This document shows, piece after piece, positions 1 to 64,000 of a stretch of DNA of 64,000 nucleotides. The position numbers were made by a program, and so were the translations under genes. Source of the DNA: a candidate division WOR-3 bacterium (lineage in GTDB: Bacteria; Hydrothermota; Tepidihabitantia; Tepidihabitantales; Tepidihabitantaceae); contig VGIR01000001.1 in the NCBI GenBank assembly GCA_016867815.1, forward strand, positions 62,001 to 126,000, given 5' to 3'. The first letter of the stretch is position 1. Every line of letters begins with the position of its first letter. Under the pieces are notes generated by a model, which was not told where the DNA came from, ran no database searches, and saw nothing but the letters and a program-made list of their open reading frames with translations.

Positions 1-246
1 AGGGCCGGGAAAACGTGGCTGTACCGAATGAGGATAGGGATGCTGTCGCGGCGCTCGTTTGTGCGATGCTCCAGGCGCGGCCCGCGCAGCCGCATCGAGG
101 TGGTGTCCCTCATTCTCCGGCGCTCCGGAGGACTTTTCTCTCTTTTCCCAAACTCGAATTGCGTACCGTTGTGCCGGGATGCAGAGGCCAATGGTGTACA
201 TCGCCCGATACGATGCTGTTCGCGGCCGCATGTTCGCGGACGCGGG
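1..246. other. no gene recognised
   Basis: No reading frame here has convincing protein character. Frames that run through it overlap the signal-peptide gene that follows or lie antisense to it. It may hold the end of an upstream transcription unit, but I see no terminator hairpin or conserved RNA. Confidence 0.4.
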
Positions 247-274
247 TTGACAAGCCCCGAATGGGGTCTATTAT
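247..274 (+). promoter_or_regulatory. sigma70-type promoter
   Basis: TTGACA at 247-252, a 16-nt spacer, and TATTAT at 269-274. It should start a transcript near 281, about 33 nt before the secreted repeat protein gene. The 16-nt spacing recurs at most other promoters in this window. Confidence 0.7.
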
Positions 275-313
275 TGCATCGTTATACTCGCCCCGGCGCG
301 AAAAGGAGGAACT

Positions 314-1642
314 GTGGTTCGCATGCGATTCACGCCCATCATGGCCGCGTTCGTGGCGGCCGCGATTCTCATACCCGCAACCCTGGCGGCTCACACCACC
401 TTTCAACGCACATTTGGCGGTCCTGGCAGAGACTCCGGTTGCTCCGTCCGGCAGACTGCGGACGGCGGTTACGTCATTGCCGGGACCACCGAAAGCTATG
501 GAGCGGGCAGGCAAGACGTCTATCTGGTAAGGACCGACTCCAGCGGCAACGTGCTTTGGAGCTGTACCTACGGCGGCGAGTCGCTCGACTACGGGAATTC
601 CGTGAGCCAGACGAGTGACGGTGGGTTCATCGTTGCCGGCAGCACGGAGTCGTACGGGGCCGGCTACGCTGACATGTATCTCATTCGAACCGATGCCCAC
701 GGCGAAACACTTTGGACCAGGACGCTCGGGGGCCCACACGATGATGAGGCGACCTCCGTCCTGCAGACCCCCGACGGCGACTTCACGATCGGAGGTTCCT
801 CCGTTTCCTACTCCGGTTGGAGCGACGCCGACCCGTGTCTCGCTAGTACCGACTCAAGTGGTAGTGTTCACTGGGTGAAGGCCCACGACATATTCAACTG
901 GGACTACGGCTACTCCATGGAGAGGACTAGGGGCGGAAACTACGTCATTGCCGGCGGAGCATACGGCTTTATCGGAGGCCGAGCCTACGTTCTCATGGCG
1001 GACGACAAGGGCGACGAAATGTGGACGACCAGCTACGGCCCGGAATACAGCCGAGGCCAAGCCGTGCTGGAGGCGGCCGACGGTGGGATTGCAGTGGTCG
1101 GTGGCGACGCATCGGCTGACCGCGGCAGTGTGAGTCTGGTCAAGTTCGGGGCAAACGGCGAGTCGCTCTGGGGAAGGAAGTACGGCGACGGCATGGGGTA
1201 CGCGGCTATCGAGACCGATGACAGCGGGTTCGTCATTGCCGGCTGCACCGGTGCGGGCACCGACGCCTATCTCGTCAGGACCAATGCCAGTGGCGACCCG
1301 AAGTGGATGAGGATATTCGGCGGTCCCGACAACGAAGTCCTGCAGTCCGTCCAGCCGACCGCCGATGGCGGTTACATCATGACCGGGACCACACGCTCCT
1401 ACGGTGCGGGCGGCAGCGACGTCTATCTCATCAAGACCGACGCTGATGGCAACGTTGGCGTGGCCGATGGGACCCAAAAGCCGCAAGCCACCAGCCGTAG
1501 GCTGTCCACCACGGTCGTTCGCAGTCTGCCGGAGGGCTCAACCGTCTTCGACCCCATGGGGCGGAGGGTAGCTAGCCCGAAGGCGGGAATCTACTTCGTT
1601 CGACAGTCGTCAGCCGTAACCAAGGTCGTTGTGCCGAGGTAA
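314..1642 (+). CDS. secreted beta-repeat protein with C-terminal sorting-like domain
   Basis: The protein is 442 residues. Residues 1-26 form a signal peptide with a hydrophobic core and an Ala-rich cleavage site. About seven tandem repeats of roughly 50 residues follow, each built on GG-x-DxGxSV-x-TxDGGYVIAG-x-T-x-SYGAG-x-DVYLVRTD, a pattern seen in predicted secreted beta-propeller or beta-solenoid proteins. The last ~55 residues (VFDPMGRRV, then AGIYFVRQ and KVVV near the end) look like the C-terminal domains of type IX-secreted proteins. Function is unknown; an extracellular adhesin or surface protein is an inference. AGGAGG at 304-309 precedes a GTG at 314 by 4 nt; an in-frame ATG at 323 is the alternative start. 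Confidence 0.8.
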   Translation: MVRMRFTPIMAAFVAAAILIPATLAAHTTFQRTFGGPGRDSGCSVRQTADGGYVIAGTTESYGAGRQDVYLVRTDSSGNVLWSCTYGGESLDYGNSVSQTSDGGFIVAGSTESYGAGYADMYLIRTDAHGETLWTRTLGGPHDDEATSVLQTPDGDFTIGGSSVSYSGWSDADPCLASTDSSGSVHWVKAHDIFNWDYGYSMERTRGGNYVIAGGAYGFIGGRAYVLMADDKGDEMWTTSYGPEYSRGQAVLEAADGGIAVVGGDASADRGSVSLVKFGANGESLWGRKYGDGMGYAAIETDDSGFVIAGCTGAGTDAYLVRTNASGDPKWMRIFGGPDNEVLQSVQPTADGGYIMTGTTRSYGAGGSDVYLIKTDADGNVGVADGTQKPQATSRRLSTTVVRSLPEGSTVFDPMGRRVASPKAGIYFVRQSSAVTKVVVPR

Positions 1643-1676
1643 GGAGCAGTCAGCAGCGAGGAGCCAGCAACAACCG

Positions 1677-1694
1677 GGCGGGCGAATGCCCGCC
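1677..1694 (+). terminator. GC hairpin after the secreted repeat protein
   Basis: A 7-bp perfect stem (GGCGGGC / GCCCGCC) with a GAAT loop lies 35 nt after the stop codon. There is no strong T-run, so this may be an attenuating or mRNA-protecting hairpin rather than a classic terminator. Confidence 0.45.
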
Positions 1695-1757
1695 TCTGCT
1701 ATTCGGGGTCGTCTCTACGAGAAATCGGGAACGCCTGACAGGCCGGATGGTCTTGGG

Positions 1758-2504
1758 CTATGGTTTCGCCGCGATGAGAGCTTTGTGCAAGTGGAGATGC
1801 AGCAGGGCAGGATTGAGGCCGGCGCGGCGAAGCAGCCGGAAGTAGGGTTCGAGCGCGAGCGGATGCTCGTGGTCCGGGCTGCGCGGGTCAATGAACTGGT
1901 CGGAGAACTGGCCGGAGCGGACGCCGTGAAGGTGCTGGAGCCGACTAAGAACGCTCCGCAGTTGCCGGCCGAACCCGGCCCGGTCTAGCGCGATCCGGTC
2001 CAGTATGAGAAGCAGCCCGTCATTGGTAAGATGCCGTCGGCAGAACCTGAAGAGCCGAGCCTTGGCAGCATCGGTCAGTTCATGGACAGAGTCCACAGCG
2101 ACGATGAACCGAAATGGCGAGCCCGGCACCCCAGTTGCTTGCAGCCGGTCGAGGTCAGACTTGACGAAGCGACACTGCGACCCGTACCCTTGCAGCCGTT
2201 CCCGGGCAAAGCCGAGCATCACTTCTGAACGGTCTACACAGACGAACCGCGCGACCGGAAGCCGTTCCAGTATCACGGCTTCAGTCTTTCCTGTCCCGCA
2301 GCCGAGGTCGAGGATGCGGGCGCCGCGACGCCAGTTCTCCTTGATGACCTCCGCGAGTACGTCGAGCTGCTCAGCCTTGAGCGGATTCGTCGGCTGGCTG
2401 TCCCAGACGCGGACGAATTCCTCGTCGCCCCAGCGGCCAAGCTCGGAGGCAGGATTTCTAGCCGGCAACTCCCAATTCCTATTCGGCCAGGACCCTGAAG
2501 CCAC
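1758..2504 (-). CDS. class I SAM-dependent methyltransferase
   Basis: The protein is 248 residues with a Rossmann-fold methyltransferase core. Motif I (ILDLGCGTG) is at about residues 64-72, and the acidic residue that binds the ribose hydroxyls is D91 in VCVDRS. It resembles generic methyltransferase domain 11/25 proteins and its substrate cannot be told. The longest frame begins at a GTG lying inside an ACGAA-type repeat and has no Shine-Dalgarno, so the true start may be a little downstream, for example an in-frame TTG preceded by a purine-rich stretch. It stands alone, 146 nt downstream of the esterase gene on the same strand. Confidence 0.8.
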   Translation of the reverse strand: MASGSWPNRNWELPARNPASELGRWGDEEFVRVWDSQPTNPLKAEQLDVLAEVIKENWRRGARILDLGCGTGKTEAVILERLPVARFVCVDRSEVMLGFARERLQGYGSQCRFVKSDLDRLQATGVPGSPFRFIVAVDSVHELTDAAKARLFRFCRRHLTNDGLLLILDRIALDRAGFGRQLRSVLSRLQHLHGVRSGQFSDQFIDPRSPDHEHPLALEPYFRLLRRAGLNPALLHLHLHKALIAAKP

Positions 2505-2589
2505 GAAAGCACGAAAGACACGAAACGGGGACAGTGATGGATTTCGAATCTGAGTTCATTTCATCCTGCTTCGTGCTTTTCGTGGCCGT
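2501..2589. repeat. ACGAA-family inverted repeat hairpin
   Basis: The left arm at 2501-2527 repeats the word CACGAAAG. The right arm at 2569-2587 is its inverted counterpart (CTTCGTGCTTTTCGTGGC). Together they form an imperfect hairpin of about 89 bp between the esterase and methyltransferase genes. The same word family recurs at 4223-4298 and 4822-4851. Confidence 0.7.
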
Positions 2590-2650
2590 CTATTCCGGAT
2601 GCTCGGTTTGCTTGCCGGTCGTTGACCAGGGACTGGGTATTGGTCATTCG

Positions 2651-3739
2651 TCATTTCTTACCGAGCATCCACTTCACTGCCTGCTTCAGCTGCTGTTCCG
2701 GTACGGTGTGGCCGCCCTTGAACTCTACGAAGGTGACGTCGAAGCCCTTGCGTTTGAGGAAGTCACGGGCGTTCTTGCCGTTCTTGTACTCAACGACCCG
2801 GTCTTCCTTGCCATGGGCGATGAATACACTGAGGTTCTTGGCCTCTTCGTACTGCGCCGCAGTGAACCCGAGGGAGTCAAAACCTCCACCGAAGCCGATG
2901 ATGCCTTGGAAGAAGTCAGAGTAGCCAATGCCGGTCTGGTAGGCCATACCGCAGCCCTGCGAGAATCCCAGAAGCCAGGTGCCGGTTGTCTTGTATTGGC
3001 CCGTCAGCCTGACGGCCGCAGTGGCGACGAAGCTGCAGGCCAACGCCTCTGAACTCGGGCCGACCATGCTGTCGTCCTTGCTCCATGTCGACCAGGAGTA
3101 GCCGAGGTCACGGCCGGCGCCGAACTGGTATGGAGCCTGCAGGCAGGCGAAGATGAGGTCCGGACTGCCGGCGCGTTCGTAGAGCCGTGCGAACGACTTC
3201 GGGTCCGAGCCGAAGCCGTGAAGACCGATGACAAGTGGGTAGGCGCGAGTCGAGTCGTAGCCGGCGGGTAGCCGGACGTAGCACGGGATGAAGCTCGACG
3301 CCTCTACGAGTACCTGCGTGCCGGTTCGAGCCTGCGCGCTCTCGGCGTGAGAAGCGAGGCTCTCGACCAGCGTGGCGAATACCGGTCGGGTGCGGACCGA
3401 GTCGAAGTCCGGATCCTGTTTCACGTGACCGATGTCATCGAACCCGGCGCGGAACGCGCGCCTCAGGTAGAGTGCGGCCAGCGAGTCCTGCTTCAGCAGT
3501 CCATAGCAGCAGGCCAGGTTGTAGATGTCGCTCGACTTGGTGATGTCGTGCTCGAGCGCGGTCAGGTACAGGCGTGCCGCTTCATTGTACCTGGCTGCCT
3601 GGTAGGCGGCGTTCGCCGCCCGGCTGACGGAGTCGAGAGGAAAGTCGAGGAAGCTACCGGCGTTGGGGTCAAGCTCATTCAGCGCCGGCTGGGCGTAGCC
3701 GACGAGCACGGTCAGGGCGATTGCGGTCAGCAGTCTCAT
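2651..3739 (-). CDS. exported alpha/beta-hydrolase (esterase) with TPR-like N-terminus
   Basis: The protein is 362 residues. A signal peptide occupies roughly residues 1-16. Residues 35-110 are helical and TPR-like. From residue ~140 a polyhydroxybutyrate-depolymerase/feruloyl-esterase-like alpha/beta hydrolase follows: HGFGSDP oxyanion-hole segment at ~174, nucleophile elbow GFSQG with Ser260, acid D313 in GKEDRVV, and His344 in GGHTVP. It probably hydrolyses ester bonds in the periplasm or outside the cell; the substrate is unknown. A clear AAGGAGAG Shine-Dalgarno precedes the ATG. It lies 18 nt after the HIT gene on the same strand and is probably co-transcribed with it. Confidence 0.8.
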   Translation of the reverse strand: MRLLTAIALTVLVGYAQPALNELDPNAGSFLDFPLDSVSRAANAAYQAARYNEAARLYLTALEHDITKSSDIYNLACCYGLLKQDSLAALYLRRAFRAGFDDIGHVKQDPDFDSVRTRPVFATLVESLASHAESAQARTGTQVLVEASSFIPCYVRLPAGYDSTRAYPLVIGLHGFGSDPKSFARLYERAGSPDLIFACLQAPYQFGAGRDLGYSWSTWSKDDSMVGPSSEALACSFVATAAVRLTGQYKTTGTWLLGFSQGCGMAYQTGIGYSDFFQGIIGFGGGFDSLGFTAAQYEEAKNLSVFIAHGKEDRVVEYKNGKNARDFLKRKGFDVTFVEFKGGHTVPEQQLKQAVKWMLGKK

Positions 3740-3757
3740 GTTTGCTCTCCTTGCGCC

Positions 3758-4195
3758 TTAGTCTTGGGTGTTCCTTATCTTCTCAGCGATCTCGTCCAAT
3801 TCGGCCTCGCTGAACGGCGGCTTCATGCGAACTTGTGCGAAGTGGTGCATGGCCAGAGTCTTGTCGAGCAGGTTCTCTTCACCCTTGATGCTGGGGATGA
3901 AGAGCATGTGCAGGTGCGGGACCCGGGTGCCGCGAATGAGCATGGTGACATACTCGCAGTCGAAAGTGTGCTTGAGCTTGCGCGCAATCACGTAGCAGGT
4001 CTTGAGGAACGGGCCGGCAATGCCGTCCTCGGGTTCAATGTCCGTGAACCACTCCACATGTTTCTTCGGAATGACGAGGCAGTGACCACGGGAGATGGGG
4101 TGGAGGTCGAGGAAGGCGAGCGTGTGCTCGTCCTCGTAGACCTTCCGGGCCGGCGCCCGGCCGGCCACGATTTGGCAGAATATGCACTCAGACAT
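3758..4195 (-). CDS. HIT family protein
   Basis: The protein is 145 residues, the usual size for a HIT nucleotide hydrolase. The N-terminus has the typical CxxC start (CIFC, which binds zinc in many family members) and the ISRGHCLVIPKKHV segment. The histidine triad reads PHLHMLFIP, with H94 and H96 present but Leu at position 98 where the third His normally sits. The middle His, the usual nucleophile, is kept, so activity on nucleoside phosphoramidates or dinucleotides is possible but altered. A GAGGAG Shine-Dalgarno precedes the ATG. Confidence 0.88.
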   Translation of the reverse strand: MSECIFCQIVAGRAPARKVYEDEHTLAFLDLHPISRGHCLVIPKKHVEWFTDIEPEDGIAGPFLKTCYVIARKLKHTFDCEYVTMLIRGTRVPHLHMLFIPSIKGEENLLDKTLAMHHFAQVRMKPPFSEAELDEIAEKIRNTQD

Positions 4196-4222
4196 CAGTC
4201 ACTCCTCTATTGAGATTTGACA

Positions 4223-4298
4223 GCCACGAAAGCACGAAAGGACACGAAACGGACTGCGGAAGGCTTGAGCCACGAAAGCACGAAAGGACACGAAACGG
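4223..4298 (+). repeat. two identical 30-bp ACGAA-family direct repeats
   Basis: Positions 4223-4252 and 4269-4298 carry the same 30 bp, built on GCCACGAAAGCACGAAAG followed by GACACGAAACGG, with 16 bp between them. An inverted, diverged copy lies at 4822-4851, so the copies bracket the GxxExxY gene. Confidence 0.9.
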
Positions 4299-4361
4299 TC
4301 GGAGATCCATGTGATCTCGGAGTGTCTAGGTCGCCAGTGGCTCTTGACAGCCCGTGGGCAC

Positions 4362-4724
4362 TCACAGGACCACTCTCTTGATTCCGAGCTTCGACCTACC
4401 GAAGTTCAGCAGCAATCCGGTCTTCAGATGGAAAGCCTTGAGATACGAGATGACCTGCGCCATGTGGCTATCCTGGAAATCCTGGGCAGCCTTGAGTTCG
4501 ACGACGATAGTGTTGTCGACGACGAGATCAAGGCGATGAAGGCCCACTTCGGTCCCGGCGTAGCTCACGCATATCTCCTTCTCGGAATCGGCCCGCATGC
4601 CGTCAACCCGTAGCTGGAACAGCAGGGCATTGTGATAGATGGACTCCAGGAACCCGGGACCCAACTCCTTGTGGACCTTCAGTGCGGAGCTGATTATCCG
4701 ACTCGACAGTGCATCAAACTCCAA
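4362..4724 (-). CDS. GxxExxY protein
   Basis: The protein is 120 residues and full length for the family. The name-giving motif is GFLESIY (G24, E27, Y30), after the typical helix KVHKELGPG. A PD-(D/E)xK-like core follows: D66 in RLDLVVD and E77-L-K79 in VVELKA. The family is nuclease-like by fold, but I know of no settled function. It includes proteins encoded by intervening sequences inside 23S rRNA genes of some bacteria. The gene is isolated from its neighbours and lies between inverted ACGAA-type repeats (4223-4298 and 4822-4851), which suggests a compact mobile or repeat-associated unit; that is an inference from position only. Confidence 0.88.
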   Translation of the reverse strand: MEFDALSSRIISSALKVHKELGPGFLESIYHNALLFQLRVDGMRADSEKEICVSYAGTEVGLHRLDLVVDNTIVVELKAAQDFQDSHMAQVISYLKAFHLKTGLLLNFGRSKLGIKRVVL

Positions 4725-4821
4725 TCCTGTTCTTCTCCTCGTTTGGGTCTGTTGTCTCTAGGGCTGCTATCATTCCCGACCCTGTGACGGCTGGCTGTCT
4801 CATGACATACGTCCATCCGGT

Positions 4822-4851
4822 TTCTCTTCGTGTACTTCGTGTCTTCGTGGC
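4822..4851 (-). repeat. inverted ACGAA-family repeat copy
   Basis: Read on the minus strand this is GCCACGAAGACACGAAG followed by TACACGAAGAG, a diverged copy of the 30-bp repeats at 4223-4298 in opposite orientation. It abuts the stop codon of the pyruvate-kinase-like gene. Confidence 0.8.
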
Positions 4852-5402
4852 TACCAGTCCTTAGGCTTGGTGATAATCTCTCGAACCTTGGTGTCGAAGA
4901 ACTGGCGCGAGTGGGCGGGACGGATGACGATGGCGGTGTCCGCGCCCGTGCCGGTGCCGGCTATGGCGACGACGTCCTTGCCATGAGGTATCAGCCCTGC
5001 GTCGAGCGCCATTACCGCTATCTCGACCGCGACCTTGGTGCCTTCGCCCAGCGTGCGGTAGGTGAACGCTATCGTCTCGGCCGTCCCGAGGCCGCCGACT
5101 TTGAGGCGGACGGCACGTTCGACGCCGCCGAACAGGTGCGTCGTCCGCAGGACCGGGATGCCGGCCTCCGCCAGGCGGTTCTCGGTTGTCTCCGACAGCT
5201 CGGACTTGCCCGGCTCGCGGAATCCGACGTGGTGCGTCACGCAGGCTGCGTTCAGGCCGTGCGGCAGCATCCGCGCCAGTTCGAGCGCGGTGGTTCCGGA
5301 AGTGGAGGCGACGACGAGGTGCTTGATGCCGAGAGCTTCGGCTCGCTCAACTGCAGCCTTGAGCGTGGCCCGGGTCAGTGCTCTGGGATTCAGTTTCTTC
5401 AT
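4851..5402 (-). CDS. stand-alone pyruvate kinase alpha/beta (C-terminal) domain protein
   Basis: The protein is 183 residues and matches the C-terminal allosteric domain of pyruvate kinase without the catalytic barrel. Visible features are the VVASTSGTTALELAR segment (residues ~30-45), the VTHHVGFREPG stretch and the C-terminal GTGTGADTAIVIRPA. Such single-domain proteins are known in bacteria and archaea and have no proven enzymatic role; they may bind a phosphorylated metabolite. It is the last gene of the minus-strand thiolase region, but a hairpin at 5471-5494 separates it from that operon. Confidence 0.82.
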   Translation of the reverse strand: MKKLNPRALTRATLKAAVERAEALGIKHLVVASTSGTTALELARMLPHGLNAACVTHHVGFREPGKSELSETTENRLAEAGIPVLRTTHLFGGVERAVRLKVGGLGTAETIAFTYRTLGEGTKVAVEIAVMALDAGLIPHGKDVVAIAGTGTGADTAIVIRPAHSRQFFDTKVREIITKPKDW

Positions 5403-5470
5403 GGGGGTGGTTTTGCTCCTTTCGGTCGGCGGCTTGAATCATAGCCGTCGTGACGCGCACGGTCAAGCAG

Positions 5471-5494
5471 AAGGGGCGGCTTGCGCCGCCCCTT
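5471..5494 (-). terminator. hairpin downstream of the thiolase/OB-fold operon
   Basis: A perfect 10-bp stem (AAGGGGCGGC / GCCGCCCCTT) with a 4-nt loop lies 20 nt after the stop of the last OB-fold gene. The T-run is weak, so termination may be partial. Confidence 0.55.
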
Positions 5495-5513
5495 GGGTTG
5501 CTGACTCAGAACT

Positions 5514-5978
5514 CTACTTGGGCTCGAAGTGGAGGATGTCGGTGATGGCGCCTTCGCGCTTGGCCGTGGGCTTGAGTACCGCGGCTACCTCCATCCCGAT
5601 ACAGCAGGGCTTCTCGGTCAGCCGGTGAACGATGCTTGTGGTTGCACCGTCGAGCCGGATGAGCCCGATGAACTGGGGCTTCTCGAGCGGCTTGCCGTCC
5701 AGGCCAACGTGGAGCTCGGTCCAAGACTCGACGATCCCGGTCGGTCCGACTTTGACCCAGTCGTCAAGCTTGGCCATGCACTTCTCGCAGTAGAGCTTGG
5801 GCGGCACATAGACCTCATTGCAGGCCGTGCACACCGCGCCCTGGAATTGACCCTTCTCCTTCAGGGTCTTGAAGAACCGGTCGCCGGCAGCGCCGGCAGT
5901 GTAGAGGCTCTGGACCGGGAGTTCGCCGGGCCAGGTCTTGGCTTCAGCGGGCAGGGAGAGTCGTTCTTTGAGTGCCAT
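5514..5978 (-). CDS. Zn-ribbon / OB-fold (DUF35-type) protein
   Basis: The protein is 154 residues. A rubredoxin-like zinc ribbon with two CxxC pairs (CTAC and CEKC, residues ~46-67) leads into an OB fold. This is the DUF35 architecture of thiolase partners and of ChsH2-type CoA-binding subunits. Residues 1-45 form an extra N-terminal helix typical of the family. It is the fourth gene of a tight operon with two thiolase-like genes and a second DUF35 gene, with a 9-nt gap containing AGGAGG before the ATG. It probably forms a complex with one of the thiolase-like proteins. Confidence 0.85.
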   Translation of the reverse strand: MALKERLSLPAEAKTWPGELPVQSLYTAGAAGDRFFKTLKEKGQFQGAVCTACNEVYVPPKLYCEKCMAKLDDWVKVGPTGIVESWTELHVGLDGKPLEKPQFIGLIRLDGATTSIVHRLTEKPCCIGMEVAAVLKPTAKREGAITDILHFEPK

Positions 5979-5987
5979 GGTTCCTCC

Positions 5988-6551
5988 TTACACCGGTTTC
6001 CAGTAGAGGATGTCGGTGATGGCGCCTTCGCGCTCTTCAGCCGGCTTCCATACTGCCTTGACCTTCATACCTCGCTTGACCTGCTTGGGGTCCACTTCGC
6101 CCAAGAGGTGCATGATGCCCATGCCTTTGGACGCGCCGTCTATCTCGATGACTGCCGGGATGAGCGGTTCGGTGATGCGCTTGACGTCCCAAGTGACGTA
6201 GCATAGAGAGAAGGTGTTGATGACGCCGGTGTCCTTGATTTCGGTCCAGCCGTCAATGGGCTTGAAGCACCACTCGCAGAACGCACGGGGCGGAACCATG
6301 GTTCGGTTGCACGAACCGCACGTCACCGCGAGTATCTTGCCCCTTTTCAGACCGGCAAGGTACTTGCCGATGGCGACCCCGCGGTCCCACGCGTACTTCG
6401 CGTCGTGGGTCCAGCGCGTCGTGCAGACTTTGCCATGCTTGAAGTCGTCGTCGGACAGGCCGGTGGCAATCGGGCCGTATGGAGGAGCGTCGGGAACGGG
6501 ACGCGGACCATGGACTTTGGACTTCAGACTCTGGACTTTGGACTTTGCCAT
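5988..6551 (-). CDS. Zn-ribbon / OB-fold (DUF35-type) protein
   Basis: The protein is 187 residues from an ATG with GGAGG 5-9 nt upstream. The zinc ribbon has CGSC and CEWC, followed by an OB fold ending EREGAITDILYWKPV, nearly the same ending as its neighbour (KREGAITDILHFEPK); the two are paralogues. The first ~20 residues are encoded by a word repeat (GACTTTGGACTT on the plus strand) and look like an added, non-conserved N-terminus. A longer frame exists upstream but lacks a ribosome site and overlaps the thiolase gene, so I reject it. Confidence 0.85.
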   Translation of the reverse strand: MAKSKVQSLKSKVHGPRPVPDAPPYGPIATGLSDDDFKHGKVCTTRWTHDAKYAWDRGVAIGKYLAGLKRGKILAVTCGSCNRTMVPPRAFCEWCFKPIDGWTEIKDTGVINTFSLCYVTWDVKRITEPLIPAVIEIDGASKGMGIMHLLGEVDPKQVKRGMKVKAVWKPAEEREGAITDILYWKPV

Positions 6552-6559
6552 GCTTCCTC

Positions 6560-7720
6560 CTAGACTCCGAGCACCACGACCGTGCCCACCTGCATCAGGT
6601 CGCCCCAAGCCTGGGCGACGCCACGCTTGGCTTTGCGGGCGATCTGCCGCTTGCCGGCTTCGCCACGCAACTGCCAGAAGAGTTCGGCGATCTTCATCAG
6701 CCCGGCGGCCGCAATCGGGTTGCCAACGCCGAGGAGACCTCCCGACGGGCAGACCGGCAGCTCGCCGTCGCGGGCGGTGACGCCGTCAGCAGTCAGCTGT
6801 GGCGCCTCGCCGCGACCGCACAGCATCAGGCCTTCCATGTGGTGGAGCTCCTTGTAGTCGAACGGGTCGTAGGGCTCGGCCACGTGGATCTGGTGCCGCG
6901 GGTCGGTGACGCCGGCCATCTTGTAGGCCATGCGTGCCGCTTCTTCCACATACCGCGGATAGCAGAGGTCGCGGTTGGTCCAGTATGCCGTGTCGAGCGC
7001 CCAGCCGCAGCCCTCGACCCAGACCGGCTTGTCGGTCACGCGGCGGGCCACGCTCTCGTTGGCCAGGATCACCGCAACCGCGCCATCAGAGACCGGGCTC
7101 ACGTCCAACCGCTGCACCGGCCAGGCCAGGACTTCGGAATTGAGCACGTCCTCGACCGTGACCGGTGCGGCAATCTGCGCGCAGGGGTGGTAGAGCGCGT
7201 TGGTCTTGTTCTTCACTGCGACCCTGGCGATGTCCTCTTTGCGGAGCCCGTAGGTGGTCATATAGCGGTTCATCTCCAGCGCGAAGATCCAGAGGAGATT
7301 CGGCTTGAGTGGCCGTTCAATGATGTGGTCAAAGATGGTGACGAACGCGGCCTGCGCGTGCGGCTGGAACGTTGACATCTTCTCCTCACAGACCACGAGG
7401 CAGGTGTCGAACATCCCGGATGCCACATGGTACCAGCCCTGGGCAACTGAGAAGACGCCGGTCCCGCCGCCGACGAAACCGCGCATGTACGGCTTGCCGA
7501 ACCCGCCGGCTCCGTCTGACAGGTACTCACCCTTCATGTGGACGCCATCAAACGTGTCGGGCGCCGTACCCATTACCACTGAGTCGATCTGGTTCATGGT
7601 CATGCCGCAGGAATCGAGCGCCATTTTGGAGGCGAGCCAGGAAAGCTCCTTACCCGTCTCAAGCGCGCGGCGGACGAACTTGGTCATCCCTACGCCGACT
7701 ATCGCTACTCTGTTTCCCAT
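6560..7720 (-). CDS. thiolase-like protein lacking catalytic Cys and His
   Basis: The protein is 386 residues and belongs to the archaeal/SCP-x-type thiolase superfamily, as shown by NRVAIVGVGMTKF at the N-terminus and QLRGEAGKRQ near the C-terminus. The nucleophile motif, normally ACASG, reads GGGTG at residues 84-88 with no Cys. The C-terminal motif, normally NTSGG...GHPxGATG, reads CPSGGLLGVGNPIAAAG with Cys at 324 and Asn at 334. It cannot therefore do standard thiolysis. Such proteins, paired with DUF35 subunits, can act as aldolases (Ltp2-ChsH2) or be non-catalytic subunits. It lies second in the operon, 9 nt after the paralogue. Confidence 0.82.
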   Translation of the reverse strand: MGNRVAIVGVGMTKFVRRALETGKELSWLASKMALDSCGMTMNQIDSVVMGTAPDTFDGVHMKGEYLSDGAGGFGKPYMRGFVGGGTGVFSVAQGWYHVASGMFDTCLVVCEEKMSTFQPHAQAAFVTIFDHIIERPLKPNLLWIFALEMNRYMTTYGLRKEDIARVAVKNKTNALYHPCAQIAAPVTVEDVLNSEVLAWPVQRLDVSPVSDGAVAVILANESVARRVTDKPVWVEGCGWALDTAYWTNRDLCYPRYVEEAARMAYKMAGVTDPRHQIHVAEPYDPFDYKELHHMEGLMLCGRGEAPQLTADGVTARDGELPVCPSGGLLGVGNPIAAAGLMKIAELFWQLRGEAGKRQIARKAKRGVAQAWGDLMQVGTVVVLGV

Positions 7721-7729
7721 GATTGCTCC

Positions 7730-8881
7730 TTATGCGGCTAGGGTTATGACCGCGGTGCTGGCAGTGGGCACTCCCCGCCAGGCCTGGACTATTGCGGTCT
7801 TGGCTTTGGGTAGCTGCATCGCGCCGGCCTCCCCGCGCAGTTGCTGCACCGCGCAGTAGAAACGGGCAAGACCGGATGCCTCGTACATGTATCCCATGCC
7901 TAGGGCGCCGCCGGAGACGTTGACCGGTCGCTTTCCGTTGCGGGCGGTCTTGCCCTGCTCCGTGTTCAGGCCCACGTCGCAGGGACTGGCCAGACCGAGG
8001 GCGACGAGATGTTGCAGCTCCTTGTAGGTGTAGGTGTCGTCAACTTCAGCGAAGTCGAAGTAGTGCCTGGGGTCGGTGACACCCGCCTGACCATAGGCCA
8101 TCTTTGCTGCCTTGGTCACGTACTCGGGCGCGCTCCAATCCCGGGTCTCGAGGTTGGGTGAGCCGTTGCACCAGCCGGCACCGGTCAGCCATACCGGCTT
8201 CCCGCGCAGCTCCTTTGCCTTTGACTCGGTCGCGAGCACGATGACGATTGCCCCGTCCACCGGCTGGGCGATGTCCAGGTCGGTGAGGGGCAACGACACC
8301 GGCTTCGCGTACTTGAAGTCGTCAAGGGAGAGCCCCGCTGCCTGACCGGCAATCGGATTCACCAGCGCGTTCGAGCGGTTCTTCACCGCAACCGCCGAGC
8401 ACTGGTCCCGGGTGATGCCGTTCTCGGCACAGAACCGGTTCATCTCCAGTCCGGCGATGAAGTTTGAGTTCAGGCACAGGGGACGGACGGTTACCGGGTC
8501 CTGGGCGCAGGCCGCGATACCGTCGGGCGTCAACATGTTTGATGCCTTGGAATGGGCCTCGACAACCGCGGTGCCGAACCTGCCGGTTCTGAGCTGCATG
8601 ACCGCCGTGGCGATGCCGTGCAGGCCGTCGCCGGTGATGGTATGCATCTGCCTGAGGGCCGCGCCCAACTGGTCGGGCACGTACTCGTCGAAGATAGATG
8701 TGCCTTCGATGTAGTCCTCGGCGCAGGTTACAAATGTGTCTACCTCCGTGCGCGGGTTTATCCCGGCGTCGGCGTAGGCACGCACCGCGGCGTCGAACAT
8801 CAGCTCCTTATACGACACGTCCGGAGTGATTGTCCGGAACTGGGTCGCGCCGATGCCGACTACCGCTATTCGTTCTGACAT
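7730..8881 (-). CDS. thiolase-like protein lacking catalytic Cys and His
   Basis: The protein is 383 residues from an ATG with GGAGG upstream; a longer upstream frame is not supported. The fold is SCP-x/archaeal thiolase-like (SERIAVVGIGATQF start, QLRGEAGAMQ near the end). The usual ACASG nucleophile segment reads TGDGL at residues 83-87, and GHPxGATG reads GYMYEASG with Tyr at 331. It is paralogous to the next gene and has lost different residues from it. It is first in a four-gene operon with a sigma70-type promoter at 8957-8984. The pair of dissimilar thiolase folds with two DUF35 proteins suggests a heteromeric CoA-ester enzyme, possibly an aldolase. Confidence 0.82.
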   Translation of the reverse strand: MSERIAVVGIGATQFRTITPDVSYKELMFDAAVRAYADAGINPRTEVDTFVTCAEDYIEGTSIFDEYVPDQLGAALRQMHTITGDGLHGIATAVMQLRTGRFGTAVVEAHSKASNMLTPDGIAACAQDPVTVRPLCLNSNFIAGLEMNRFCAENGITRDQCSAVAVKNRSNALVNPIAGQAAGLSLDDFKYAKPVSLPLTDLDIAQPVDGAIVIVLATESKAKELRGKPVWLTGAGWCNGSPNLETRDWSAPEYVTKAAKMAYGQAGVTDPRHYFDFAEVDDTYTYKELQHLVALGLASPCDVGLNTEQGKTARNGKRPVNVSGGALGMGYMYEASGLARFYCAVQQLRGEAGAMQLPKAKTAIVQAWRGVPTASTAVITLAA

Positions 8882-8956
8882 TGCACCTCCAAGTTCAGGG
8901 ATAAGGGTCGGACTTCGAATCATCGCCCGCAGGCAGCGCATCCGGGCTTTCGGTGT

Positions 8957-8984
8957 AGCATAGCGTCGCAGAGTCGATTGTCAA
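8957..8984 (-). promoter_or_regulatory. sigma70-type promoter of the thiolase-like operon
   Basis: On the minus strand: TTGACA (8984-8979), 16-nt spacer, TATGCT (8962-8957). Leader of about 70 nt before the ATG. It is back to back with the plus-strand promoter at 9012. Confidence 0.65.
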
Positions 8985-9011
8985 ATGGCCGTTGGCAGAC
9001 CAAGTCCGCGT

Positions 9012-9039
9012 TTGACAGTCTGTTTGGTTGGCCTAGAAT
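9012..9039 (+). promoter_or_regulatory. sigma70-type promoter of the first M14 peptidase gene
   Basis: TTGACA at 9012-9017, 16-nt spacer, TAGAAT at 9034-9039. The start codon at 9150 gives a leader of about 100 nt. Confidence 0.65.
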
Positions 9040-9149
9040 TGGATGGTGGCCCTTGAGCGGCAGTGGTCGCTCCAAGTCCAGTCGTGGCAGGGAACGACTC
9101 ACTGAAGGGCCGTCTTCTGACTTTGACACACCTTCTAACTGGAGGCTCG

Positions 9150-11393
9150 ATGCTTCATCGCTTGTCTGGGATTCTCTTCTGTCTGGTGCTGCTCGTTGGA
9201 GCGGCATCCGCCGGTCCGATGCTGGTGCGCGTTGGCGCCCACAACTACCAGGAACTCCGTTCCCATATCACTTTGAAGGGCACGTCGATCGACATAGCCG
9301 GCGCGAAGCCGGGCGAATCGTATGACCTGCTGCTTGACCGTTCCGACTTCGGCGCGGTTGCGGCCTGCGGCCTGCCGGTGACGGTCATCTGCGACGACCT
9401 GGATACCCGCAGGGGCGAGGCGACGCAGTTCGGGATGTACCGTACATACGATGACATGAAGGTCATCCTGCGCGGCTTCGCCTCAGACTACCCGTCAATC
9501 TGCAAACTCGAGAGCATCGGTCCCTCGTTTGAAGGCCGCTACATCCTTGGTCTCAAGATCAGTGACAATCCGACGGTCGACGAGGACGAGCCGGAGGTAC
9601 TGTTGGAAGCTCTGCACCATGCGCGGGAATGGGCGACTCCCGAAGTGGCGCGCTTCTTCGTGGATACGCTGCTCAGCAACTACGACTCCGTCGCCGCGTT
9701 CAAGGAGTTCATTGACGGCCACGAGATATGGGTCTTCACTCACATAAATCCGGACGGCTACACCTATGACTACCCCGGTCAGTTGAGCTGGCGCAAGAAC
9801 CGGCAGCCGTTCGGCACATCGACCGGCTGTGACCTGAACCGTGACTACAACGGCGCCTGCAACGGGAATCGGATGGACGACTGGGGCTCACTGGTGAACG
9901 GGTCGAATACTTCGCACCGACCACGCGATATCACGTGGTTCGGCGCCAAGGGGGCGTGGGGGGTCGAAGTCAATGCTCTCTCCGAGTTCTTCAAGACGCG
10001 CACGTTCCTGGCCGATGTCACACTGCACTCGTATTCCGAACTCGTTATCTGGCCATTCGGTTCGGGTTCGCTCGCGCCGGATAGCAGTTATCTTGCGAGT
10101 CTCGCCATCGGGACTGCGGCGCAGATATCGAAACTGGGTGGCGGCACCTACACGCCGCAGCAGTCGAACTATCTGTACCCCACGGCCGGAGGGTCGACTG
10201 ACTGGATGTACGGATGGAGTCACTGGATCGGTGGGTTCCCGTGCATGACGTACTGCATCGAAGTCGGCACCGATTTCTACCAGCCGACCGGCGACCTCGA
10301 AGCGATACAGAGTGAGGTGTTCGATGGGCTTTTCTACATGTTCTCACGAGCCGAGTCGATCGACATGGCTCTGGAGGGCGAGGTTCCGCGGCCGATTCTC
10401 ACCCCGATGGACTCGGCTGTCACCGCGCAGTATACGGTCTACTGGTCTCCGATCCGGCCTCAGCACAGTCACCCGGACCGTTGGGAGATTGAAGAACTCA
10501 AAGGTCTCTCGGTGGTCACGGACAACATGGAGGCAGATCTGTCCAAGTGGGTACTACAGGGTGCGAGCCAATCCTCGACCCAGAAGCACGGTGGCGTCTA
10601 CTCGATATCTCTCGGTAACGGCGACAACATCGCCAACTACTGCATGACCAAAGACCCGTACCCGGTCGAACCCGGCGACTCGCTCAAGTACTGGATCTGG
10701 TACAACACCGAGAACAACTACGACGTCACGGTAGCTGAGGTGTCGCTTGAAGGGAGGGAATGGTACCAGCTTCACGACCGCTTCACCGGGAACTCCAGCG
10801 GCTGGCTGTACAAGGCCTTTCCGCTGGAGCCGTGGGTCGGCAGTTCAGTGTTCATCCGCTTCCGGTACATGACCGACGACGGAACGACCGGGTCCGGCGT
10901 CTACATTGACGACGTCTGGCCGGTGCCCGAGTTCGCCGAACGCACGGTGCTGTCCGACAGCATCACCGACACACTCTATGTCGTGACGGCCGAGACGGTC
11001 GGGACTCACTACTACCGCGTACGCGGACACAACGCGACCTGGGGATGGAACGACCAGGGGCCGCTGGAGGACATCCTGGTGGTAGGCTTGAGCGGGACGC
11101 AGGAGCCGACCGGCACGGTCATCACCTCGGTGCGCGAGGTCGGCCCGAACCCGGTCATCAACGGAACGCGGATCAGCTATGCACTAGAGCGCGCAGGCGC
11201 GGCGGACCTCTCGATATACGATGCGGCGGGCAGGCGGGTCAGGAGTCTGGTTTCGGGCAAGCTCAAGGCCGGCGTCTACTCGGTCAGCTGGGACGGCAGG
11301 GATACTGGCGGCAGACAGGTCCCGGCTGGTGTCTACTACGTCCGGCTCTCGGCTGACCGGACATCGACTGCGCGAGTGACGGTCGTCCGCTAG
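9150..11393 (+). CDS. secreted M14 zinc carboxypeptidase with C-terminal sorting-like domain
   Basis: The protein is 747 residues from an ATG preceded by CTGGAGG; upstream in-frame codons lack a ribosome site. Signal peptide to about residue 22. The M14 domain has zinc ligands H157 and E160 (HARE), third ligand H293 (LHSYSELVIWPFG), and catalytic E371 (CIEVG), all intact. A jelly-roll-like region (~430-620) and a FlgD-like C-terminal domain follow (SIYDAAGRRVRSL, PAGVYYVRL), which in related bacteria marks secretion by a type IX-like route. It should digest proteins or peptides outside the cell. A hairpin terminator follows. Confidence 0.9.
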   Translation: MLHRLSGILFCLVLLVGAASAGPMLVRVGAHNYQELRSHITLKGTSIDIAGAKPGESYDLLLDRSDFGAVAACGLPVTVICDDLDTRRGEATQFGMYRTYDDMKVILRGFASDYPSICKLESIGPSFEGRYILGLKISDNPTVDEDEPEVLLEALHHAREWATPEVARFFVDTLLSNYDSVAAFKEFIDGHEIWVFTHINPDGYTYDYPGQLSWRKNRQPFGTSTGCDLNRDYNGACNGNRMDDWGSLVNGSNTSHRPRDITWFGAKGAWGVEVNALSEFFKTRTFLADVTLHSYSELVIWPFGSGSLAPDSSYLASLAIGTAAQISKLGGGTYTPQQSNYLYPTAGGSTDWMYGWSHWIGGFPCMTYCIEVGTDFYQPTGDLEAIQSEVFDGLFYMFSRAESIDMALEGEVPRPILTPMDSAVTAQYTVYWSPIRPQHSHPDRWEIEELKGLSVVTDNMEADLSKWVLQGASQSSTQKHGGVYSISLGNGDNIANYCMTKDPYPVEPGDSLKYWIWYNTENNYDVTVAEVSLEGREWYQLHDRFTGNSSGWLYKAFPLEPWVGSSVFIRFRYMTDDGTTGSGVYIDDVWPVPEFAERTVLSDSITDTLYVVTAETVGTHYYRVRGHNATWGWNDQGPLEDILVVGLSGTQEPTGTVITSVREVGPNPVINGTRISYALERAGAADLSIYDAAGRRVRSLVSGKLKAGVYSVSWDGRDTGGRQVPAGVYYVRLSADRTSTARVTVVR

Positions 11394-11412
11394 GACAGCC
11401 AGCTTCCGTATC

Positions 11413-11435
11413 GGGGCGCGGCTTGCCCGCGCCCC
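11413..11435 (+). terminator. GC-rich hairpin terminator
   Basis: 9-bp stem GGGGCGCGG / CCGCGCCCC with loop CTTGC, followed by TCTTGCT. Nearly the same hairpin follows the next peptidase gene at 13507. Confidence 0.65.
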
Positions 11436-11519
11436 TCTTGCTGCGGGCGGCGGCAGCTTGGGTCTTGGTTCTGTTGGCGACGGGTGAAGTCGCCAGCCAC
11501 TCTGGGCGTCTTCAGCGGC

Positions 11520-11547
11520 TTGCCAGCACTTGTGTCTTGTGTATACT
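11520..11547 (+). promoter_or_regulatory. sigma70-type promoter of the second M14 peptidase gene
   Basis: TTGCCA at 11520-11525, 16-nt spacer, TATACT at 11542-11547; leader of about 55 nt with AAGGAG before the ATG. Confidence 0.55.
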
Positions 11548-11608
11548 TCACCATGCTCGATAGACGTGGCACGAGCAGCGAGCCGCCGTCTCGCCCCAAG
11601 GAGACAAC

Positions 11609-13489
11609 ATGCACCGACTGATGCTGCTCGCTCTGACGTGTCTGACCGTAGCCGGATTGGCATGGAGCGGGCCGTCCGCTCCAGTGCTGATGGAGGCGAA
11701 GCTCTACGTCAGCGACGTGCAGGACCTCGACCACCTCGGTACCATCGCTGGTGACCTCTACATCTGCTCCCGAGGTGCGGACGAGAAAGGTACGTATCTG
11801 GTCCTTGTCACCGATGCCGACCAGCTTGGCCGGATCCGGGACTGCGGCCTGGAGACCGCGGTGACCTGGGCCAACCTGGACGACAAATTCAAGCTGCTGA
11901 CCGGCGTGGACCCTCACGATGCGTTGCGACTACAGACCTTCGGGTACTACTTCACCTACTGGGAGATGCGCGATTCGCTCGAGGCCCTGGCCGCGGCCCA
12001 CCCCGAGGTCTGCAGCCTCTTTGCCATCGGTGTGACCTCGCAGGGCCGCGACATCCTGTGTATGAAGGTCTCGGGTAACGCCGCGACCGAGGAGGACGAA
12101 CCGGCCTGCTACTTCTCCGGTGCTTGCCACGGCGACGAACCCATCGGCACGTCTATCGTGATGGCTTTCCTTGAGGAGATCCTGGCCGGATACGGCACCG
12201 ACTCGCTCTGCACGTGGTTGGTCAACAACCGCGAGATATACACAGTGCCCATCCTCAACCCGGACTGCTCGATCTACTGTTCCGACTCGGGCGGCGCCGG
12301 AGTCTACTGGCGCAAGAACCGCCGCGTGGTCGTACCGCCGAACATCGGCGTTGACCCCTCGCGCAACCATGGTTTCAAGTGGGGCTACGACGACGTCGGT
12401 TCCTCGCCCAACCCAGCGGCTCACGCCTATCGCGGTCCGTTTCCCTGGAGCGACGCCGAGGCGAGCGCGGCGCGCGACCTGTCTCTATCGCATCGGTTCC
12501 GCACTGAGCAGGACTTCCACGCGTACGGCCGGTGGAACATGTACCCTTGGTCCTATGATACGTTTACGCCGCCGGATGAGGCGGCGTTGCGTGAAGCAAA
12601 TGACTCCCTCCGAATGTACAATGGCTATCCGGAGAGTCAAGCCGGTCAGATATCGCGCGCATTCTACCCCTGCAACGGCACTCAGCCTGACTGGGCGCTC
12701 ACCGACACGGCCGGCAAGTTCATGACCTACTCGTTCGACATTGAGGCCGACACGTGGTTCTACGCCTGTTGGAACGACTCCGCATTGATGCGCGAGGAAG
12801 TCGAAGGCAACGTGCCGGGTCTCTTCTACCTCGCCCGCATCGCCGGTGCCTATCTCATCCCGATTGCTGTGACTGTCAATGATTCAGTCCTCGGCAACGC
12901 GACCGGCATGCTCGACCCGGGCGAGACGGCAAACATCTGGTTCACCATCCGTAATCAGGCCATCCACCCGCTCGACTCGGCGTACTCGATCTCGGCCCGA
13001 CTGATATCGCTGGACACGCTCGTTGCCGTGATCGACTCGGTCAAGGCATTTCCCAGCGTCCAACGTAGGAGCAACGTCGACAACATCGCGGACCAATTCG
13101 TGGTCAGGGCATCAGGTTTCGGGCATCCGGGCGACACGGTCCGGTTCCGACTCGAAGTGACGTACACCGACGCCGATAACACCATGGTGATGCTGGTTCC
13201 GTCCGAGGTCGTGCTCGGTGAGGACGTGATTGGCATCTACGAAGCTGGCAACAGCCAGGGCGGTTCGGCCGTGATGCCTGCCACGGTCATTGGGCGCGTC
13301 CTCTTCCTTTCCGGCCAGGAGGGTCGGACCGAAACTAGGCCGGCGCTGCGCGATGCGCTCGGCCGCAGAGTGATGGTTCTGATGCCGGGAGCCAACGATG
13401 TGAGCCGTCTCTCTACCGGTGTCTACTTCACGGCCGGCGGCGAGGCACGCGGCGTCTCCGCATTCCGGAGGCTGCTGGTCATCCGCTAG
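11609..13489 (+). CDS. secreted M14-type metallocarboxypeptidase
   Basis: The protein is 626 residues with a signal peptide to about residue 20. Zinc ligands are H174 and E177 (CHGDE) and H304 (FHAYGRWNMYPWS). The catalytic Glu is probably E379 in SFDIEAD. A beta-sandwich segment (~410-530) and a short C-terminal sorting-like tail (ALGRRVMVL, TGVYFTAGG) follow. It is a distant paralogue of the preceding peptidase and has its own promoter and terminator. Together they suggest growth on extracellular protein. Confidence 0.87.
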   Translation: MHRLMLLALTCLTVAGLAWSGPSAPVLMEAKLYVSDVQDLDHLGTIAGDLYICSRGADEKGTYLVLVTDADQLGRIRDCGLETAVTWANLDDKFKLLTGVDPHDALRLQTFGYYFTYWEMRDSLEALAAAHPEVCSLFAIGVTSQGRDILCMKVSGNAATEEDEPACYFSGACHGDEPIGTSIVMAFLEEILAGYGTDSLCTWLVNNREIYTVPILNPDCSIYCSDSGGAGVYWRKNRRVVVPPNIGVDPSRNHGFKWGYDDVGSSPNPAAHAYRGPFPWSDAEASAARDLSLSHRFRTEQDFHAYGRWNMYPWSYDTFTPPDEAALREANDSLRMYNGYPESQAGQISRAFYPCNGTQPDWALTDTAGKFMTYSFDIEADTWFYACWNDSALMREEVEGNVPGLFYLARIAGAYLIPIAVTVNDSVLGNATGMLDPGETANIWFTIRNQAIHPLDSAYSISARLISLDTLVAVIDSVKAFPSVQRRSNVDNIADQFVVRASGFGHPGDTVRFRLEVTYTDADNTMVMLVPSEVVLGEDVIGIYEAGNSQGGSAVMPATVIGRVLFLSGQEGRTETRPALRDALGRRVMVLMPGANDVSRLSTGVYFTAGGEARGVSAFRRLLVIR

Positions 13490-13506
13490 GATAGGTAGTT
13501 TCTGTG

Positions 13507-13540
13507 TCCGGGGCGCGGCTTGTCCGCGCCCCGGACTTTT
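13507..13540 (+). terminator. strong intrinsic terminator
   Basis: 12-bp perfect stem TCCGGGGCGCGG / CCGCGCCCCGGA with 5-nt loop CTTGT, followed by CTTTT. It shares its core with the hairpin at 11413. Confidence 0.8.
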
Positions 13541-13722
13541 CCGGGTCCGGACGGGAGCATCGTTTGCAGCCGGGCCGAAGGCACTCGGCCGCAGTGACGC
13601 CACGTTCAGACCCGCCATCCCGGTAGGCGGAGAGAATGGTCACTTTCTGCCAGAGGGAATCGACCGAGTCGCGATTGTCTGCTAGTTACAGCAGGGCGGC
13701 GGCCAGAGAGCGTCGTGGGAGA

Positions 13723-14661
13723 TCAGGAGTGGCGGTCGAGCCAGGAGAGCAGTTCGGAGATGCTGGCGGTGGCGAGGCCGATGCAGGTGTCGGCCGCGCC
13801 ATAGTATATGTTCAGCGTATCGAGGTCTGGTCCGGTGGTCGTGCCACAGGGGAAGACGACGTCGCCGACGTCGCCCTGGCGTTCATAGTCCTCGTTCGGG
13901 CCGAAGACCCATTCGTCGCCGCGCCGGAGTACTCTACATGGGTCTGTGGCATCCAGTAGCGCTACGCCGACCCGGTAGAGACCGCCGGCCGCGGTCTGTC
14001 TGACACCGTGGTAGATCATCAGCCAGCCACGTTCGGTCTCGATCAGCGGAGGGCCAAGTCCGATGCGGCAGGCGTCCCACCACGCGCCGTGGCGGGCAGC
14101 GAGCACGCGCCGGTATCCGCCCCAGTGTTTCAGGTCAGGTGACTCGGCCAGCCAGATGTCAGTGCTGACGCCGGCGTGAGGTCGGTGGAGCATCTGCCAG
14201 CGGCCGTTGATGCGGCGCGGTAGGAGCGCGGCGTCTTTGTTGTCGGGCAGCATAACCATGCCGACACGCTCGAACTTCTCAAAGTCGGGAGTGAGCGCGA
14301 GCGCCACGGCCGGCCCGGCAGGCGAGTAGGCGGTGTAGGTGACGGCGTACTTCTGGATCTCGTCGAGCCAGGTGATTCGCGGATCCTCAACTCCCCAGGT
14401 CTCTTCAGGGTGGTTCGCGAGGTCCGGCGGCAGCCACGGCTTGTCGTCGATACGCCAGCCTGTGGCGCCGTCGCCGGAGCGTGCCGCCCACAGACTGGAG
14501 ATGCCGCGCCGGTCCTCGACGCGGCAGAGCAGGAACGTGGTCCCGTCAGGTAGCCTGACAGCGCCGGGGTTCAGGACGGCATTGACTGTGTGTGGCCAGT
14601 CCGGGGCACTCAGTATCGGGTTGCAGGTGCAGCGCCGGAACAGGCTGTCATGTGCGGTCAA
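13723..14661 (-). CDS. GH130 family glycoside phosphorylase/hydrolase
   Basis: The protein is 312 residues, forming a five-bladed beta-propeller of the GH130 family, whose known members phosphorolyse beta-mannosides. The general acid candidate is D93 in GVEDPRIT. Arg/His-rich motifs typical of phosphate-using members (RRINGRWQMLHRPH, WWDACRIG, YHGV) are present. The start is a TTG whose last two bases begin the TGA stop of the glycosyltransferase (TTGA overlap), preceded by GAGGGGG. Translation is therefore probably coupled, and the two enzymes likely work on the same mannose-containing glycan. Confidence 0.85.
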   Translation of the reverse strand: MTAHDSLFRRCTCNPILSAPDWPHTVNAVLNPGAVRLPDGTTFLLCRVEDRRGISSLWAARSGDGATGWRIDDKPWLPPDLANHPEETWGVEDPRITWLDEIQKYAVTYTAYSPAGPAVALALTPDFEKFERVGMVMLPDNKDAALLPRRINGRWQMLHRPHAGVSTDIWLAESPDLKHWGGYRRVLAARHGAWWDACRIGLGPPLIETERGWLMIYHGVRQTAAGGLYRVGVALLDATDPCRVLRRGDEWVFGPNEDYERQGDVGDVVFPCGTTTGPDLDTLNIYYGAADTCIGLATASISELLSWLDRHS

Positions 14662-16928
14662 CGGTCCCCCTCGCCGCCCACGGTTTCGGCGCGGCGCAGG
14701 GTGAGAAGAGAGCCGAGGAAGGCCAGGGTGGATTCTGCCCCTTCGTTGGAGTTCACGCCTTCAGGATGCAGGCCGTCGTGGCAGCCTCCGGTTGCGTAGT
14801 CGTAGACGGGCCGGCCGAGGTCATTGCGACCGAGGAACCACTCGAATGTCGTGGTCATCGCCTCACGCCAGCGGCGGTCCTTGGTGACGCGCCAGGCCCG
14901 GAAGGAGGCCTCTACCATGCACTGCGCCTCAATCGGCTGCTGGTCAAATCGGGGTCTCGGGGCACCCCGCTGCCAGCCGGAGTTGGGAATCGGCGAGTAG
15001 TTGCCCGCCTCGGCGGTCTCGACCCGGAACAGCCAGTCGAGGGAACGAAGGCCGGCAGCAGTCATCTCTTGGTTTCCGGTATCGGCGCCGGCACGGATCA
15101 GCGCGTGGCTGAGTCGGGCGTTGCCGTAGGCGAGAGAACGCTCGAACCACGGCCAGTCGTCGCTGGCAGCGGTGCGATACATCTCGAGTAGTCGTTGCGC
15201 CAGCGCGTCGCGGATCCGGCGAGCGTTGCTTGCGCCGGGGAACCGTTTGATATAGGAACAGACCCCGAGCAGTGTGTAGGCCCAGGCGCGGGGACTGGAG
15301 AACAGCTCGACGGCGTGCAGGGCGGAGTCGAACAGGTTCATGGCCAGGGCGACGAAGGCGTCATCGTGCGAGGCCCCGACCACGGTCCCGAGGCTCCAGA
15401 GGGCGCGGCCGTGCGAGTCTTCCGACCCGGTGTCTTCGAGCCAGCGGCGGTCGTACCCGAGGAAGTTACGGAAGCGACGGTTGGTGCGGTTGAAGGCGTA
15501 GTCGATGAAAGCGAGGTAGCGACCGACGAGACGATGGAGGATCGCGGTGTCCTTTTCGTGCTCGAGAGCGCGTAAGGCCACGATCAGCGCCCGGCTGTTG
15601 TCGTCAGTAGTGTAGCCTTCATTGAGATTGGGTACTGTATTGCGGGCGTGCTGGATGATACCGGTGTCATCGGTGAGTGTGAGCAGATGCTTGAGGTCGA
15701 TCCTGGGCAGTTCCATATCCAGCGGGCTCTCGACCGCGACGCGATCGACGAAGACCGGACCGCGTACACGCTCTTCGGCGGCGCGCTGGAAGGTATCGAG
15801 GTAGCTTCGCGCGACTTCCTTCCAGATCATCTGGCGCCCGTAGGCGTACGCCTGCTTGCGCATCGCGTGACGTTCCGCCTCGTTGGCAAAAAGCCTGACC
15901 ACGGTCTCGGCCATCGCCGGGTGGTCGTTGAACGGGACGAGCCGGCCCCGGCCCTCGGCCAGCAGCTCCTCGGCGTACCAGTAGGGTGTTGAGACGACCG
16001 CCTTGCCGGTGCCGGTCGCGTAGGCGAGGGTGCCGGACACGGCCTGAACCGGGTTGAGGTAGGGCGTTACGTAGAGGTCGGCGGCGCCGAGGAACTGACA
16101 CAACTCTTTGATGTCGACGAACCGGTTGTAGTACACGACGTGGTCGCTGACTCCGAGTTCCCGCGCCAGCCGCTGCAAGGAGATACGGTATTCCTCTCCT
16201 TTCTCCCGCAGTACGTGTGGATGGGTCACGCCGAGCACGATGTAGACCACGTCCGGGAATCGTTCGACAACGGCGGGGAGCGCGCGGATGACGTTCTCGA
16301 TGCCCTTGTTGGGCGAGAGCAGGCCGAAGGTAAGGATGACGCGTCGTCCCTCGACCCCGAAGAGGTCCTTGTAGAAGTTGGGGTCGACGAACGGCATGTC
16401 CGGAATGCCGTGGTGAATGAGGTCGATCTTGGCGGGCGAAACCTCGTATATGTCAGCAAGGTACTGACGGGAACGCTCGCTCATCACCACTACGCGGTCG
16501 GAGAGGTGGCAGATCTCGGTCAGCACCTGGCGCTGCATGTCGTCCGGTTCCCGTAGCACTGTGTGCAGCGTGGTTACGACCGGCATGCGCAGGCGACGCT
16601 GGGTCAGCAGCAGGTGGCTGCCGGCCGAGCCGCCGAAGATGCCATACTCGTGCTGCATGCAGACCAGGTCGACCCGGCCCAGGTTGAGGAAGTCGGCAAG
16701 TTGACGATACTCGTCCAGGTCGTTCTGGGCGACCTCGAAGCGCACGCGGTCCGGGTAGTCGTAGCCTTCGACCGTATCATTCATCGCCGCGGTCACGCAC
16801 TCGGCGTCCGGAGCTTCGCGGGCAACCGATTCACAGATATCGGTTGTGAAAGTAGCGATACCGCAGCGCCTCGGCACGTAGTTGCCGATGAATGCGATCT
16901 TGCTGAATTGGGCAGTACGGTTCTTCAT
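14658..16928 (-). CDS. GT4 glycosyltransferase fused to a helical glycosidase-like domain
   Basis: The protein is 756 residues from the ATG at 16928. Residues 1-390 are a GT4/GT-B glycosyltransferase (IAFIGNYVPRRCGIATF start, LTFGLLSPNKGIENVI donor-site segment, AVSGTLAYATGTGKAVVSTPYW). From ~410 on, an (alpha/alpha)6-barrel-like region carries TTDDNSRALI and DSHGRALWSLG, like domains often found beside GH130 genes. An ATG at 16946 lies within the promoter's predicted start region, so I prefer 16928. Likely role: making or remodelling a mannosyl glycan together with the GH130 enzyme downstream. Confidence 0.85.
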   Translation of the reverse strand: MKNRTAQFSKIAFIGNYVPRRCGIATFTTDICESVAREAPDAECVTAAMNDTVEGYDYPDRVRFEVAQNDLDEYRQLADFLNLGRVDLVCMQHEYGIFGGSAGSHLLLTQRRLRMPVVTTLHTVLREPDDMQRQVLTEICHLSDRVVVMSERSRQYLADIYEVSPAKIDLIHHGIPDMPFVDPNFYKDLFGVEGRRVILTFGLLSPNKGIENVIRALPAVVERFPDVVYIVLGVTHPHVLREKGEEYRISLQRLARELGVSDHVVYYNRFVDIKELCQFLGAADLYVTPYLNPVQAVSGTLAYATGTGKAVVSTPYWYAEELLAEGRGRLVPFNDHPAMAETVVRLFANEAERHAMRKQAYAYGRQMIWKEVARSYLDTFQRAAEERVRGPVFVDRVAVESPLDMELPRIDLKHLLTLTDDTGIIQHARNTVPNLNEGYTTDDNSRALIVALRALEHEKDTAILHRLVGRYLAFIDYAFNRTNRRFRNFLGYDRRWLEDTGSEDSHGRALWSLGTVVGASHDDAFVALAMNLFDSALHAVELFSSPRAWAYTLLGVCSYIKRFPGASNARRIRDALAQRLLEMYRTAASDDWPWFERSLAYGNARLSHALIRAGADTGNQEMTAAGLRSLDWLFRVETAEAGNYSPIPNSGWQRGAPRPRFDQQPIEAQCMVEASFRAWRVTKDRRWREAMTTTFEWFLGRNDLGRPVYDYATGGCHDGLHPEGVNSNEGAESTLAFLGSLLTLRRAETVGGEGDR

Positions 16929-16949
16929 AGTTAGGGCGAGTTTCATGTC

Positions 16950-16978
16950 ATACTATCCGCGCTGCCGCCCAGAGTCAA
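16950..16978 (-). promoter_or_regulatory. sigma70-type promoter of the GT4-GH130 operon
   Basis: On the minus strand TTGACT (16978-16973), 17-nt spacer, TAGTAT (16955-16950). Predicted transcript start near 16943, which places the upstream ATG at 16946 outside the mRNA. Confidence 0.6.
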
Positions 16979-17039
16979 ACCGAGGTTGGTGGAATCCGGC
17001 CGCCAAGCACGTGGTATATATAGACACAGGAGGTCAACA

Positions 17040-17657
17040 ATGAAGACCAGAACTGCACAGTTTGACTACGACCGTGAATACGGTCGTGACATACGAATGG
17101 CCGCTGCGGTCGCGCTGGGGTTGGTCATCGCGGGATTCCTCTTCCTGCCTCAGCCGAAGGTAGTGCCATACAAGTTGCGCGGGCCCGTTGTGGTGGACTT
17201 CACTCCTGTGGAGCCATCGCCACTGGTCTACGCGCCTCCCGAGCCGATGGAACCGGTCCACAGAGGGGTGCCGGTCGCAAGCGACAACCCCGAGGTCTTG
17301 ACCATCGGGCCCAACACCGATTTCCACGAACTGAAGCCGGACGTCGGCAGAATCGAACTGCCAGAAGTTCCGTTCATGATAGTGGAACACAAACCCAGGC
17401 TGCAACGGGTGGCGCAACCCGAGTACCCGGAGATGGCACGGGCAGCGGGCATCGAGGGCAAGGTGGCGGTGTCGATGGTGGTGGATACCCTCGGCAACGT
17501 GGTAAGGGCCGAGGTCTACGCGACCTCGGGCAACACCTTGCTCGACCAGGCTGCAGTCAGCGCCGCCTACAGGTGCGGCTTTGTTCCCGGATATCAGCGT
17601 GATCGGCCGGTCGTTGTGCGTAACGTTGTTCTGCCCTTCAACTTCCGGCTGCAATAG
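17040..17657 (+). CDS. TonB family energy-transducing protein
   Basis: The protein is 205 residues from an ATG with a strong AGGAGG. A short cytoplasmic stretch is followed by one membrane helix (residues ~20-37), a Pro-rich periplasmic linker with PVEPSPLVYAPPEPMEP, and a TonB C-terminal domain from ~120 (PEYPEMARAAGIEGKVAVSMVVDTLG, split by normal family spacing; NTLLDQAA; YRCGFVPG). It would couple inner-membrane proton force to an outer-membrane receptor. No ExbB/ExbD genes are next to it in this window. Confidence 0.85.
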   Translation: MKTRTAQFDYDREYGRDIRMAAAVALGLVIAGFLFLPQPKVVPYKLRGPVVVDFTPVEPSPLVYAPPEPMEPVHRGVPVASDNPEVLTIGPNTDFHELKPDVGRIELPEVPFMIVEHKPRLQRVAQPEYPEMARAAGIEGKVAVSMVVDTLGNVVRAEVYATSGNTLLDQAAVSAAYRCGFVPGYQRDRPVVVRNVVLPFNFRLQ

Positions 17658-18059
17658 CGCAGTCAGACGCGGAGTTCATCGGCGGGAGTGACGTCAGGTG
17701 GGTTCCAAGTTGCAGGCGTGTGGACTGCGCTCGGTGGCGGACTGCCAAGGGAGGCGTGCGTCGAAAGGCGCAGAAGAAGCGAAGGGGAGTTGCCGCCCTA
17801 TGTCAGTGGCAGGTCACGGAGCGGCTGCGTCTCGGGGTAAGGCGCAAGACCTGAGGACTACCAAGGCCGCGTCCGGGTAGCCCGTCTGGTGGCCGCCAAC
17901 GTGGCGGCGTCGGTTGGTCAGTAGCTCTGGAGAGAGACTCCGGTTCCTGATTCGAGGCTTGGCGTGCGGGTGGGACCGGGGCGACTGACGGCCTCGCGCC
18001 TGCAAGCTGGAGACAGCCAGCGTTCCCGGCGTGACAATCGGGTGGGCGGATGTAGAAGT
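17658..18059. other. no gene recognised
   Basis: About 400 bp between the TonB-like gene and the next membrane protein. Possible frames are short, lack ribosome sites and have no family resemblance. I see no clear RNA motif. Confidence 0.35.
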
Positions 18060-19118
18060 ATGGGCACAAGGCGATCTGAACGGCAGTCAGGAGTTGACGG
18101 CAAGCTGCCTGCATCCGGCAGTTCGAATGGCCGGGTGAACATTGGAAGACCGAAGGGCCAGGAGGAACGCCAGCCGTGGGAGTTGGGGCTGTTCTGGCTG
18201 CTGGTCGCCGCGATAGCGCTGGCAACCATGCTCGTTCTCTCGGGTTCCGTCCGCTTCTTCGCCGGCGACGTCAACGGTAGCTGTCTGTTCATGCTCAGCT
18301 CGTTCCTGCAGTCCCTGGCTGCGGTTCTGGGTATTGCCTTCACGCTCACGCTTATCGCCCTGCAACTCGCTGCTCAGAGCTACACGCACCGGGTGATCTG
18401 GCTTCACACCCGTTCCGTGGTCTTCGTGTTCACATTCGCCATGCTGCTGCTGGCCATGGTCTTCATCGCGGTGCTGCTGGCTTCCTACCGGAGTATACAG
18501 TCAACAGACAGGCATCCGTGGGTTGACCTGGCAGTTGTCTGGTTCGTCTCAGCCCTGGTGCTGCTGATTCCCTTCGCAGTCAGGACCCTCCGGCTGCTGG
18601 CCCCGGACAGTATCGCTGCTGCGTTGCTTGCAGGCCTGAGCGTGAAGCAGCTCGAGTCGAGTGACACCGCAGCTGTACACGTGCGCATTGGTCCGGTCTT
18701 TGACATGGCGCGCAAGGCCATTGTCAGCCGGGATGAACGGACTCTGGAGTTGCTGATGGCGCAGGTGAGGCGCCGGGTCGCGGCGCTGCTCGCCGATGTT
18801 GCACTCGGCGAGGAGGGTCTGGATCAACTACAGCGCGCGGTAAGTCCAGAGTTCCGCGACCTGGGTTGGCTTGCGAGCGACCGTGGTGACATCGGAGCCG
18901 TCAAACAGGTGGTTGATTGCCTGCGTGAGCTCGTCTGCCGGGCCGGAGCACGTCCCGACCGGCGAGTGTTCGCCGAGGAACTCAATGCCGCCATAGGCGA
19001 TATCTGGAAAGAAGCCAGTGCCCGCTTCAGCGACACCGCCCACGCGGCGAGGCTGGCGGAATTGGAGACGTCGATGAGTTCCTGCCGGGTCGAGATATCC
19101 AGCGTTCTTGACAGCTAG
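18060..19118 (+). CDS. DUF2254-like membrane protein
   Basis: About 352 residues from the ATG at 18060; a GTG at 18135 is another possible start. After a polar N-terminus there are four membrane helices, at about residues 45-65, 75-100, 120-145 and 160-180, followed by a soluble C-terminal half rich in Arg and Glu helices. Segments such as SSFLQSLAAVLGIAFTLTLIALQLAAQSY resemble DUF2254 proteins, which have no established function. It sits alone between TonB and KorDABC. Confidence 0.6.
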   Translation: MGTRRSERQSGVDGKLPASGSSNGRVNIGRPKGQEERQPWELGLFWLLVAAIALATMLVLSGSVRFFAGDVNGSCLFMLSSFLQSLAAVLGIAFTLTLIALQLAAQSYTHRVIWLHTRSVVFVFTFAMLLLAMVFIAVLLASYRSIQSTDRHPWVDLAVVWFVSALVLLIPFAVRTLRLLAPDSIAAALLAGLSVKQLESSDTAAVHVRIGPVFDMARKAIVSRDERTLELLMAQVRRRVAALLADVALGEEGLDQLQRAVSPEFRDLGWLASDRGDIGAVKQVVDCLRELVCRAGARPDRRVFAEELNAAIGDIWKEASARFSDTAHAARLAELETSMSSCRVEISSVLDS

Positions 19119-19143
19119 CTGGTAGCCGTCAGTTCTCCCAAGG

Positions 19144-19171
19144 TTGACCAGCCGACCCGCCGCTATAGAAT
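19144..19171 (+). promoter_or_regulatory. sigma70-type promoter of the KorDABC operon
   Basis: TTGACC at 19144-19149, 16-nt spacer, TAGAAT at 19166-19171. Transcript start near 19178, about 60 nt before the ferredoxin start codon. Confidence 0.6.
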
Positions 19172-19187
19172 AGCCTCCCTGACGCCA

Positions 19188-19241
19188 ATGAGCACTCACG
19201 ACATCTCGGCTGCGCTACGCTTGGTACTGGAGATCTCGTGA
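19188..19241 (+). CDS. possible 17-residue leader peptide
   Basis: ATG at 19188 opens a 17-codon frame beginning MSTHDISAAL. Its TGA stop at 19239-19241 overlaps the GTG start of the ferredoxin gene (GTGA). It lies inside the predicted leader and could couple translation into the operon. No strong Shine-Dalgarno precedes it, and it may be chance. Confidence 0.3.
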   Translation: MSTHDISAALRLVLEIS

Positions 19242-19579
19242 AGAAGTTCCTGAAGCAGGAACCTGTGCTGTCGGTCGGCCCCAAGGGAAATCAGCACACA
19301 ATCATCCGCCAGTTCTGCAAGGGCTGCCGGATTTGCGTCGAATTCTGTCCGACCGGCACGCTCGACCTCGACGATCGGTTCAAGATTGCAGTTGCGCACC
19401 CGGAGAAGTGCATCGCCTGCCGGATGTGCGAATTGCGGTGCCCGGATATGGCGATTTTCGTCAGGAAGTGGGCAGCAAAGGAAGGGCCGATGTCAGAAGG
19501 CAGAAGTCAGAAGGCAGAAGGAAGAAGTGCGGAGGCGCTGAACGACGCGGAAGGGGCCGAGAGCGGGGCGAAGCCGTGA
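19238..19579 (+). CDS. korD: 2-oxoacid:ferredoxin oxidoreductase delta subunit (ferredoxin type)
   Basis: The protein is 113 residues. Two [4Fe-4S] motifs are visible: CKGCRICVEFCP (residues ~28-39) and CIACRMCELRCP (~60-71). It passes electrons between the Kor complex and soluble ferredoxin. The core ends near residue 82; the last ~30 residues (SEGRSQKAEGRS and on) are encoded by a CAGAAG word repeat and look like a non-conserved extension. The GTG start has GGAG 5 nt upstream. Its stop overlaps the start of the alpha-subunit gene. Confidence 0.88.
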   Translation: MKKFLKQEPVLSVGPKGNQHTIIRQFCKGCRICVEFCPTGTLDLDDRFKIAVAHPEKCIACRMCELRCPDMAIFVRKWAAKEGPMSEGRSQKAEGRSAEALNDAEGAESGAKP

Positions 19580-20682
19580 CCGAACTGCTGTCGGGCAATG
19601 AGGCGTGCGCGGTTGGTGCGGTGCGCGCGGGCGTGCGGTTCTTCGCCGGCTATCCGATAACGCCCTCGACCGAGATCGCGGAGTACCTGGCGCGCGAGAT
19701 GCCGCGCATCGGCGGGACGTTCATCCAGATGGAGGACGAGATCGCGTCCATCTGCTGCATGAACGGCGCGACTGCGGCCGGGATCAAGGCCATGACCGCC
19801 ACGTCCGGCCCCGGCTTCTCGCTGATGCAGGAGGGGATCGGCTATTCGATCATGGCCGAGCTGCCGTGCATCATCGTTGACGTGATGCGGGGCGGGCCCG
19901 CCACCGGAACGCCGACCCGTACCGCGCAGTCCGACGTGATGCAGGCGCGGCACGGCACGCACGGCGACCACCCGATCGTGGCGCTCTGTCCGTGGAACGT
20001 GCGCGAGTGTTTCGACCTGACCGTGCAGGCGGTAAACCTGTCCGAGCGGCTCAGAATCCCGGTGATCCTGCTGATGGACGAGATCGTCGGGCACATGCGC
20101 GAGGCCGTGCAACTGCCGGAGAAGATCCAGCTCTGGGAGTCGCAGCGCGCCAAGGTGGCGGCACCGGACTATTATCATTACGACGATTCGAACAACTACG
20201 ACGCCCGGATCGCCAGTTTCGGCGAAGGCTACCGCGTGCACCTGACCGGGCTGACCCACCGCAAGGACGGGTTCCCGACCGACGACCCGGAGATCATCAA
20301 GTGGAACATGGACCGGCTGCGGAAGAAGATCGACGACAACCGGTCGTGGCTCTGGGATATTTCCTACGAGGACCTGGGTTCGGAGACGGTCATTGTCTGT
20401 TACGGGAGCGCCGCCCGATCGGCGATGGAGGCGAAGCGGCAGTTCGAGCAGAAGACTGGGCGCCGGGTCGGCATCCTCAGGCTGCGGATGATCTGGCCTT
20501 TCCCGATGGAGCGGATGATCGCGCTGATGAAGAGCGCCCGCCGGGTCATCGTCCCGGAAATGAATCAGGGGCAGCTGCGCCGGACCATCGAGCGGAGTGT
20601 GAGCCGGAACGTGCCGGTAGTTTCGGTCCAGCGCTATGACGGCGAGATGCTGACGCCGGAAGAGATCATTGAGGCGCTCTAG
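19576..20682 (+). CDS. korA: 2-oxoacid:ferredoxin oxidoreductase alpha subunit
   Basis: The protein is 368 residues from a GTG overlapping the stop of korD (GTGA). The N-terminal pyrimidine-binding domain (GNEACAVGAVRAGVRFFAGYPITPSTEI region), the MEDEIASI segment and the C-terminal domain with VEVNYGA-like YGSAARSA and ILRLRMIWPFP are typical of KorA. With KorB it oxidatively decarboxylates 2-oxoacids, most likely 2-oxoglutarate, reducing ferredoxin; the exact substrate cannot be read from sequence alone. Confidence 0.9.
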   Translation: MTELLSGNEACAVGAVRAGVRFFAGYPITPSTEIAEYLAREMPRIGGTFIQMEDEIASICCMNGATAAGIKAMTATSGPGFSLMQEGIGYSIMAELPCIIVDVMRGGPATGTPTRTAQSDVMQARHGTHGDHPIVALCPWNVRECFDLTVQAVNLSERLRIPVILLMDEIVGHMREAVQLPEKIQLWESQRAKVAAPDYYHYDDSNNYDARIASFGEGYRVHLTGLTHRKDGFPTDDPEIIKWNMDRLRKKIDDNRSWLWDISYEDLGSETVIVCYGSAARSAMEAKRQFEQKTGRRVGILRLRMIWPFPMERMIALMKSARRVIVPEMNQGQLRRTIERSVSRNVPVVSVQRYDGEMLTPEEIIEAL

Positions 20683-20686
20683 GGAA

Positions 20687-20784
20687 ATGACGAAGTACGA
20701 AGTCAGAATGACGATTGAAGTCCGAATGACGAACTGCGGACAGGCCGATGCCTGAACCCCTGAACCCCGGGACCCCTGAACCCG
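20687..20784. repeat. word repeats at the korA-korB junction
   Basis: Two word families sit side by side. ATGACGAA / GTCAGAATGACG / GTCCGAATGACG lies at about 20687-20738, and CCTGAACCCC / GGACCCCTGAACCC at about 20752-20783. The second runs into korB and encodes its first ~12 residues. Confidence 0.7.
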
Positions 20785-21668
20785 TTCGGTTGGCTGAGCA
20801 CGAGGCCGTGGACCGGTTCCTGGAGTATTTCCGTGTAGACGAGCGGTTCCCGCACATCCTCTGTCCGGGCTGCGGGATCGGGACGGCCATGAACACCGTG
20901 GTGCGGTCGTTCATCGAGACCGGCGTTAGCCAGGATGAGTTGTGCGTGGTCTCAGGCATCGGGTGCTCGTCGCGGATTTCCGGATACCTGGATTGCGACA
21001 CATTCCACACCTTGCACGGCCGCGCCCTGCCGGCGGCAACCGGCGTGAAGCTGGCCAAACCACACTTGAAGGTCGTGGTGTTCGGCGGGGATGGTGACAT
21101 GCTGGCGATCGGCGGCAATCACTTCATCCACGCCGCGCGTAGGAACATCGACGTGACGGTATTCGTGCTCAACAACTTCACCTACGGAATGACCGGCGGT
21201 CAGTATTCTCCGACCACTCCAACCTGCGCGCGGGCCTCCACCGCCCCGTTCGGCAACGTGGAGCGGGACTTCGATACGTGTTTCATGGCGCGCGCGACCG
21301 GGGCGATGTTCGTTGCCCGCAGCACCACCTTCCATGTCGCCCATCTGAAGAAGATGGCGAAGCTGGCGTTGAGCAAGCGCGGCTTCAGCGTCGTCGAGAT
21401 CATCTCCCAGTGTCCGACGTTCTTCGGCCGCCATCAGAGCATGGGCGACGCGGTGAAGATGCTCGAGTGGATCAAGGACCGGTCGATAGACGTCAGCAAG
21501 GTGACGGACCCGTGGGTGGTGCAAGACAAGTTCGTGATCGGCGTCCTGCACGATCGCGAAGAGGTGCCGCCCTATTCCGAGCTGTATGCCAACATGCGGC
21601 GGCTGCGTCAGCAGAGCGCTGGGTGCAAGGACCTCGGCCTGCCCGGCAAGGGCGCCGGGATATCGTAG
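20748..21668 (+). CDS. korB: 2-oxoacid:ferredoxin oxidoreductase beta subunit
   Basis: The protein is 306 residues and binds thiamine diphosphate. CPGCGIG (~39-45), GIGCSSR and the TPP/Mg motif GDGDMLAIGGNH followed by NNFTYGMTGGQ are all present. The first ~12 residues (MPEPLNPGTPEP) are encoded by a CCTGAACCC word repeat and are not expected in homologues; a TTG at 20790 could be an alternative start. It is co-transcribed with korA and korC. Confidence 0.9.
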   Translation: MPEPLNPGTPEPVRLAEHEAVDRFLEYFRVDERFPHILCPGCGIGTAMNTVVRSFIETGVSQDELCVVSGIGCSSRISGYLDCDTFHTLHGRALPAATGVKLAKPHLKVVVFGGDGDMLAIGGNHFIHAARRNIDVTVFVLNNFTYGMTGGQYSPTTPTCARASTAPFGNVERDFDTCFMARATGAMFVARSTTFHVAHLKKMAKLALSKRGFSVVEIISQCPTFFGRHQSMGDAVKMLEWIKDRSIDVSKVTDPWVVQDKFVIGVLHDREEVPPYSELYANMRRLRQQSAGCKDLGLPGKGAGIS

Positions 21669-21672
21669 GACG

Positions 21673-22233
21673 ATGAAGACCGAGATCCGGCTGGCCGGTA
21701 CGGGCGGGCAGGGCGTGATTCTGGCCAGCGTCATTCTTGCGGAGGCGGCAGGCGTCCACGAGGGGAAGCACGTGGTGCAGACGCAGAGCTACGGCCCGGA
21801 GGCGCGAGGCGGTGCTTCGCGGGCCGACGTCATCATTGCGGACGAGCCAATTCTGTATCCGAAGTCGCGCCGGCTCGACGTCCTGGTTAGTCTCTCTCAG
21901 CAAGCCGCGGACAAGTACTTCGATGATCTGAAAGTCCATGGAATCGCGATCATAGACGGCTTCTATGTGCGGGAGTGCCCGCGCGAAGGGGCGATCTGCC
22001 TGCCCATGACCGAGACCGCGCGCAATGAGCTCGGGCGCGAGCTGTTCACGAACATCCTGACGCTGGGCGCGCTCGCCCGCATCACCGGAGTGGTGGAGCT
22101 TGAGTCTCTGGAGAAATCTGTCGCCAACCGCGTGCCGGCCAAGGCACTTGACCTGAACAAAAGGGCGTTGGCACTGGGGTGGGAGCTTGGCGCGAGAAGA
22201 ACGAAGTCAGAAGCTGGGATCCAGAATGCATAG
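21673..22233 (+). CDS. korC: 2-oxoacid:ferredoxin oxidoreductase gamma subunit
   Basis: The protein is 186 residues. It shows the gamma-subunit hallmarks AGTGGQGVILAS and QTQSYGPEARGGASRADV. The ATG lies 4 nt after the korB stop. The last ~10 residues (RTKSEAGIQNA) again come from a GAAGTCAGAAG-type repeat. It completes the KorDABC set, so the organism can make or use 2-oxoglutarate with ferredoxin, as in anaerobic amino-acid catabolism or a reductive TCA segment. Confidence 0.9.
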   Translation: MKTEIRLAGTGGQGVILASVILAEAAGVHEGKHVVQTQSYGPEARGGASRADVIIADEPILYPKSRRLDVLVSLSQQAADKYFDDLKVHGIAIIDGFYVRECPREGAICLPMTETARNELGRELFTNILTLGALARITGVVELESLEKSVANRVPAKALDLNKRALALGWELGARRTKSEAGIQNA

Positions 22234-23950
22234 GGCTGAAGTGCGGACGAAGAAGTCCAGAGCCAAGTCCCCGGAGCCTGAAGTCACTCCGAACCTTGAG
22301 ACTCATGAACCCCCGGCCCCGTCAATCGCGGGCCGCGTCGACGAGATGATGGACCCGAAACTCTACGGCAGGGACGTGAAGCAGGTCCGGATGCTACAGA
22401 CGCACACATCGTGGGTGTTCCTGACCGGCACCCGCGCCTACAAGGTGAAGAAGCCGGTCAACTTCGGCTTCCTTGACTACACTGACCTGTCCGCGCGCCG
22501 GTTCTTCTGCAATGAGGAGTTCCGACTCAACCAGCTTCTCTCGCCGGACATCTACATCAAGGTACTGCCAATCACCGAGTCCAAAGGCAGGCTCAAGCTC
22601 GGAGGCCGGGGTCGGGTCGTCGACTATTGCCTGGAGATGAGGGAGTTGTCACAGGACTGGATAATGACCGAGCAACTCAAGCGCGACCGCGTGACCTTTG
22701 AGCACATCGACCAGATCGCCCGATCCATCGCCGACTTTCACGCACGGGCAGAGCGAGGCAGTGGGGTCGCGCAGTACGGTAGCACTGAGATCATCCGTCT
22801 GAATTGGGACGAGAACTTCGCGCAAACGATGGAGTTCCGAGCGAAGACCATCACACACCGTGAATTCGACGAGATCAAGACGGCGGTTGAGGGGTTCATC
22901 ACCGAGAACCGCGGGTTGTTCCGGCGCCGGCGCGCGAGTGGCTTCGTCCGCCGCTGTCACGGTGACCTGCATTCGAAGAACATCTTCATCATTAGGGAGG
23001 GTCCAGGGGGTCAGGGGTTCGCGGGTTCAGGCCACGCCTCCCGGCCCCCGGAATCCCCTAGTCCTGATTCTGTCCGGATCTTCGACTGCATTGAGTTCAA
23101 CCCGCGCTTCTCCTGCTCGGACGTGGCGTCGGAGATTGCATTCATGGCAATGGACCTCGACTATTGGGGCCGCAAGGACCTCGCGGACTTCTTTGTTGAG
23201 CGCTATGTAGTCCATACGGGTGATGCCGGCCTGCTCCGTCTGCTCAACTTCTACAAGTGCTACCGGGCATACGTCCGCGGTAAGGTGACGAGCTTTGTCC
23301 TGAACGACCCAGGCGTCGGCCCGGCTGACAAGGCCAAGGCCGCGAAGACCGCAGCCGAGTACTTCAAGCTCTCCCACCGTTACGCGACCGGCATGTCGGT
23401 CGAGCCGAAGCTCGTGGTGATGATGGGGCTGCCGGCAGTCGGCAAGACTTTCGTAGCGCGAAGGCTGGCCGAACGCACCGGTGCCTTTCACTTCCTTTCC
23501 GATTCCATCCGCAAGCAGTTGCTGGGAGTCCCGGTCAGCCAGCATAGGTTCGAGTCCTTCGGCAAGGGAATCTACCAGAACAGCATCGGCAGTAGGACCT
23601 ACCGCGAGATGATGCGGCGGGCCGGCATGTTCCTTTCGGCAGGGCAGAGCGTCATTCTGGATGCGACCTTCTTGACCGATGAGTCGCGTGAACAGGCACG
23701 AAAGACGGCGGCCCGGGTCAAGGTGCCGGTCACCTTTGTTTTCGCCGACTGCCCGGAGCGGGTAGTGCTGTCGCGGCTGCGGCGCCGGTCCGGCGAGTAC
23801 TCAGTGTCGGACGCCAAGCTGCACGTATACCTGGAAATGAAGAGCCGGTTCAAGCCGCCAAGGCCCAACCGCGGGATTGTCCGCGTCGACACCAGTGAGC
23901 CCTTGGGGCGGTCCTTGGCCAAGATTGAGCGCGCACTACTTCGCATCTGA
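22226..23950 (+). CDS. aminoglycoside-phosphotransferase-like / P-loop kinase fusion
   Basis: About 574 residues from an ATG overlapping the korC stop by 8 nt. The N-terminal half is a kinase-fold (APH-like) domain: KVKKPVNFGFLDYT, catalytic HGDLHSKN (H245, D247), and DCIEFN as the metal-binding Asp. The C-terminal half is a P-loop kinase with GLPAVGKT (residues 401-408), like gluconate/zeta-type kinases. Such bifunctional proteins are common and uncharacterised. Residues ~257-281 (GPGGQGFAGSGHASRPPESP) are an insertion encoded by a GGGTTCAGG / GAATCCCC word repeat, placed between the catalytic loop and the DFG-like strand. Confidence 0.82.
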   Translation: MHRAEVRTKKSRAKSPEPEVTPNLETHEPPAPSIAGRVDEMMDPKLYGRDVKQVRMLQTHTSWVFLTGTRAYKVKKPVNFGFLDYTDLSARRFFCNEEFRLNQLLSPDIYIKVLPITESKGRLKLGGRGRVVDYCLEMRELSQDWIMTEQLKRDRVTFEHIDQIARSIADFHARAERGSGVAQYGSTEIIRLNWDENFAQTMEFRAKTITHREFDEIKTAVEGFITENRGLFRRRRASGFVRRCHGDLHSKNIFIIREGPGGQGFAGSGHASRPPESPSPDSVRIFDCIEFNPRFSCSDVASEIAFMAMDLDYWGRKDLADFFVERYVVHTGDAGLLRLLNFYKCYRAYVRGKVTSFVLNDPGVGPADKAKAAKTAAEYFKLSHRYATGMSVEPKLVVMMGLPAVGKTFVARRLAERTGAFHFLSDSIRKQLLGVPVSQHRFESFGKGIYQNSIGSRTYREMMRRAGMFLSAGQSVILDATFLTDESREQARKTAARVKVPVTFVFADCPERVVLSRLRRRSGEYSVSDAKLHVYLEMKSRFKPPRPNRGIVRVDTSEPLGRSLAKIERALLRI

Positions 23951-24629
23951 CGCCCACATAGGCGGCGGCAATCCCGACGCCGAACAGCGGCTGTTTTGGT
24001 TCCTCGAGTCGATCCGCGGCAAAGCAGACTCACTTTACATCCTTGGCGACCTCTTCGAGTTCTGGTTTGAGTATGGCCGGTCGATTCCCAAACCGGGTTT
24101 TCGAGCGCTGGCTGAGCTGTCCGAGCTGAACCGAACCGGCACCCGTATCGGCTACCTGAAGGGCAATCATGACTTCTGGTTCAAGGATTTCTGGCAGCGC
24201 GAGCTCGGGGCCGAGGCGGCGGACGAGCTCGACGTCGTGCTGGACGGCAAGCGGGTCTTCCTAACCCACGGCGACACCCTGGACCGGTCGTTCGTGCCGC
24301 GTCTCTTCCGGGTGCTGATGCGCAGCCGGCTCAACGGATGGCTCTACTCGCAGCTTCATCCGGACATCGGCATCGGACTCGCTCTGGCCGTTGCCAGGGC
24401 GAACCGGGTCAAGAACTCCAAGCCGAGTCTCGTCGAAGACATGGCCAGATTCGCCGAGGGCAGGCTTTCCTCCGGCTTCGACATCGTCGTCATGGGGCAT
24501 TCACACGTGCCCGAAGTCAGGCGGCTTGCGGGCGGAGTCTATTTGAACGTGGGTGACTGGATGACTCACTTCACCTACGGCGTCATCCGCGACGGAGTCG
24601 CGTCACTGCAGAGATTCGAGGAAAGCTAG
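23925..24629 (+). CDS. UDP-2,3-diacylglucosamine diphosphatase-like metallophosphoesterase
   Basis: About 234 residues. Calcineurin-type metal motifs are intact: SDAHIGG, GDLFEFW, GNHDFW and GHSHVPE, with FLTHGDTLD between. This is the LpxH/YbbF family, which cleaves UDP-diacylglucosamine to lipid X in lipid A synthesis. That function is plausible but not certain, since relatives act on other substrates. I chose the TTG at 23925, which puts the DxH motif at the usual distance from the N-terminus; it overlaps the kinase-fusion gene. A GTG at 23877 gives a longer, poorly conserved start. Confidence 0.75.
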   Translation: MSAHYFASDAHIGGGNPDAEQRLFWFLESIRGKADSLYILGDLFEFWFEYGRSIPKPGFRALAELSELNRTGTRIGYLKGNHDFWFKDFWQRELGAEAADELDVVLDGKRVFLTHGDTLDRSFVPRLFRVLMRSRLNGWLYSQLHPDIGIGLALAVARANRVKNSKPSLVEDMARFAEGRLSSGFDIVVMGHSHVPEVRRLAGGVYLNVGDWMTHFTYGVIRDGVASLQRFEES

Positions 24630-24633
24630 CAGG

Positions 24634-25626
24634 ATGTCGTCGTCGATGCCGGCGACACCAACGTCATTCGGTCGAACCACTGCGCTAGGAGCCTGGCACG
24701 GCATCCGGGCCTTCCTCAAGCTGATGCTCATTGTGGCGCCGGTCTACACCCTTGTCACGGTCCTCAAGTACACGCCGGCAATCAGGGTCTTTGCCGAGTT
24801 CATGGCGCCGCTGATGAAGCACTTCGGACTGCCCGGCGAAGCCGCTCTCGCCCTGATCATCGGCAACGTTGTCAATCTGTATGCCGGGCTTGGGGCGGTG
24901 ACGGCGCTCATGATAACGACAGACCAGCTGACCGTGCTCAGCTTGATGCTGTTGCTCTCGCATTCGCAGATACTGGAAACCGCAGTTTTCTTCCAGATCC
25001 GGGCGAAGTGGTGGCTGCTGTGGCTCATCCGGCTGATGATGTCGGCGATCGCAGGGGCGGGACTGAGCCGGCTGATCGTGAAGACCGGTCCGGCGGGCAC
25101 TGCCGATGTGGCCCGCCTGGCCGAGATGGCCCAGAAGGGCTATGTCGGCATCGCACCGGCGCTTGCCGACTGGGCGCGCGGCCTGGCCGACACCGGCATC
25201 AAGATGCTCCTGGTTCTGGTCGGGATCTTCATTCTGCTGGAATGGGGAAAGCGCTACGGAATTCTCAAGAAGACGCTCCGGGTAGTCGGCAGCGTTACCC
25301 GCTTCATCGGCCTGAAGCCGGAGTCAGGCATGCCGTGGCTGGCCGGTAACGTGTTCGGAATCGTGTTCGGGGCCGGAGTCGTCATCGAGACAGCGCGAGA
25401 GGGGCGGTTGGATTCCAAGCAGGTAACGCTGGTTGCCACCTTCCTGGCCTTGTGCCACGGACTGTTCGAGGACACGGCGATATTCCTGGTGATGGGCGCG
25501 AACATGTTCTGGATCCTGGTGCCGAGAATCGTGCTGGCCATCGTGGTCACATGGGTGCTGAGCAAAGTGCTGAAGGACGGCGGCACGACCAAGCTGCCCG
25601 AGCCGAAGGCTGAAGGACAGACATGA
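24634..25626 (+). CDS. nucleoside-recognition (gate) domain membrane protein
   Basis: The protein is 330 residues with about eight hydrophobic helices. It has two gate-type modules, the first around GNVVNLYAGLGAVTAL and SHSQILETAVFF, the second around GNVFGIVFGAGVVIETA and ALCHGLFEDTAIF. The HSQILE/HGLFED pairing is typical of spore-maturation-like or nucleoside-recognition proteins. Transported solute unknown. It starts 4 nt after the LpxH-like gene and is in the same transcription unit. Confidence 0.75.
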   Translation: MSSSMPATPTSFGRTTALGAWHGIRAFLKLMLIVAPVYTLVTVLKYTPAIRVFAEFMAPLMKHFGLPGEAALALIIGNVVNLYAGLGAVTALMITTDQLTVLSLMLLLSHSQILETAVFFQIRAKWWLLWLIRLMMSAIAGAGLSRLIVKTGPAGTADVARLAEMAQKGYVGIAPALADWARGLADTGIKMLLVLVGIFILLEWGKRYGILKKTLRVVGSVTRFIGLKPESGMPWLAGNVFGIVFGAGVVIETAREGRLDSKQVTLVATFLALCHGLFEDTAIFLVMGANMFWILVPRIVLAIVVTWVLSKVLKDGGTTKLPEPKAEGQT

Positions 25627-25667
25627 ACCGAAGGTTGCCGTGTTGATGAGCGGACAAGGGGAGCCGT

Positions 25668-25697
25668 TTGACAAAGTGCCTCACTGCGACCTAGAAT
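25668..25697 (+). promoter_or_regulatory. sigma70-type promoter of the aminopeptidase operon
   Basis: TTGACA at 25668-25673, 18-nt spacer, TAGAAT at 25692-25697; leader of about 30 nt with AAGGAG before the GTG start. Confidence 0.6.
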
Positions 25698-25733
25698 TGA
25701 CGCGCAGGCGGTATGCCTGCAGAAGGAGCTGAC

Positions 25734-27215
25734 GTGAGAATCGACTTGACTGCGAGGAAGAACTGGACCGGCCGAGTGCTGGTCGGGTTCATGTTCGAAG
25801 GCGATAAGACACCGCTGGCGATTCCGGGAGAAGAGGGAGAGGGTTTCGCCGCAGTGGCGGCCGGGGAGAAGTTCACCGGCCAGTTGAAGAAGACTAGCCT
25901 GCTGCGTGCCGAGGCCGGCGCCGCGAAGCTGATTCTCGCCGGCTTGGGGAAACGGAAGGAGTTCGAGCTTGACCGGGTTCGTTCGGCTACCGCCAAGGCG
26001 CTGAAGCGGGCCGAGGATATCGGCGCCGAGTCGGTGGGCCTGCTCGTTCACGATGCCAAGGAAGTCAGGGGCGAGTTGGCTGACTTTGTTGCGTCCGCAG
26101 TCGAAGGCGCCATCCTGTCAAGCTACCGTTTCGACAAGTATCGGACGCCGAAGCCGGATGAGGCCAAGCCGGTCGGCGAACTAGTGCTCGTGTTCGCGAA
26201 CACCAAGAACCTGTCGGCCGCGATGCGCAAGGCCGTCACCGAGGCGACGGTGCGCTCCGAGGCGGTCTGCTTTGCTCGGGACCTTGCGAACGAGCCGCCC
26301 AGCCCGAAGCCGCCGGAGAAGATGGCCGAGATCGCCGCGAGTTTGGCAAAGAAGGGCCGCATCACGGTGCAGGTGATGCACAAGGCCGAGCTGGAGAAAC
26401 AGGGAATGGGCGGCATCCTGCGCGTAGGCGCCGGTTCCCACCAGCCGCCGTGCCTGGTCCATCTCACCTACGCGCCAGCGGGTAGGTCGAAGCAGACCAT
26501 CGTGGTCATAGGCAAGGGCATCACGTTTGACTCCGGCGGCATCTCCATCAAACCCTCGGCGGGCATGGAAGCCATGAAGGACGACATGGCCGGGGCCGGG
26601 TCAGTGTTCGGGGTTTTCAAGTGGCTCGGTTCGGTCGATGTGCCGGTCACAGTCCACGGGCTGGCCCCGTTCGCAGAGAACATGCCCGGCGGCGGAGCAC
26701 AGAAGCCCGGCGACGTCATTAGGCACTTCAACGACAAGACCGCTGAGGTGATAAGCACCGATGCGGAGGGGAGGCACCTGCTGGCGGACTGCCTTGCCTA
26801 CGGCTCGACCCTGAAGCCGGACTTGATGATTGACATCGCTACACTTACCGGAGCTTGCGTGGTTGCGCTGGGAGATGAGTACTCGGCGCTGCTTGGTACC
26901 GACCAGCGGACGATTGACCGGTTGGTCGCTATCGGTAAGCAGCAGGGCGAGTTTTTCTGGCAGCTGCCGTTGCCTTCCAGATACATGTCGCACTTGAGGA
27001 GCAAGGTCGCGGACTTGAAACACACGGGTAAGCCCGGGGTTGCCGGTACGATCACGGCCGGCCTATTTCTCAAGGAGTTCGTTGGCGAGGGTGTGCCGTG
27101 GGTCCACATCGACATTGCCGGGCCGTCGTTCACCAGGGAAGACTGGGACTACGCGCCGGCCGGGGCCACCGGCGTGCCGGTTCGGACTATCGTGGCGTTG
27201 CTCAAGGGGCTTTAG
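25734..27215 (+). CDS. pepA: leucyl aminopeptidase (M17)
   Basis: The protein is 493 residues from a GTG with AAGGAGCTGAC upstream, the usual family length. The catalytic C-terminal domain has GKGITFDSGG (metal-binding Lys and Asp), KDDMAGAG and the signature STDAEGR (NTDAEGRL in most members). It removes N-terminal residues from peptides in the cytoplasm, complementing the two secreted carboxypeptidases. The ABC transporter genes follow closely. Confidence 0.93.
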   Translation: MRIDLTARKNWTGRVLVGFMFEGDKTPLAIPGEEGEGFAAVAAGEKFTGQLKKTSLLRAEAGAAKLILAGLGKRKEFELDRVRSATAKALKRAEDIGAESVGLLVHDAKEVRGELADFVASAVEGAILSSYRFDKYRTPKPDEAKPVGELVLVFANTKNLSAAMRKAVTEATVRSEAVCFARDLANEPPSPKPPEKMAEIAASLAKKGRITVQVMHKAELEKQGMGGILRVGAGSHQPPCLVHLTYAPAGRSKQTIVVIGKGITFDSGGISIKPSAGMEAMKDDMAGAGSVFGVFKWLGSVDVPVTVHGLAPFAENMPGGGAQKPGDVIRHFNDKTAEVISTDAEGRHLLADCLAYGSTLKPDLMIDIATLTGACVVALGDEYSALLGTDQRTIDRLVAIGKQQGEFFWQLPLPSRYMSHLRSKVADLKHTGKPGVAGTITAGLFLKEFVGEGVPWVHIDIAGPSFTREDWDYAPAGATGVPVRTIVALLKGL

Positions 27216-27235
27216 CAGGCACTGGGGAACCGCCT

Positions 27236-28026
27236 TTGACCTCTCCAACCGAGCATTCGGTTCGGTTCGAACGCGTCACAGTGACCTACCAGCAGTCGGT
27301 AGGAATAGAAGATGTTAGTTCGAGCTCAATCATGGCCAGTTCCTCGGCATAATCGGTCCGAACGGCTCGGGCAAGACCACGCTGCTGCGTGCGGTGCTTG
27401 GTCTGGTCAGGCCGACGTCAGGCAGCGTGACCATACTGGGCGCTGCAGGACGCGGGCTTGCGGGCGTCCGGACGATGATTGGCTACGTGCCGCAGCGTCG
27501 CACTCTCGACCCGCAATTCCCGATCTCCGTGCGCGACGCGGTGGTGATGGGGCTGTATCCGACGCTGGGTACCTTCGGGCGGCTGACGGCTGACGACAGC
27601 GGGCGGGTCGAAAAGACACTGGCGGCGGTCGGCTTGATTGATTCCGCGGACCACGTTGCGGGCCACCTGTCCGGCGGGCAGCAACAACGGCTGCTCATCG
27701 CCCGCGCATTGGTGCAGGAGCCGCGAATCATGCTCCTGGACGAGCCGACATCGGCGGTTGATGTAGCCACGCGGTCGGCGATTGTCGACCTGGTGCTTCG
27801 GCTCCATACCGAGCGCGGGCTGACTACGCTCTACGTAACCCATGATGTCGATGAAGTCATGCCCTGCGTTGACAAGGTGCTGTACATCAACCGCACGGTT
27901 CGGGCTTTCGGGAGCCGCGAGCAGGTTCTGAACCGCGAGACTCTGGAGTCGCTGTACGGCAGCCGCGTTGTCTTCGCCGAGGACGGCGGGCGTCGCTACG
28001 TCATCGTCGGGGACAGCCATGTTTGA
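27236..28026 (+). CDS. metal ABC transporter ATP-binding protein (one-base frameshift)
   Basis: A ZnuC/MntB-type ATPase. From TTG 27236 the frame reads FERVTVTY...GIEDVS and then fails. The Walker A GPNGSGKT lies in the next frame and continues through LSGGQQQRLLIARAL, MLLDEPTSAVD and THD to the end. Adding one T in the AGTTCGAG run at about 27318-27321 would restore a continuous FELNHGQFLGIIG. So the gene has a single-base deletion, either a true recent mutation or a sequencing/assembly error. Its permease partner downstream is intact, overlapping by 8 nt. Confidence 0.85.
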
Positions 28027-28855
28027 CTTCCTGCACTACGGGTTCATGCAGCGGGCCCTTTTGAGTTCCCTGATAGTCGGCACTACGTGTTCTTTCATCG
28101 GGGTCTTTGTGGTTCTTCGCGGGATGGCCTTCGCCGGCTCGGGTCTCGCACACGCCGCTTTCGGCGGGGTAGCGCTGGGGTTTCTTCTGGCCATCAACCC
28201 GCTGTTCGCGGCCGTGTTGTTCTGTCTCGGCACGGCCGGGTTGATTCAGGTTGCGGGCCGCAGGGCGCAGCTCCGGATGGACGCGGCCATCGGTATCTTC
28301 TTCGCTTTTGCCATGGCGCTAGGGGTGCTGTTCATGGGCCTAATGAAGCGCTACGATGCGCGGGTGTACGGTTACCTATTCGGCAATGTCCTCGGTGTGA
28401 CCGCCGGCAACCTGGTGTTGATGGCGGTACTGGGGCTGGTAGTCATCGGGGCCATCGGGTTCTTGTACCGGCAGCTCAAGTTCCTCACTTTTGACGAGGA
28501 GATGGCTGAAGCAAGCGGCCTCCCCACCGGGTTTCTGGCCGCGCTGCTGCTCGCCCTGCTGGCGCTGACGGTTGTTGTGTCACTCAAGACAGTCGGCATG
28601 ATCCTGGTCGAAGCATTGCTCGTAACGCCGGCCGCCACCGCCTACCAGTTGACTTACCGCTACGGGATGATGTTCGTTCTCTCGTGGATCGCGAGCGTAG
28701 CCTCCTGTGTCGCCGGGATCGTCATCTCGTACGCGCTCGGGATTCCGTCGGGCGCCGCTATCGTTATCGTCGCGACCTTGCTCTTCGCTCTTGCAGCGCT
28801 CTTTTCGCCGAAGAGGCGCAAGTGCCGTGTCTGCGGTCTCGAATCCACGTCTTGA
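28019..28855 (+). CDS. metal ABC transporter permease (ZnuB/MntB type)
   Basis: The protein is 278 residues with eight or nine membrane helices, belonging to the ABC-3 family that imports zinc, manganese or iron. Typical segments are GSGLAHAAFGGVALG and VKTVGMILVEALLVTPAA-like VSLKTVGMILVEALLV. The ATG overlaps the ATPase stop by 8 nt. The C-terminus ends in a short CRVCGLES tail. No substrate-binding protein gene is adjacent in the window. Confidence 0.88.
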   Translation: MFDFLHYGFMQRALLSSLIVGTTCSFIGVFVVLRGMAFAGSGLAHAAFGGVALGFLLAINPLFAAVLFCLGTAGLIQVAGRRAQLRMDAAIGIFFAFAMALGVLFMGLMKRYDARVYGYLFGNVLGVTAGNLVLMAVLGLVVIGAIGFLYRQLKFLTFDEEMAEASGLPTGFLAALLLALLALTVVVSLKTVGMILVEALLVTPAATAYQLTYRYGMMFVLSWIASVASCVAGIVISYALGIPSGAAIVIVATLLFALAALFSPKRRKCRVCGLESTS

Positions 28856-28879
28856 CACCGGTCTGACCCGACCTACAAT
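28852..28879 (+). promoter_or_regulatory. sigma70-type promoter, leaderless
   Basis: TTGACA at 28852-28857, 16-nt spacer, TACAAT at 28874-28879. The ATG at 28886 begins 6 nt after the -10 box, so transcription should start at or next to the start codon. Confidence 0.75.
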
Positions 28880-28885
28880 TCGTGC

Positions 28886-31800
28886 ATGGGCAGCATGAGG
28901 CGAGAGGCTGCCGCGTGGCTTGTTGTCATAGTGTCAATAGCCGAGGTCGCTATCGGCGCGACCTGGATAGAGACATCACGGCAGGACTTTGGCGACGGCC
29001 GGTTCGAGAGCAACCTGTTCGCTTCATTCCGCTACGCGGGTACCGTCGAATTCGTCCCTCGATTCGACCTGGACAACGACGGCTGGATGGACTTGGTGTG
29101 CTCGGAGGGCTACGGCGACAACGTGCATGTCTACTTCGGCGACTCGTCGGGTTTCTCACCGGGCCGTTCACGGTCCTTTCCGGTCTCCGGTGGCGGCGGA
29201 TGCGATATCGCCGACGTGAACTACGACGGCAATGCCGAACTGGTGCACGCGGGCTGGCGCGCCCAGTCCTACGGTACCGTCTACAAGGGAACAGCTTCGG
29301 GTCCTGACCCGACGGATACCACGAGACTGCCGGTGAGCAGCTCAGAGGCCGTGGCCACGGCCGACCTTGACGGCGACGGCTATCTCGATCTTGCCTTTGC
29401 CTCAGAGGATCACATCAGCCAGATCTACTGGGGCAGCGCCACCGGCTACGCGCCTATGAACGTCATGCCCTTGGACATCACAACCGACAACGGCCACAAC
29501 TGGGTGACGGCCGACATGGACAAGGACGGGTACCTCGACCTGCTAACCTGCTGCTGTAACTCGTACACACTCCAGCCGATCTTCTACTTCGGACCCAACC
29601 GGACCTATCGTATCGAGTGGCTCGATTTCTCTGCCGGTGACGGTTTCAACGCTCAGGGAGTCACGGTGGCCGACCTGGACCAGAATGGCTGGTTGGACAT
29701 CGTGTACACGGGGCACAACAACGTGACACAGGCATGGGTCTACTGGGGAGCAGATTCTGGATTCAGTATACAACGGCGCACGATTCTCAATACGAATCGT
29801 TGCTTTGGCGGCAGCGCTGCCTATGACTTCAGCGGCGACGGTCTGCTGGACCTGCTCTTCTTCCGCGGTTCCTACTACTCGCCATCGCAGTTCAAGCCTA
29901 TCATCTGTTACAACACCGGGTCCTTCCCGTATTTCAGCGACGCGCAGTCGTCCACGATTGGCAATCTAGCCATGAACTCGACCGGGGGTCGCGTTGCGGA
30001 CTTCAACAACGACGGCAGTGTCGACATCTACTTCGACGACTTTCGCCCGAGCGACTCCGCCAAGGTATTCTGGGGGCCGGACTGGAACACGGTCACGCAA
30101 CTTCCGTGCAATTCGGGTCACCACGGAATGGCTCGTCCTATCGGCAACGTCTACGACCGTTCCTACCGTGAGGACTACGTATCCTCTGTTTTTGATGCCT
30201 CCAGTACTACCAACTGGCATGCAGTATGGTGGGATGACTCGGTCTCGGGAGGTTCATCTGTCGAGCTGGCAGTGCGGACCGGTGATACCGGATTGCCTGA
30301 TTCGAGCTGGAGCGGCTGGTGTGCGGTTGCAGACGGTGATACCGTGCCGGATTCACTGAGTTCGCGGTACATCCAGTACCGGGCAGCCCTGAAGTACCAG
30401 AATCCGGCTTCGCTCCCGATGCTGTTCGAAGTGCGTATTGACTATGGCCCGGGTCTGACATATGACGTAGGTCCGACAGCTATTCTGGTGCCATCCGGTA
30501 CGGTAGACTCGGGCACGCAGGTAGCGCCGGAGGTCGTCGTGCGCAATTTCGGGACGAGTAGCGCCGTGTTTCCCACGACTCTTAACATTGGCAGCGGCTA
30601 CAGCCGGACTTTGGTCGACACACTTGCCCCCGGTGAGAGGGATACGGTCCGTTTCCCCTCCTGGACCGCCGGAACGGTCGGGCTGCAGTCGATCGTCTGC
30701 TTCACGGGCCTGGTCGGGGACGAGAATCCGGCGAACGATACCATCCGGGACTCGGTGCGCGTGCGGCGGGTGCTGAATCTGGATGTTGCCCCGCTTCAGA
30801 TACTCTCGCCCAGTGGCACGCCGGATTCAGGTACGGCCTGCGTGCCGAGTGCGGTCGTCCGCAACCTTGGTCGTACCGCTGCCGCGTTCCCGGTGACCAT
30901 GATCATAGGTGCCGGCTACACCCAGACGGTCCAGGAGACTCTGATGCCCGGGTTGTCTGACACGCTCGTGTTTCCGTCCTGGACCGCGGATCCGGTCGGG
31001 TCGCATGCGGTCACCTGTTACACGGCGTTGGTCGGGGACGAGGATCCGGCCAACGATACCATCAGAGGCTCTGTGACGGTCCTTGGCTCGCCTGTGCATG
31101 ACGTCGGTGCGGTGGCTATCGTGTCTCCAACCGGTACGCTGCAGGCGGGAGATACGGTGATACCCAGGGCGCGAATCAGGAACTTCGGCAACCGGGCAGA
31201 ACGTTTCTTCTATGTGCGGTTCCAGACAGGCACGGGCTATGACCGGACCGTCAACGTAACGCAGAGCGTGCGATCCGACTCGACGGTGGAATTGACCTTT
31301 CCGGCGTGGGTGGCGGCAGCGGGCGACTGGGCGGTCAGTTGCTCGACGATGCTGGCCAGTGATGGGAACCGGGCCAACGATAAGGTGACATCCTCGGTGC
31401 GGGTGATTGAACAACAACTGCATATTGAGCCTGACCAGTCGGACCGGTTGGAGGCGGGTGAGGGCAAGCTCTATCAGTTCTATGCTCTGCTCGAAGGCGA
31501 GACCGGGGGAGTTGTCGAGGTAGCCAGACCGTCGGCGCCGACCGGCTGGACTGTCCGGCTCTGTGACTCGGCCGGCGCGAGCGAGTTAGGTGACACTGAC
31601 GCGGACGGCACTCCCGATCTTGGCTTCGTGCCGCCGGGTATGCGCCGGGCTTTCTCTCTCGATGTGACGGCGCCCTCCAGGCTGGGTGGTGATACCTCGT
31701 CGCTTGCTCAAAAGACGTTCATCATCGCCGGGCACCTGGGCAGCAACTCGCTGGTCGCCGATACCGCGCTACTGGACCTGACTCTGGTGCCGGGTTTCTC

Positions 31801-32083
31801 GGTCCACAACTTCCCCAATCCGTTCAGCGACCATACCACGTTTGTGATCGGCCTGCCTGCTGACGGCGAAGTGAGTTTGACAGTCTACACTCGGGCGGGT
31901 GAGAGGGTGTGCCGGGTTCTGGAACGGTTCGCCATGTCGACCGGAGTCCACTTTGAACCCTGGGCCGCAGTGAACGACCGGGGCCGTGGAGTTGCGCCCG
32001 GCACGTATGAGTACGTTCTCGACTTCGTGCATCAAGGCAGGACCGACCGAATCCGCAAACGGCTGGTCATAACAAGGGAGTAG
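28886..32083 (+). CDS. large secreted VCBS/FG-GAP and CARDB protein
   Basis: The protein is 1065 residues with a signal peptide to ~25. Residues ~45-420 hold six or so FG-GAP/VCBS repeats with calcium loops such as DLDNDGWMD, DLDGDGYLD, DMDKDGYLD and DFNNDGSVD, predicted to form a beta-propeller. Three CARDB-type beta-sandwich repeats follow (~525-840; VVRNFG and GDENPANDTI recur). A FlgD-like sorting domain ends the protein (NFPNPFSDHTTFVIGLP, TRAGERV). Surface adhesion or binding is likely but unproven. It lies 3 nt upstream of the PorV-OmpA gene and forms an operon with it; its C-terminal part is duplicated as a pseudogene at 34.6 kb. Confidence 0.85.
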   Translation: MGSMRREAAAWLVVIVSIAEVAIGATWIETSRQDFGDGRFESNLFASFRYAGTVEFVPRFDLDNDGWMDLVCSEGYGDNVHVYFGDSSGFSPGRSRSFPVSGGGGCDIADVNYDGNAELVHAGWRAQSYGTVYKGTASGPDPTDTTRLPVSSSEAVATADLDGDGYLDLAFASEDHISQIYWGSATGYAPMNVMPLDITTDNGHNWVTADMDKDGYLDLLTCCCNSYTLQPIFYFGPNRTYRIEWLDFSAGDGFNAQGVTVADLDQNGWLDIVYTGHNNVTQAWVYWGADSGFSIQRRTILNTNRCFGGSAAYDFSGDGLLDLLFFRGSYYSPSQFKPIICYNTGSFPYFSDAQSSTIGNLAMNSTGGRVADFNNDGSVDIYFDDFRPSDSAKVFWGPDWNTVTQLPCNSGHHGMARPIGNVYDRSYREDYVSSVFDASSTTNWHAVWWDDSVSGGSSVELAVRTGDTGLPDSSWSGWCAVADGDTVPDSLSSRYIQYRAALKYQNPASLPMLFEVRIDYGPGLTYDVGPTAILVPSGTVDSGTQVAPEVVVRNFGTSSAVFPTTLNIGSGYSRTLVDTLAPGERDTVRFPSWTAGTVGLQSIVCFTGLVGDENPANDTIRDSVRVRRVLNLDVAPLQILSPSGTPDSGTACVPSAVVRNLGRTAAAFPVTMIIGAGYTQTVQETLMPGLSDTLVFPSWTADPVGSHAVTCYTALVGDEDPANDTIRGSVTVLGSPVHDVGAVAIVSPTGTLQAGDTVIPRARIRNFGNRAERFFYVRFQTGTGYDRTVNVTQSVRSDSTVELTFPAWVAAAGDWAVSCSTMLASDGNRANDKVTSSVRVIEQQLHIEPDQSDRLEAGEGKLYQFYALLEGETGGVVEVARPSAPTGWTVRLCDSAGASELGDTDADGTPDLGFVPPGMRRAFSLDVTAPSRLGGDTSSLAQKTFIIAGHLGSNSLVADTALLDLTLVPGFSVHNFPNPFSDHTTFVIGLPADGEVSLTVYTRAGERVCRVLERFAMSTGVHFEPWAAVNDRGRGVAPGTYEYVLDFVHQGRTDRIRKRLVITRE

Positions 32084-32086
32084 CAG

Positions 32087-33847
32087 ATGAGCTATCTCGC
32101 CTCTTCGGCACTGCTGGCCGTCCTGTTCGGTGCGGCTGGAAGCGGCACTGCAGTCATGCCTGTGCTCAGGATTGAGCAGGGACCGCGTCTGGCGGCGATG
32201 GGTGGGGCCGGAATCGCTTTGGTTGGAGACGCAAGCGCCATCTATTGGAACCCGGCCGGTCTGGCTCGGGTGTCGGGCACGAGTTTCGCGCTTTCGCATC
32301 AGCAGTGGTTTGCCGGCATCAAGGATGAGGTCCTCCACGCCGCACTGCCTTCCGGCCTGGGCGCGATCGGCCTGGGGTTGACATACAGCGGTGAGCCGGG
32401 AATAGAGTTCTGGGACCACAATAACTTCCCCGGTGACACATTCTCTACCTGGAATGGTGTGCTGACCGCGGGTTATGGCTTTGCGGTCGCAAAGGACTGG
32501 CATGTCGGCGCAGCGGTGAAGAGCTTCTACCAAAGTCTCTACACGTCGGGTGGCTATGGTGGGGCATGCGACATAGGGTTTGCCTGCCGGCCGCTTCCGT
32601 TCCTCAGCCTGGGTGCTGTCGCACGCAACCTGGGCGTCGCGATGTACGGTCCGGGTCTTGAGCAGATGCCCATTGAGGCTGGAGTTGGCGGAGGCTTCGC
32701 CCTTGGCCCGGCAAATGTAGTGCTGGATTTCGTCCTGCCGATTGACAACGGTGTGTCGCTGCGTGCCGGCGTTGAGTACAAGCCCATACCTGAGCTGGCG
32801 CTCCGGCTGGGCTACAGGACCGGGCCGCAGGACCTGGGTACGCTGGGAGCGTTAAGTGGATTGACTGCCGGGCTAGGCGTGGGTGTGGGTCCGTTCAGCC
32901 TGGACTACGCGATAGATCCCTATGGCAAGCTTGGCCTTTCGCACCGGATCGGCCTGGCAACAGCGCTATCCGCCAGAGGTGCAGGGAGCCTGAGGCTAAA
33001 GGTCGTCGATGGCACGAGCATGGACCCGCTGTCGGCCGCTGTGACAACGACCGGAACCAAGTCCTACCAGGGCCGGACCGGGATATCGGGTGAGGTCATG
33101 CTGACGCGGCTCCCGGCGGGTGAGCTTGTCATCTACACCAGCCGTCAAGGCTACCTGCCTCGAGTGGACTCGATGTACATTGCGGGTGACCGGGAGCAGA
33201 GCGCTACCATCGCGCTCAGTCCACTGACCTATGGCGCCATCACCGGCGTCATCGCCGACGCGGAGACACGCAAGCCGATCGGCGGCAGGGTCGCCTACAG
33301 CGGGGCAGTTCAGGGCAGCACCGGGGCGGACTCGATGCTGGGCAACTACACGTTGCGCAGCCTGCCTGCCGGCCAGTACCGCCTGACCGCGTCCGGGCCG
33401 ACCGACGACTATGTCGCGCAGACGTGCTCGATGAGGGTAGAGCCGGGCCGGATTACGACCAAGGACTTCTATCTGGTCAGGCGCCGGCAGACGATTGTGC
33501 TGCACGGGGTGAACTTCGAGACCGGCAAGGCGGCCCTCCTGCCCGAGTTCGACTCGATTCTCGCCCGGGCCGGCGAGATTCTCAGCATGAACCCCGGCAT
33601 CATGGTGGAGCTGGCCGGGCACACCGACCCGCGAGAAATCGCGACCACCGAGTACCCATCGAACTGGGAGCTGTCGCAGGCGCGGGCCGAGGCGGTGAGA
33701 CAATACCTGGTCATCAAATGGGGGATTGCGCCAGAGCGACTCACCTCCCACGGCTACGCTGACACACAGCCGATCGCTCCGAACAACACGGAAGAGGGCA
33801 TGGCCCGTAACCGAAGAACCGAGTTCCGCATTGCCGGGCAGCAGTGA
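32087..33847 (+). CDS. PorV/PorQ-like beta-barrel fused to OmpA peptidoglycan-binding domain
   Basis: The protein is 586 residues with a signal peptide. Residues ~25-300 resemble PorV/PorQ outer-membrane barrels (AAMGGAGIALVGDASAIYWNPAG). Two carboxypeptidase-regulatory-like beta domains lie at ~300-460, and an OmpA domain at ~465-585 (VELAGHTD, NWELSQARAEAVRQYL, NRRTEFRI). In type IX secretion PorV carries substrates at the outer membrane; the fused OmpA would tie it to peptidoglycan. Directly downstream of a protein with a sorting-like C-terminus, it may be a dedicated partner. Confidence 0.82.
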   Translation: MSYLASSALLAVLFGAAGSGTAVMPVLRIEQGPRLAAMGGAGIALVGDASAIYWNPAGLARVSGTSFALSHQQWFAGIKDEVLHAALPSGLGAIGLGLTYSGEPGIEFWDHNNFPGDTFSTWNGVLTAGYGFAVAKDWHVGAAVKSFYQSLYTSGGYGGACDIGFACRPLPFLSLGAVARNLGVAMYGPGLEQMPIEAGVGGGFALGPANVVLDFVLPIDNGVSLRAGVEYKPIPELALRLGYRTGPQDLGTLGALSGLTAGLGVGVGPFSLDYAIDPYGKLGLSHRIGLATALSARGAGSLRLKVVDGTSMDPLSAAVTTTGTKSYQGRTGISGEVMLTRLPAGELVIYTSRQGYLPRVDSMYIAGDREQSATIALSPLTYGAITGVIADAETRKPIGGRVAYSGAVQGSTGADSMLGNYTLRSLPAGQYRLTASGPTDDYVAQTCSMRVEPGRITTKDFYLVRRRQTIVLHGVNFETGKAALLPEFDSILARAGEILSMNPGIMVELAGHTDPREIATTEYPSNWELSQARAEAVRQYLVIKWGIAPERLTSHGYADTQPIAPNNTEEGMARNRRTEFRIAGQQ

Positions 33848-33924
33848 CTCCTGGCCGGACTGCGGCGGCGGGTAGACCGCTCACGGATTGCGAAACGCCT
33901 GACAGATCGGTTGCGGAAAGCCGG

Positions 33925-34272
33925 GCGGGAGCCTTGGCAGGAGTCATGGTTGGAGTCGCGGCTTCACTAGTAGCGGGAGCCGCAGCGGAGGTCGTTGCTT
34001 GGGCCGTAGCTCGTGTCGTAGCCGGCATCGTAACCTGAGCCGCAACTGAAGCTGTTGCTTGAGTCGCGGCAGGAGTCGCTGCGTGAGCGGCAGCAGGTGT
34101 CACTGGAGGCGTCATTGCGGGCGTCGCAGCAGGAGTCATAGCGGATGACGCAGCCGGAGTCATAGCAGGCGTCGTAGCGCAGGTCGCAACAGAAGCCGCT
34201 CCGGGTGAAGCAGCCGGAGCCGCAGCAGGAACTGCGGCCTGAGCTGCAACGGGTGAAGCTGCGGGACCCGTG
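33925..34272. repeat. 12-bp minisatellite, 29 units
   Basis: A 348-bp block of exactly 29 consecutive 12-bp units with consensus GCNGGAGTCGCA (for example GCGGGAGCCGCA, GCAGGAGTCATA, GCCGGAGTCATA). Units are degenerate but the period is kept throughout. A frame on each strand reads as a low-complexity tetrapeptide, and neither has protein character. It lies between the PorV-OmpA gene and its pseudogene copy. Confidence 0.85.
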
Positions 34273-34586
34273 CAGGGGTGGTTTGGGGCATCACGGCATA
34301 AGTCATTTTGGCACGGCCTGTTGTGGCACTTCCCGGCTCTACGGCAAATCTACGATATTGTAGAATTGGCCTCGGACAAAGTCTTCGCCGGAGATGTTCG
34401 ACTTCTCTGCTGAGTTGGGCGCGAGTCTGGATCTTTCAACACGTAGCAAGCAGTCTGTAGCGAACGGCAAGTCAGCGTCGCCGCTGGCATTCAAGCCGGG
34501 CCGCCATGTGCCCGGTCTCTTCAGATCTCTGTTGCGCACTCTTGCGATGTTCATACGTTGTGGCCTTGGGGTTCTCGCTGGAAGTG

Positions 34587-34987
34587 CAGATGAATATGTT
34601 CTCGACTTCGTGCGTCAAGGCAAGACTGACCGAATCCGCAGGCGGTTGGTCGTGACTCTGGAGCAGCACATGGGATACCTGGCCTGCCCACGGAGTCGGC
34701 CGGGCCGGCGAGATTCTCAAGACCAACCTCGGGATCATCGTCGAACTGGCCGGGCATAACGACACGCGCGAGATTGCCGCCGTGCAGTTTGCGTCGAACT
34801 GGGAGCTATCACAGGCTCGGGCAGAGACAGTAAGGCAGTACCTGCAAGTCAAGTGGGGGATTGCGGCGGAGCGATTGATCGCCCACGGCTACGCTGATAC
34901 GCAGCCGCTTGCGCCAAACAACACAGAAGAGGGTGTGGCAAGGAATCGGCGTACCGAGTTCCGGATTGCCGGGCAGCAGCAGCTAAC
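34587..34987 (+). pseudogene. decayed duplicate of the VCBS-PorV/OmpA gene pair
   Basis: Three collinear remnants are visible. 34589-34660 matches the last ~24 codons of the secreted VCBS protein (EYVLDFVRQGKTDRIRRRL against EYVLDFVHQGRTDRIRKRL). 34669-34690 matches the first codons of the PorV-OmpA gene (MGYLAC against MSYLAS). 34703-34980 matches its OmpA domain (NWELSQARAETVRQYL). The barrel and middle domains are missing and frames change. This is a tandem copy reduced by internal deletion. Its end overlaps the stop of the convergent GT39-like gene. Confidence 0.85.
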
Positions 34988-36800
34988 GGTCGGGCTTCGA
35001 TGTTGGTGGCTGTTCACTGCGCTTCGGCAATTCGCAGACCAGCAACGGGGTTCCGTTGACGTCGTATCGCCGGAAGACCAGCGCCCGTTCTATCAGTTCC
35101 GGGTAGAGTCGGCTGAACAGCTTGATGTCGAACCCGTTGGCTACGGTAACTAGATGCGTGGCGCCGAATCTCCCTACCGGGTCGTCGGCATTCGCCCAGT
35201 CAGTTACAGCCACGGCGCGGCGTTTGGATCCGATGAGCAGTGCCGGTGCCCAGTTGCCGGCCAGTACTGCGTCCTTGGGAAGGGACCTGTCCAGGTCAGC
35301 CCCGGATTCCACCATGACATGCGTGCGGGCTCTGAACCAGCGGGAGAACTGCACGAGGTCGAACCGCACCACCAGGGTGAGCAGTATGATGGCAATGGTC
35401 AGGCGTATGGCCAGGTGCCGCACGATCACTCCGTGGCGCACGATCCGGGCGACAGCATAGCAGACGATGCTGGCAGCAGCAGACAAGACCAATGTCAGGA
35501 AGAGCAGACCGGGATCGGTCCGGGGCTGCAGTTTGCCCCAGAAACCGTGCGTGTAGAGTGCGAGTTGCGTGACCAGTACCCAGAGCCAGATGGCGTACAA
35601 GCCGGTCTTGACGATGGTAGGCCGCAGTTTGGGCAGCAGGACTCCGGCTTCGATGATTCGAGCCAGGGCAACGGCAAGACCGGCGACGCACGTCGGCAAC
35701 AGAACGAGTTCGTAGCGGTCCGGTCGGTAGTTCATGTACCCGAGCATGAGCAGGGCCAGAATCAACCAGAGATTGAGGAAGCGCAGGGCAGGACGGCGGC
35801 CCGCCGACAACACCGGTAGCGTGATGAACCCGATGGCTGCAACCCACGGGAGACGCGGTACGAGTCCGGTCCAGTAGCCAACTGTGAACGTGTTGAGTAG
35901 GTACGCCACAATCCCACGGGGATGTCCGGCGGGCGACTCCAGCGAGTGGCGGAGCACGTACTGGACGTAGTCGGCTCGGTGGGGCAGAAACACGATGGCG
36001 AGCCAGATGGCGATTGCGCCAGCGACTCCAGCCAGTCCCCAGCCGATTCCATGGAGCATGCTTCGCACTGCAGCCCGGTCCTTGCGGACGGCGAGGATTT
36101 CCCAGATCAAAGCGACGACCAGCGCAGGCGCTATGAACGCGGCTGATGCCTTCACCAGCAGTATGGCGGAGGCCGCGAGCAGCCCGGCGACCCCCATCAG
36201 CAGCGGGCGCCTGAGCCCGCGCACGTAGCAGAGGCCAGTGAGTAGCAGGAAGAGAATCTGCACCGGCTCGACCAGTCCCAGCCGGCCGTACATGGTCAGA
36301 GGAAAGCAGGTGGCGAACACCAGCCCGGCCAGCAGGCCGGCAACAGGCCCGGCGTCGTCCTTCACGAGCAGGTACATGACGAATACCGAGCCGACGCTGG
36401 CGAGGAGCGAGAGCAACTTTACCTGGACGAACCCCATGCCGAGCAGTTTGAAGACCAGCACCATCAGGTAGTTGACGAGCGGATAGACGACCAAAGGGAA
36501 AAGGTCATCCACCCGCCAACTTCCATACAGGACCATATTGCGGGCGGAATACGAATCGAGTCCCTCATCAGTATACGGTCCGAAGCTCCAGACCAAGCCC
36601 TCACGCTGGTCCAGATGAGGGTCAGCCTTCAGGTCCGAGGCACGCAGCGCCAGCGCTCCCATCATCACGAGCAGAATAAGGGGCAGCCAGTACTTGGCAG
36701 CAAACCGGCCAAGAGGCTGGAGTTCGGGCGAATCGCTTGTTGATGACGGCGTGTCTGCGGCGGGTCTTCTTTCCGACCTGTTGCGAGCACCGCGGGCCAT
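34983..36800 (-). CDS. GT39/ArnT-like integral membrane glycosyltransferase
   Basis: About 605 residues from the ATG at 36800. Eleven or twelve membrane helices follow a polar N-terminus. The first periplasmic loop has the acidic pair expected for this GT-C fold (DEGLDSYSARNMV, residues ~80-92). It should move a sugar from a polyprenyl-phosphate carrier to lipid or protein on the periplasmic side. The C-terminal ~100 residues are soluble. It lies 25 nt after the PAS gene on the same strand, and its last codons overlap the pseudogene at 34.98 kb. Confidence 0.8.
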   Translation of the reverse strand: MARGARNRSERRPAADTPSSTSDSPELQPLGRFAAKYWLPLILLVMMGALALRASDLKADPHLDQREGLVWSFGPYTDEGLDSYSARNMVLYGSWRVDDLFPLVVYPLVNYLMVLVFKLLGMGFVQVKLLSLLASVGSVFVMYLLVKDDAGPVAGLLAGLVFATCFPLTMYGRLGLVEPVQILFLLLTGLCYVRGLRRPLLMGVAGLLAASAILLVKASAAFIAPALVVALIWEILAVRKDRAAVRSMLHGIGWGLAGVAGAIAIWLAIVFLPHRADYVQYVLRHSLESPAGHPRGIVAYLLNTFTVGYWTGLVPRLPWVAAIGFITLPVLSAGRRPALRFLNLWLILALLMLGYMNYRPDRYELVLLPTCVAGLAVALARIIEAGVLLPKLRPTIVKTGLYAIWLWVLVTQLALYTHGFWGKLQPRTDPGLLFLTLVLSAAASIVCYAVARIVRHGVIVRHLAIRLTIAIILLTLVVRFDLVQFSRWFRARTHVMVESGADLDRSLPKDAVLAGNWAPALLIGSKRRAVAVTDWANADDPVGRFGATHLVTVANGFDIKLFSRLYPELIERALVFRRYDVNGTPLLVCELPKRSEQPPTSKPDR

Positions 36801-36825
36801 GTGTATCGTCCTCACAACGCGCCGA

Positions 36826-38778
36826 TCAGCGGGTCCAGCGTGTGAGTTCTTCCTGTGCCTTGCGCAATGATTGGCCCTGCTCGCCCAATAGTTTCTCCAG
36901 GTACTCCCTGCGGCGGAGCAGTTCCTGTTGTGCGCGCACGCGGCTGGTGATGTCGCAGGCAACGTCGAGGATGCCTACGACTGTGCCGGTCGGACCGGAG
37001 AGCGGCTGTTTGCTGATGTGGTACCAGGCCGCATTGGCGCTGGTCCCATCGGGAAGGGCGACCTCCAGTTCCGCCGGTTGTCCTCGTTCCATCACCTGCC
37101 GATCGTGGGAGGCCATGAGCGCCGAGACCTTGGCGTTGTATATCTCCAGGTCGGTCTTTCCCAGGACCGAGTCCCCAGCATTCGGTCCCATCATCTTCAT
37201 CGCGCCCGCATTGGCCAGGGTGTAGCGCAGGTTGTGATCCTTGATGGTGACACCGAAACCGGGGGCCTCGAGCAGCGCCTTGAGCTTGGCGTCCGCCTCG
37301 CGCCAGGCCAGTTCGGCCCGCTTCCTGAGTGACACGTTGCGGATCAGCGCCATCATGCCGGTACCGCTGGGGTACACGGAAACCGCGAACCACCCGGCGT
37401 ACTTCTCACGACCATCTTGATAGAAACCTTCGTAGTACTGGGGCGTGCGGTCGAGCAGGGTCTTGCGGTAGACCGGGCCGAAGCCGCTCTTCTCCAGGTC
37501 GGGATAGACCTCCCAGAGCCGCTTTCCTACTGCTTCTGCAGCGGCTACCCGGGTCTCGTTTTCGGCACCCGGGCTCCAGCTCTTTATGACCCACTCCTTG
37601 TCGACCGTGAACACACCGTCACCCGTGCTGGCTATCATGGCGGCGACGTTTCTCTCCCGCTCATGCAGTTCGTCCTCCAGCCTGCGGGCCTCGCTGATGT
37701 CGACCAGCAGCAGGTCGAATACCCGTTTCCCGGCGTACGTGCTGACCGAGCCGTGGGCCGCAAGCCAGTGCGTGACGTTCGTCGTCATGTTTACGACGCG
37801 GAACTGGTAGGCGTCCGGGTACGACCCTGTCTTGCGCGCCGTCGCCTCTGTCGACTTGACCAGTTCGATGTCATCGGGGTGAATGCGGCTGAAGAAGGCG
37901 AGGTTGTCCACAACTATCGTGTCGCGCTTGATGCCCCAATACGTCTCGACCTCAGGGCCTACGGCCAGTATGTGGCCGTCTTCAGAGAAGCGCGCGATGA
38001 CATATCCGTGTGTCGATTCGACGAGTGATCGGTAGCGCTCTTCATTCTCGCGCAGGGCGGCTTCCAGTTTCCGGCGTTGGAACTCAATGTCGCGGGCGTC
38101 GGTGCCCGGCGGCGGCTCGGCTTCGAATACCGCCGGGGCGGAGGCGAAGCGTCCGGCGTTTTCCTTGGCCTCCTGTTCGAGTTTCTTGAGCTCGGTCAGG
38201 TCTTCGTGCATCACGGCGATGCGCGTTACCTGCCCTTCGTTGTCCAGTATCGGGAAAACCGTGGCGCGGAAGCAGACCTTGCGGCCGGGTATGCCCGGCA
38301 GGCCGATCTCAGTTTGGTCGTACCATGTCGGCGGCGTTTCGACGCGGGTGCCGGCAAGAACCCGCCTTAGTTGCGGTTCCAGCAATCCGGCGCGTTTCAG
38401 TCCGCGTTCATCAAAGAGCGGGATTCCTGGCGGGGGGATCATCCCGAGCAGCCGCTCGGCCGCCTTGTTGCTGCGAAGCGGCTTGCCGTCAAGGGAGAAA
38501 ATCTCGATGCTGATAGGACTGGAGTCGGCGAAGCTGTCAAATGCTGCTCCGGCGCGCCGCTCGGCCCGTCGGCGCTCGGCTTCTTCGAAGGCCGACTGCT
38601 CCTCGGCCTCACGACGCGGATCCCTTCCGCGCGCGAGCATCGCTGCGAACCCCAGAGGTATCAGAGTCAGTCTCCCGAACGCGCGCTCTCGCCCGTGTGT
38701 CGCGACTCCAAGCGCGACCATTGCAGCCAGATACAAGATGAAGAGCAGCTTGTCGTGAGGAGAGGCGCGATCAGTCAT
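36826..38778 (-). CDS. multi-PAS sensory protein without output domain
   Basis: About 650 residues. One or two membrane helices near the N-terminus are followed by four PAS/PAC units at roughly 95-215, 255-370, 375-490 and 505-630 (FSRIHPDDIELV, DGVFTVDKEW, GKTDLEIYNAK are PAS signatures). A short coiled coil ends the protein. No histidine kinase, GGDEF or HTH domain is present, and none follows immediately. A signal could be passed through the coiled coil to a partner. A promoter at 38794-38821 shows that the TTG at 38814 is upstream of transcription, so I use the ATG at 38778. Confidence 0.8.
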   Translation of the reverse strand: MTDRASPHDKLLFILYLAAMVALGVATHGRERAFGRLTLIPLGFAAMLARGRDPRREAEEQSAFEEAERRRAERRAGAAFDSFADSSPISIEIFSLDGKPLRSNKAAERLLGMIPPPGIPLFDERGLKRAGLLEPQLRRVLAGTRVETPPTWYDQTEIGLPGIPGRKVCFRATVFPILDNEGQVTRIAVMHEDLTELKKLEQEAKENAGRFASAPAVFEAEPPPGTDARDIEFQRRKLEAALRENEERYRSLVESTHGYVIARFSEDGHILAVGPEVETYWGIKRDTIVVDNLAFFSRIHPDDIELVKSTEATARKTGSYPDAYQFRVVNMTTNVTHWLAAHGSVSTYAGKRVFDLLLVDISEARRLEDELHERERNVAAMIASTGDGVFTVDKEWVIKSWSPGAENETRVAAAEAVGKRLWEVYPDLEKSGFGPVYRKTLLDRTPQYYEGFYQDGREKYAGWFAVSVYPSGTGMMALIRNVSLRKRAELAWREADAKLKALLEAPGFGVTIKDHNLRYTLANAGAMKMMGPNAGDSVLGKTDLEIYNAKVSALMASHDRQVMERGQPAELEVALPDGTSANAAWYHISKQPLSGPTGTVVGILDVACDITSRVRAQQELLRRREYLEKLLGEQGQSLRKAQEELTRWTR

Positions 38779-38793
38779 GCTAAAGTCAGGGTC

Positions 38794-38821
38794 AGGATAT
38801 TGGATAAGCGACAAGAGTCAA
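38794..38821 (-). promoter_or_regulatory. sigma70-type promoter of the PAS gene
   Basis: On the minus strand TTGACT (38821-38816), 16-nt spacer, TATCCT (38799-38794); the leader to the ATG at 38778 is about 9 nt. Confidence 0.65.
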
Positions 38822-39076
38822 GGTCGGTCTTGGTTCCGAGAAGCGAGATGGGACTCGCCACTGAGGGGAAAGGGAGCGCAGGGTCGCGTGTAATCGGCAT
38901 CCCGTGCCACATCGTCAAGCGCCACCCGGGGCGGGCTCTGCCTGGGTTCGGGTCGGGACGCAATCGGTGTCTATCTCGTCGTCTTCGGCTGGACCTGTCT
39001 TGGTTGGGTATCCGATGATGCGGCAGGCGCCCTGTGCTGAGTAACGGATCCGGGGTCGGGGACGAAGAGAACAGGA

Positions 39077-39149
39077 AGCCGGCGGTCAGAATCGAACTGA
39101 CGACCTGCGGTTTACGAAACCGCTGCTCTACCGACTGAGCCACGCCGGC
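39077..39149 (-). tRNA. tRNA-Thr (CGT)
   Basis: A 73-nt cloverleaf. Acceptor GCCGGCG / CGCCGGC, D-arm GCTCAGTCGGTAGAGC, anticodon stem GCGGT/ACCGC with loop TTCGTAA (anticodon CGT), and T-arm TCAGTTCGATTCTGA. CCA is not encoded. Confidence 0.93.
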
Positions 39150-39219
39150 GCCGTGCGATTGTAGCAGGCACGAGGCGAGAGTCAAGCCGGGGCTGCCGTC
39201 GCTGCGACTCCGAGCGGAC

Positions 39220-39248
39220 TTGCGCGGGCGCTCTTCGGCCACTAGAAT
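39220..39248 (+). promoter_or_regulatory. sigma70-type promoter, probably leaderless
   Basis: TTGCGC at 39220-39225, 17-nt spacer, TAGAAT at 39243-39248. The ATG at 39256 is 7 nt after the -10 box. Confidence 0.5.
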
Positions 39249-39255
39249 CAGGATC

Positions 39256-39795
39256 ATGCAGATGCCCGAGCGGACGCTGGCCGACCGTCTCGGACGGCAG
39301 ATGCGTGGTTCGCGCTCCCGCGGTTACTGGCTGAGCGTGTTGGTGCTGACCGCGGTCGGCGCCGCGGTCATGATGTTCTGGCCGTCACAACCTGAGCGAC
39401 CGCTACTCAGTCGCCCGTCACTGCCACGCCCGGAATTCCGGGTGGTCGGTGTGACTGATGTCTCGAGCAGTCGCGTCGAGCGACTCAACCTGGCGGTTCT
39501 GGTGCTGCCCGGAATGCCGACCGAGACGCTGCAGGCAGTATTGGACTGGGCGCTGTACTCAACTCTTGAAGAATACAACGGGCACCGAAAGCGCCGGGTG
39601 CGGGTCATTTGGGCATATGCAGTCGAGGATTCAACTAGGCCGCTCTGGCAGTGGCGCGGGTTGGGCATATGGGCCGACCCGCAGCTACCCGAGCTGCTTA
39701 AACCCGCGCGCTCCGGCGGCGACGCGGTGCGGGTCGGGCCGGTGGAGTATGACTTCACCAATCCTGTTTCTCTCAACCAACAGATAGGGAGGTAG
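39256..39795 (+). CDS. single-pass membrane protein of unknown function
   Basis: The protein is 179 residues from the ATG at 39256. A basic N-terminus (to ~25) is followed by one membrane helix (WLSVLVLTAVGAAVMMF) and a ~130-residue extracytoplasmic domain. I do not recognise the family. The -10 box lies 7 nt upstream, so the mRNA may be leaderless. The next gene starts 3 nt after the stop and is in the same operon. Confidence 0.6.
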   Translation: MQMPERTLADRLGRQMRGSRSRGYWLSVLVLTAVGAAVMMFWPSQPERPLLSRPSLPRPEFRVVGVTDVSSSRVERLNLAVLVLPGMPTETLQAVLDWALYSTLEEYNGHRKRRVRVIWAYAVEDSTRPLWQWRGLGIWADPQLPELLKPARSGGDAVRVGPVEYDFTNPVSLNQQIGR

Positions 39796-39797
39796 GT

Positions 39798-40526
39798 TTG
39801 AAATGCGCTATTCAGACAGTGGTCATCGTCGTCCTCGGCTTGGCGGCCATCGGCTACGGCTACGGCGGGCTTGACTTCACCGCAGGGTTCCCTGATTTCA
39901 GTGGGTTGAAGCACCACCTTGATTCCCTCAACAAGATTCCACTTGTTGATTCATCGGGAGTTGGCGGCAGCAGCGAGTTCACGTACAGCGCACCCTTGTG
40001 GTGGTACGGGGGGCACGGGGGCGGACAAGTCGGAGTAGTAACACTGGGCGGGTCCGGGGCATTCACCGTGCGCTCCAACCACGCAGACTCCCTGGGATGT
40101 GAACTTGCGGGGATCCGGGCCGAGTTCGAGGCCGGATACCCGTATGCGCCGGTTGAGTGGTTCTGGCTCAGACCATGCCTGGGCCTGGCTGGAACAGGTC
40201 TTGTGGTCTACGCGCACTCAGTTGAGTATGGCTACGGCCTTGGCAACTTCAGAGAGTGGTACAAGCGGTGGTACGCGGCTTGGACCTTCAGCGCCGCCCC
40301 CGGACTTGAAGTGATGGGAGCCCTGCCGACCGGGCAGGGTTCCTACGTCGGCCTGTTCGCCAAGGCGAGCTACCTGATGCCGATGGCCGGGCCAGGGTGG
40401 TTCGGCGACGATGCCCCGCCGCGTTTCAGCCCGAACGGGTTCGCGTTGCAGATCGGGGTGCGTCTCGGAAAGACTTTCTTCAAGGCTGAAGAGGAAGAAG
40501 AGGAGGAAGACTGGTCCGAGCAATAG
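39798..40526 (+). CDS. exported Gly/Tyr/Trp-rich protein, possible beta-barrel
   Basis: The protein is 242 residues from a TTG with GGGAGGT 6 nt upstream. It has a signal peptide to ~22. The mature part is rich in Gly, Trp and Tyr with alternating hydrophobic patterns, fitting a small outer-membrane barrel or envelope protein. It ends in an acidic tail with eight consecutive Glu. No recognised family. It is paired with the preceding single-pass membrane protein. Confidence 0.6.
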   Translation: MKCAIQTVVIVVLGLAAIGYGYGGLDFTAGFPDFSGLKHHLDSLNKIPLVDSSGVGGSSEFTYSAPLWWYGGHGGGQVGVVTLGGSGAFTVRSNHADSLGCELAGIRAEFEAGYPYAPVEWFWLRPCLGLAGTGLVVYAHSVEYGYGLGNFREWYKRWYAAWTFSAAPGLEVMGALPTGQGSYVGLFAKASYLMPMAGPGWFGDDAPPRFSPNGFALQIGVRLGKTFFKAEEEEEEEDWSEQ

Positions 40527-40681
40527 CGACCAGCCGCCGGCTCTCTGTCCGTACAAAGCAAGTTCCGTCAGTGCGTTAGCTCAGTCCAGTGGCCGATGCC
40601 GATCGCCTTCAGGCGGAGCTGCATCGTCAAGAAGGCAGAGGCAACCCCGAGTCTGGGGGAGCGTCTAAACCTCCGAGACCG

Positions 40682-41224
40682 GTGAACGATACTATTCAGA
40701 CAACCAATACGGAACGCCAGAGCGGCGCGGAGATGTGTTTTGAGCGGATCTACGAAACGTACCGCGGTCGGGTGTATAGTACCGCCTACCGGATGCTATC
40801 CAACCGCCCAGACGCCGAGGATGTCACTCAAGACGTATTCGTTAAGGTCTTCAAGAAGCTGAAGTCCTTCCGGGGCGATTCGGCGGTATCGACATGGATC
40901 TACCGGATTGCCGTAAACGCATGCCTGGATTTTCGCCGTCGGCGCCGACTCCGCCAGGCGGTGTCGCTGGATGATGGCATGGAGGTCGGCTCCACGCCGC
41001 TCTCCGTGACCCGGTTGATTGAGAGCTGCCTGCCGCGGATGGCCGAAGGCTATCGGCAGGTGTTCGTCCTCCACGACATCCAGGGATTGAAGCACGAGGA
41101 GATTGGCAAGATACTCGGGATAACCGACGGCGCCAGCAAGTCGCAGCTTCACCGGGCGCGTGCGTTCCTGCGGCGCGAGCTGTCCCCATATCTGGAAGAC
41201 CGGCACTGGGTGAGGGGAGAGTAG
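40682..41224 (+). CDS. ECF-type RNA polymerase sigma factor
   Basis: About 180 residues. Region 2 is clear (RVYSTAYRMLSNRPDAEDVTQD-type, then VFVKVFKKLKSFRGD, TWIYRIAVNACLDFRRRR) and region 4 follows (MAEGYRQVFVLHDIQGLKHEEIG, then SKSQLHRARAFLRREL). It is followed by an anti-sigma gene, so it probably drives its own operon in response to envelope stress. Start uncertain: GTG 40682 or ATG 40733 fit; the longer upstream frame adds residues with no family match. Confidence 0.88.
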   Translation: MNDTIQTTNTERQSGAEMCFERIYETYRGRVYSTAYRMLSNRPDAEDVTQDVFVKVFKKLKSFRGDSAVSTWIYRIAVNACLDFRRRRRLRQAVSLDDGMEVGSTPLSVTRLIESCLPRMAEGYRQVFVLHDIQGLKHEEIGKILGITDGASKSQLHRARAFLRRELSPYLEDRHWVRGE

Positions 41225-41230
41225 TGGGGC

Positions 41231-41309
41231 AGGGCCGAAGGCAGAAGTCAGAATGCAGAAGGCATAAGTGTCGGATGGGATTCTACCACCAAGACACCAA
41301 GACACGAAT
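41231..41309. repeat. word repeats between sigma and anti-sigma genes
   Basis: A GAAGGCAGAAGTCAGAATGC block at 41238-41257 is followed by CACCAAGACACCAAGACACG at 41287-41306. These are relatives of the word families at 19.5 kb and 4.2 kb. No gene lies in this 130-bp gap. Confidence 0.65.
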
Positions 41310-41356
41310 AGGCCAGTGCCGGGCAGTGGCGAAGGCAGAAGTGGGAAAGGCGAGTT

Positions 41357-41926
41357 TTGGAACAACACTGTAGTGAAGAGATTCTGAGCGGCTATCTGGA
41401 CGGCGACCTCGAATCTGAAGTGTCGGGCCGGACGGCTGAGCACCTCGCGGAATGCGAGGTCTGCCGGAAATCGCTCGCGCAGGTTCGCGCCATCCGTGAC
41501 GCCGCGCCGGGGATGGAGCAACTGATGCCGCCGGACAGGGTGTGGGGCGCGATACAGGCCCGCACTCACGGCGCCCGGACGCGGCGGAGCAGGTTGACCC
41601 GGCTGTTCTGGGTCGGGGTGCCGGCGTTGGCCGCGATGCTGCTGGTCGTGGTCGTTATCGGCGGCAGAATGGGAGTCGGGAGTGGGGAGTCGGGAGTAGG
41701 GGCGGCGGGCATGGCCACCGCCGTGTCCGACCTGAGCAAGGACAGGGCGGCAGAGCAGACTGCGCAGGAGTACGGAGAGTACGTCCGGGGGATCGAGCAC
41801 GCGATTGACGAGTGCCGTGACGCGCTCGATGAGAACCCGGGCAACGCGCGGGTCCTCGCTGCCTATGCAGGTGCCAGTTCCGACCGCCGGCGCGCGATGG
41901 ATAGGCTCGCGTCAGAGGGGCAGTAG
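41357..41926 (+). CDS. anti-sigma factor with zinc-finger N-terminus
   Basis: The protein is 189 residues from a TTG. The N-terminal zf-HC2 domain (residues 1-45) has HLAECEVC, the H-x3-C-x2-C zinc site of ZAS anti-sigma factors. One membrane helix (~82-102) leads to a periplasmic C-terminus with a helical segment. The stretch just after the helix (GGRMGVGSGESGVGAAG) is encoded by a GGGAGTCGGGAGT word repeat. It should hold the ECF sigma factor at the membrane. Confidence 0.82.
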   Translation: MEQHCSEEILSGYLDGDLESEVSGRTAEHLAECEVCRKSLAQVRAIRDAAPGMEQLMPPDRVWGAIQARTHGARTRRSRLTRLFWVGVPALAAMLLVVVVIGGRMGVGSGESGVGAAGMATAVSDLSKDRAAEQTAQEYGEYVRGIEHAIDECRDALDENPGNARVLAAYAGASSDRRRAMDRLASEGQ

Positions 41927-42993
41927 TGGAGTCCAGAGTCGAGAGTCCAGAGTCCAGAATCCAGAGTTCAGAGAGCAGGATCATCCGAAGGATCGCGCTT
42001 GGCCTGGCCGTCCTGGTCGGAGTTCTCGCGGCCGGGCCGATGGTGGTAATGCGCAGGATTGAGAAGCGGGTTCCGCTTGCCGGCCACACCAAGGCGGCCG
42101 TTGTCCACCGGTATGGTGACGTCACGGTTATCGGGACCGGCGGCGCGCACGCAGTGGTCGACGCGCTGGTGCGCGTGACTGCCCGCGACCGAAGGCTGGC
42201 CGAGGAGTTTGCGGGCAAGGTGGAGATTCAAGCGGCCGGGCAGGGTGACTCGTTTGTGATTGCCACTGTCTATCCGTCAGACGTTCCCTTCGATCCGCAA
42301 CTCGGCTATGAAGTGAACATGAGTATCAGGATGCCGGCAGGGGTCGCTGCACTGGTGCGCAACTCGTTTGGTGACGTGAGAGTCGTGGGGATGGATGGGG
42401 ACTGCCGGGTCGTGAACCGCTTCGGCGAAGTCGAGATGGACCGGTGCGACCGGAGCGTGGTGGAGAACTCCTACGGCCGAGTACGCCTGGCCCAAACCCG
42501 GGGCCTGACCGTGGTGCGCAATTCCTTCGGTGACGTGGACCTGAGGCTTGCCGGCGGCCCGGTACAGGTGACGAATCGCTATGGGACGGTTCACACCGAG
42601 CAGTCCACCAACGATGTGACAATCGACAACCAGTTCGGTAACGTCTTTGCCCGTTCCGACCGCGGCGCGCTCTCGATAGCCAACCGCTACGGTGACATCA
42701 ATGCCTGGGTGGACGACGCCGAACTCGCCGCGCTCAGCATCATGTCGCGGCTTGGCCGGGTCAACCTGAGTCTGGGCGAGCAGGTTCCGTTCCGCATCGA
42801 CGCGACGGCCCGGCAGGGGCGGATTGTCTCAGGCCTGCCGTTTGAGGTCCGCAGCGTGGGTACGGCTCAAGAAGTGTCGGCCCGGCAGGGCGCAGGCGGG
42901 CCGCAGATCGATATCCAGGGTGTCTGGAGTGACTTGGTAATCCACGGGGACGTGTCCGACCCTGCGCCGGACGCGCCGACCGTTGAAAGGTAG
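41926..42993 (+). CDS. DUF4097-type beta-strand repeat membrane protein
   Basis: The protein is 355 residues from a GTG that shares its G with the TAG stop of the anti-sigma gene. One membrane helix (~22-42) is followed by a long right-handed beta-solenoid-like domain with recurring N(S/R)(F/Y)GDV(R/D) units (RNSFGDVRV, RNSFGDVDL, ANRYGDINA). DUF4097/DUF4098 proteins occur in cell-envelope stress operons. The first ~18 residues (ESRVESPESRIQSSESR) are encoded by a TCCAGAGTC word repeat. Confidence 0.8.
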   Translation: MESRVESPESRIQSSESRIIRRIALGLAVLVGVLAAGPMVVMRRIEKRVPLAGHTKAAVVHRYGDVTVIGTGGAHAVVDALVRVTARDRRLAEEFAGKVEIQAAGQGDSFVIATVYPSDVPFDPQLGYEVNMSIRMPAGVAALVRNSFGDVRVVGMDGDCRVVNRFGEVEMDRCDRSVVENSYGRVRLAQTRGLTVVRNSFGDVDLRLAGGPVQVTNRYGTVHTEQSTNDVTIDNQFGNVFARSDRGALSIANRYGDINAWVDDAELAALSIMSRLGRVNLSLGEQVPFRIDATARQGRIVSGLPFEVRSVGTAQEVSARQGAGGPQIDIQGVWSDLVIHGDVSDPAPDAPTVER

Positions 42994-43001
42994 GTGCGGC
43001 A

Positions 43002-43574
43002 GTGAAGATTGTGCGTCTTCTGGCGGTGTTTGTACCCGTTCTGGCGTACGCAGCCGGTGACTCAACTGAAGCCAAACGGGGCTGGCTTGGAGTCTACACC
43101 GACGAGCTGAGCAAGCCGATGCTGGTGGCGTTGGACATCGACCACGGCGTGCTCGTGACCGACGTTGCCGAGGGGTCTCCGGCCGCGAAGGCCGGGATAG
43201 AAACCGGTGATGTCATCACCCTGCTCGACGGGCAGTCCACGACCGACGGCTCGGCTCTGCGTTGGGCAGTGCGCGACCGCCCGGACAAGAATGTGGTAAT
43301 CAAGGTTCATCGTCGCGGCAAAGAGAAGAAGCTGGACGTGACACTTGGGACCCGGGAGGGAGCCGAGAAGGCATTCGACTTCGAGTGGCAGGCGATTCCC
43401 CAGGAAGCGTTTCGGGAGGCCAAGCGGGTCCTGCGCGAGGCCGGGCCGGAGCTCAAACGCGAACTCGAACGCTCCGACCTGTCTCTTGACTCCCTGCGCA
43501 AGCAGATGGATGAGTTGAGGAAAGAACTGAACGAGCTGCGCAGGAAACTGACAGAGAAGCAGAAGGGCGAATAG
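43002..43574 (+). CDS. exported PDZ-domain protein with C-terminal coiled coil
   Basis: The protein is 190 residues from a GTG with AGGTG upstream. Signal peptide to ~18. One PDZ domain at ~25-110 (WLGVYTDEL, VTDVAEGSPAAKAGIETGDVITLLDGQ is its core). A Glu/Lys/Leu-rich coiled coil at ~140-190. No protease domain. As last gene of the ECF-sigma operon it may bind exposed C-termini of misfolded envelope proteins and pass a stress signal; this is inference. A perfect hairpin follows. Confidence 0.82.
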   Translation: MKIVRLLAVFVPVLAYAAGDSTEAKRGWLGVYTDELSKPMLVALDIDHGVLVTDVAEGSPAAKAGIETGDVITLLDGQSTTDGSALRWAVRDRPDKNVVIKVHRRGKEKKLDVTLGTREGAEKAFDFEWQAIPQEAFREAKRVLREAGPELKRELERSDLSLDSLRKQMDELRKELNELRRKLTEKQKGE

Positions 43575-43594
43575 AAGTCCGCCTCCTTGTGTCA

Positions 43595-43620
43595 GGAACG
43601 GGGCCATCGGGCCCCGTTCC
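43595..43620 (+). terminator. hairpin at the end of the ECF-sigma operon
   Basis: Perfect 11-bp stem GGAACGGGGCC / GGCCCCGTTCC with 4-nt loop, 20 nt after the PDZ gene stop; followed by ATTTG, a weak T-run. Confidence 0.65.
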
Positions 43621-43718
43621 ATTTGTGCACCGCCCCAGAGCCGGTAGCTAGTCCACGAGAGCAAGCACCTACATGCAGTGGCTCTCTCGGCTGCCGGCAC
43701 GAGGCGAACATGCCGCGA

Positions 43719-43770
43719 CCCTCGCCCTTCCCTCCCCCTCAAGGGGGAGGGAACGAAAAGGAGGGGGCGG
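43719..43770. repeat. dispersed G/C palindromic element, copy 1
   Basis: Contains CCCTTCCCTCCCCCTCAAGG, whose two halves pair as a 12-bp stem with a 2-nt loop, followed by GAAAAGGAGGGGGCGG. A near-identical element lies at 55134-55190, 11 kb away, each just upstream of a glycan-related gene. Confidence 0.85.
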
Positions 43771-43841
43771 AGCATGTCGCGAGTCAGTTCTATTCCGTGC
43801 GTGGTGACTATCTACTGCCGAATCTGTGCGGTGAAGTCGGA

Positions 43842-43869
43842 TTGACTATCAAGCCGTGGGGCGTAGGAT
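43842..43869 (+). promoter_or_regulatory. sigma70-type promoter, leaderless
   Basis: TTGACT at 43842-43847, 16-nt spacer, TAGGAT at 43864-43869; the ATG at 43877 is 7 nt after the -10 box. Confidence 0.65.
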
Positions 43870-43876
43870 TGCAGGG

Positions 43877-45115
43877 ATGTCGATGCCCGAACGACTGAGC
43901 ATCTGCATAGTTACCGACGCGTACCTCCCGTCGATTGGCGGGGTGGAGAACCACGTGCTGTACCTTTCCGCTGAGCTCAAACGGCTGGGGCACGACGTCG
44001 TCGTGGTGACTCACAAACTCCCGCCGGTTCAAGACCATGCTGCCCGCCAGGTGGAGTCGCCGGTGCCGGTTCAGCGTTTGGCGGGCGGGCTGCTCGTGTA
44101 CCGCGAGCACGACATCGCCATCGACCCACGCATGGTTTCATCGTTCAAGCGGCTGTTGGACGGCCTGGAACCGGGTCCGAAGGCTCGGGATACGATCCGC
44201 AATGTCGGACGTTGCGGTCATGTCCCTGCGCCGCGGTTCGACATCGTGCACGGTCAGAGCGAGGGTTCGTACCTCGTCTACGAGGCATTGGCTGCAGCGC
44301 GACGGCGCGGAATTGCCACGGTACTGACGAGGCATTCGATGGTCCGGAACAAGCCCGCGATATTCCGCCCTTTCCTGATGTCCCTGACGAAGTTGCTGGC
44401 AAGGCGGGCAGACGGTCTGATAGCCGTCAGCCAATCCTGTGCCGAAGAGTCAGCAGGGTTCCCGGGCGCCATCCGGGTCATACCCAACGGCGTGGACACC
44501 ACCGAATTCCGGCCGGCGCCGTCGGAACGGCAGCGGCTGCGCTCAGAGTTGGGATTTGGCGACAGCGATATCGTACTCGGTTTCGTCGGCAGACTGCACA
44601 CGACGAAGGGCATTCCACTGCTACTGGAGGTGTTCGAGCAACTGCGTCGGGAGGATTCGAGGCTGAAGCTGCTGCTGGCCGGGCCCGGGCCTCTGCGCGG
44701 CGCGGTCGAAGAACGGGCGCGCACCTCATCCGGAGCGATCACCTTGCTTGAGCCGCAGCCGTTCGACAAGGTTGCTCCCCTGCTCAATGCGCTCGACGTC
44801 TACGCATTCCCATCGAAAGGCGAGGGGTTCGGCATATCGCTGCTGGAGGCGATGGCCTGCGGGCTTCCGTCGGTCGCATTCGGGCGCTGGGGTGTCAAGG
44901 AGTTGGTCGATGACGGAGAGACCGGCCTGCTTGTGGGCAGCCCGGCCGAGTTCTCGGAGAAGCTCGGGCTGTTGACATCAGACAGAACGCTACGAAAGCA
45001 ACTGGGACAGGCCGCGCTTGTGAGCGTTCACGAGAAGTTCTCGTGGCCGCGCATCGCGGCCGAGACGGTCGATCTCTATCAGGCGCTCATCGAGCGGAGG
45101 GCAGTCAGGAGTTAG
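43877..45115 (+). CDS. GT4 family glycosyltransferase
   Basis: The protein is 412 residues. GT-B fold with N-terminal ICIVTDAYLPSIGGVENHV and C-terminal donor-site motifs (LGFVGRLHTTKGIPLLL, SKGEGFGISLLEAMACGLP with the conserved E-x7-E). It resembles PIG-A/PimB-like hexosyl- or GlcNAc-transferases. It is followed on the opposite strand by a PIG-L-type deacetylase; the two families often act in sequence, but here they are convergent, not co-transcribed. The start has no Shine-Dalgarno and fits a leaderless mRNA; ATG 43883 is an alternative. Confidence 0.87.
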   Translation: MSMPERLSICIVTDAYLPSIGGVENHVLYLSAELKRLGHDVVVVTHKLPPVQDHAARQVESPVPVQRLAGGLLVYREHDIAIDPRMVSSFKRLLDGLEPGPKARDTIRNVGRCGHVPAPRFDIVHGQSEGSYLVYEALAAARRRGIATVLTRHSMVRNKPAIFRPFLMSLTKLLARRADGLIAVSQSCAEESAGFPGAIRVIPNGVDTTEFRPAPSERQRLRSELGFGDSDIVLGFVGRLHTTKGIPLLLEVFEQLRREDSRLKLLLAGPGPLRGAVEERARTSSGAITLLEPQPFDKVAPLLNALDVYAFPSKGEGFGISLLEAMACGLPSVAFGRWGVKELVDDGETGLLVGSPAEFSEKLGLLTSDRTLRKQLGQAALVSVHEKFSWPRIAAETVDLYQALIERRAVRS

Positions 45116-45118
45116 GGG

Positions 45119-45961
45119 TCAGGAGTCGGGGCGATCGAACAGCTCGTTGGCGGCCAGGCAAGCGCCAAGGGCGCTCCCGAAAGCTTCGCGCTGGCTCCTG
45201 TGGCAGCGCAGGGCGGACTTCTTGATGCGTTGCTGGGCGCTGTTGAGGCTGAAGGTGAACCAGTGGTGTCCCGTGCCGACCAGGTCAGCAGGCGGTGAAA
45301 GATGACCGTTCCTGCCGGTGCCAGTAGGGGGAAACGGCAGTCGGCGGGTAGGGTAGGAATACACTTCCGGACCGATGCCGCCCTCGGTTCTCCGCCCGGC
45401 TTCTAAGGCCATAGCCACAAGCGCCGCTGTGGAGCGATGGTCGGCATGCGCTTCGCGGGCGTGCGGCGCGAATACCCGTGTCGGCTTCACGTTTCCGAGG
45501 ATAGATTCGATGTCGCTCAGCAGTTGTCTGCCTGTGTATGCGTGACCGGTTCCGCCGTATTGGCCAGCGTCCAATCGGGTGTAGGCTGACCGATAGGGGG
45601 TGGTCCAATTCTGCCTGCGCAGACGGGCGAGCCCGTGGTCAGGATAGCCAAGGAAGCTAAGCTGACCCGGGTCGAGACCGAGCACACGCGCACCTTCTTT
45701 GGCTTCCTCAATGCGGGTACGGCCAAGCTGCAGGTAGTCGTCGGGGCCGGGGAGCATGTGGCCGGTGACGCGCCACGCGGCCGGCCAGGACCCTTCGCCT
45801 GAAGTCACGTAGACGACCCAGACGGCACTGCCAAGCGCGAGTGCCTGCTGAATCATCCCGCCGCAGGCGAGCACCTCGTCATCCGGATGCGGAGCGACGA
45901 CGATGATGCGTTCGTTCGGATTGAGGCGGAGGGCGGAGACCGATGGCGCTTCGGCGCTCAA
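45119..45961 (-). CDS. LmbE/PIG-L family deacetylase
   Basis: About 280 residues. The zinc-site motif PHPDDEVLACGG and the second ligand region HADHRST are intact, as in GlcNAc-PI and mycothiol deacetylases. The start is a TTG overlapping the TGA of the TolB gene (TTGA), so translation is probably coupled; a longer upstream frame overlaps TolB and has no protein character. Substrate unknown, likely an N-acetylated sugar. It ends 3 nt from the convergent GT4 gene. Confidence 0.85.
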   Translation of the reverse strand: MSAEAPSVSALRLNPNERIIVVAPHPDDEVLACGGMIQQALALGSAVWVVYVTSGEGSWPAAWRVTGHMLPGPDDYLQLGRTRIEEAKEGARVLGLDPGQLSFLGYPDHGLARLRRQNWTTPYRSAYTRLDAGQYGGTGHAYTGRQLLSDIESILGNVKPTRVFAPHAREAHADHRSTAALVAMALEAGRRTEGGIGPEVYSYPTRRLPFPPTGTGRNGHLSPPADLVGTGHHWFTFSLNSAQQRIKKSALRCHRSQREAFGSALGACLAANELFDRPDS

Positions 45962-47340
45962 CGACTCAAGCGGGGCGACCAGGCCGGGGAATAGGCGCCA
46001 CCGACGTTCGTGACCTTGTGCTGGTTCGCGCCGGTCCAGTCCATCGTGTAGATCTCGAACGGGCCGGTGCGGTTCGAGGCGAAGGCGATGTGCAGGCCGT
46101 CCGGCGACCAGCAGGGGTCCTCGTTGTTCATCCCCGAGGTCAGGCGCATGTAGGTGTCGCCGGCAAGGTCGGTTACGCAGATCTGATTGGTGCCGCCAGG
46201 CTGGCGCTGGACAAAGGCGATGAGGTCGCCGCGCGGCGACCATGCCGGCGATGTGTTGTAGCTACCCTCGAATGTCAGGCGCCGCACGTCGGTTCCGTCG
46301 GCATTCATCACGTAGATCTGCGGCGTGCCGGTGCGGTCGGAAACAAAGGCGATCTGGCGGCCGTTGGGTGACCAGCAGGGCGATATGTCGATGCCTTTGC
46401 TGTTGGTCAGCCGATTCAGGCCCTTGCCGTTCGGCTCCATCACGTAGATCTCTGAGTTACCCTCGAATCCAAGGGACGCGGCGATTCTGCGGCCGTCAGG
46501 CGAGAACGCAGGTGTGGTGTTAAGTCCCGTGCGCGCGCTGACCAGCACGGACTTGCCCGAGCCGAGAGCGTAGGTGTAGATGTTGAGCGTGCTGGTGCCG
46601 TAGGTGCAGTAGGCAAGAGCTGCTCCGGATGGAGCCCAGTCGGGGAAGAGCTTGAGCCCGCCCGAGCGTGTCAGCTGCTCAGGCCCCGCGCCGTCGTAGT
46701 CGGCAATGCAGAGGTCCTTGGTTTCACGGTTGATGGCGCGGGAGAAGGCGATGCGGGTGCGGTTCACTCCGTCGTCCGGAGTGAGCAGCTTGATGACCTC
46801 GTCGGCCATCTGGTGTGCGAGCCAGCGCCACTGCTCAGAGAGGGCGTATGCTTTCGTGGCTATCAACCGGTTCACGTCGAGGTCATACAGGCGGAGCTGC
46901 ACCTGCGGACCCGACCGTTTCGTGACCAGTTCACCGCAGACGAGAATCTGGGCGCCGGTCGTGCCCCAGCCCTTGTAGTCCAGCTTCTTCTCGTCGGTCG
47001 AGAAGTTGAAGGCCTTGCCGGAGTCGGGTTCCTCGAATGTGAAGTGGAGTGAGAACCTGAGGTCGGCGACGAGCACCGAGCGGATGTCTCTGATTCGGGC
47101 AGAGGTCTGCGCGTCGGTGCCCGGCGGAGACTTGAAGTCGGCAATGACAAGGGAGAGCTTCTTTCTGCCGCTGCTCGAGGTCAGCTTCAACCAGAGTTCT
47201 TCGGCCGGCACTTCGACCGCGGGCGCCGGGGTCAGCGGCGGCTGGTCCTGGGCGAGGACGAAGTTGGCAGTTAGGAGTAAGCAGTTAGCAGTGAGGAGTC
47301 CTACTGCTAACTTACTAACTGCTAACCTGCTAACTCCCAT
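45958..47340 (-). CDS. tolB: TolB-like beta-propeller protein
   Basis: The protein is 460 residues. An N-terminal TolB domain (LVIADFKSPPGTDAQT to about residue 200) and a C-terminal six-bladed WD40-like propeller with repeated SPCWSPNGRQIAFVSDR and IYVMNADGTDVRRLT units. In Tol-Pal systems it links outer and inner membranes; tolQ, tolR and pal are not in this window. The signal peptide (LAVSKLAVGLLTANCLLLTA) is encoded by an inverted AGTTAGCAG word repeat at 47263-47338. The ATG directly follows the TGA of the upstream membrane gene. Confidence 0.88.
   Translation of the reverse strand: MGVSRLAVSKLAVGLLTANCLLLTANFVLAQDQPPLTPAPAVEVPAEELWLKLTSSSGRKKLSLVIADFKSPPGTDAQTSARIRDIRSVLVADLRFSLHFTFEEPDSGKAFNFSTDEKKLDYKGWGTTGAQILVCGELVTKRSGPQVQLRLYDLDVNRLIATKAYALSEQWRWLAHQMADEVIKLLTPDDGVNRTRIAFSRAINRETKDLCIADYDGAGPEQLTRSGGLKLFPDWAPSGAALAYCTYGTSTLNIYTYALGSGKSVLVSARTGLNTTPAFSPDGRRIAASLGFEGNSEIYVMEPNGKGLNRLTNSKGIDISPCWSPNGRQIAFVSDRTGTPQIYVMNADGTDVRRLTFEGSYNTSPAWSPRGDLIAFVQRQPGGTNQICVTDLAGDTYMRLTSGMNNEDPCWSPDGLHIAFASNRTGPFEIYTMDWTGANQHKVTNVGGAYSPAWSPRLSR
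47263..47338. repeat. inverted AGTTAGCAG word-repeat hairpin inside tolB
   Basis: The left arm at 47263-47292 (GTTGGCAGTTAGGAGTAAGC and on) pairs imperfectly with the right arm at 47301-47333 (ACTGCTAACTTACTAACTGC and on). On the minus strand this hairpin codes for the TolB signal peptide. Confidence 0.8.
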
Positions 47341-47967
47341 TCAGCGTATGATCGGCAGCCAGTCGTGGAGCAGGAAGTAGAACCGGCCGATGAGCAGCGA
47401 GATACGCGCCATCACGGTATAGCCGAAAGACGCGCCGAACGCCACCATGATGAAGATGATGCCGACGCGGGACACCACGCCCAGCCCGCCCTTGTGCTCC
47501 TTCGAGAAGTAGAAGTAGAAGAGTGTCGCAATGACGCCGACGTAGACTACGAAGTTGTTGACGGTGATCAGCGGGCGGAGAGTAGCGGATATCTGCGGCA
47601 GCAGGTAGCCCTGGACTGAGGCCACCAACCCGAGGCCGGAGCCGATCCCGACCGTGAACGACATCGGCCAGCGGGAGATCCAGGCGATCTTCGGAATCGA
47701 GCGGCAGAGCATCATGATGCCGAGAATCGTCGGCACGATGAGAATCCAGGCCTCCAGGTAGTTCTTCTGGGCCAGGTTGTTGCGGAAGGCGTCCACCAGC
47801 ATCGGGTAGACGTCGAACGACCAGGCGTAGATGACCGCAAACCCGGCCGAGATGCCCACGTAAAGGTGCTCGGCGACCTTGTAGAAGGGGTTATCCTTGT
47901 AGAGGAAGGAGAGAATGGCCAGGGTCAGGCTGGCGGCGACCCAGGTGCCGATGATGTTCAAGAGCAT
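47341..47967 (-). CDS. polytopic membrane protein of unknown function
   Basis: The protein is 208 residues with about six membrane helices and very little loop sequence. Recognisable segments include FYKVAEHLYVGISAGFAVIY and the KEHKGGLG loop. I do not recognise a named family. It is the last of four membrane genes of similar style (50.9 to 47.3 kb, minus strand) and directly precedes tolB, its stop abutting the tolB ATG. Confidence 0.7.
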   Translation of the reverse strand: MLLNIIGTWVAASLTLAILSFLYKDNPFYKVAEHLYVGISAGFAVIYAWSFDVYPMLVDAFRNNLAQKNYLEAWILIVPTILGIMMLCRSIPKIAWISRWPMSFTVGIGSGLGLVASVQGYLLPQISATLRPLITVNNFVVYVGVIATLFYFYFSKEHKGGLGVVSRVGIIFIMVAFGASFGYTVMARISLLIGRFYFLLHDWLPIIR

Positions 47968-47968
47968 C

Positions 47969-48058
47969 TTAGAGTGGTCCAGTGGTCCAGTGGTCCAGTG
48001 TAGGAATGCCGGACGTCCGTCACTTGACCACTAGACCTCTTGATCACTACCATCACTT
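47969..48058. repeat. AGTGGTCC word-repeat hairpin, copy 1
   Basis: AGTGGTCC is repeated three times at 47971-47998. A centre with the palindrome GGACGTCC (48010-48017) follows, then inverted words (CACTTGACCACTAGACC and GATCACTACCATCAC) to 48057. The whole unit can fold on itself and fills the gap between two membrane genes. A second copy is at 48885-48962. Confidence 0.85.
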
Positions 48059-48877
48059 GTCTTTCTTCTTCCGCGAGAGCAGGAAGCCGACATTGCCCAT
48101 GATGAGAAGCAGGATTATCAGGCCGTGGCCCCAGGACTGGGCCGGCATGCCGAGCGTGGCCGAACCCGGCTTCTCGATCAGGGTTTCATACTCGGCCGCG
48201 CCCTGCAACCCGCCGATTATGCCCTCTATCTGACCCGCGTTCAGGTACTGGTACAGGTTGGGTGCGTTGACGCCCGTACAGCCGACGATGATGTCCTGGT
48301 TGTACCGGCCACCCACGAACTGAATCCAGATGTCGGCGACGGCGCCGTGGGCGAGCGAGACCAGGAGGCCGATGTCCTTGTAGTTGTGCACTCTGCGCAT
48401 GAATTCGAACGAGTCGAGTGGCACGCCGCGGTAGTCGGTGCGGAAGTAATCGCGTATCTCCCGGCCGATACCGACCATCATCGCGCTGCCGCCGGGCCGG
48501 TACCCGATGTTCACGTAGTCCCTTCCGTAGACCTTGTCCATTTCGGGTGCGACCTGGTTCAGCGCGATCTCGGCCAGCGGCAGGCCGAGCGCGAGCTGGC
48601 CGGTGACGATGACCCTCAGGTCTTTCTTGAACGCGTGGCGCAGGATGCCGATGAGCATCGGCTGGACCTCGGGCGCGGAGGAGGGATCGAAGTCAATGGA
48701 AATCATGACGACCGAGCCGGGTGCGAGCCTGTCTACTGCCTCGAATGCGGAGCGCACCGGCTCGGAGACGCGGATACTGGTCTTAGGCTTGATTACGAGC
48801 GGCAAGGCGACCGCCAGGGCCAGCAGCAGGTACAGGATGCGGCTGTCGACAGAGGAGAGGCGTTGCCAGAATCTCAT
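48053..48877 (-). CDS. membrane-anchored protein of unknown function with two terminal helices
   Basis: The protein is 274 residues. One membrane helix lies at ~15-32 and another at ~250-268, with a soluble domain of ~210 residues facing one side. The domain has alternating beta/alpha patterns (VVMISIDFDPSSAPEVQPML, LRVIVTGQLALGLPLAE, VNIGYRPGGSAMMVGIG). No family recognised. It is third in the four-gene membrane cassette, flanked on both sides by AGTGGTCC hairpins. Confidence 0.72.
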   Translation of the reverse strand: MRFWQRLSSVDSRILYLLLALAVALPLVIKPKTSIRVSEPVRSAFEAVDRLAPGSVVMISIDFDPSSAPEVQPMLIGILRHAFKKDLRVIVTGQLALGLPLAEIALNQVAPEMDKVYGRDYVNIGYRPGGSAMMVGIGREIRDYFRTDYRGVPLDSFEFMRRVHNYKDIGLLVSLAHGAVADIWIQFVGGRYNQDIIVGCTGVNAPNLYQYLNAGQIEGIIGGLQGAAEYETLIEKPGSATLGMPAQSWGHGLIILLLIMGNVGFLLSRKKKDK

Positions 48878-48884
48878 AGTAGAG

Positions 48885-48962
48885 TGGTCGAGTGTTCCAG
48901 TGGTCCAGTGTTCAAGTGTCGGACGTCCCGCACTGGAGCACTAGACCACTTGACCACTACCA
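48885..48962. repeat. AGTGGTCC word-repeat hairpin, copy 2
   Basis: The layout matches copy 1: AGTGGTCGAGTGTTCCAGTGG words, a centre carrying GGACGTCC (48922-48929), then inverted CACTAGACCACTTGACCAC. About 80% of positions match copy 1 by eye. It lies between the second and third genes of the cassette. Confidence 0.85.
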
Positions 48963-48973
48963 TGCACTTCTCT

Positions 48974-49714
48974 TCACGACATGTAGGTGCGTTCGATCCC
49001 GAGGATGATGCGGAGCGACATGGCGATGCCGCCGAGGGCCAGGCCGATGCCGATGCCGCGCATGGCCGAGGCGGTGGCGATTGACATCAGCCAGTCCTTG
49101 ACGGCCGCGAATGCTTCGAGCCTGCCGAACTTCACCAGGTCAACAGCGGGCACTATCGCGTGGACCAGGGCACCGATGCTACGCCAGATCGAGCCGCCCA
49201 AAGGCACGTTACCGATCATAACCAGGACTGCCGCCACGAGCAGCAACGTGGCCGCGAAGTTGCGGATGCGGAACGCGCGGTACGCGGCGGAGACGATGAA
49301 GAATGCGAGGCTCGCGAACATCGTGGACTGGAGCGGTATGATCATGTAGGTGTACAGCCACATGAACGGCGCTCGCAGAGCGAACGGGCTCTGGAACTTG
49401 AACCAGGAGTAGAACCCGAGCGCCATTGTGCCGAACAGGGCGAGTACCAGCACGAGACTGTAGCCCCATCCCTGACCGCGGCGGAAGACCCGGGTCAGGT
49501 GGTGCCGGGTAAGCGAGTCGATCCCGAGCAGGAATGTGAACCCGGATACGATCGTGTACCAGTTCAGGAAGCGCGATTCGAGGTCGCCGAACGGCCTGTG
49601 CGGGATGAAGAACGCCACGATGAGCATCAGCGCGGTCGAGAAGACGAGAACCAGCGGGACCGTGCGTTTCACAGTAAGGGGTTCTGGCTGGAGGGGTTGG
49701 TTGTGGTTCGGCAC
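48974..49714 (-). CDS. polytopic membrane protein of unknown function
   Basis: The protein is 246 residues with about six membrane helices. The ATG start lies in the repeat at 49681-49752, so the first ~13 residues (MPNHNQPLQPEPL) are repeat-encoded. The final third has a polar helix (LVKFGRLEAFAAVKDWLMSI) before the last helix. Unknown family; second gene of the cassette after the FnIII membrane protein. Confidence 0.7.
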   Translation of the reverse strand: MPNHNQPLQPEPLTVKRTVPLVLVFSTALMLIVAFFIPHRPFGDLESRFLNWYTIVSGFTFLLGIDSLTRHHLTRVFRRGQGWGYSLVLVLALFGTMALGFYSWFKFQSPFALRAPFMWLYTYMIIPLQSTMFASLAFFIVSAAYRAFRIRNFAATLLLVAAVLVMIGNVPLGGSIWRSIGALVHAIVPAVDLVKFGRLEAFAAVKDWLMSIATASAMRGIGIGLALGGIAMSLRIILGIERTYMS

Positions 49715-49752
49715 CTGAACCCCTGAACCCGCGAACCCTTGAACCCTGTCTT
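49681..49752. repeat. GGTTC/GAACC word-repeat hairpin
   Basis: The left arm GGTTCTGGCTGGAGGGGTTG (49681-49700) pairs imperfectly with CCTGAACCCCTGAACCC and CCTTGAACCC on the right (49714-49747). The same CCTGAACCC word occurs at 20.75 kb and 53.7 kb. It covers the start of the membrane gene on the minus strand. Confidence 0.65.
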
Positions 49753-49756
49753 CACT

Positions 49757-50908
49757 CTAGTACGCCGGCGTCGCCCAGCGGACCACGGTTTCGAATACCT
49801 GGTTCAGGACCGGCGCCTGTTTCGACAGCACCGCCGCGACCGTGCCCAGCACGACGGTGGCGGTGACGAGCACGATGAGCCAGAAACGGATGAAGTCCTC
49901 GCCCTTGAGCGTACCGAGCATTATCGGCTCGGGCCGCAGATAGCACGACGCCGCGTAGATCTCCTCGCCGATCATCGTGTAGTCGCAAGCGGCAACAAAG
50001 AAAGGAAGCTGGGTTGTCTCCGTGGTGCCGGCAAGCTGGATGGCTCCGACCGAGTGGCCGGTCTCGGCCATGATGAGCGATTCGGCGTAGAAGTAGCCGA
50101 ACCAGAAGATGGCGCCCGGCTTCTCGCGCAGGATGATGCCGTCCACGCCCGCCGCGTAACCGAACTGGTCCGAAGTCAGGAACGTCACGTTGTCCGGGTT
50201 GTAGAAATCGGGCCGGCCCATTTCGGTGTAGGCTTCCTTCACCGTTTCCTGCGCCGCGGTCATCACGATCGGGTCGGAGTTGGGCACGATGAGCCGAGTC
50301 GAGTACTCGGCCGACTTCTTGGCGATCTTCCGCAAGAGCGGCAGGGCGGCGATGACCACCATGTCGGTGATGTAGCCAAGGCCGAAGCTGAAGAGGATCG
50401 GCTTGCCCATCTCGGTCGCGCGGCCCAGCGCGTCGTCAATCGCATCGAGCCCGGCGATCTTGCGGATGTACATCTTCGCGCCCTTGCGCGCCCGCTGCAG
50501 ATAGTAGAAGAACAACCCGCAGATCACGACGGTGACCACGAGGATGTTCACGCGCGCGGTATTGAACCACTGGGCCTTGCTTGTGACCGGGCCAACCGCC
50601 GCGCTGCGGGCCGAATCCGCCCCGCTCTTCACCTGGACCGCGTACCAGTACTTGGTGCCGTCGATCACGTCATTGTCGGTGTACTCGCTGGTGGCCGCGG
50701 GCTCGGTTCCAACTTCGGCGAATCCGGTGTCCGGTGCGCACGAGCGGAGAATCGTGTAGCCTGTTACTGGAACCGATTCACCCTCAGGAGCGGTCCAGGT
50801 CAGGATGATGGACTGCCCTTGGTCGTTCGGCGCGTCAACCGCCTTCAACGATGCCGGCGGCATCAGTCCGACAATGGCGGCGAGGAGGAGACCTGGAAGA
50901 GTCAACAC
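49757..50908 (-). CDS. FnIII-domain membrane protein (possibly DUF6754 type)
   Basis: The protein is 383 residues. A signal sequence is followed by one fibronectin type III domain (~25-110; YTILRSCAPDTGFAEVG, KYWYAVQV), a membrane helix (~118-136), and a ~200-residue cytoplasmic domain (FGLGYITDMVVIAALPLLR, TSDQFGYAAGVDGIILREKPGA). A C-terminal helix ends it. The cytoplasmic part may correspond to DUF6754, which I recall only loosely. It is first in the cassette, with its own near-leaderless promoter. Role unknown; it could sense something outside through FnIII. Confidence 0.75.
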   Translation of the reverse strand: MLTLPGLLLAAIVGLMPPASLKAVDAPNDQGQSIILTWTAPEGESVPVTGYTILRSCAPDTGFAEVGTEPAATSEYTDNDVIDGTKYWYAVQVKSGADSARSAAVGPVTSKAQWFNTARVNILVVTVVICGLFFYYLQRARKGAKMYIRKIAGLDAIDDALGRATEMGKPILFSFGLGYITDMVVIAALPLLRKIAKKSAEYSTRLIVPNSDPIVMTAAQETVKEAYTEMGRPDFYNPDNVTFLTSDQFGYAAGVDGIILREKPGAIFWFGYFYAESLIMAETGHSVGAIQLAGTTETTQLPFFVAACDYTMIGEEIYAASCYLRPEPIMLGTLKGEDFIRFWLIVLVTATVVLGTVAAVLSKQAPVLNQVFETVVRWATPAY

Positions 50909-50920
50909 AGGACGGCCTCT

Positions 50921-50948
50921 AGCTTAGCGGCGGAGGTCTGAGAGTCAA
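50921..50948 (-). promoter_or_regulatory. sigma70-type promoter of the membrane cassette
   Basis: On the minus strand TTGACT (50948-50943), 16-nt spacer, TAAGCT (50926-50921). The GTG at 50908 is 12 nt after the -10 box, leaving only a few leader bases. Confidence 0.6.
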
Positions 50949-51163
50949 TCCTGCCTCGCAGGGATGTGGCGGGCCCGGAACCGGCACCGAAGTCTCGAAG
51001 GTATTTGCGAGACCGAACACTGAAGCTCGAAACCCGGATAGCGAGCCAATCCCGGACGACGGGAGATTCGGAAACGGGAAACGTGGGCGGAAACCTGCCT
51101 CTGTCCTTCGGGCTGCGACCGTCACTGGATCTTCGGTTTCGAGCTTGAGCCAGTCTACCATGT

Positions 51164-51191
51164 TTGACTATTCCTCATCCGCCTCTATGAT
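51164..51191 (+). promoter_or_regulatory. sigma70-type promoter, leaderless
   Basis: TTGACT at 51164-51169, 16-nt spacer, TATGAT at 51186-51191; the ATG at 51198 is 6 nt after the -10 box. Confidence 0.7.
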
Positions 51192-51197
51192 AGCCCG

Positions 51198-51869
51198 ATG
51201 CTAGCGGTTCTCGCCGCGTTGGCCGTTGCCCTTGTTCCGGGCGAACGGCTCGACTACGGGCTGCGCTACGGCCCGGTTTCCATCGGCCGGCTCCGGCTCG
51301 AGACGCTGCAACCAGAGACGCTCGGGACCGAGGAGTGCTGGCATTTCCGGGCAGACCTGGAACTGACCCGGTCGTTTTCGTGGGTCTTCTGGGCCAACTA
51401 CCGACTGGAAACCTGGTGCCGGACTTCGGACATGGTGACGCTCCGGTCATACAAGCGGACTCGCGAGCCTCGTTACCGGGCCGAGTGGACTGCGGACTAC
51501 GACCTGGTCCAGTCGGTGGCCAACTACTCGGATGGCAGGACCACCTCCGTTGAGTCTGGCGCCCGCGACCTGCTGTCGACCTGGTACTACTTCCGCACCC
51601 TGTCGCTCGCGGCCGGGGATACGGTCAGAACCGCGCTGCACGTTGACCGGCGTAACTACCAACTGGTCGCGGTTGCCCGGGCCGCGAAGGCGGTCAGCAC
51701 TCCGGCGGGTGCTTTCGACTGCATCGCGGTTGTGCCCAATGCCGGAGGTCCGCTGGGCACAGTCTATCTGACCGATGACTCGGAACGGATACCGGTCTCG
51801 ATCCGGACCCGGGTCGGGGGTCTGGTTGTGAGCGCTTTCCTGCGCTCGGTCTCTTTTGAGGAGGAATAG
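51198..51869 (+). CDS. DUF3108 domain protein
   Basis: The protein is 223 residues. A short hydrophobic N-terminus (signal-like, ~1-14) leads into a DUF3108 domain: GERLDYGLRYGPVSIGRLRLE, STWYYFRTLSLAAGDTVRT and a final VYLTDDSERIPVSIRTRV. These are periplasmic beta proteins of unknown function found near envelope genes. The TAG stop overlaps the GTG of the next gene, so the two are coupled. The mRNA is predicted leaderless. Confidence 0.85.
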   Translation: MLAVLAALAVALVPGERLDYGLRYGPVSIGRLRLETLQPETLGTEECWHFRADLELTRSFSWVFWANYRLETWCRTSDMVTLRSYKRTREPRYRAEWTADYDLVQSVANYSDGRTTSVESGARDLLSTWYYFRTLSLAAGDTVRTALHVDRRNYQLVAVARAAKAVSTPAGAFDCIAVVPNAGGPLGTVYLTDDSERIPVSIRTRVGGLVVSAFLRSVSFEEE

Positions 51870-52939
51870 TGAACCTGTACGTGGTCGTCCTGTGCGGCGG
51901 CAGGGGAGAACGGTTCTGGCCCAAGAGCCGACGCGCCCTGCCCAAGCAGTTCATAACCTTGTTCGGCCGTCGGTCGCTGACGCAAGAGACAAGCAGGCGG
52001 GTCCTGCCCATTTGCCCGGCGGAGCGGCAGCTCTTCGTTGCTCCGGCCGAGTTCGAACCGGTCTTGCGCAGCCAGCTGGGTGCCTCGGCGCGGCTCGTGT
52101 TCGAGCCGATGGGCCGCAACACGGCCCCCGCTATCGGACTCGCTGCCCAGTATCTGAGGCACGAGGACCCCGATGCCTCCATGCTGGTTCTGCCTGCCGA
52201 CCACCTGATTGAGGACCGCGCCGCTTTCCTCCGGGCCGTTCAGATGGGGATGGAACTTGTCCGGAAAGGGTCGCTGGTGACCTTCGGCATACGGCCGGAG
52301 CGGCCTGACACCGGATATGGCTATGTCCAGCTCGGCAGTCGAATTCTCGGCAAAGGGCGGTTGACCGCGCACAGGGTCATGGGGTTCAGAGAGAAGCCCG
52401 GTCCAGCCATGGCGCGGTCATACCTCGCGACCGGGAAGTATGTCTGGAACAGCGGCATGTTCATATGGCGGGTGGACGCCATACTTGCCGCGTTCAGGGA
52501 GTTCATGCCCGGGTTCTATGCCGAACTCGAGAGGTTCCGCGGGGCGATAGGGACGCCCCGAGAGAGGAAGGCTCTCGCCCGCCTCTACCGCGGGGTGCCG
52601 TCCATCTCGATCGACTACGCGGTGATGGAGAAGGCGGGAAACGTGGCTTGCGTCCGCGGCTCTTTCGACTGGGACGATGTCGGCTCCTGGCTCGCGCTTG
52701 GCCGTCATAACAAGCCCGACAGAGCGGGGAACGTGGCCAACGGTCTGCTCGTGGCCAGAGGTTCGTCGGGCTGTGTCGTGGATTCGGACCACGGCATCGT
52801 CGCCGCGCTGGGTGTCAAGGACCTGGTTATCGTCCGCGCCGGCGACGCGGTTGTCGTCGCGCAGAAGAAGAGCCTTGGGGATATCAAGCAACTGCTGGCC
52901 GACATCGCCGCGCTGCCAAAGGGCAAGCGGTTCCTGTGA
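51869..52939 (+). CDS. manC: mannose-1-phosphate guanylyltransferase
   Basis: The protein is 356 residues, the length of the monofunctional enzyme without the isomerase domain. The nucleotide-binding signature LCGGRGERFWPKSR, followed by PKQF, is intact, as are FEPMGRNTAPAIGLAA, PADHLI, VWNSGMFIW and FDWDDVGSW. It makes GDP-mannose, which would feed the GT4 and GH130 glycan genes in this window. The GTG start overlaps the DUF3108 stop, and the TGA stop overlaps the rdgB GTG. Confidence 0.92.
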   Translation: MNLYVVVLCGGRGERFWPKSRRALPKQFITLFGRRSLTQETSRRVLPICPAERQLFVAPAEFEPVLRSQLGASARLVFEPMGRNTAPAIGLAAQYLRHEDPDASMLVLPADHLIEDRAAFLRAVQMGMELVRKGSLVTFGIRPERPDTGYGYVQLGSRILGKGRLTAHRVMGFREKPGPAMARSYLATGKYVWNSGMFIWRVDAILAAFREFMPGFYAELERFRGAIGTPRERKALARLYRGVPSISIDYAVMEKAGNVACVRGSFDWDDVGSWLALGRHNKPDRAGNVANGLLVARGSSGCVVDSDHGIVAALGVKDLVIVRAGDAVVVAQKKSLGDIKQLLADIAALPKGKRFL

Positions 52940-53535
52940 AACTGCTACTGGCAACTCGGAATCGGAGCAAGGTGATCGAGATGCGGCAGGCGCTTGAGGG
53001 CACGGTCTGGCAGGTGACAACGCTCTCAGATATCGTCAATGCGCCCGACGTCGAAGAGGATGGGGCCACGCTCCGTGAGAATGCCGTCAAGAAGGCTCGT
53101 AGCGCGGCCGAGTACTGCCATCTCTGGACCCTGGCTGAAGACTCAGGTCTTGAGATAGACGTGCTCGGGGGAGAGCCGGGAGTGATGTCTGCCCGTTATG
53201 CCGGCGCAGGGGCTACCGATGCCGAGCTGATGCGAAAGGTGCTTGGCAAGCTCGTATCGGTCCGGGACGAGCAGCGCACGGCTCGGTTCCGCTGCCTGAT
53301 GTGCGTTGTCGACCCCGCCGGCAGCGAGAGTTGTTTCGAGGGACGCTGCGAAGGTCGGATCGCACATCGTCCAGCCGGGTCTTCTGGGTTCGGCTACGAT
53401 CCGATATTCATACCTGAAGGGCACGACAAGACCTTTGCCGAACTCGGACTGGGTGTGAAGAACAGGATCAGCCACCGCGCCCGGGCCATGGCGCAGGTGA
53501 TTGAGTTTCTCCGGTCAGCGCAGGCGGCAGAGTGA
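52936..53535 (+). CDS. rdgB: RdgB/HAM1 family XTP/dITP pyrophosphatase
   Basis: The protein is 199 residues. LLATRNRSKVIEM at the N-terminus, DSGLEIDVLGGEPGVMSARYAG-type active loop, GFGYDPIF and NRISHRARAM near the end match the family throughout. It removes non-canonical purine triphosphates such as dITP and XTP. The GTG start overlaps the manC stop (GTGA). Two tRNA genes on the opposite strand follow. Confidence 0.93.
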   Translation: MKLLLATRNRSKVIEMRQALEGTVWQVTTLSDIVNAPDVEEDGATLRENAVKKARSAAEYCHLWTLAEDSGLEIDVLGGEPGVMSARYAGAGATDAELMRKVLGKLVSVRDEQRTARFRCLMCVVDPAGSESCFEGRCEGRIAHRPAGSSGFGYDPIFIPEGHDKTFAELGLGVKNRISHRARAMAQVIEFLRSAQAAE

Positions 53536-53555
53536 ATCGGCTCCACTCCTAAGAG

Positions 53556-53629
53556 CGCGCCTGGAGGGATTCGAACCCCCGACCATCGGATTAGAAATCC
53601 GATGCTCTGTCCAACTGAGCTACAGGCGC
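53556..53629 (-). tRNA. tRNA-Arg (TCT)
   Basis: A 74-nt cloverleaf. Acceptor GCGCCTG / CAGGCGC, D-arm GCTCAGTTGGACAGAGC, anticodon loop TTTCTAA (anticodon TCT) on a TCGGA/TCCGA stem, and T-loop TTCGAAT. CCA not encoded. Confidence 0.93.
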
Positions 53630-53650
53630 ATCATGAGGTCAATGGCCGAG

Positions 53651-53700
53651 ATCAGAGGCCATGATACAGAAACCAGGATTTAGAAATCCCGGCCTCTGAT
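53651..53700. other. nested stem-loop between two tRNA genes
   Basis: ATCAGAGGCC (53651-53660) pairs perfectly with GGCCTCTGAT (53691-53700). Within the loop, GGATTT pairs with AAATCC. The structure lies between tRNA-Pro and tRNA-Arg on the minus strand and may be a processing or termination signal. A CCTCGAACCCAAGAACCCCG-type word repeat follows at 53711-53740. Confidence 0.5.
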
Positions 53701-53747
53701 TCAGGCCTGTACCCTCGAACCCAAGAACCCCGAAACCCTGTTGTAAG

Positions 53748-53822
53748 TCGGGGAGACTGGATTTGAACCAGCGGCCCCCACGGCCCAAGCGTGGTGCGCT
53801 AACCGGACTGCGCTACTCCCCG
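53748..53822 (-). tRNA. tRNA-Pro (TGG)
   Basis: A 75-nt cloverleaf. Acceptor CGGGGAG / CTCCCCG with discriminator A, D-arm GCGCAGTCCGGTTAGCGC, anticodon stem CCACG/CGTGG with loop CTTGGGC (anticodon TGG), and T-loop TTCAAAT. Confidence 0.93.
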
Positions 53823-54015
53823 AATAGTAAGTCTGGCCTTGTTTGACGGTGTGACCACACTTGCGTTAATATAGGCGGGATCAGGGATGAAGTCAATTCG
53901 GCGGCCGGGGAAGGGCATTTGGCTGCTGGACCCGGTATCGGACGCCGGCAGGAGACCGGGGCGCCAATTCTGCGGCTGGCCCGGGGTTCAAGGACAGGAC
54001 TCCGGGTCTTGTGGG

Positions 54016-54936
54016 CTAGAGGACCTTGCCTGGCGTCCAGGTCTGGCCCGCGTCGGTCGTGTAGAGTAGCGTCAGCTCGTCTCCAGCGATGATACCTGCC
54101 CGACCCTCGGCGAAGAAGCGGATGCTGAACAAGTCAGCGGTCGTGCCCGTGTTCAGTCGTCCCCAAGTCTCGCCACCGTCGCGGGTATGGAGTAGAGTGC
54201 CCTGTGCTCCCGCGACAAACCCCTCCATTGTGTCTCGCCGCAAGTCTAGCGAGTAAAGCGCGGGCGGAGTGAAACCGAGCTGCAGCGGCCGCCAGACCTC
54301 GCCACCGTTGGGCGTGAACAGAATCCCGGCATTGGCCGTAGTGGCAAATCCGACCGAGTCACCATTCGGAAAGAAGACCGCGGTTATGTGAGTCGAGGGC
54401 ATCGCACCCTGGAGGTTGCCGGTCTGTGAGAACCAGATGCGGCCGCCGGTGGTGGTCTTGAGGATGGTTCCGTTCGGCCCGACCGCGTACCCGGTTGTCT
54501 CGTCAGACGGGAAGTCCATGTCCATGATCTTCTGGTCCGTCGCCGTTACGAGCCTGGTCCAGGTCTTGCCGGCATCGGCAGTGCGGAGCACGGTTCCGGC
54601 GTCGCCGGCAACGAACCCGACCTGCGGGCCAAGACGGAACTTGATGACTCGCAGGTCCACGTCGATGCCCACGTCGAGCGCTCTCCAGGTTCTGCCGCCG
54701 TCCTCTGTAAGCAGTACCGTACCCCGGTCGCCGCAGGCGTAGCCGACAGTGCCCTGGCCCGGGAAGCAGACGGTGTAGAGGTTGGGGTGCTGCGGGAGCG
54801 TAAGCCTGCGCCATGTCGCCCCGCCGTCAGAGGAGCCGAGCGCGAGACCTCTGTCTCCCACAGCGTAGGCGAGGAGCGTGTCCTCCAGGGAAAAGACGGA
54901 GTTGATGCGGTTGGCCATGTGTTCTCTTGCCTTCAT
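54016..54936 (-). CDS. YCF48/BNR-like beta-propeller repeat protein
   Basis: The protein is 306 residues made of about six repeats of ~45 residues: VG(D)xGTVL-x-T-x-DGGxTWxRL (GDRGLALGSSDGGATWRRL, GDAGTVLRTADAGKTWTRL, GAQGTLLHTRDGGETWGRL). This is the YCF48/sialidase-like seven-bladed propeller family. YCF48 proteins help assemble photosystem II in phototrophs, but non-phototrophs use them as surface or secreted proteins. No signal peptide is evident from either start (ATG 54936 or 54918). Role unknown. Confidence 0.78.
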   Translation of the reverse strand: MKAREHMANRINSVFSLEDTLLAYAVGDRGLALGSSDGGATWRRLTLPQHPNLYTVCFPGQGTVGYACGDRGTVLLTEDGGRTWRALDVGIDVDLRVIKFRLGPQVGFVAGDAGTVLRTADAGKTWTRLVTATDQKIMDMDFPSDETTGYAVGPNGTILKTTTGGRIWFSQTGNLQGAMPSTHITAVFFPNGDSVGFATTANAGILFTPNGGEVWRPLQLGFTPPALYSLDLRRDTMEGFVAGAQGTLLHTRDGGETWGRLNTGTTADLFSIRFFAEGRAGIIAGDELTLLYTTDAGQTWTPGKVL

Positions 54937-55133
54937 GTTCGCAGAATTGCGGGGAATGTCAAGGCAGGCGGAGACGGGGATGTCGCCGCCGGTCGCGACA
55001 AGCCCGAGGGCCGAAACGTGAATGACGGTTCAATGTTAGAAGCACGAAAGACAGAAACAGGGGCCGCATCTGTCCGGCAATCCGCGTCCATCTGTGGTTG
55101 CTGAGCTTCGTGGAAGTAATGGATCTCTGTGCC
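54937..55133. other. no gene recognised
   Basis: Between the YCF48-like gene and the palindromic repeat. It contains an isolated GCACGAAAGACAGAAACAGG word at about 55032-55051 and nothing else I can name. Confidence 0.35.
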
Positions 55134-55190
55134 ACCCTCACCCTTCCCTCCCCCTCAAGGGGGAGGGAATAGAAGGGAGGGGGGAGAGTG
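55134..55190. repeat. dispersed G/C palindromic element, copy 2
   Basis: ACCCTCACCCTTCCCTCCCC and the palindromic partner AAGGGGGAGGGAA, then GAAGGGAGGGGGGAGAG. It matches the element at 43719-43770 almost base for base through the hairpin. Confidence 0.85.
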
Positions 55191-55233
55191 CTGCATTACT
55201 TGTGCGGAGGTCAGTGACTCCCCTCGGGCAGGG

Positions 55234-55261
55234 TTGACTTCGTTGGGTTTTCGGCTAGAAC
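55234..55261 (+). promoter_or_regulatory. sigma70-type promoter, probably leaderless
   Basis: TTGACT at 55234-55239, 16-nt spacer, TAGAAC at 55256-55261; the GTG at 55271 is 9 nt after the -10 box. Confidence 0.55.
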
Positions 55262-55270
55262 TTCAGGCAC

Positions 55271-56146
55271 GTGATAGGCGCACTCTTCTGGAGTCTCCGG
55301 CCGAAGCAGTGGCCGAAGAACCTGCTGGTGCTCGCCGGACTGGTCTTCTCCCTCAACCTCTTCAACCTGACCGACTTGCTCCGATCCCTGGCAGGGCTCG
55401 TCGCGTTCTGCCTTCTCTCCGGATCGGTCTACATTGTCAACGACCTGATGGACGTGGAGAAGGACCGGCTCCACCCGTTGAAGCGCCTCCGACCGATTGC
55501 ATCGGGGCGGCTGCAGCCCGGCGCGGCCAGGGTCGCGGCCGCAGTCGCGGCCATCCTGGCACTGGCTGGGGGCTTCGTGCTCGATTGGCGGTTCGGGGTG
55601 GTGGGTCTTGCCTACTTTGTGCTGGAAGTCGCGTACTCATTCCGGCTGAAACATGTGGTCGTGCTGGATGTGATGACGGTCGCAGCCGGGTTTGCCCTGC
55701 GGGCGGTCGCGGGCACGGTTCTGGTGCACGTCACCATTTCATCGTGGCTCTTCGTCTGTACGATCCTGTTCGCCCTCTTCGTCTCACTGGCCAAGCGCCG
55801 GCACGAACTCGTCACCCTGCAGGACGGTGGAGCCGGACACCGGGCAGTGTTGGAGAACTACTCGGAACCGCTGCTCGACCAGATGATGGCGGTGGCGACT
55901 TCGGCGACCGTGATTGCCTACTGTCTATACACGATTGCTCCGGAGACAGTCGCCAAGTTCGGCACCCACAGTCTGATGTTGACTGTCCCGTTCGTGCTCT
56001 ACGCGGTGTACCGCTATCTGTACCTGGTCTATCGGAAGGAGATGGGCGGCGCGCCGGAGCAGGCGCTTTGGGGTGATCTGCCGCTCATGGTCGACGTGCT
56101 GCTCTGGATGGCCAGCGTAGTCGCAATCATCTACTTGAGAATCTAG
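55271..56146 (+). CDS. decaprenyl-phosphate phosphoribosyltransferase-like UbiA protein
   Basis: The protein is 291 residues with eight or nine membrane helices. The first Asp-rich motif NDLMDVEKDRLHPLKRLRP, with the Lys-Arg-Arg-Pro extension, is the signature of the DPPR-synthase branch of the UbiA family; the second is DVMTVAAGFALRAVAG. The family moves phosphoribose from PRPP to a polyprenyl phosphate, giving an arabinose donor in actinobacteria. Outside that group its end product is unclear. It ends within 4 nt of the convergent oxidoreductase gene. Confidence 0.87.
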   Translation: MIGALFWSLRPKQWPKNLLVLAGLVFSLNLFNLTDLLRSLAGLVAFCLLSGSVYIVNDLMDVEKDRLHPLKRLRPIASGRLQPGAARVAAAVAAILALAGGFVLDWRFGVVGLAYFVLEVAYSFRLKHVVVLDVMTVAAGFALRAVAGTVLVHVTISSWLFVCTILFALFVSLAKRRHELVTLQDGGAGHRAVLENYSEPLLDQMMAVATSATVIAYCLYTIAPETVAKFGTHSLMLTVPFVLYAVYRYLYLVYRKEMGGAPEQALWGDLPLMVDVLLWMASVVAIIYLRI

Positions 56147-57318
56147 GCGGGGAGAAGCGCGCACTCGGCGAGCTTCGCCTTGCCGCACGCGGCCTTGTCG
56201 CCGAACGGCCCCTGGCGGATGGCGCAGAGCTCGGCCTGTGACTCGGCGATGACCTGCTCGGTTTCCGGGCTTGAGCCGATGACCTGCGCGGCGGCGTGGG
56301 CGCCGGCCACCCGGCCTTCGAGCATGGCGGTCGAGGCCTCCTCGATGCCGGATACGTCGCCGGCAAGGTAGATGTGGCAAAGGCTGGTTTGCATCGCCTG
56401 GTTGTGCCAGGCGACGTGTCCGCCGAGCTCAGGAACGTAGACCATCCGGCAGCCTGACTGCCAGAGCAGCTCCGATAGAGGGGTCAGGCCGACAGCGAGG
56501 CAGATGGTATCGACCTGCAGTTTGCGGGCGGTGCCGGCAAGTGGTTTGAAGTCCTCGCCTACCCGGCAGATAACCGCGCCTTCTACCTCCTCCTTGCCGA
56601 CGGCGGAGAGGACGGTGTGCGACGTGAGGATGGGCACACCGAGACGGGCGAGCTTGGCGGCGTGGACGTGGTACCCTCCGATCCGGGGCAGGGCTTCGAC
56701 CACGGCCGCGACCTCGATGCTGGCCTGGATGAGCTGGTAGGAGACAATCAGGCCTATGTTGCCGGACCCGACCATCAGGACCCGGGTACCGGGCTTGACA
56801 CCGTGGACATTCATCAAGGTCTGGACCGCGCCAGCGCCGTAGACGCCGGGCAGGTCGTTGTTCTCAAACAGGAGGTTGTTCTCGGCCGCGCCGGTCGCCA
56901 CTATGAGGCACTTGAAACCCAGCTTGGTGAATCGCTCGCGGCTGGCGAGCGCGAGCATCCCCTGCGAGATCGAAGGTGGAGGCTCAGCGGCAAAGAGGTC
57001 GCCTTGCGCCGGTCTTGGAGTAGGCTTGGCTGGTTTCCGGGTGACGGAGGGGTAGAGGCCGACGACCGATGTGCCGGGGAGGATTTCGGCGGAGAGGGTG
57101 CGGAGTTCCTGTTCGAAGATGGCCGCGATGTCCATGCCGCGCGTGCCGCAGTAGTGACGCTTGGACCCGAAGAACTTGTGGGTCTGTTTCACAAGCTGGC
57201 CGCCGAGGCTGTCATTGTCGTCAATCAACACGACCTTGGCACCAAGCCGGGACGCGGCGATGGCGGCGCAGAGCCCGGCCGGGCCGCCGCCGACGATGGC
57301 AACATCAGTCTGTTTCAT
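56143..57318 (-). CDS. FAD-dependent oxidoreductase (HcnB/opine-dehydrogenase-like alpha subunit)
   Basis: The protein is 391 residues. It has an N-terminal FAD-binding GGGPAGLCAAIAA (residues 10-22), a second dinucleotide site GSGNIGLIVSY, and IYLAGDVSGIEEASTA near the C-terminus. It matches the large NAD(P)/FAD subunit of hydrogen-cyanide-synthase-, sarcosine-oxidase- and opine-dehydrogenase-like complexes. The 2Fe-2S subunit gene is just upstream. The usual third partner, a DAO-type FAD subunit, is not in the window. Confidence 0.85.
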   Translation of the reverse strand: MKQTDVAIVGGGPAGLCAAIAASRLGAKVVLIDDNDSLGGQLVKQTHKFFGSKRHYCGTRGMDIAAIFEQELRTLSAEILPGTSVVGLYPSVTRKPAKPTPRPAQGDLFAAEPPPSISQGMLALASRERFTKLGFKCLIVATGAAENNLLFENNDLPGVYGAGAVQTLMNVHGVKPGTRVLMVGSGNIGLIVSYQLIQASIEVAAVVEALPRIGGYHVHAAKLARLGVPILTSHTVLSAVGKEEVEGAVICRVGEDFKPLAGTARKLQVDTICLAVGLTPLSELLWQSGCRMVYVPELGGHVAWHNQAMQTSLCHIYLAGDVSGIEEASTAMLEGRVAGAHAAAQVIGSSPETEQVIAESQAELCAIRQGPFGDKAACGKAKLAECALLPA

Positions 57319-57332
57319 GACAGTTCAGAGTT

Positions 57333-57394
57333 CAGAATCCAGAAACCAGAGTTCATGGCTGCCTGCAACTCTGGATTCTGGTCTCTGGATTCTG
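57333..57394. repeat. CCAGAATC word-repeat hairpin
   Basis: Left arm CAGAATCCAGAAACCAGAG (57333-57351) pairs with the inverted right arm CTCTGGATTCTGGTCTCTGG (57369-57388). It fills the gap between the two oxidoreductase subunit genes. Confidence 0.85.
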
Positions 57395-57407
57395 CATTGT
57401 CCTGCTC

Positions 57408-57743
57408 CTAGGGGAGCTTTCCCCGGCCGCGCTGGCGCTCAACGTTCGCGCCCTCGTGCAGAGGTTCCATGCAGACCATGGTATTGGGCTGACCATCCAC
57501 AATCATCAGGCAGGAAGCGCACTTGCCCACCGCGCAGAAGAAGCCGCGGGCACGTTCGGTCTTCTCCGCGTGCCGGAAGAGCCGGATGCCGTTTGCCGCA
57601 AGTGCGGCCGCGACCGTCTCGCCCCGGCGTCCCTGTAGCGGCCGACCCTCGAAGAAGAACTTCACAGGCCCTTTGTCCTCGAAGGTCAGTATCGGGTGTC
57701 GGCTGATCCGACTGCCGCGCGATTCGGCATTCGTCATTCGCAT
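57408..57743 (-). CDS. (2Fe-2S)-binding protein, HcnA/SoxA-N-like subunit
   Basis: About 111 residues. A plant-type ferredoxin fold with ligands in CAVGKCASC and MVC (C-x4-C-x2-C, then a fourth Cys). VKFFFEGRPLQGRRGETVAAALAANG is typical of the small subunit of opine/HCN/sarcosine oxidoreductases. It would pass electrons from the FAD subunit. The start is uncertain (ATG 57743 or 57737); both fall in a GAATGCGAATGACGAATGCC word repeat, so the first ~10 residues are probably not ancestral. Confidence 0.82.
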   Translation of the reverse strand: MRMTNAESRGSRISRHPILTFEDKGPVKFFFEGRPLQGRRGETVAAALAANGIRLFRHAEKTERARGFFCAVGKCASCLMIVDGQPNTMVCMEPLHEGANVERQRGRGKLP

Positions 57744-57756
57744 TCCGGACTTCTGC

Positions 57757-58536
57757 CTAGAGGTTCTTGCGCGCATACTCAACCGCGTTTCGAAAGATGG
57801 CTATGCCGTGCGGTTCGTCAACTCGTTCTCGATGCCAGCGAGGGTGCTGCTCGCGGCGCACGAATCTCTCCGGATGCGGCATCAGCCCGAAGACGCGGCC
57901 GGTCCGGTCGCAAATGCCGGCGACGTTATCCTCGGAGCCGTTGGGGTTGTCCGGGAATCCGGGTGGGTCGCCGTTCAGCGTGGTGTAGCGAAGGCAGACC
58001 TGGCGGTTGTCAATGAGGCGGCGGAGGATCGCTGCCGACTTCGCGAGGAACTTGCCCTCGGCGTGCGCCACGGGCAGGTACATGGGCGATTCGATGCTGC
58101 GGGTGAAGATGCCGGGCGAGTCCTCGACGCTGAGATACACCCAGCGGTCTTCGTACCGGCCGCAATCGTTGGTGTCGAGGGTCACGGTCTGCGGCTCGAA
58201 CGGCCGCTCAAAAGCAGGTAGGAGACCGCATTTGACCAGGACCTGGAATCCGTTGCAGATGCCGAGCACGAGCTTGCCGTCGGCTATGAACTCCTCGATC
58301 TGGTCGCGCAGGAAGTGCTTTAGCTCGTTGGCAAAGATCCGGCCGGAGGCGATGTAGTCGCCGTATGAGAAACCGCCCGGTATCAGCAGGATATGAAAGT
58401 CCTTGATCTTCCGCTCACCCGAGCGGAACCGGTTGACGTGGACGACCTCCGGGACCGCGCCGACCAGTTCAAAGGCGTAGGCCGATTCCTGGTCGCAGTT
58501 GGTGCCGGCGGCAAAAAGTACACAGGCTTTGACCAC
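57757..58536 (-). CDS. purQ: phosphoribosylformylglycinamidine synthase subunit PurQ
   Basis: The protein is 259 residues, a class I glutamine amidotransferase. Nucleophile C94 in GICNGFQ, with His and Glu in MPHPERF near the C-terminus (~220). It supplies ammonia to the PurL subunit in purine synthesis. The GTG start is 8 nt after a -10 box, so the mRNA is predicted leaderless. purL and purS are not in the window; here it heads a minus-strand unit with the oxidoreductase genes. Confidence 0.92.
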   Translation of the reverse strand: MVKACVLFAAGTNCDQESAYAFELVGAVPEVVHVNRFRSGERKIKDFHILLIPGGFSYGDYIASGRIFANELKHFLRDQIEEFIADGKLVLGICNGFQVLVKCGLLPAFERPFEPQTVTLDTNDCGRYEDRWVYLSVEDSPGIFTRSIESPMYLPVAHAEGKFLAKSAAILRRLIDNRQVCLRYTTLNGDPPGFPDNPNGSEDNVAGICDRTGRVFGLMPHPERFVRREQHPRWHRERVDEPHGIAIFRNAVEYARKNL

Positions 58537-58544
58537 GGATGGTC

Positions 58545-58572
58545 AGGATAGCCGCCGCTGTCCCTCTGTCAA
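58545..58572 (-). promoter_or_regulatory. sigma70-type promoter of purQ, leaderless
   Basis: On the minus strand TTGACA (58572-58567), 16-nt spacer, TATCCT (58550-58545); the GTG at 58536 is 8 nt after the -10 box. Confidence 0.7.
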
Positions 58573-58637
58573 GCGGCGGGAGTTGAGCTATTCAGCGTCG
58601 GGGTCTGGGCCAGTTGAAGCCCCGGCCCTTCGTCCTA

Positions 58638-58665
58638 TTGACTTTGACCCTTGGCAACCTACAAT
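58638..58665 (+). promoter_or_regulatory. sigma70-type promoter, leaderless
   Basis: TTGACT at 58638-58643, 16-nt spacer, TACAAT at 58660-58665; the ATG at 58672 is 6 nt after the -10 box. Confidence 0.75.
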
Positions 58666-58671
58666 TCGGTG

Positions 58672-59565
58672 ATGAAAGTCGGTGTTCCCCGGGCCCTGCT
58701 GTACCATCGCTACGGCCAGTTCTGGGAGCAGTACCTCACCGGCCTTGGGGCCGAGGTCGTGGTCAGCCGTCGGACGGACAAGGTTCTGCTGCAGACCGGA
58801 CTGGGGTACGTTTCCAGCGAGGTCTGCCTGCCGATCAAGATCATGGCCGGCCACATTGAGGAACTGGCCGGGCAGGTTGACGCGCTGTTCCTGCCTCGTC
58901 TGCTCTGGCTCGAGGACAAGCTCTACGCCTGCCCGAAGATGATCGGCATCGTGGATATCGCGCGTATGATGCTTGGTGACCGCGTGCGGATTGTCGCGCC
59001 GAAGATCCAGGGCAGTCTCTGGCTGCCGCACTTTGGTGCCGGGATGGATTTGTGCCATGACCCCGTGCGCGTAGTCCGGGCACTGGCCCGGGCCGGCAAG
59101 GTCCTGCCGGTCCACAACCAGGTTCCAGATTTCCCAGCGGGCGAGAAGCGTGTTGCCCTTATCGGCCACTTCTACAATCTCGGGGACGACTTCATCTCGC
59201 GGCCCATGATCGATACGTTCACCAGCCACGGCTACCGCATCTGCACCAAGGATGAACTGCCGGAGATGGTGCTGCGCAGCCGCCAGGGCTTTGCCCGGAG
59301 CATCCGCTGGGTATACGAACGGGAGTTGTACAACGCGTTTCGATTTCTGGTCGACAAGGTCGGCGGAGTATGCATGATCGTTTCGATGGGATGCGGCCCG
59401 GATTCGCTCGTGGCCGAGTTCATGCGCGAAGAGGCACAGCAGCGGGACATCCCTTTCCTGCAGCTCGTCATCGACGAGCACACCGGCACGGCCGGGATCG
59501 TGACCCGGATTGAGGCATTCCTGGAACTTGCAGAGCGGCGGCGGTCCCGGCCAAAGGCCGCCTGA
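58672..59565 (+). CDS. DUF2229-type CoA-dehydratase-activase-related protein
   Basis: The protein is 297 residues from the ATG directly behind the promoter. It matches the DUF2229/HgdB-like domain (VGVPRALLYHRYGQFWEQYL, SSEVCLPIKIMAGHIEEL, CGPDSLVAEFM, IDEHTGTAGIVTRIEAFLE). In other bacteria this domain is fused to two BadF ATPase domains in one giant protein; here it is a separate gene. Conserved Cys residues may bind a [4Fe-4S] cluster. Function in the family is unproven. Confidence 0.82.
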   Translation: MKVGVPRALLYHRYGQFWEQYLTGLGAEVVVSRRTDKVLLQTGLGYVSSEVCLPIKIMAGHIEELAGQVDALFLPRLLWLEDKLYACPKMIGIVDIARMMLGDRVRIVAPKIQGSLWLPHFGAGMDLCHDPVRVVRALARAGKVLPVHNQVPDFPAGEKRVALIGHFYNLGDDFISRPMIDTFTSHGYRICTKDELPEMVLRSRQGFARSIRWVYERELYNAFRFLVDKVGGVCMIVSMGCGPDSLVAEFMREEAQQRDIPFLQLVIDEHTGTAGIVTRIEAFLELAERRRSRPKAA

Positions 59566-59580
59566 TCCGCGCGCCCGCAA

Positions 59581-60645
59581 ATGAAAGCATCGTTCCCCAA
59601 CGTCGGCTATGACACGTATGCGCTGAAGACGTTCCTCGAGGACCTCGGGGCAGAAGTAATCCCGGCGCCGCCGAACTCCCGTCGGACGATCGAACTGGGG
59701 TCGCTGCATTCGCCCGAGCTGATCTGCATGCCGTTCAAGATCACGCTCGGGAACATGCTGGAGGCCCTGGAGCTTGGAGCGGACACGATGTTCATGGCGG
59801 CGGGGGCACGCAAGTGCCGGTTCGGGTACTACCACTATCTGCAGGAGCAGGCTCTGAAGAACCTCGGCAAAGAATGCCGTTTCATCCCGGTGACCCAGTA
59901 CTCACCGCTGGACTTCGTCTTCAGGATCATGCCCGGGGTCTTCGGCGTGCCTCCGTGGCGGGTCGTCCGCGCAGTCGCGAAGATGCTGGCCAAGAGCCAA
60001 CTGACCCAGGAATTCAGGCAGCACCTGAACCGGAAGATGGCGGTCGACTTTGATGGCGCGGAGCAGGCCAAGCCGAAAGCTCTGGCGATCATCGAACAAG
60101 CCCACACCCTGAGAGAGATCCAGGCGGCGCGCGGCGAGGTCAGGAGGATATTCAACCTGAACGGTCTTCAACCCCAGGTCCGGCTGGGGCTCGTCGGGGA
60201 GATCTACTTCATGATTGAGCAGTTTGCCAGCCAGGAGATCGAAAAGGAACTGGGCAAGATGGGCGCCGAAGTAGTGTTCGAGCGCAGCCTGTACCGCCAT
60301 ATCCGCCACCTGCTCTCTTCGGACCCGGCGTTCGTGCGTTCGGAGCGTCTGGCGCGCCGCTACCTGCAGGAGTCACCCGGCGGCGAGGCAATCAGGACGG
60401 TGGGTGAGGCGGTTCACTTCCAGAAGCAGGGCCTGGATGGTATCGTACATATCTTCCCGTTCACCTGCATGCCGGAGAATATCGCGCTCGAGGCCTTGCA
60501 GAAGTTGTCTGAGGATACGGGCATACCGGTCCTGTCGCTTTCGTTTGACGAGCACACGTCGCGGACGGGTCTGCTTACGCGGCTCGAAGCGTTTGTCGAC
60601 CTGGTGAAGAGGAGAAAGCTTGGTCGAAGCCTACATCGGAATTGA
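59581..60645 (+). CDS. DUF2229/HgdB-like activase-related protein
   Basis: The protein is 354 residues, paralogous in layout to the gene before it (15 nt upstream). ELICMPFKITLGNMLEALE, GARKCRFGYYHYLQEQ, FPFTCMPENIALEAL and FDEHTSRTGLLTRLEAF correspond to the same conserved regions, with Cys residues as possible cluster ligands. Its last 26 nt overlap the BadF-type ATPase gene, so the three products are probably made together as a complex. Confidence 0.82.
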   Translation: MKASFPNVGYDTYALKTFLEDLGAEVIPAPPNSRRTIELGSLHSPELICMPFKITLGNMLEALELGADTMFMAAGARKCRFGYYHYLQEQALKNLGKECRFIPVTQYSPLDFVFRIMPGVFGVPPWRVVRAVAKMLAKSQLTQEFRQHLNRKMAVDFDGAEQAKPKALAIIEQAHTLREIQAARGEVRRIFNLNGLQPQVRLGLVGEIYFMIEQFASQEIEKELGKMGAEVVFERSLYRHIRHLLSSDPAFVRSERLARRYLQESPGGEAIRTVGEAVHFQKQGLDGIVHIFPFTCMPENIALEALQKLSEDTGIPVLSLSFDEHTSRTGLLTRLEAFVDLVKRRKLGRSLHRN

Positions 60646-61573
60646 CGTCGGTTCCATCTCAACCAAGGGGGTAGTGGTTGACCGCAAGTTCAACGTCCTC
60701 GCCAGCCGCTACCTGCGCACGCAGGGCAACCCGATAGACTCCATCCGGCGGCTGCTCGCCGAACTGGGCGCGCAGGTCGACACCGGCATCAGAATCCTGG
60801 GGGCGGGGACGACCGGTTCAGCTCGCCGGCTGGCCGGCGTGATGGTGCAGGCCGACATCGTCAAGAACGAAATCATCACCCACGCCGTCGCGGCCAGCCA
60901 CTTCCATCCTGAGGTCAGGACCGTTATCGAAATCGGGGGGCAGGACTCGAAGATAATCATCCTGCGTGATGCCATCCCCGTGGACTTCGCCATGAACACG
61001 GTCTGCGCCGCCGGGACCGGTTCCTTCCTCGACCATCAGGCGACGCGACTGGGACGCCCGATCGAGGAGTTCGGCGGGCTGGCGCTGCGGGCCAAGAACC
61101 GGGTGAACATCGCCGGCCGCTGCACGGTCTTCGCCGAAAGCGACATGATCCACAAGGCCCAGCTCGGCATTTCGACCGAGGACATCGTGGCCGGGCTGTG
61201 TGACGCCATCGTCCGCAACTACATGAACACCGTAGCCAAGGGCAAAGAGATACACCCGCTGGTTCTCTTTCAGGGCGGGGTCGCGGCCAACGTCGGGGTC
61301 AAGAAGGCGTTCGAGCTTATGCTGGGACACGAAGTGCTCGTGCCGGAGCACTTCCTGGTCATGGGTGCGGTCGGGGCGGCGATTGTCGCCTCGGAAGAGA
61401 CTGACGGCAAGGGCACGCGGTTCGCAGGCTTCAACGTCGCGGATACGGCGTTCGAGACGCGGGCCTTCGAGTGTGAGGGCTGCCCGAACCGTTGCGAGGT
61501 GATCGAGACTCTGCGCGAGTTGAAGGTGATCGACCGGTACGGGGACCGGTGCGGAAAGTGGTCGAAGCTCTAG
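60620..61573 (+). CDS. BadF/BadG/BcrA/BcrD-type ATPase (acyl-CoA dehydratase activase)
   Basis: The protein is 317 residues of the ASKHA ATPase fold. YIGIDVGSISTKGVVVD is the phosphate loop, IEIGGQDSK and QGGVAANVGV complete the nucleotide site. The two Cys ligands that hold a [4Fe-4S] cluster between subunits of HgdC-type activases are present (VCAAGTGSF and GRCTVFAESDM). A C-terminal CEGCPNRCEV may hold another cluster. Such activases drive one-electron reductions at low potential using ATP. No 2-hydroxyacyl-CoA dehydratase gene is adjacent; the partner is the two DUF2229 proteins. Confidence 0.88.
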   Translation: MVEAYIGIDVGSISTKGVVVDRKFNVLASRYLRTQGNPIDSIRRLLAELGAQVDTGIRILGAGTTGSARRLAGVMVQADIVKNEIITHAVAASHFHPEVRTVIEIGGQDSKIIILRDAIPVDFAMNTVCAAGTGSFLDHQATRLGRPIEEFGGLALRAKNRVNIAGRCTVFAESDMIHKAQLGISTEDIVAGLCDAIVRNYMNTVAKGKEIHPLVLFQGGVAANVGVKKAFELMLGHEVLVPEHFLVMGAVGAAIVASEETDGKGTRFAGFNVADTAFETRAFECEGCPNRCEVIETLRELKVIDRYGDRCGKWSKL

Positions 61574-61687
61574 AGGACACCGAGCGCCAAACGACGATTG
61601 ACGAACTGCGGACGGGAATGTAGGGTGATGGCGATGGGTGCGATGGTACTCGCTTTGCTGGTATGCGCGCAACCAAAGGAGGCTAGG

Positions 61688-63127
61688 GTGGCAAGACAGC
61701 CGGCAGTTGCAGGGCAGTTCTATCCGGGTGATGCGAAGACTCTGACCGCGATGGTTGACTCGATGCTCGCGGATGCAGAGGTACCGGCCATTTCCGGTAC
61801 GCTCATCGGAATCCAGGTGCCGCACGCGGGCTATCCCTTCTCCGGGCCGACCGCGGCACGTGCATTCAAACTGCTGCAGGGCATGGATTCGGTCACGGTC
61901 GTGATGCTCGGTACGAGTCACCACGTCATGCTCAGGAACGCGGCTTTGTACGCCAAGGGGGCCTGGCACACGCCGCTCGGCGACGTAGCGATTGATGAGG
62001 GATTGGCAAAAGCGATTCTGGCGCAGGACAAGTTCTTCGTCGATATGCCCGAGGCTCATGCCAGGGAGCATTCGATCGAGGTCGAAGTGCCGTTCCTGCA
62101 GCGCATCCTCTCTGACTTCAAGATCGTGCCGATCATGCTGTTGCAGCCTACCTTTGAGCAGTGCGAGCGGGTCGGTAAGGCAGTGGCCGCGGCCGTCCAG
62201 GGCAGAAAGGTCGTGTTGCTCGCATCTACCGACCTCTACCATGGAGAATCGTACGATGATGCCAACCGCATCGACCGGACCGCCGTCGAACTGATGGCGA
62301 AGTTTGACCCTCAAGCCTTTCACGCGGCGTACGAACGCGACGAGGCCCAGGCGTGCGGGGCGAATGCGGTTACCGTGATGATGGTCGCTGCCCGCAAGCT
62401 GGGTGCGGATACCGCGGTCGTCCTGGCCCAGACCAATTCCAACGATGTGACCGGCGAACGCGGCGGATACTGTGTGGGCTACAGCGCGGTTGCGTTCGTG
62501 GCATCCGGGAAGGGATCAACGGGGAACGATGAACGAGGAACGATGAACGAGCTTGTCCCAAGCGACGACCTGAATGAGCGGGAACAGAAGAGCCTGCTCG
62601 GGATCGCCCGCAGCACGATTGAGAGCTACATTCGAACCGGCAAGATACCCGAGGCTAAGCCCTTGACGCCGAAGCTGAGTGAGAAGTTCGGGGCATTCGT
62701 CACCCTGCACGAACGCGGGCAGTTGCGTGGCTGTATCGGCTACATCGAGGCGCTGAAGCCGCTCTTTCAGACGGTGAGGGACATGGCGGTGGCCGCCTCA
62801 ACCGAGGACCCGAGGTTCCGCCCTGTTGAAGCCGGCGAGTTGGATGGAGTCGACATCGAGATAACCGTGCTGAGCCCGATGCGCACGGTTCCGAGCCCGG
62901 ATTCAGTCGTGGTCGGCAAACACGGAGTGGTGATCAGGAAGGCGGGTCGTGGTGCCGTGTTCCTGCCGCAAGTCCCGGTCGAGCAAGGCTGGGACCGGAA
63001 CACCTACCTCTCCGAGCTATGTCTCAAGGCGCAACTGCCTCGCGATGCGTGGAAGAGCCCGGACGCCAAGTTCTCCGTCTTCACCGGGCAGGTCTTCGGC
63101 GAGAAGCAACTCGGCCGGCAGCAGTAG
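61688..63127 (+). CDS. MEMO1-AMMECR1 fusion (AmmeMemoRadiSam proteins B and A)
   Basis: About 479 residues from a GTG with AAGGAGG 5 nt upstream. Residues 1-~270 are a MEMO1-like dioxygenase fold with the expected metal residues (VPHAGYPFSG, TSHHV, STDLYHGE, ACGANAV). Residues ~295-475 are an AMMECR1 domain (GAFVTLHERGQLRGCIGYIEA, ITVLSPM, KAGRGAVFLPQVP). The two, with a radical SAM protein, form the AmmeMemoRadiSam set of unknown role; the radical SAM gene is not in this window. An ATG at 61628 would add a hydrophobic N-terminus ending LLVCAQ. The linker at 62516-62556 is repeat-encoded. Confidence 0.87.
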   Translation: MARQPAVAGQFYPGDAKTLTAMVDSMLADAEVPAISGTLIGIQVPHAGYPFSGPTAARAFKLLQGMDSVTVVMLGTSHHVMLRNAALYAKGAWHTPLGDVAIDEGLAKAILAQDKFFVDMPEAHAREHSIEVEVPFLQRILSDFKIVPIMLLQPTFEQCERVGKAVAAAVQGRKVVLLASTDLYHGESYDDANRIDRTAVELMAKFDPQAFHAAYERDEAQACGANAVTVMMVAARKLGADTAVVLAQTNSNDVTGERGGYCVGYSAVAFVASGKGSTGNDERGTMNELVPSDDLNEREQKSLLGIARSTIESYIRTGKIPEAKPLTPKLSEKFGAFVTLHERGQLRGCIGYIEALKPLFQTVRDMAVAASTEDPRFRPVEAGELDGVDIEITVLSPMRTVPSPDSVVVGKHGVVIRKAGRGAVFLPQVPVEQGWDRNTYLSELCLKAQLPRDAWKSPDAKFSVFTGQVFGEKQLGRQQ

Positions 63128-63329
63128 GCTGCGGCTGGCGTTTAGCGTCGGCAGGGGCGGGCGAGAGCCTACCCCGCTCCCACGCCCGCGCTGATGGCAG
63201 GGGAGATGCAGGCGGCTTTCAGCCGTCGCTCCGCTGTCGCCGAACAGGTCACTTTCCGCCTTGCCCTTCGACAAGCACGCGCCGGCCTTGGTTCCCGGAA
63301 GTGGGTGCTTGCCTCTCGTCCGCTGCGGT

Positions 63330-63794
63330 CTACTCCGGATCCAGAGTGGGCGTGCCCTTGGTCACACGGCAGTCGATGACTCCGGACGTCCACGAATGCT
63401 CCCCGTCGTGGTCTTTCCACTTCGCAGTGAAATAAAACTTCTTGTCCAGCACGAAATACGGCGGTGCGGCGTGCGTGATGGTGTCGGTTATCTTGTGATC
63501 GTGGTGGGTGAAGACCAGGCGCTTGGACGCATACTCGCGGCCCTGGGTGTTGCGCCAGGCCACGTCTAGGTTGATTGGGTCCGAGCCGAATGACGTGGAC
63601 AGCCCGGGATCGTAGCTCACGGCGTTCCCCGTGACTATGCAGGTCACGTAGCGGACGTCGTTCTGGATGCCGGAATCAGGAATGAATGCGTCGACGTAAA
63701 AAGCGAGGACACCCGGCGGTCTGTAGCATCCAGGGAAGGCGACGAGAATGGCGACAAAGACGAGCAGCGCTCCGGTCGAACCAACAGACTTCAT
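63330..63794 (-). CDS. small lipoprotein of unknown function
   Basis: The protein is 154 residues. It has a lipoprotein signal with lipobox AFPGC (Cys23) and a mature domain with an Ig-like beta pattern (DVRYVTCIVTGNAVSYDPG, FYFTAKWKDHDGEHSW). No family recognised. GGAGG precedes the ATG, and it has its own promoter at 63832-63859. Confidence 0.7.
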   Translation of the reverse strand: MKSVGSTGALLVFVAILVAFPGCYRPPGVLAFYVDAFIPDSGIQNDVRYVTCIVTGNAVSYDPGLSTSFGSDPINLDVAWRNTQGREYASKRLVFTHHDHKITDTITHAAPPYFVLDKKFYFTAKWKDHDGEHSWTSGVIDCRVTKGTPTLDPE

Positions 63795-63831
63795 TCTGCC
63801 TCCGTTTGTTTGCGGTCTTGCTTCGAGAAGA

Positions 63832-63859
63832 ACTGTACTTGGGGAAGCTCTGAAGTCAA
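63832..63859 (-). promoter_or_regulatory. sigma70-type promoter of the small lipoprotein gene
   Basis: On the minus strand TTGACT (63859-63854), 16-nt spacer, TACAGT (63837-63832); leader of about 30 nt with GGAGG. Confidence 0.6.
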
Positions 63860-64000
63860 GCTGTCGCCGTTCCTCAGAAATGGTCTGCCTGAAATGCTGT
63901 TGTTTCCTCAGGATGGAATTTGCCCGAAATCGGGCGGTCTCGGGCTCCAGTGGCTATCGTCATGCTGGTCCCTCTTGGTCAGAATGACAGATGGCCGCGG
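63860..64000. other. no gene recognised
   Basis: The last 140 bp show no convincing frame or RNA; a gene reaching in from the right cannot be excluded. Confidence 0.3.

Follow-up and report, generated by a model that had tools for sequence, protein, structure and literature searches.

The window analysed here, a 64,000-nucleotide stretch from the genome of a candidate division WOR-3 bacterium, contained a GxxExxY gene (4362-4724, minus strand) bracketed by inverted repeats. The 3' side carried two identical 30- to 31-bp repeats, at 4222-4252 and 4268-4298, and the 5' side carried one inverted and diverged copy at 4827-4852, an arrangement that an earlier reading made from the letters alone (the sequence-only reading) had described. 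Repeat searches resolved each copy into three units. Specifically, the outer 3'-side array (4224-4252, plus strand) consisted of three inward-pointing CACGAA units (CCACGAAAG, CACGAAAGGA, and CACGAAACGG), the inner 3'-side array (4270-4298, plus strand) was identical to the outer copy, and the 5'-side array (4827-4851, minus strand) was the diverged copy (CCACGAAGACACGAAGTACACGAA on the minus strand). GxxExxY was the sole gene between the arrays, as that reading had also claimed, and the sole family-matched ORF in the unit. Domain searches identified two neighboring genes on the minus strand: a HIT-domain gene on the left (3758-4195) and a gene with a pyruvate kinase alpha/beta (PK_C) domain on the right (4851-5402). 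Both defined the site, and the right-hand gene served as the query for empty sites. The outer end of the 5'-side array provided part of the stop codon of the right neighbor.

The window's genome was designated G000, and the genome-wide repeat numbers given here are pattern counts. When up to three mismatches were allowed, CCACGAAAGNACGAAA occurred 7 times in the window compared to 1.4 expected, a number that was never reached in 100 shuffles. When up to one mismatch was allowed, CACGAAAGNACGAAA occurred 37 times in the whole G000 genome compared to 4 times for the reversed control. A chance origin of the repeats was rejected based on the window, genome, shuffle, and control-ORF counts. By itself, the inverted repeat of the window scored 18.5, which was higher than the 95th percentile in shuffled sequence (15) but lower than the largest of 100 shuffles (20); the strength of the case came from the empty sites and the other loci. 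A search of Rfam yielded no match in window positions 1500-6000 and no family for the gene-free hairpin discussed below.

The 120-amino-acid product of the gene matched TIGR04256 (130.5 bits with a cutoff of 35; 3.5e-38) and PF13366 (PDDEXK_3; 128 bits with a cutoff of 22; 3.1e-37), and no other Pfam domain was found. A PD-(D/E)xK core had been proposed at D66, E77, and K79. The first of these residues was correct, and the other two were misnumbered: the catalytic residues were D66, E76, and K78, plus E27, Q90, and Y94. Among 37 homologues, E27, Y30, E76, and K78 were invariant, D66 and Q90 were conserved in at least 90%, and Y94 was nearly invariant. PD-(D/E)xK residues together with a QxxxY motif are the signature of RecB and Cas4 nucleases. 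The AF2 model of the window protein had a pLDDT of 93, and its nearest PDB folds were SSO0001 (E value of 2.2e-4), which we take to be a Cas4 protein, and then lambda exonuclease, LHK-Exo, AddAB, and MGME1; a sequence search of the PDB revealed no chain related to the window protein. Based on the catalytic columns, the model, and the fold matches, the window protein is predicted to be a minimal PD-(D/E)xK nuclease with a Cas4/RecB/lambda-exonuclease-like fold and conserved catalytic residues. Family membership, catalytic residues, and the QxxxY motif were what it shared with the Cas4/RecB/lambda-exonuclease nucleases and with TIGR04256/PF13366.

To our knowledge, no function has been assigned to the TIGR04256 and PF13366 database families, and we know of no solved relative that is bounded by repeats. 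The open-access literature searched contained no description of a GxxExxY, PDDEXK_3, or TIGR04256 element or of its repeats, which may be described elsewhere.

Presence and absence at orthologous junctions

A search for empty sites in close relatives had been suggested as a check on the sequence-only reading. Using the right-hand neighbor gene, we located the orthologous sites in five congeneric species (G001 to G005). Four of the congeners lacked the whole unit: the junction was empty and read CTCCTT/ACCAGT in G002, G003, and G005 and TTCCTT/ACCAGT in G004 (the slash marks the junction). The GxxExxY gene and its arrays were present at the same junction in G000 and G001. When compared to the empty sites (CTCCTT/ACCAG), the gene and arrays were a 630- to 646-bp insertion, approximately. 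The whole insertion (4207-4852) was at most 646 bp, and at least 629 bp when counted from 4224; its right end lay exactly at the stop codon of the right neighbor, and its exact left boundary could not be fixed. No target-site duplication was recognisable in the comparison with the four empty sites, which is weak evidence given the diverged flanks. The right-neighbor protein of G000 was 81% identical to that of G001 and 75 to 78% identical to those of the other congeners, and so a single gain in the ancestor of G000 and G001 was the simplest reading.

Within the genus, presence and absence at orthologous sites could be followed clearly at two loci and in part at a third. The second locus lay beside tRNA-Leu and a gene that, from a reading of its protein, presumably encodes phosphopentomutase; G002 and G005 had an intact element, G003 had a decayed one, and G001 (which kept one array relic) and G004 had none. 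In the case of the partial third locus, glyQ, the comparison covered G000, G003, G004, and G005. G000 carried a GxxExxY element whose word was CGCCGATG, and the glyQ flank, without a GxxExxY gene, carried a CACGGAT solo hairpin in G003, a hairpin built from another kind of repeat in G004, and a short array in G005. An all-against-all comparison of loci yielded copies that were either orthologous or old, and no two near-identical full elements located at separate sites.

A convergent junction beside a gene that we take, from its protein, to be leuD-like contained the element in G030, G036, and G044. At the same junction in G034 (L296), a broken GxxExxY gene lay between arrays in the orientation opposite to that of L292, L295, and L297. 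In G040 (L294, contig C64, about 1350-2150), the junction was occupied by a RAYT-like gene of the Y1_Tnp type located between inverted REP-like hairpins. This replacement shows that RAYT-like and GxxExxY elements use one intergenic site.

The gene and its inverted arrays are almost certainly one unit. The sequence-only reading had offered two ideas, a minimal mobile unit or an enzyme that maintains the repeat family. The unit was borne out by the empty sites and by the cross-phylum array counts given below, whereas the enzymatic step is one that we only infer.

GxxExxY genes were carried by 8 of 72,556 plasmid records, and none of the phage records in the collection searched carried one; this near absence from plasmids and absence from phages distinguishes GxxExxY from ordinary insertion sequences. 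Two of three plasmid-borne copies examined had matching inverted arrays (Bacteroides and Sphingomonas). In a Sphingomonas plasmid record (L291, 2971-3399), GxxExxY and its inverted arrays lay between fabD and fabG of a fatty-acid operon, codirectional with it.

The dN/dS ratios between pairs of GxxExxY genes were 0.05 to 0.29, copies at orthologous sites included (dS about 1), showing that the gene is under purifying selection. Genomes contained 1 to 12 copies, some of them broken. Purifying selection at orthologous sites counts against a selfish element, as a copy that was purely selfish could do without it, and long-term retention under such selection fits a RAYT-like, mostly vertical life. 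The same selection, the copy number, the near absence from plasmids and phages, and the Cas4/RecB-like fold are also consistent with a domesticated host nuclease that would resolve or remove palindromes or function in repair or defense, its arrays being regulatory or target sites duplicated by slippage and recombination. However, the broken copies and the fact that close congeners cleanly have or lack the unit as a whole fit an element better than a fixed host gene, and an array pair belongs to each gene copy. A host function of this kind seemed quite improbable to us.

Array architecture and words across phyla

The pattern was far more general than the window locus suggested. A search with a 7-row alignment yielded a cross-phylum set of 80 GxxExxY loci, 78 of them testable, from about 20 phyla, including the archaea Methanothrix and Methanophagales. 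We scored a locus as array flanked if at least two inward CRCNRA units were found within 300 bp on both sides, and 768 other ORFs of 70 to 220 amino acids from the same contigs served as controls. Inward arrays flanked 65 of the 78 GxxExxY loci (83%) compared to 8 of the 768 control ORFs (about 1%), and two of those eight were GxxExxY genes themselves. Thus, the predicted enrichment of inverted repeats at GxxExxY genes relative to other small genes was found. By this motif definition, 13 of the 78 loci did not have arrays on both sides; by inverted-repeat score, 72 of the 78 exceeded all shuffles. Of 46 short GxxExxY loci among relatives in the window's class, 35 had an inverted repeat that scored higher than any of 100 shuffles.

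An association of arrays with every PF13366 protein was rejected, since the two-domain form (about 270 amino acids) had no flanking inverted repeat or arrays in any of four cases. These proteins (L058 to L061), some of which had a second weak match, are perhaps the products of a separate, maybe ancestral, host gene.

Arrays had a strict architecture. Exactly three units were present in 100 of 105 arrays, and a C preceded the first unit in 100 of 105. The pitch was 8 or 9 bp, and the cross-phylum consensus end was T-(T/G)-(A/C)-A-C followed by repeats of CRCNRAGR. The end arrays, with their three CRCNRAG units, pair with those at the opposite end.

The hexamer in the units differed from locus to locus and included CACGAA, CGCCAA, CACAGA, CGCAGA, CACGGA, CGCAAA, CACCAA, CACTGA, and others. 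A repeat limited to the CACGAAAG word was therefore rejected; the repeat is better described as a set of related words that share a skeleton. Within a locus, both arms agreed in word, and their unit lengths agreed in 94% of cases compared to 54% between loci. When words were placed on the protein tree, 30 changes were counted for 64 cross-phylum loci (minimum of 32 in 300 shuffles) and 11 changes for 27 loci of the window's class (minimum of 14 in 300 shuffles); these figures leave out a 114-row set that contained duplicate loci. In addition, L001 and the second gene of L091, which is from another MAG, encoded proteins that were 67% identical and shared the word CGCCGATG. The words followed the protein tree, and this pair agreed with it; thus, the gene and its ends were inherited together.

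Some loci had peculiarities of their own. At L110 and L150, near-identical repeats were found on the two sides of GxxExxY with their inner parts mutually inverted, as if the loops flip. The N-terminal extensions (such as NTEDTE and NADERR) of the proteins at L038, L047, L062, and L001 corresponded to the translated upstream array, and so the annotated starts of the family may be wrong or the arrays may be translated. An Rfam match at L118, a pair of Acido-Lenti-1 RNAs, was unrelated to the element.

GxxExxY was codirectional with both neighbors in 51 of 92 cases compared to 121 of 277 controls, and it was antiparallel to both in 4 of 92 compared to 41 of 277. This orientation bias, along with a predicted RNA fold in which the window arms pair at either end, speaks for an RNA-level element, that is, one whose arms pair in the transcript, whose stem is cut by RNase III, and whose insertion is neutral to the flanking genes. 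There is a precedent in the intervening sequence (IVS) of the Coxiella 23S rRNA, which is 428 nt long, has 28-bp complementary ends and an ORF in its loop, and is excised by RNase III (PMC4990558). The likeness extends to an ORF of about 120 codons in the loop, a stem of complementary ends of about 25 to 30 bp, a total size of about 430 to 640 bp, and a suspected selfish nature. However, IVS ORFs encode S23p four-helix-bundle proteins (PMC4990558) rather than nucleases, and the window ORF belongs to PF13366, not S23p. The window locus was not in 23S rRNA, its neighbors being the HIT and PK_C genes; GxxExxY elements in general lie between protein-coding genes and have ends made of tandem units. 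The RNA fold of the whole element was not very unusual (z = -1.8), and cognate words and dispersed solo hairpins would be left unexplained. We regard an RNA-level element as highly improbable.

Solo hairpins and the proposed element

A gene-free inverted hairpin at 2501-2589 of the window, which the sequence-only reading had taken for a non-autonomous version, was recovered by repeat search. Its arms carried the CACGAA word, its outer ends were about 85 bp apart, and its single-stranded DNA fold was unusually stable (z = -3.8). Most CACGAA hairpins in G000 had a 78- to 80-bp core plus extra outer arms, and among the two-unit matches listed for G000, 19 pairs pointed inward within 200 bp and none pointed outward.

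Such hairpins were abundant. Three-unit CCAC arrays numbered 93 to 121 per genome in the window's genus compared to 0 to 7 in controls, and there were 247 in G015 and 100 in G027. CCGC arrays numbered 24 in G000 and 97 in G004, in which the genes L062 and L073 carried the words CGCCAAG and CGCAGATT; most CCGC arrays among those listed shared these words. Many genomes with a GxxExxY gene contained tens to hundreds of solo arrays, and the word of these was often that of the gene present in the same genome.

Like MITEs and insertion sequences, the GxxExxY unit has terminal inverted repeats, empty sites, and copies both with and without a gene; it differs from them in having none of the known transposase classes. 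Young, near-identical, array-bearing MITE-like units were found in G046 (L279 to L284) and G044 (L269 to L276). On the outside they were bounded by terminal repeats (GAGRTTGTCGGAAAAG or GAGCTTGTCYGARAATA), and they showed what look like 4-bp duplications (TATC, CTGG, TGAA, CTTG, and CTAG). Because these arrays sit inside MITE-like units, other transposases may spread some copies. The left and right arrays of a unit could differ in word.

The outer repeats and duplications of these units are the main support for the idea that the arrays are passengers of ordinary DDE-transposase MITEs, moved by transposases in trans, with the nuclease only trimming or surviving on palindromes. The extra outer arms around a mostly constant core in the G000 hairpins point the same way. 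However, the passenger idea leaves unexplained the presence of one nuclease family between arrays in about 20 phyla, the rule of three units per array, and the agreement of words with the nuclease tree, and the gene-bearing copy in the window showed no recognisable outer repeats or duplication of this type. We consider it unlikely.

What we think likely instead is one small insertable element with arrays as its ends and solo hairpins as its non-autonomous copies, driven by a nuclease that recognises the arrays. The layout would be TTAAC(CRCNRAGR)x3, the gene, and the inverse of the first array, with the solo hairpins of the same arrays derived from it. The nuclease, a stand-alone enzyme of the Cas4/RecB type, would most likely recognise the array as a folded single strand, as a cruciform, or as paired ends, and it would cut at or in the hairpin. 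By cutting, it would bring about the occasional excision, copying, or insertion of units that carry the matching word. Action of the nuclease on its own arrays is somewhat favored in our estimation; binding and cutting by the enzyme, and the strand chemistry by which units would move, are proposed.

RAYTs (REP-associated tyrosine transposases) are thought to drive rare movement or copying of REP sequences. The RAYT and REP/REPIN system (PMC2817692, PMC3116915, and PMC8266576) resembles GxxExxY in that a small enzyme gene is set between inverted palindromic repeats, the gene is present in few copies, palindromes are dispersed in tens to hundreds, and each enzyme clade has a cognate repeat. Inverted copies of a palindromic repeat that is dispersed in the genome bracketed the GxxExxY gene. 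The two systems differ in the enzyme, which is an HUH Y1 transposase in RAYTs and a Cas4/RecB-branch PD-(D/E)xK nuclease in GxxExxY, and apparently in the ends, which are single REP hairpins in RAYTs and arrays of three 8- to 10-bp units in GxxExxY. The HUH Y1 domain (PF01797) was absent from the window unit, and Y1_Tnp was found only in the G040 occupant. Membership in RAYT/REP was excluded because the enzyme differs, and the best reading would be that of a system like RAYT/REPIN in layout, but with an unrelated nuclease as its enzyme and with unrelated repeats. If so, it would show that a RAYT/REPIN life style, in which one enzyme gene is kept along with gene-free hairpins, evolved more than once with unrelated enzymes.

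The unit looks like an apparently unrecognised class of minimal mobile element. The GxxExxY family has been known until now only as uncharacterised, and its association with arrays spans bacteria and archaea; the element would give this large nuclease family a testable role and would explain where a very common class of short palindromic repeats, seen in environmental genomes, comes from. Were the nuclease alone enough to recognise word-specific arrays, it would be a small DNA recognition system for which natural data on word and protein covariation can already be analysed. A broader proposal, which we make tentatively and rate just short of an even bet, is that GxxExxY represents a domain-spanning class of mobile element whose sole enzyme is a 120-amino-acid Cas4-like nuclease that recognises three-unit CRCNRAG arrays, that its word specificity coevolves with the protein, that its dispersed hairpins are a major part of the short palindromic repeats still lacking an explanation in environmental bacteria and archaea, and that S23p-type genes with 7- to 8-bp arrays form a second class with the same architecture.

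A parallel class for four-helix-bundle genes was seen in the sequence data. There were 26 matches to TIGR02436 in G000, and inverted arrays of 7- to 8-bp units exceeded all shuffles at 20 of 28 four-helix-bundle loci (L168 to L197), with words that differed per locus. Paired CRCNRA arrays were found at none of the 28 loci, which had their own kind instead, and the idea that CRCNRA arrays surround any small mobile-looking gene was rejected. The site orthologous to that of the window's solo hairpin (2501-2589) was empty in congeners, held a longer hairpin, or had a four-helix-bundle-like gene flanked by arrays of its own. The intergenic region around the hairpin (2440-2600) contained relics of AATTCCTA-type arrays. 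In G003 (L229, contig C97, about 4400-4900), a gene that appeared by eye to encode a four-helix bundle lay between AATTCCTA-type arrays, and the site was empty in G004.

Follow-up and report, generated by a model that had tools for sequence, protein, structure and literature searches.

Known members of the BCR/HAD superfamily carry out radical dehydration or Birch-type reduction at potentials that few enzymes reach, and the cost is paid by ATP. What such a system does when its activase is coupled to two DUF2229 proteins, with no dehydratase nearby, is the question raised by the window analyzed here, a stretch of 64,000 nucleotides from an uncultured anaerobe, a candidate division WOR-3 bacterium (contig VGIR01000001.1, positions 62,001 to 126,000 of the forward strand). 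The three genes belong to a known kind of system, of which they form a divergent branch. They probably encode an ATP-driven low-potential electron-transfer enzyme, in which proteins A and B are the acceptor pair and the substrate is probably not a known acyl-CoA.

The operon and its relatives

The genes of A, B and the activase form a tight operon on the forward strand. Protein A (58672..59565, 297 aa) is a DUF2229 / BCR-HAD-fold subunit with an ATG start codon, and an alternative TTG at 58651 is possible. After a gap of 15 nt it is followed by protein B (59581..60645, 354 aa), a DUF2229-like / BCR-HAD-fold subunit, the gene of which overlaps by 26 nt with that of a BadF/HgdC-type activase (60620..61573, 317 aa). 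The TTG start of the activase at 60620 is preceded by AGGAG at 60610-60614. A Memo-AMMECR1 fusion (AmmeMemoRadiSam B+A, 61598..63127, same strand) starts 24 nt past the activase stop. The HGD-D matches on the window's contig were A and B only, in agreement with the original prediction of three coupled genes without a nearby dehydratase. A phmmer search of 80 broader loci with the two dehydratase queries from contig C5 of the same genome (E ≤ 1e-5) returned no match near the triad, and this weak search missed A and B as well.

Of the 80 broader loci, 72 had A and B next to the activase and six had an activase without A or B nearby; three of the 80 are the same DNA as loci from the window's own phylum. 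Among 28 genomes of the window's order, 25 contained full-length A, and together these counts indicated that the arrangement is not due to chance. Split A was also found at full length in nearly every genome of one clostridial class (35/37), A was detected in archaeal, chloroflexotal and other records, and the triad was seen in WOR-3, Dehalococcoidia and one Asgard record. Clostridia often have the split form, other anaerobes have it as well, and it is not peculiar to the window's genome. Some genomes had one activase for two A/B pairs. In a survey with one protein query (E ≤ 1e-5), by which distant copies may be missed, a DUF2229-A match was present in 1 of 18 genomes with COX1 versus 77 of 129 without it (Fisher p = 1.3e-5). 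The same comparison by family gave 1/6 versus 18/31 with a p value of only 0.09, and the contrast may therefore reflect relatedness.

It had been stated in the original prediction that these parts are fused in one large protein elsewhere, and this was borne out by all seven fused proteins examined (~1400 aa), which had the order activase1-activase2-A-B. From this order, the split genes correspond to the fused protein minus activase1. A natural A-B fusion of 701 aa was found in locus L119. A second candidate, a 721-aa frame in L163, was dropped for the N-run inside it, and the long frames in L105 were judged by eye to be over-extended gene calls.

The activase of the window scored 164.9 bits against PF01869 (cut-off 31.5) and 183.4 bits against TIGR00241 (cut-off 125.4). 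Its Cys129 and Cys168 are at the conserved cluster positions, and both were kept in 32 of 32 activases. A C-terminal tail, C285-x2-C288-x3-C292-x18-C311 (residues 285-311, DNA 61472..61552, forward strand), was present in the A/B-paired activases, whereas the C5 activase and fused activase1 lacked it. The single A/B-paired activase without the tail Cys, that of L073, is N-masked, and L168 is the same DNA. No C-x2-C was found between the two activase domains in any of the seven fused proteins when the whole stretch was checked. The activase tree was built from 55 rows, with 23 of the 80 loci used and six near copies and X-holding rows excluded. In this tree, 18 split activases of the window's phylum formed one clade (SH-aLRT 99), L070 of the same phylum fell outside it, and fused activase1 and fused activase2 formed one clade each; the outgroup branch was very long.

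Fold and invariant cysteines of A and B

Both proteins passed PF09989/DUF2229 (cut-off 29.4 bits), A with 111.2 bits and B with 42.2 bits. The description of the two as DUF2229 proteins thus held in part, with B a weak member and DUF2229 spanning only part of each protein. The AF2 models reached a pLDDT of 95.6 for A and 94.6 for B, with a pTM of 0.92 each. In Foldseek, the best 13 matches of A and the best 15 of B were all BCR/HAD enzymes (HadBC, DCCP, BzdNO, MbdON). By VIA-align, A matched 8s02_B over 252 residues (Z 15.1, rmsd 3.9) and B matched 6eno over 288 residues (Z 15.7, rmsd 4.1), and the first unrelated rows had Z values of 10.1 for A and 9.3 for B. Against 8s02_B, the aligned range was 1-290 in A and 1-345 in B. 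According to these models, A and B are each predicted to be a whole BCR/HAD-type module over the full length. The sequence similarity to solved relatives was found in the C-terminal part only.

Cys52, Cys87 and Cys241 of A were invariant in 61 of 61 rows of the broader set, and Cys49, Cys79 and Cys296 of B in 60 of 60. Exactly three invariant Cys per protein were also counted in 42 A and 42 B sequences from split pairs and fused proteins, which overlap with the broader set by three records, and the D268-E269-H270 motif of A was invariant in 42 of 42. Alignments A3 and A4 were made without L124 and L153 respectively, both cut by contig ends, after short, X-holding or over-480-aa frames and near-duplicates had been dropped. 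The third Cys of A and of B aligned with a Cys of both HadC and DCCP. In the A-B profile alignment, the second Cys of the two proteins stood in different columns, six residues apart, so this second ligand may not be equivalent in A and B.

In the available part of PMC11574389, HAD is described as pairing two homologous subunits, each with a three-Cys cluster, in a heterodimer, and its activase as having two cluster Cys per monomer. In that of PMC11971306, the [4Fe-4S]-OH2 of BzdO is held by three Cys and the [8Fe-9S] of BzdN by six; the available part of PMC12491067 concerns synthetic clusters. Judged from the alignments, the three Cys per subunit would suffice to bind a single [4Fe-4S] that leaves one iron open, as in HAD and BzdO. 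Six cluster Cys per subunit, as in the DCCP and BzdN type, were not found, three being invariant in A and three in B. The shared [4Fe-4S] site between A and B that had been proposed was consequently not supported as worded, and the three invariant Cys of each protein point to one cluster each.

Alternative readings of the triad

The electron-transfer part of our explanation is common to the readings of the triad as a dehydratase, as a double-cubane enzyme or as a reactivase, and so their probabilities overlap.

A divergent true 2-hydroxyacyl-CoA dehydratase, supplied with its CoA thioester from elsewhere in the cell, was considered unlikely. The fold, the number of Cys per subunit and the type of activase are all the same, and the C-terminus of B scored 32.7 bits against PF06050/HGD-D, above the cut-off of 28.4. 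However, this match ran through residues 227-340 only, the C-terminus of A stayed under the cut-off with 22.3 bits, and neither protein matched a dehydratase model along its whole length (PF06050, NCBIfam HAD). The scores of the NCBIfam HAD and double-cubane models were far under their cut-offs, with 10.2 bits of 700 for the HadC model on B, and 11.2 and 16.3 bits for A and B against NF040772 (DCCP, cut-off 350). When the profiles of A and B were compared with the single C5 dehydratase, the match was weak, with probabilities of 18 and 21% respectively, and covered the C-terminal end only. In addition, inspection by eye of the 46 listed neighbor clusters, each present in at least 3 of the 80 loci, revealed neither a CoA-transferase nor any other gene of acid fermentation.

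Slightly less probable still is a role as reactivase or maturase, in which A-B would hand electrons of very low potential to another protein instead of a metabolite, such as the AmmeMemoRadiSam radical SAM enzyme or a stalled metalloenzyme. In favor of it, Memo-AMMECR1 was located directly 3' of the activase in 12 of 14 loci of the window's family and also came after it in L091, and in L171, L085 and L173 the radical SAM partner was found downstream of A-B or the fused gene. The near universality of split A in the clostridial class also fits it, together with the fact that no conserved functional or metabolic partner was recognized among the neighbor clusters listed from the 80 broader loci. 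Against it, Memo/AMMECR1 was near the activase in only one of those loci (L091, a member of the window's activase clade), the radical SAM match of L155 was weak (23% identity), and two loci of the window's family, L053 and L055, had no Memo neighbor, the stretch of L053 extending only ~1 kb past the activase. Since 143 of the 147 genomes in the phylum carry the AmmeMemoRadiSam radical SAM gene and 146 of 147 carry POR_N, co-occurrence is uninformative for both. Among the matches listed, genes which we take to be SpoVAD-like, as named by eye, were found upstream in 12 loci, and presumed SpoVAC-like and SpoVAE-like genes in 10 each, but a sporulation role seemed less likely given that WOR-3, Dehalococcoidia and an Asgard record have the triad too. 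A search of titles in mostly open-access literature gave no published function for AmmeMemoRadiSam.

It appeared quite improbable that the triad is a double-cubane-type small-molecule reductase with an [8Fe-9S] cluster across the A-B interface. Three invariant Cys from each protein would give the six needed, and DCCP was among the closest folds of both, but we know of no cross-subunit double cubane. Moreover, the six cluster Cys of BzdN all lie within one subunit according to the available part of PMC11971306, and the two clusters of HAD are 12 Å apart according to that of PMC11574389.

A dehydratase elsewhere in the genome that pairs with the window's activase was sought as the case that would contradict the original prediction. 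None was found, since the dehydratase pair on contig C5 adjoins its own activase of the classical 256-aa type. That the window's activase serves this pair, with A and B as accessory or scaffold proteins, is hardly credible: the pair does exist in the same genome, but it has an activase of its own, and the window-type activase stands next to A/B in most of the broader loci (72/80). Moreover, where a genome had only one BadF match at E ≤ 1e-10, as five did (G157 and G166 of 6; G107, G119 and G101 of 18), this gene adjoins A/B by coordinates in every case. Among 20 genomes searched, 16 had an HGD-D match above 100 bits, and cross-talk with canonical dehydratases is therefore possible in these. 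The four genomes without such a match, like the five with a single BadF gene, favor an activase dedicated to A/B, but the four may be incomplete assemblies, and one of them, Caldicoprobacter, carries further BadF genes.

Proposed mechanism and comparison with known systems

The expectation of an acceptor pair like HgdAB was well supported by the fold, the three invariant Cys of each protein and the natural A-B fusion. Action on another substrate, as had been proposed, would fit the lack of recognized CoA-pathway genes among the neighbor clusters listed. For the electron-transfer enzyme which we prefer, a course of events can be proposed by homology. Two copies of the activase would share one [4Fe-4S] through Cys129 and Cys168 of each and would draw an electron from ferredoxin or flavodoxin. 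Binding and hydrolysis of ATP would then allow the activase to drive this electron into an A-B dimer, in which each subunit may hold one [4Fe-4S] on its three Cys. Storage and relay of the electron would fall to one of these clusters, while the second, in which one iron would be open, would reduce or dehydrate a widely conserved substrate. More tentatively, and with somewhat less confidence than in its opposite, the triad might be regarded as a third BCR/HAD branch: an ATP-driven, oxygen-shy reductase with an almost housekeeping role in strict anaerobes. Its substrate would not be a CoA thioester, its activase would carry a four-Cys metal site specific to the class, and in several lineages one activase would charge two different A-B pairs.

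The new results of this work are the predicted full-length BCR/HAD fold of A and B, the three invariant Cys in each, the identity of the fused form with the split form plus activase1, the four-Cys tail of the A/B-linked activase, and the spread of the split form among anaerobes. No published function was found for DUF2229, COG3580/3581 or the activases in the mostly open-access literature covered. A branch this widespread, for which the literature covered gave no substrate, marks a considerable gap in what is known of anaerobic biochemistry, and the common plan of fused and split forms, an activase with two three-Cys subunits, makes this gap testable. The split triad offers small separate proteins, and the single-activase genomes are suited to clean knock-out tests.

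The systems of HgdAB/HadBC with HgdC/HadI likewise have two homologous BCR/HAD-fold subunits with three conserved Cys each and a BadF-type ATPase in which two cluster Cys are conserved. The HadBC chains share only 11-16% identity with A and B over the fold. The triad also differs from these systems by the invariant D268-E269-H270 of A and by the four-Cys tail of the window's activase, and among the neighbor clusters listed, none was recognized as belonging to a CoA pathway. DCCP with DCCP-R resembles the triad in its fold, which A and B matched with Z 14.5 to 15.7, and in its ATP-driven activase, whereas it has six invariant Cys per protein instead of three, and A/B are two different subunits. 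To our knowledge, no physiological substrate has been assigned to DCCP/DCCP-R. The class I benzoyl-CoA reductases (BzdNOPQ, MbdONPQ) also have the fold of A and B, and their four-part build is resembled by the fused relative with its two activase and two reductase-fold domains. Their six-Cys subunit has no counterpart in A/B; with the BCR models the activase was far under the cut-offs, and A and B were absent among the matches listed. Methanogenesis marker 15 (TIGR03286) contains a piece like the end of B before its BadF domain, but only this short piece of B matched, and the scores of B (25.6 bits) and the activase (127.3 bits) were far under the cut-off of 455.75. In the fused DUF2229 proteins, the last three of the four parts, activase2-A-B, match the window's genes end to end with the four-Cys tail included. 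At their N-terminus these proteins have one more activase domain, which lacks the tail, whereas the split system has one activase, which is expected to act as a homodimer.

Gene order, fold and conserved cysteines of the split triad

The two DUF2229 proteins (A and B) and the BadF-type ATPase (the activase) were encoded in a single forward-strand block on contig C1 of the 3.37 Mb genome (95% complete). A (58672-59565) was separated by 15 nt from B (59581-60645), which overlapped the activase gene (60620-61573) by 26 nt, and a Memo-AMMECR1 fusion gene (61598-63127) was located 3' of the activase. Upstream of A, on the opposite strand, lay PurQ, a small Fer2 protein and a soxA-like FAD protein. 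The small Fer2_4 and soxA-like FAD proteins (56143-57782, minus strand) form a pair resembling the subunits of two-part amine or amino-acid dehydrogenases.

A and B were modelled confidently by AF2 (pLDDT 95.6 for A and 94.6 for B, pTM 0.92 each), and the top Foldseek ranks (1-13 for A, 1-15 for B) were all occupied by enzymes of the benzoyl-CoA reductase/2-hydroxyacyl-CoA dehydratase (BCR/HAD) fold. The VIA-align values were Z 15.1, rmsd 3.9 and 252 residues for A (first unrelated row, Z 10.1), and Z 15.7, rmsd 4.1 and 288 residues for B (first unrelated row, Z 9.3). A and B were paralogues (profile comparison, E 2e-41). Exactly three cysteines in each were invariant (42/42 each, covering split pairs 1 and 2 as well as the fused modules), and the three were found again in alignments of window A with 60 and window B with 59 homologues, which were taken from named records and had three records in common with the 42-row set. 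The third invariant cysteine aligned with a conserved cysteine of HadC and of the double-cubane cluster protein (DCCP). According to PMC11971306, BzdO carries a [4Fe-4S]-OH2 cluster on three cysteines and BzdN an [8Fe-9S] cluster on six; for HAD, PMC11574389 describes a three-cysteine [4Fe-4S] cluster per subunit, with the clusters 12 A apart, and an activase supplying two cysteines per monomer. Based on these cysteine counts, one [4Fe-4S] cluster is predicted in A and one in B, with no double cubane within either.

Split and fused forms and their distribution

Seven fused proteins of the same phylum (1353-1415 aa) were mapped with profiles of the split proteins. All seven showed the order activase (about 1-260), activase (about 300-650), A (about 640-1000) and B (about 970-1400), and the window activase matched the second activase domain end to end. 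Therefore, what is assigned to DUF2229 in the fused protein consists of two modules, and taking away the first activase domain would leave the equivalent of the split genes. The C-terminal four-cysteine tail of the window activase (C285-x2-C288-x3-C292-x18-C311) was present in the second activase domain in 7/7, and no C-x2-C was found between the two activase domains in any of the seven. A natural A+B single frame of 701 aa with a separate adjoining activase was observed in a Dehalococcoidia record (L119:6909-9014).

Among the best 80 of at least 582 activase-profile matches, A and B lay on the same strand beside the activase at 72 loci (65 A-B-activase, 3 A-activase-B, 1 B-A-activase, 1 activase-A-B, and 2 with B in two pieces); of the others, one had A only, one B only and six neither. 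The tail was found at 79/80 loci, the remaining one being N-masked. The records included Clostridia, Atribacteria, Actinomycetota, Dehalococcoidia, one Asgard archaeon and the phylum of the window, whose named records are labelled WOR-3, Stahlbacteria and Latescibacterota. Full-length A was present in 25/28 genomes of the window's order, with none in a fused-length frame among the matches listed. In the class around Thermoanaerobacter wiegelii, 35/37 genomes held an unbroken full-length A and 8/37 also a fused-length frame; the other two were T. wiegelii, with broken copies, and one genome with a partial match only. The A frames of T. wiegelii (G147, the genome of locus L098) were interrupted in two A-B loci (its C1:369532-371602 and C1:1803413-1805459), while A was intact in 35/36 other searched genomes of the class. 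Seven unannotated records of a phage collection (H1-H7), labelled Listeria, Enterococcus and other phages, contained relatives of A at about 24% identity; our guess is that they probably hold bacterial DNA.

COX1 occurred in 18/147 genomes of the phylum, and A was matched in 1/18 of these versus 77/129 without COX1 (p 1.3e-5). Counted by family, the contrast was 1/6 versus 18/31 (p 0.09), so shared descent may explain it.

Candidate partners of the activase and neighbouring genes

Five matches to the dehydratase family HGD-D (PF06050) were detected in the window's genome: two strong ones, both on contig C5, and weaker ones within A, B and a second DUF2229 pair (contig C7). Two BadF proteins exceeded the cut-off, the window activase and one of 256 aa beside the C5 pair. 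Since that dehydratase pair sits with its own activase, the result that would have refuted the original prediction, a pair elsewhere clearly belonging to the window activase, was not obtained. Judged from sequence, the same C5 cluster (L016:6601-14047) also encodes two UroD-like methyltransferases, a corrinoid protein and a DUF4445-type corrinoid activase. The C5 pair is apparently tied to corrinoid methyl transfer, and its cluster is reminiscent of the mlp gene clusters described in PMC10418091.

The second A-B pair, in this genome and relatives (L017:6818-8871 and L074-L081), had no adjoining activase. In L017, L080 and L081, genes that by eye resembled 2-oxoacid:ferredoxin oxidoreductases were located a few kb away; elsewhere, other genes adjoined.

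Twenty genomes, mostly named isolates, were hand-picked from the 80 loci. An HGD-D match above 100 bits was found in 16/20 but not in Hakubella, Caldicoprobacter algeriensis, a Halanaerobiales MAG and an Actinomycetes MAG, whose assemblies may be incomplete. Caldicoprobacter had two more BadF places, one fused-length, which counts against a simple reading of the activase as dedicated to A/B. Exactly one BadF match (E <= 1e-10) was found in G157 and G166 (6 searched) and in G107, G119 and G101 (18 searched), and in all five it adjoined A/B. Two A loci each were present in G107, G119 and G101 (the B of the second locus was seen in G107 and G119, L074 and L079), and A/B-type matches lay at two places in G157. 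Hence, in these four genomes, a single activase probably supplies electrons to both A-B pairs.

Across the 80 loci of the broader set, we recognised no conserved partner gene. Within the phylum, 12/14 loci of the window's family had Memo-AMMECR1 after the activase, at computed distances of -37 to +78 nt, and the gene likewise lay 3' of the activase in L091. In L171, L085 and L173, the gene for the radical SAM member of the AmmeMemoRadiSam system was located downstream of A-B or of the fused gene. This radical SAM family was present in 143/147 genomes of the phylum, so its co-occurrence is uninformative and the adjacency alone counts, as a lead. A HAD-type phosphatase and an ApbE-like flavin transferase (both by eye) accompanied the radical SAM gene 3' of A-B in G103 (L171:660-3350), whose BadF genes were on other contigs than A-B. 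Signal-peptide-like hydrophobic starts were seen by eye in Memo-AMMECR1 and radical SAM proteins (window 61598-63127; L172:2592-3686, minus; L085:10246-11403; L169:1510-2637, minus); if true, the radical SAM enzyme would be exported, which is odd.

Proposed mechanism and class assignment

Gene order, fold, cysteine pattern and the plan common to split and fused forms were established by computation. Homology gives good grounds for expecting an activase homodimer with a bridging [4Fe-4S] cluster, and ATP-driven electron transfer. A and B would form a heterodimer with one cluster per subunit, one serving as relay and the other as open-iron site. In our opinion, the substrate is most likely soluble, widely conserved and outside the known acyl-CoAs. 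In the literature searched, no paper on the function of the A/B-activase system was found.

The domain family of these proteins carries an unknown-function name and is part of a known superfamily. Sequence models speak against filing them as a 2-hydroxyacyl-CoA dehydratase, and the cysteine count against filing them as a double-cubane protein. On present evidence, A-B and the activase appear to work like an HgdAB/HgdC system.
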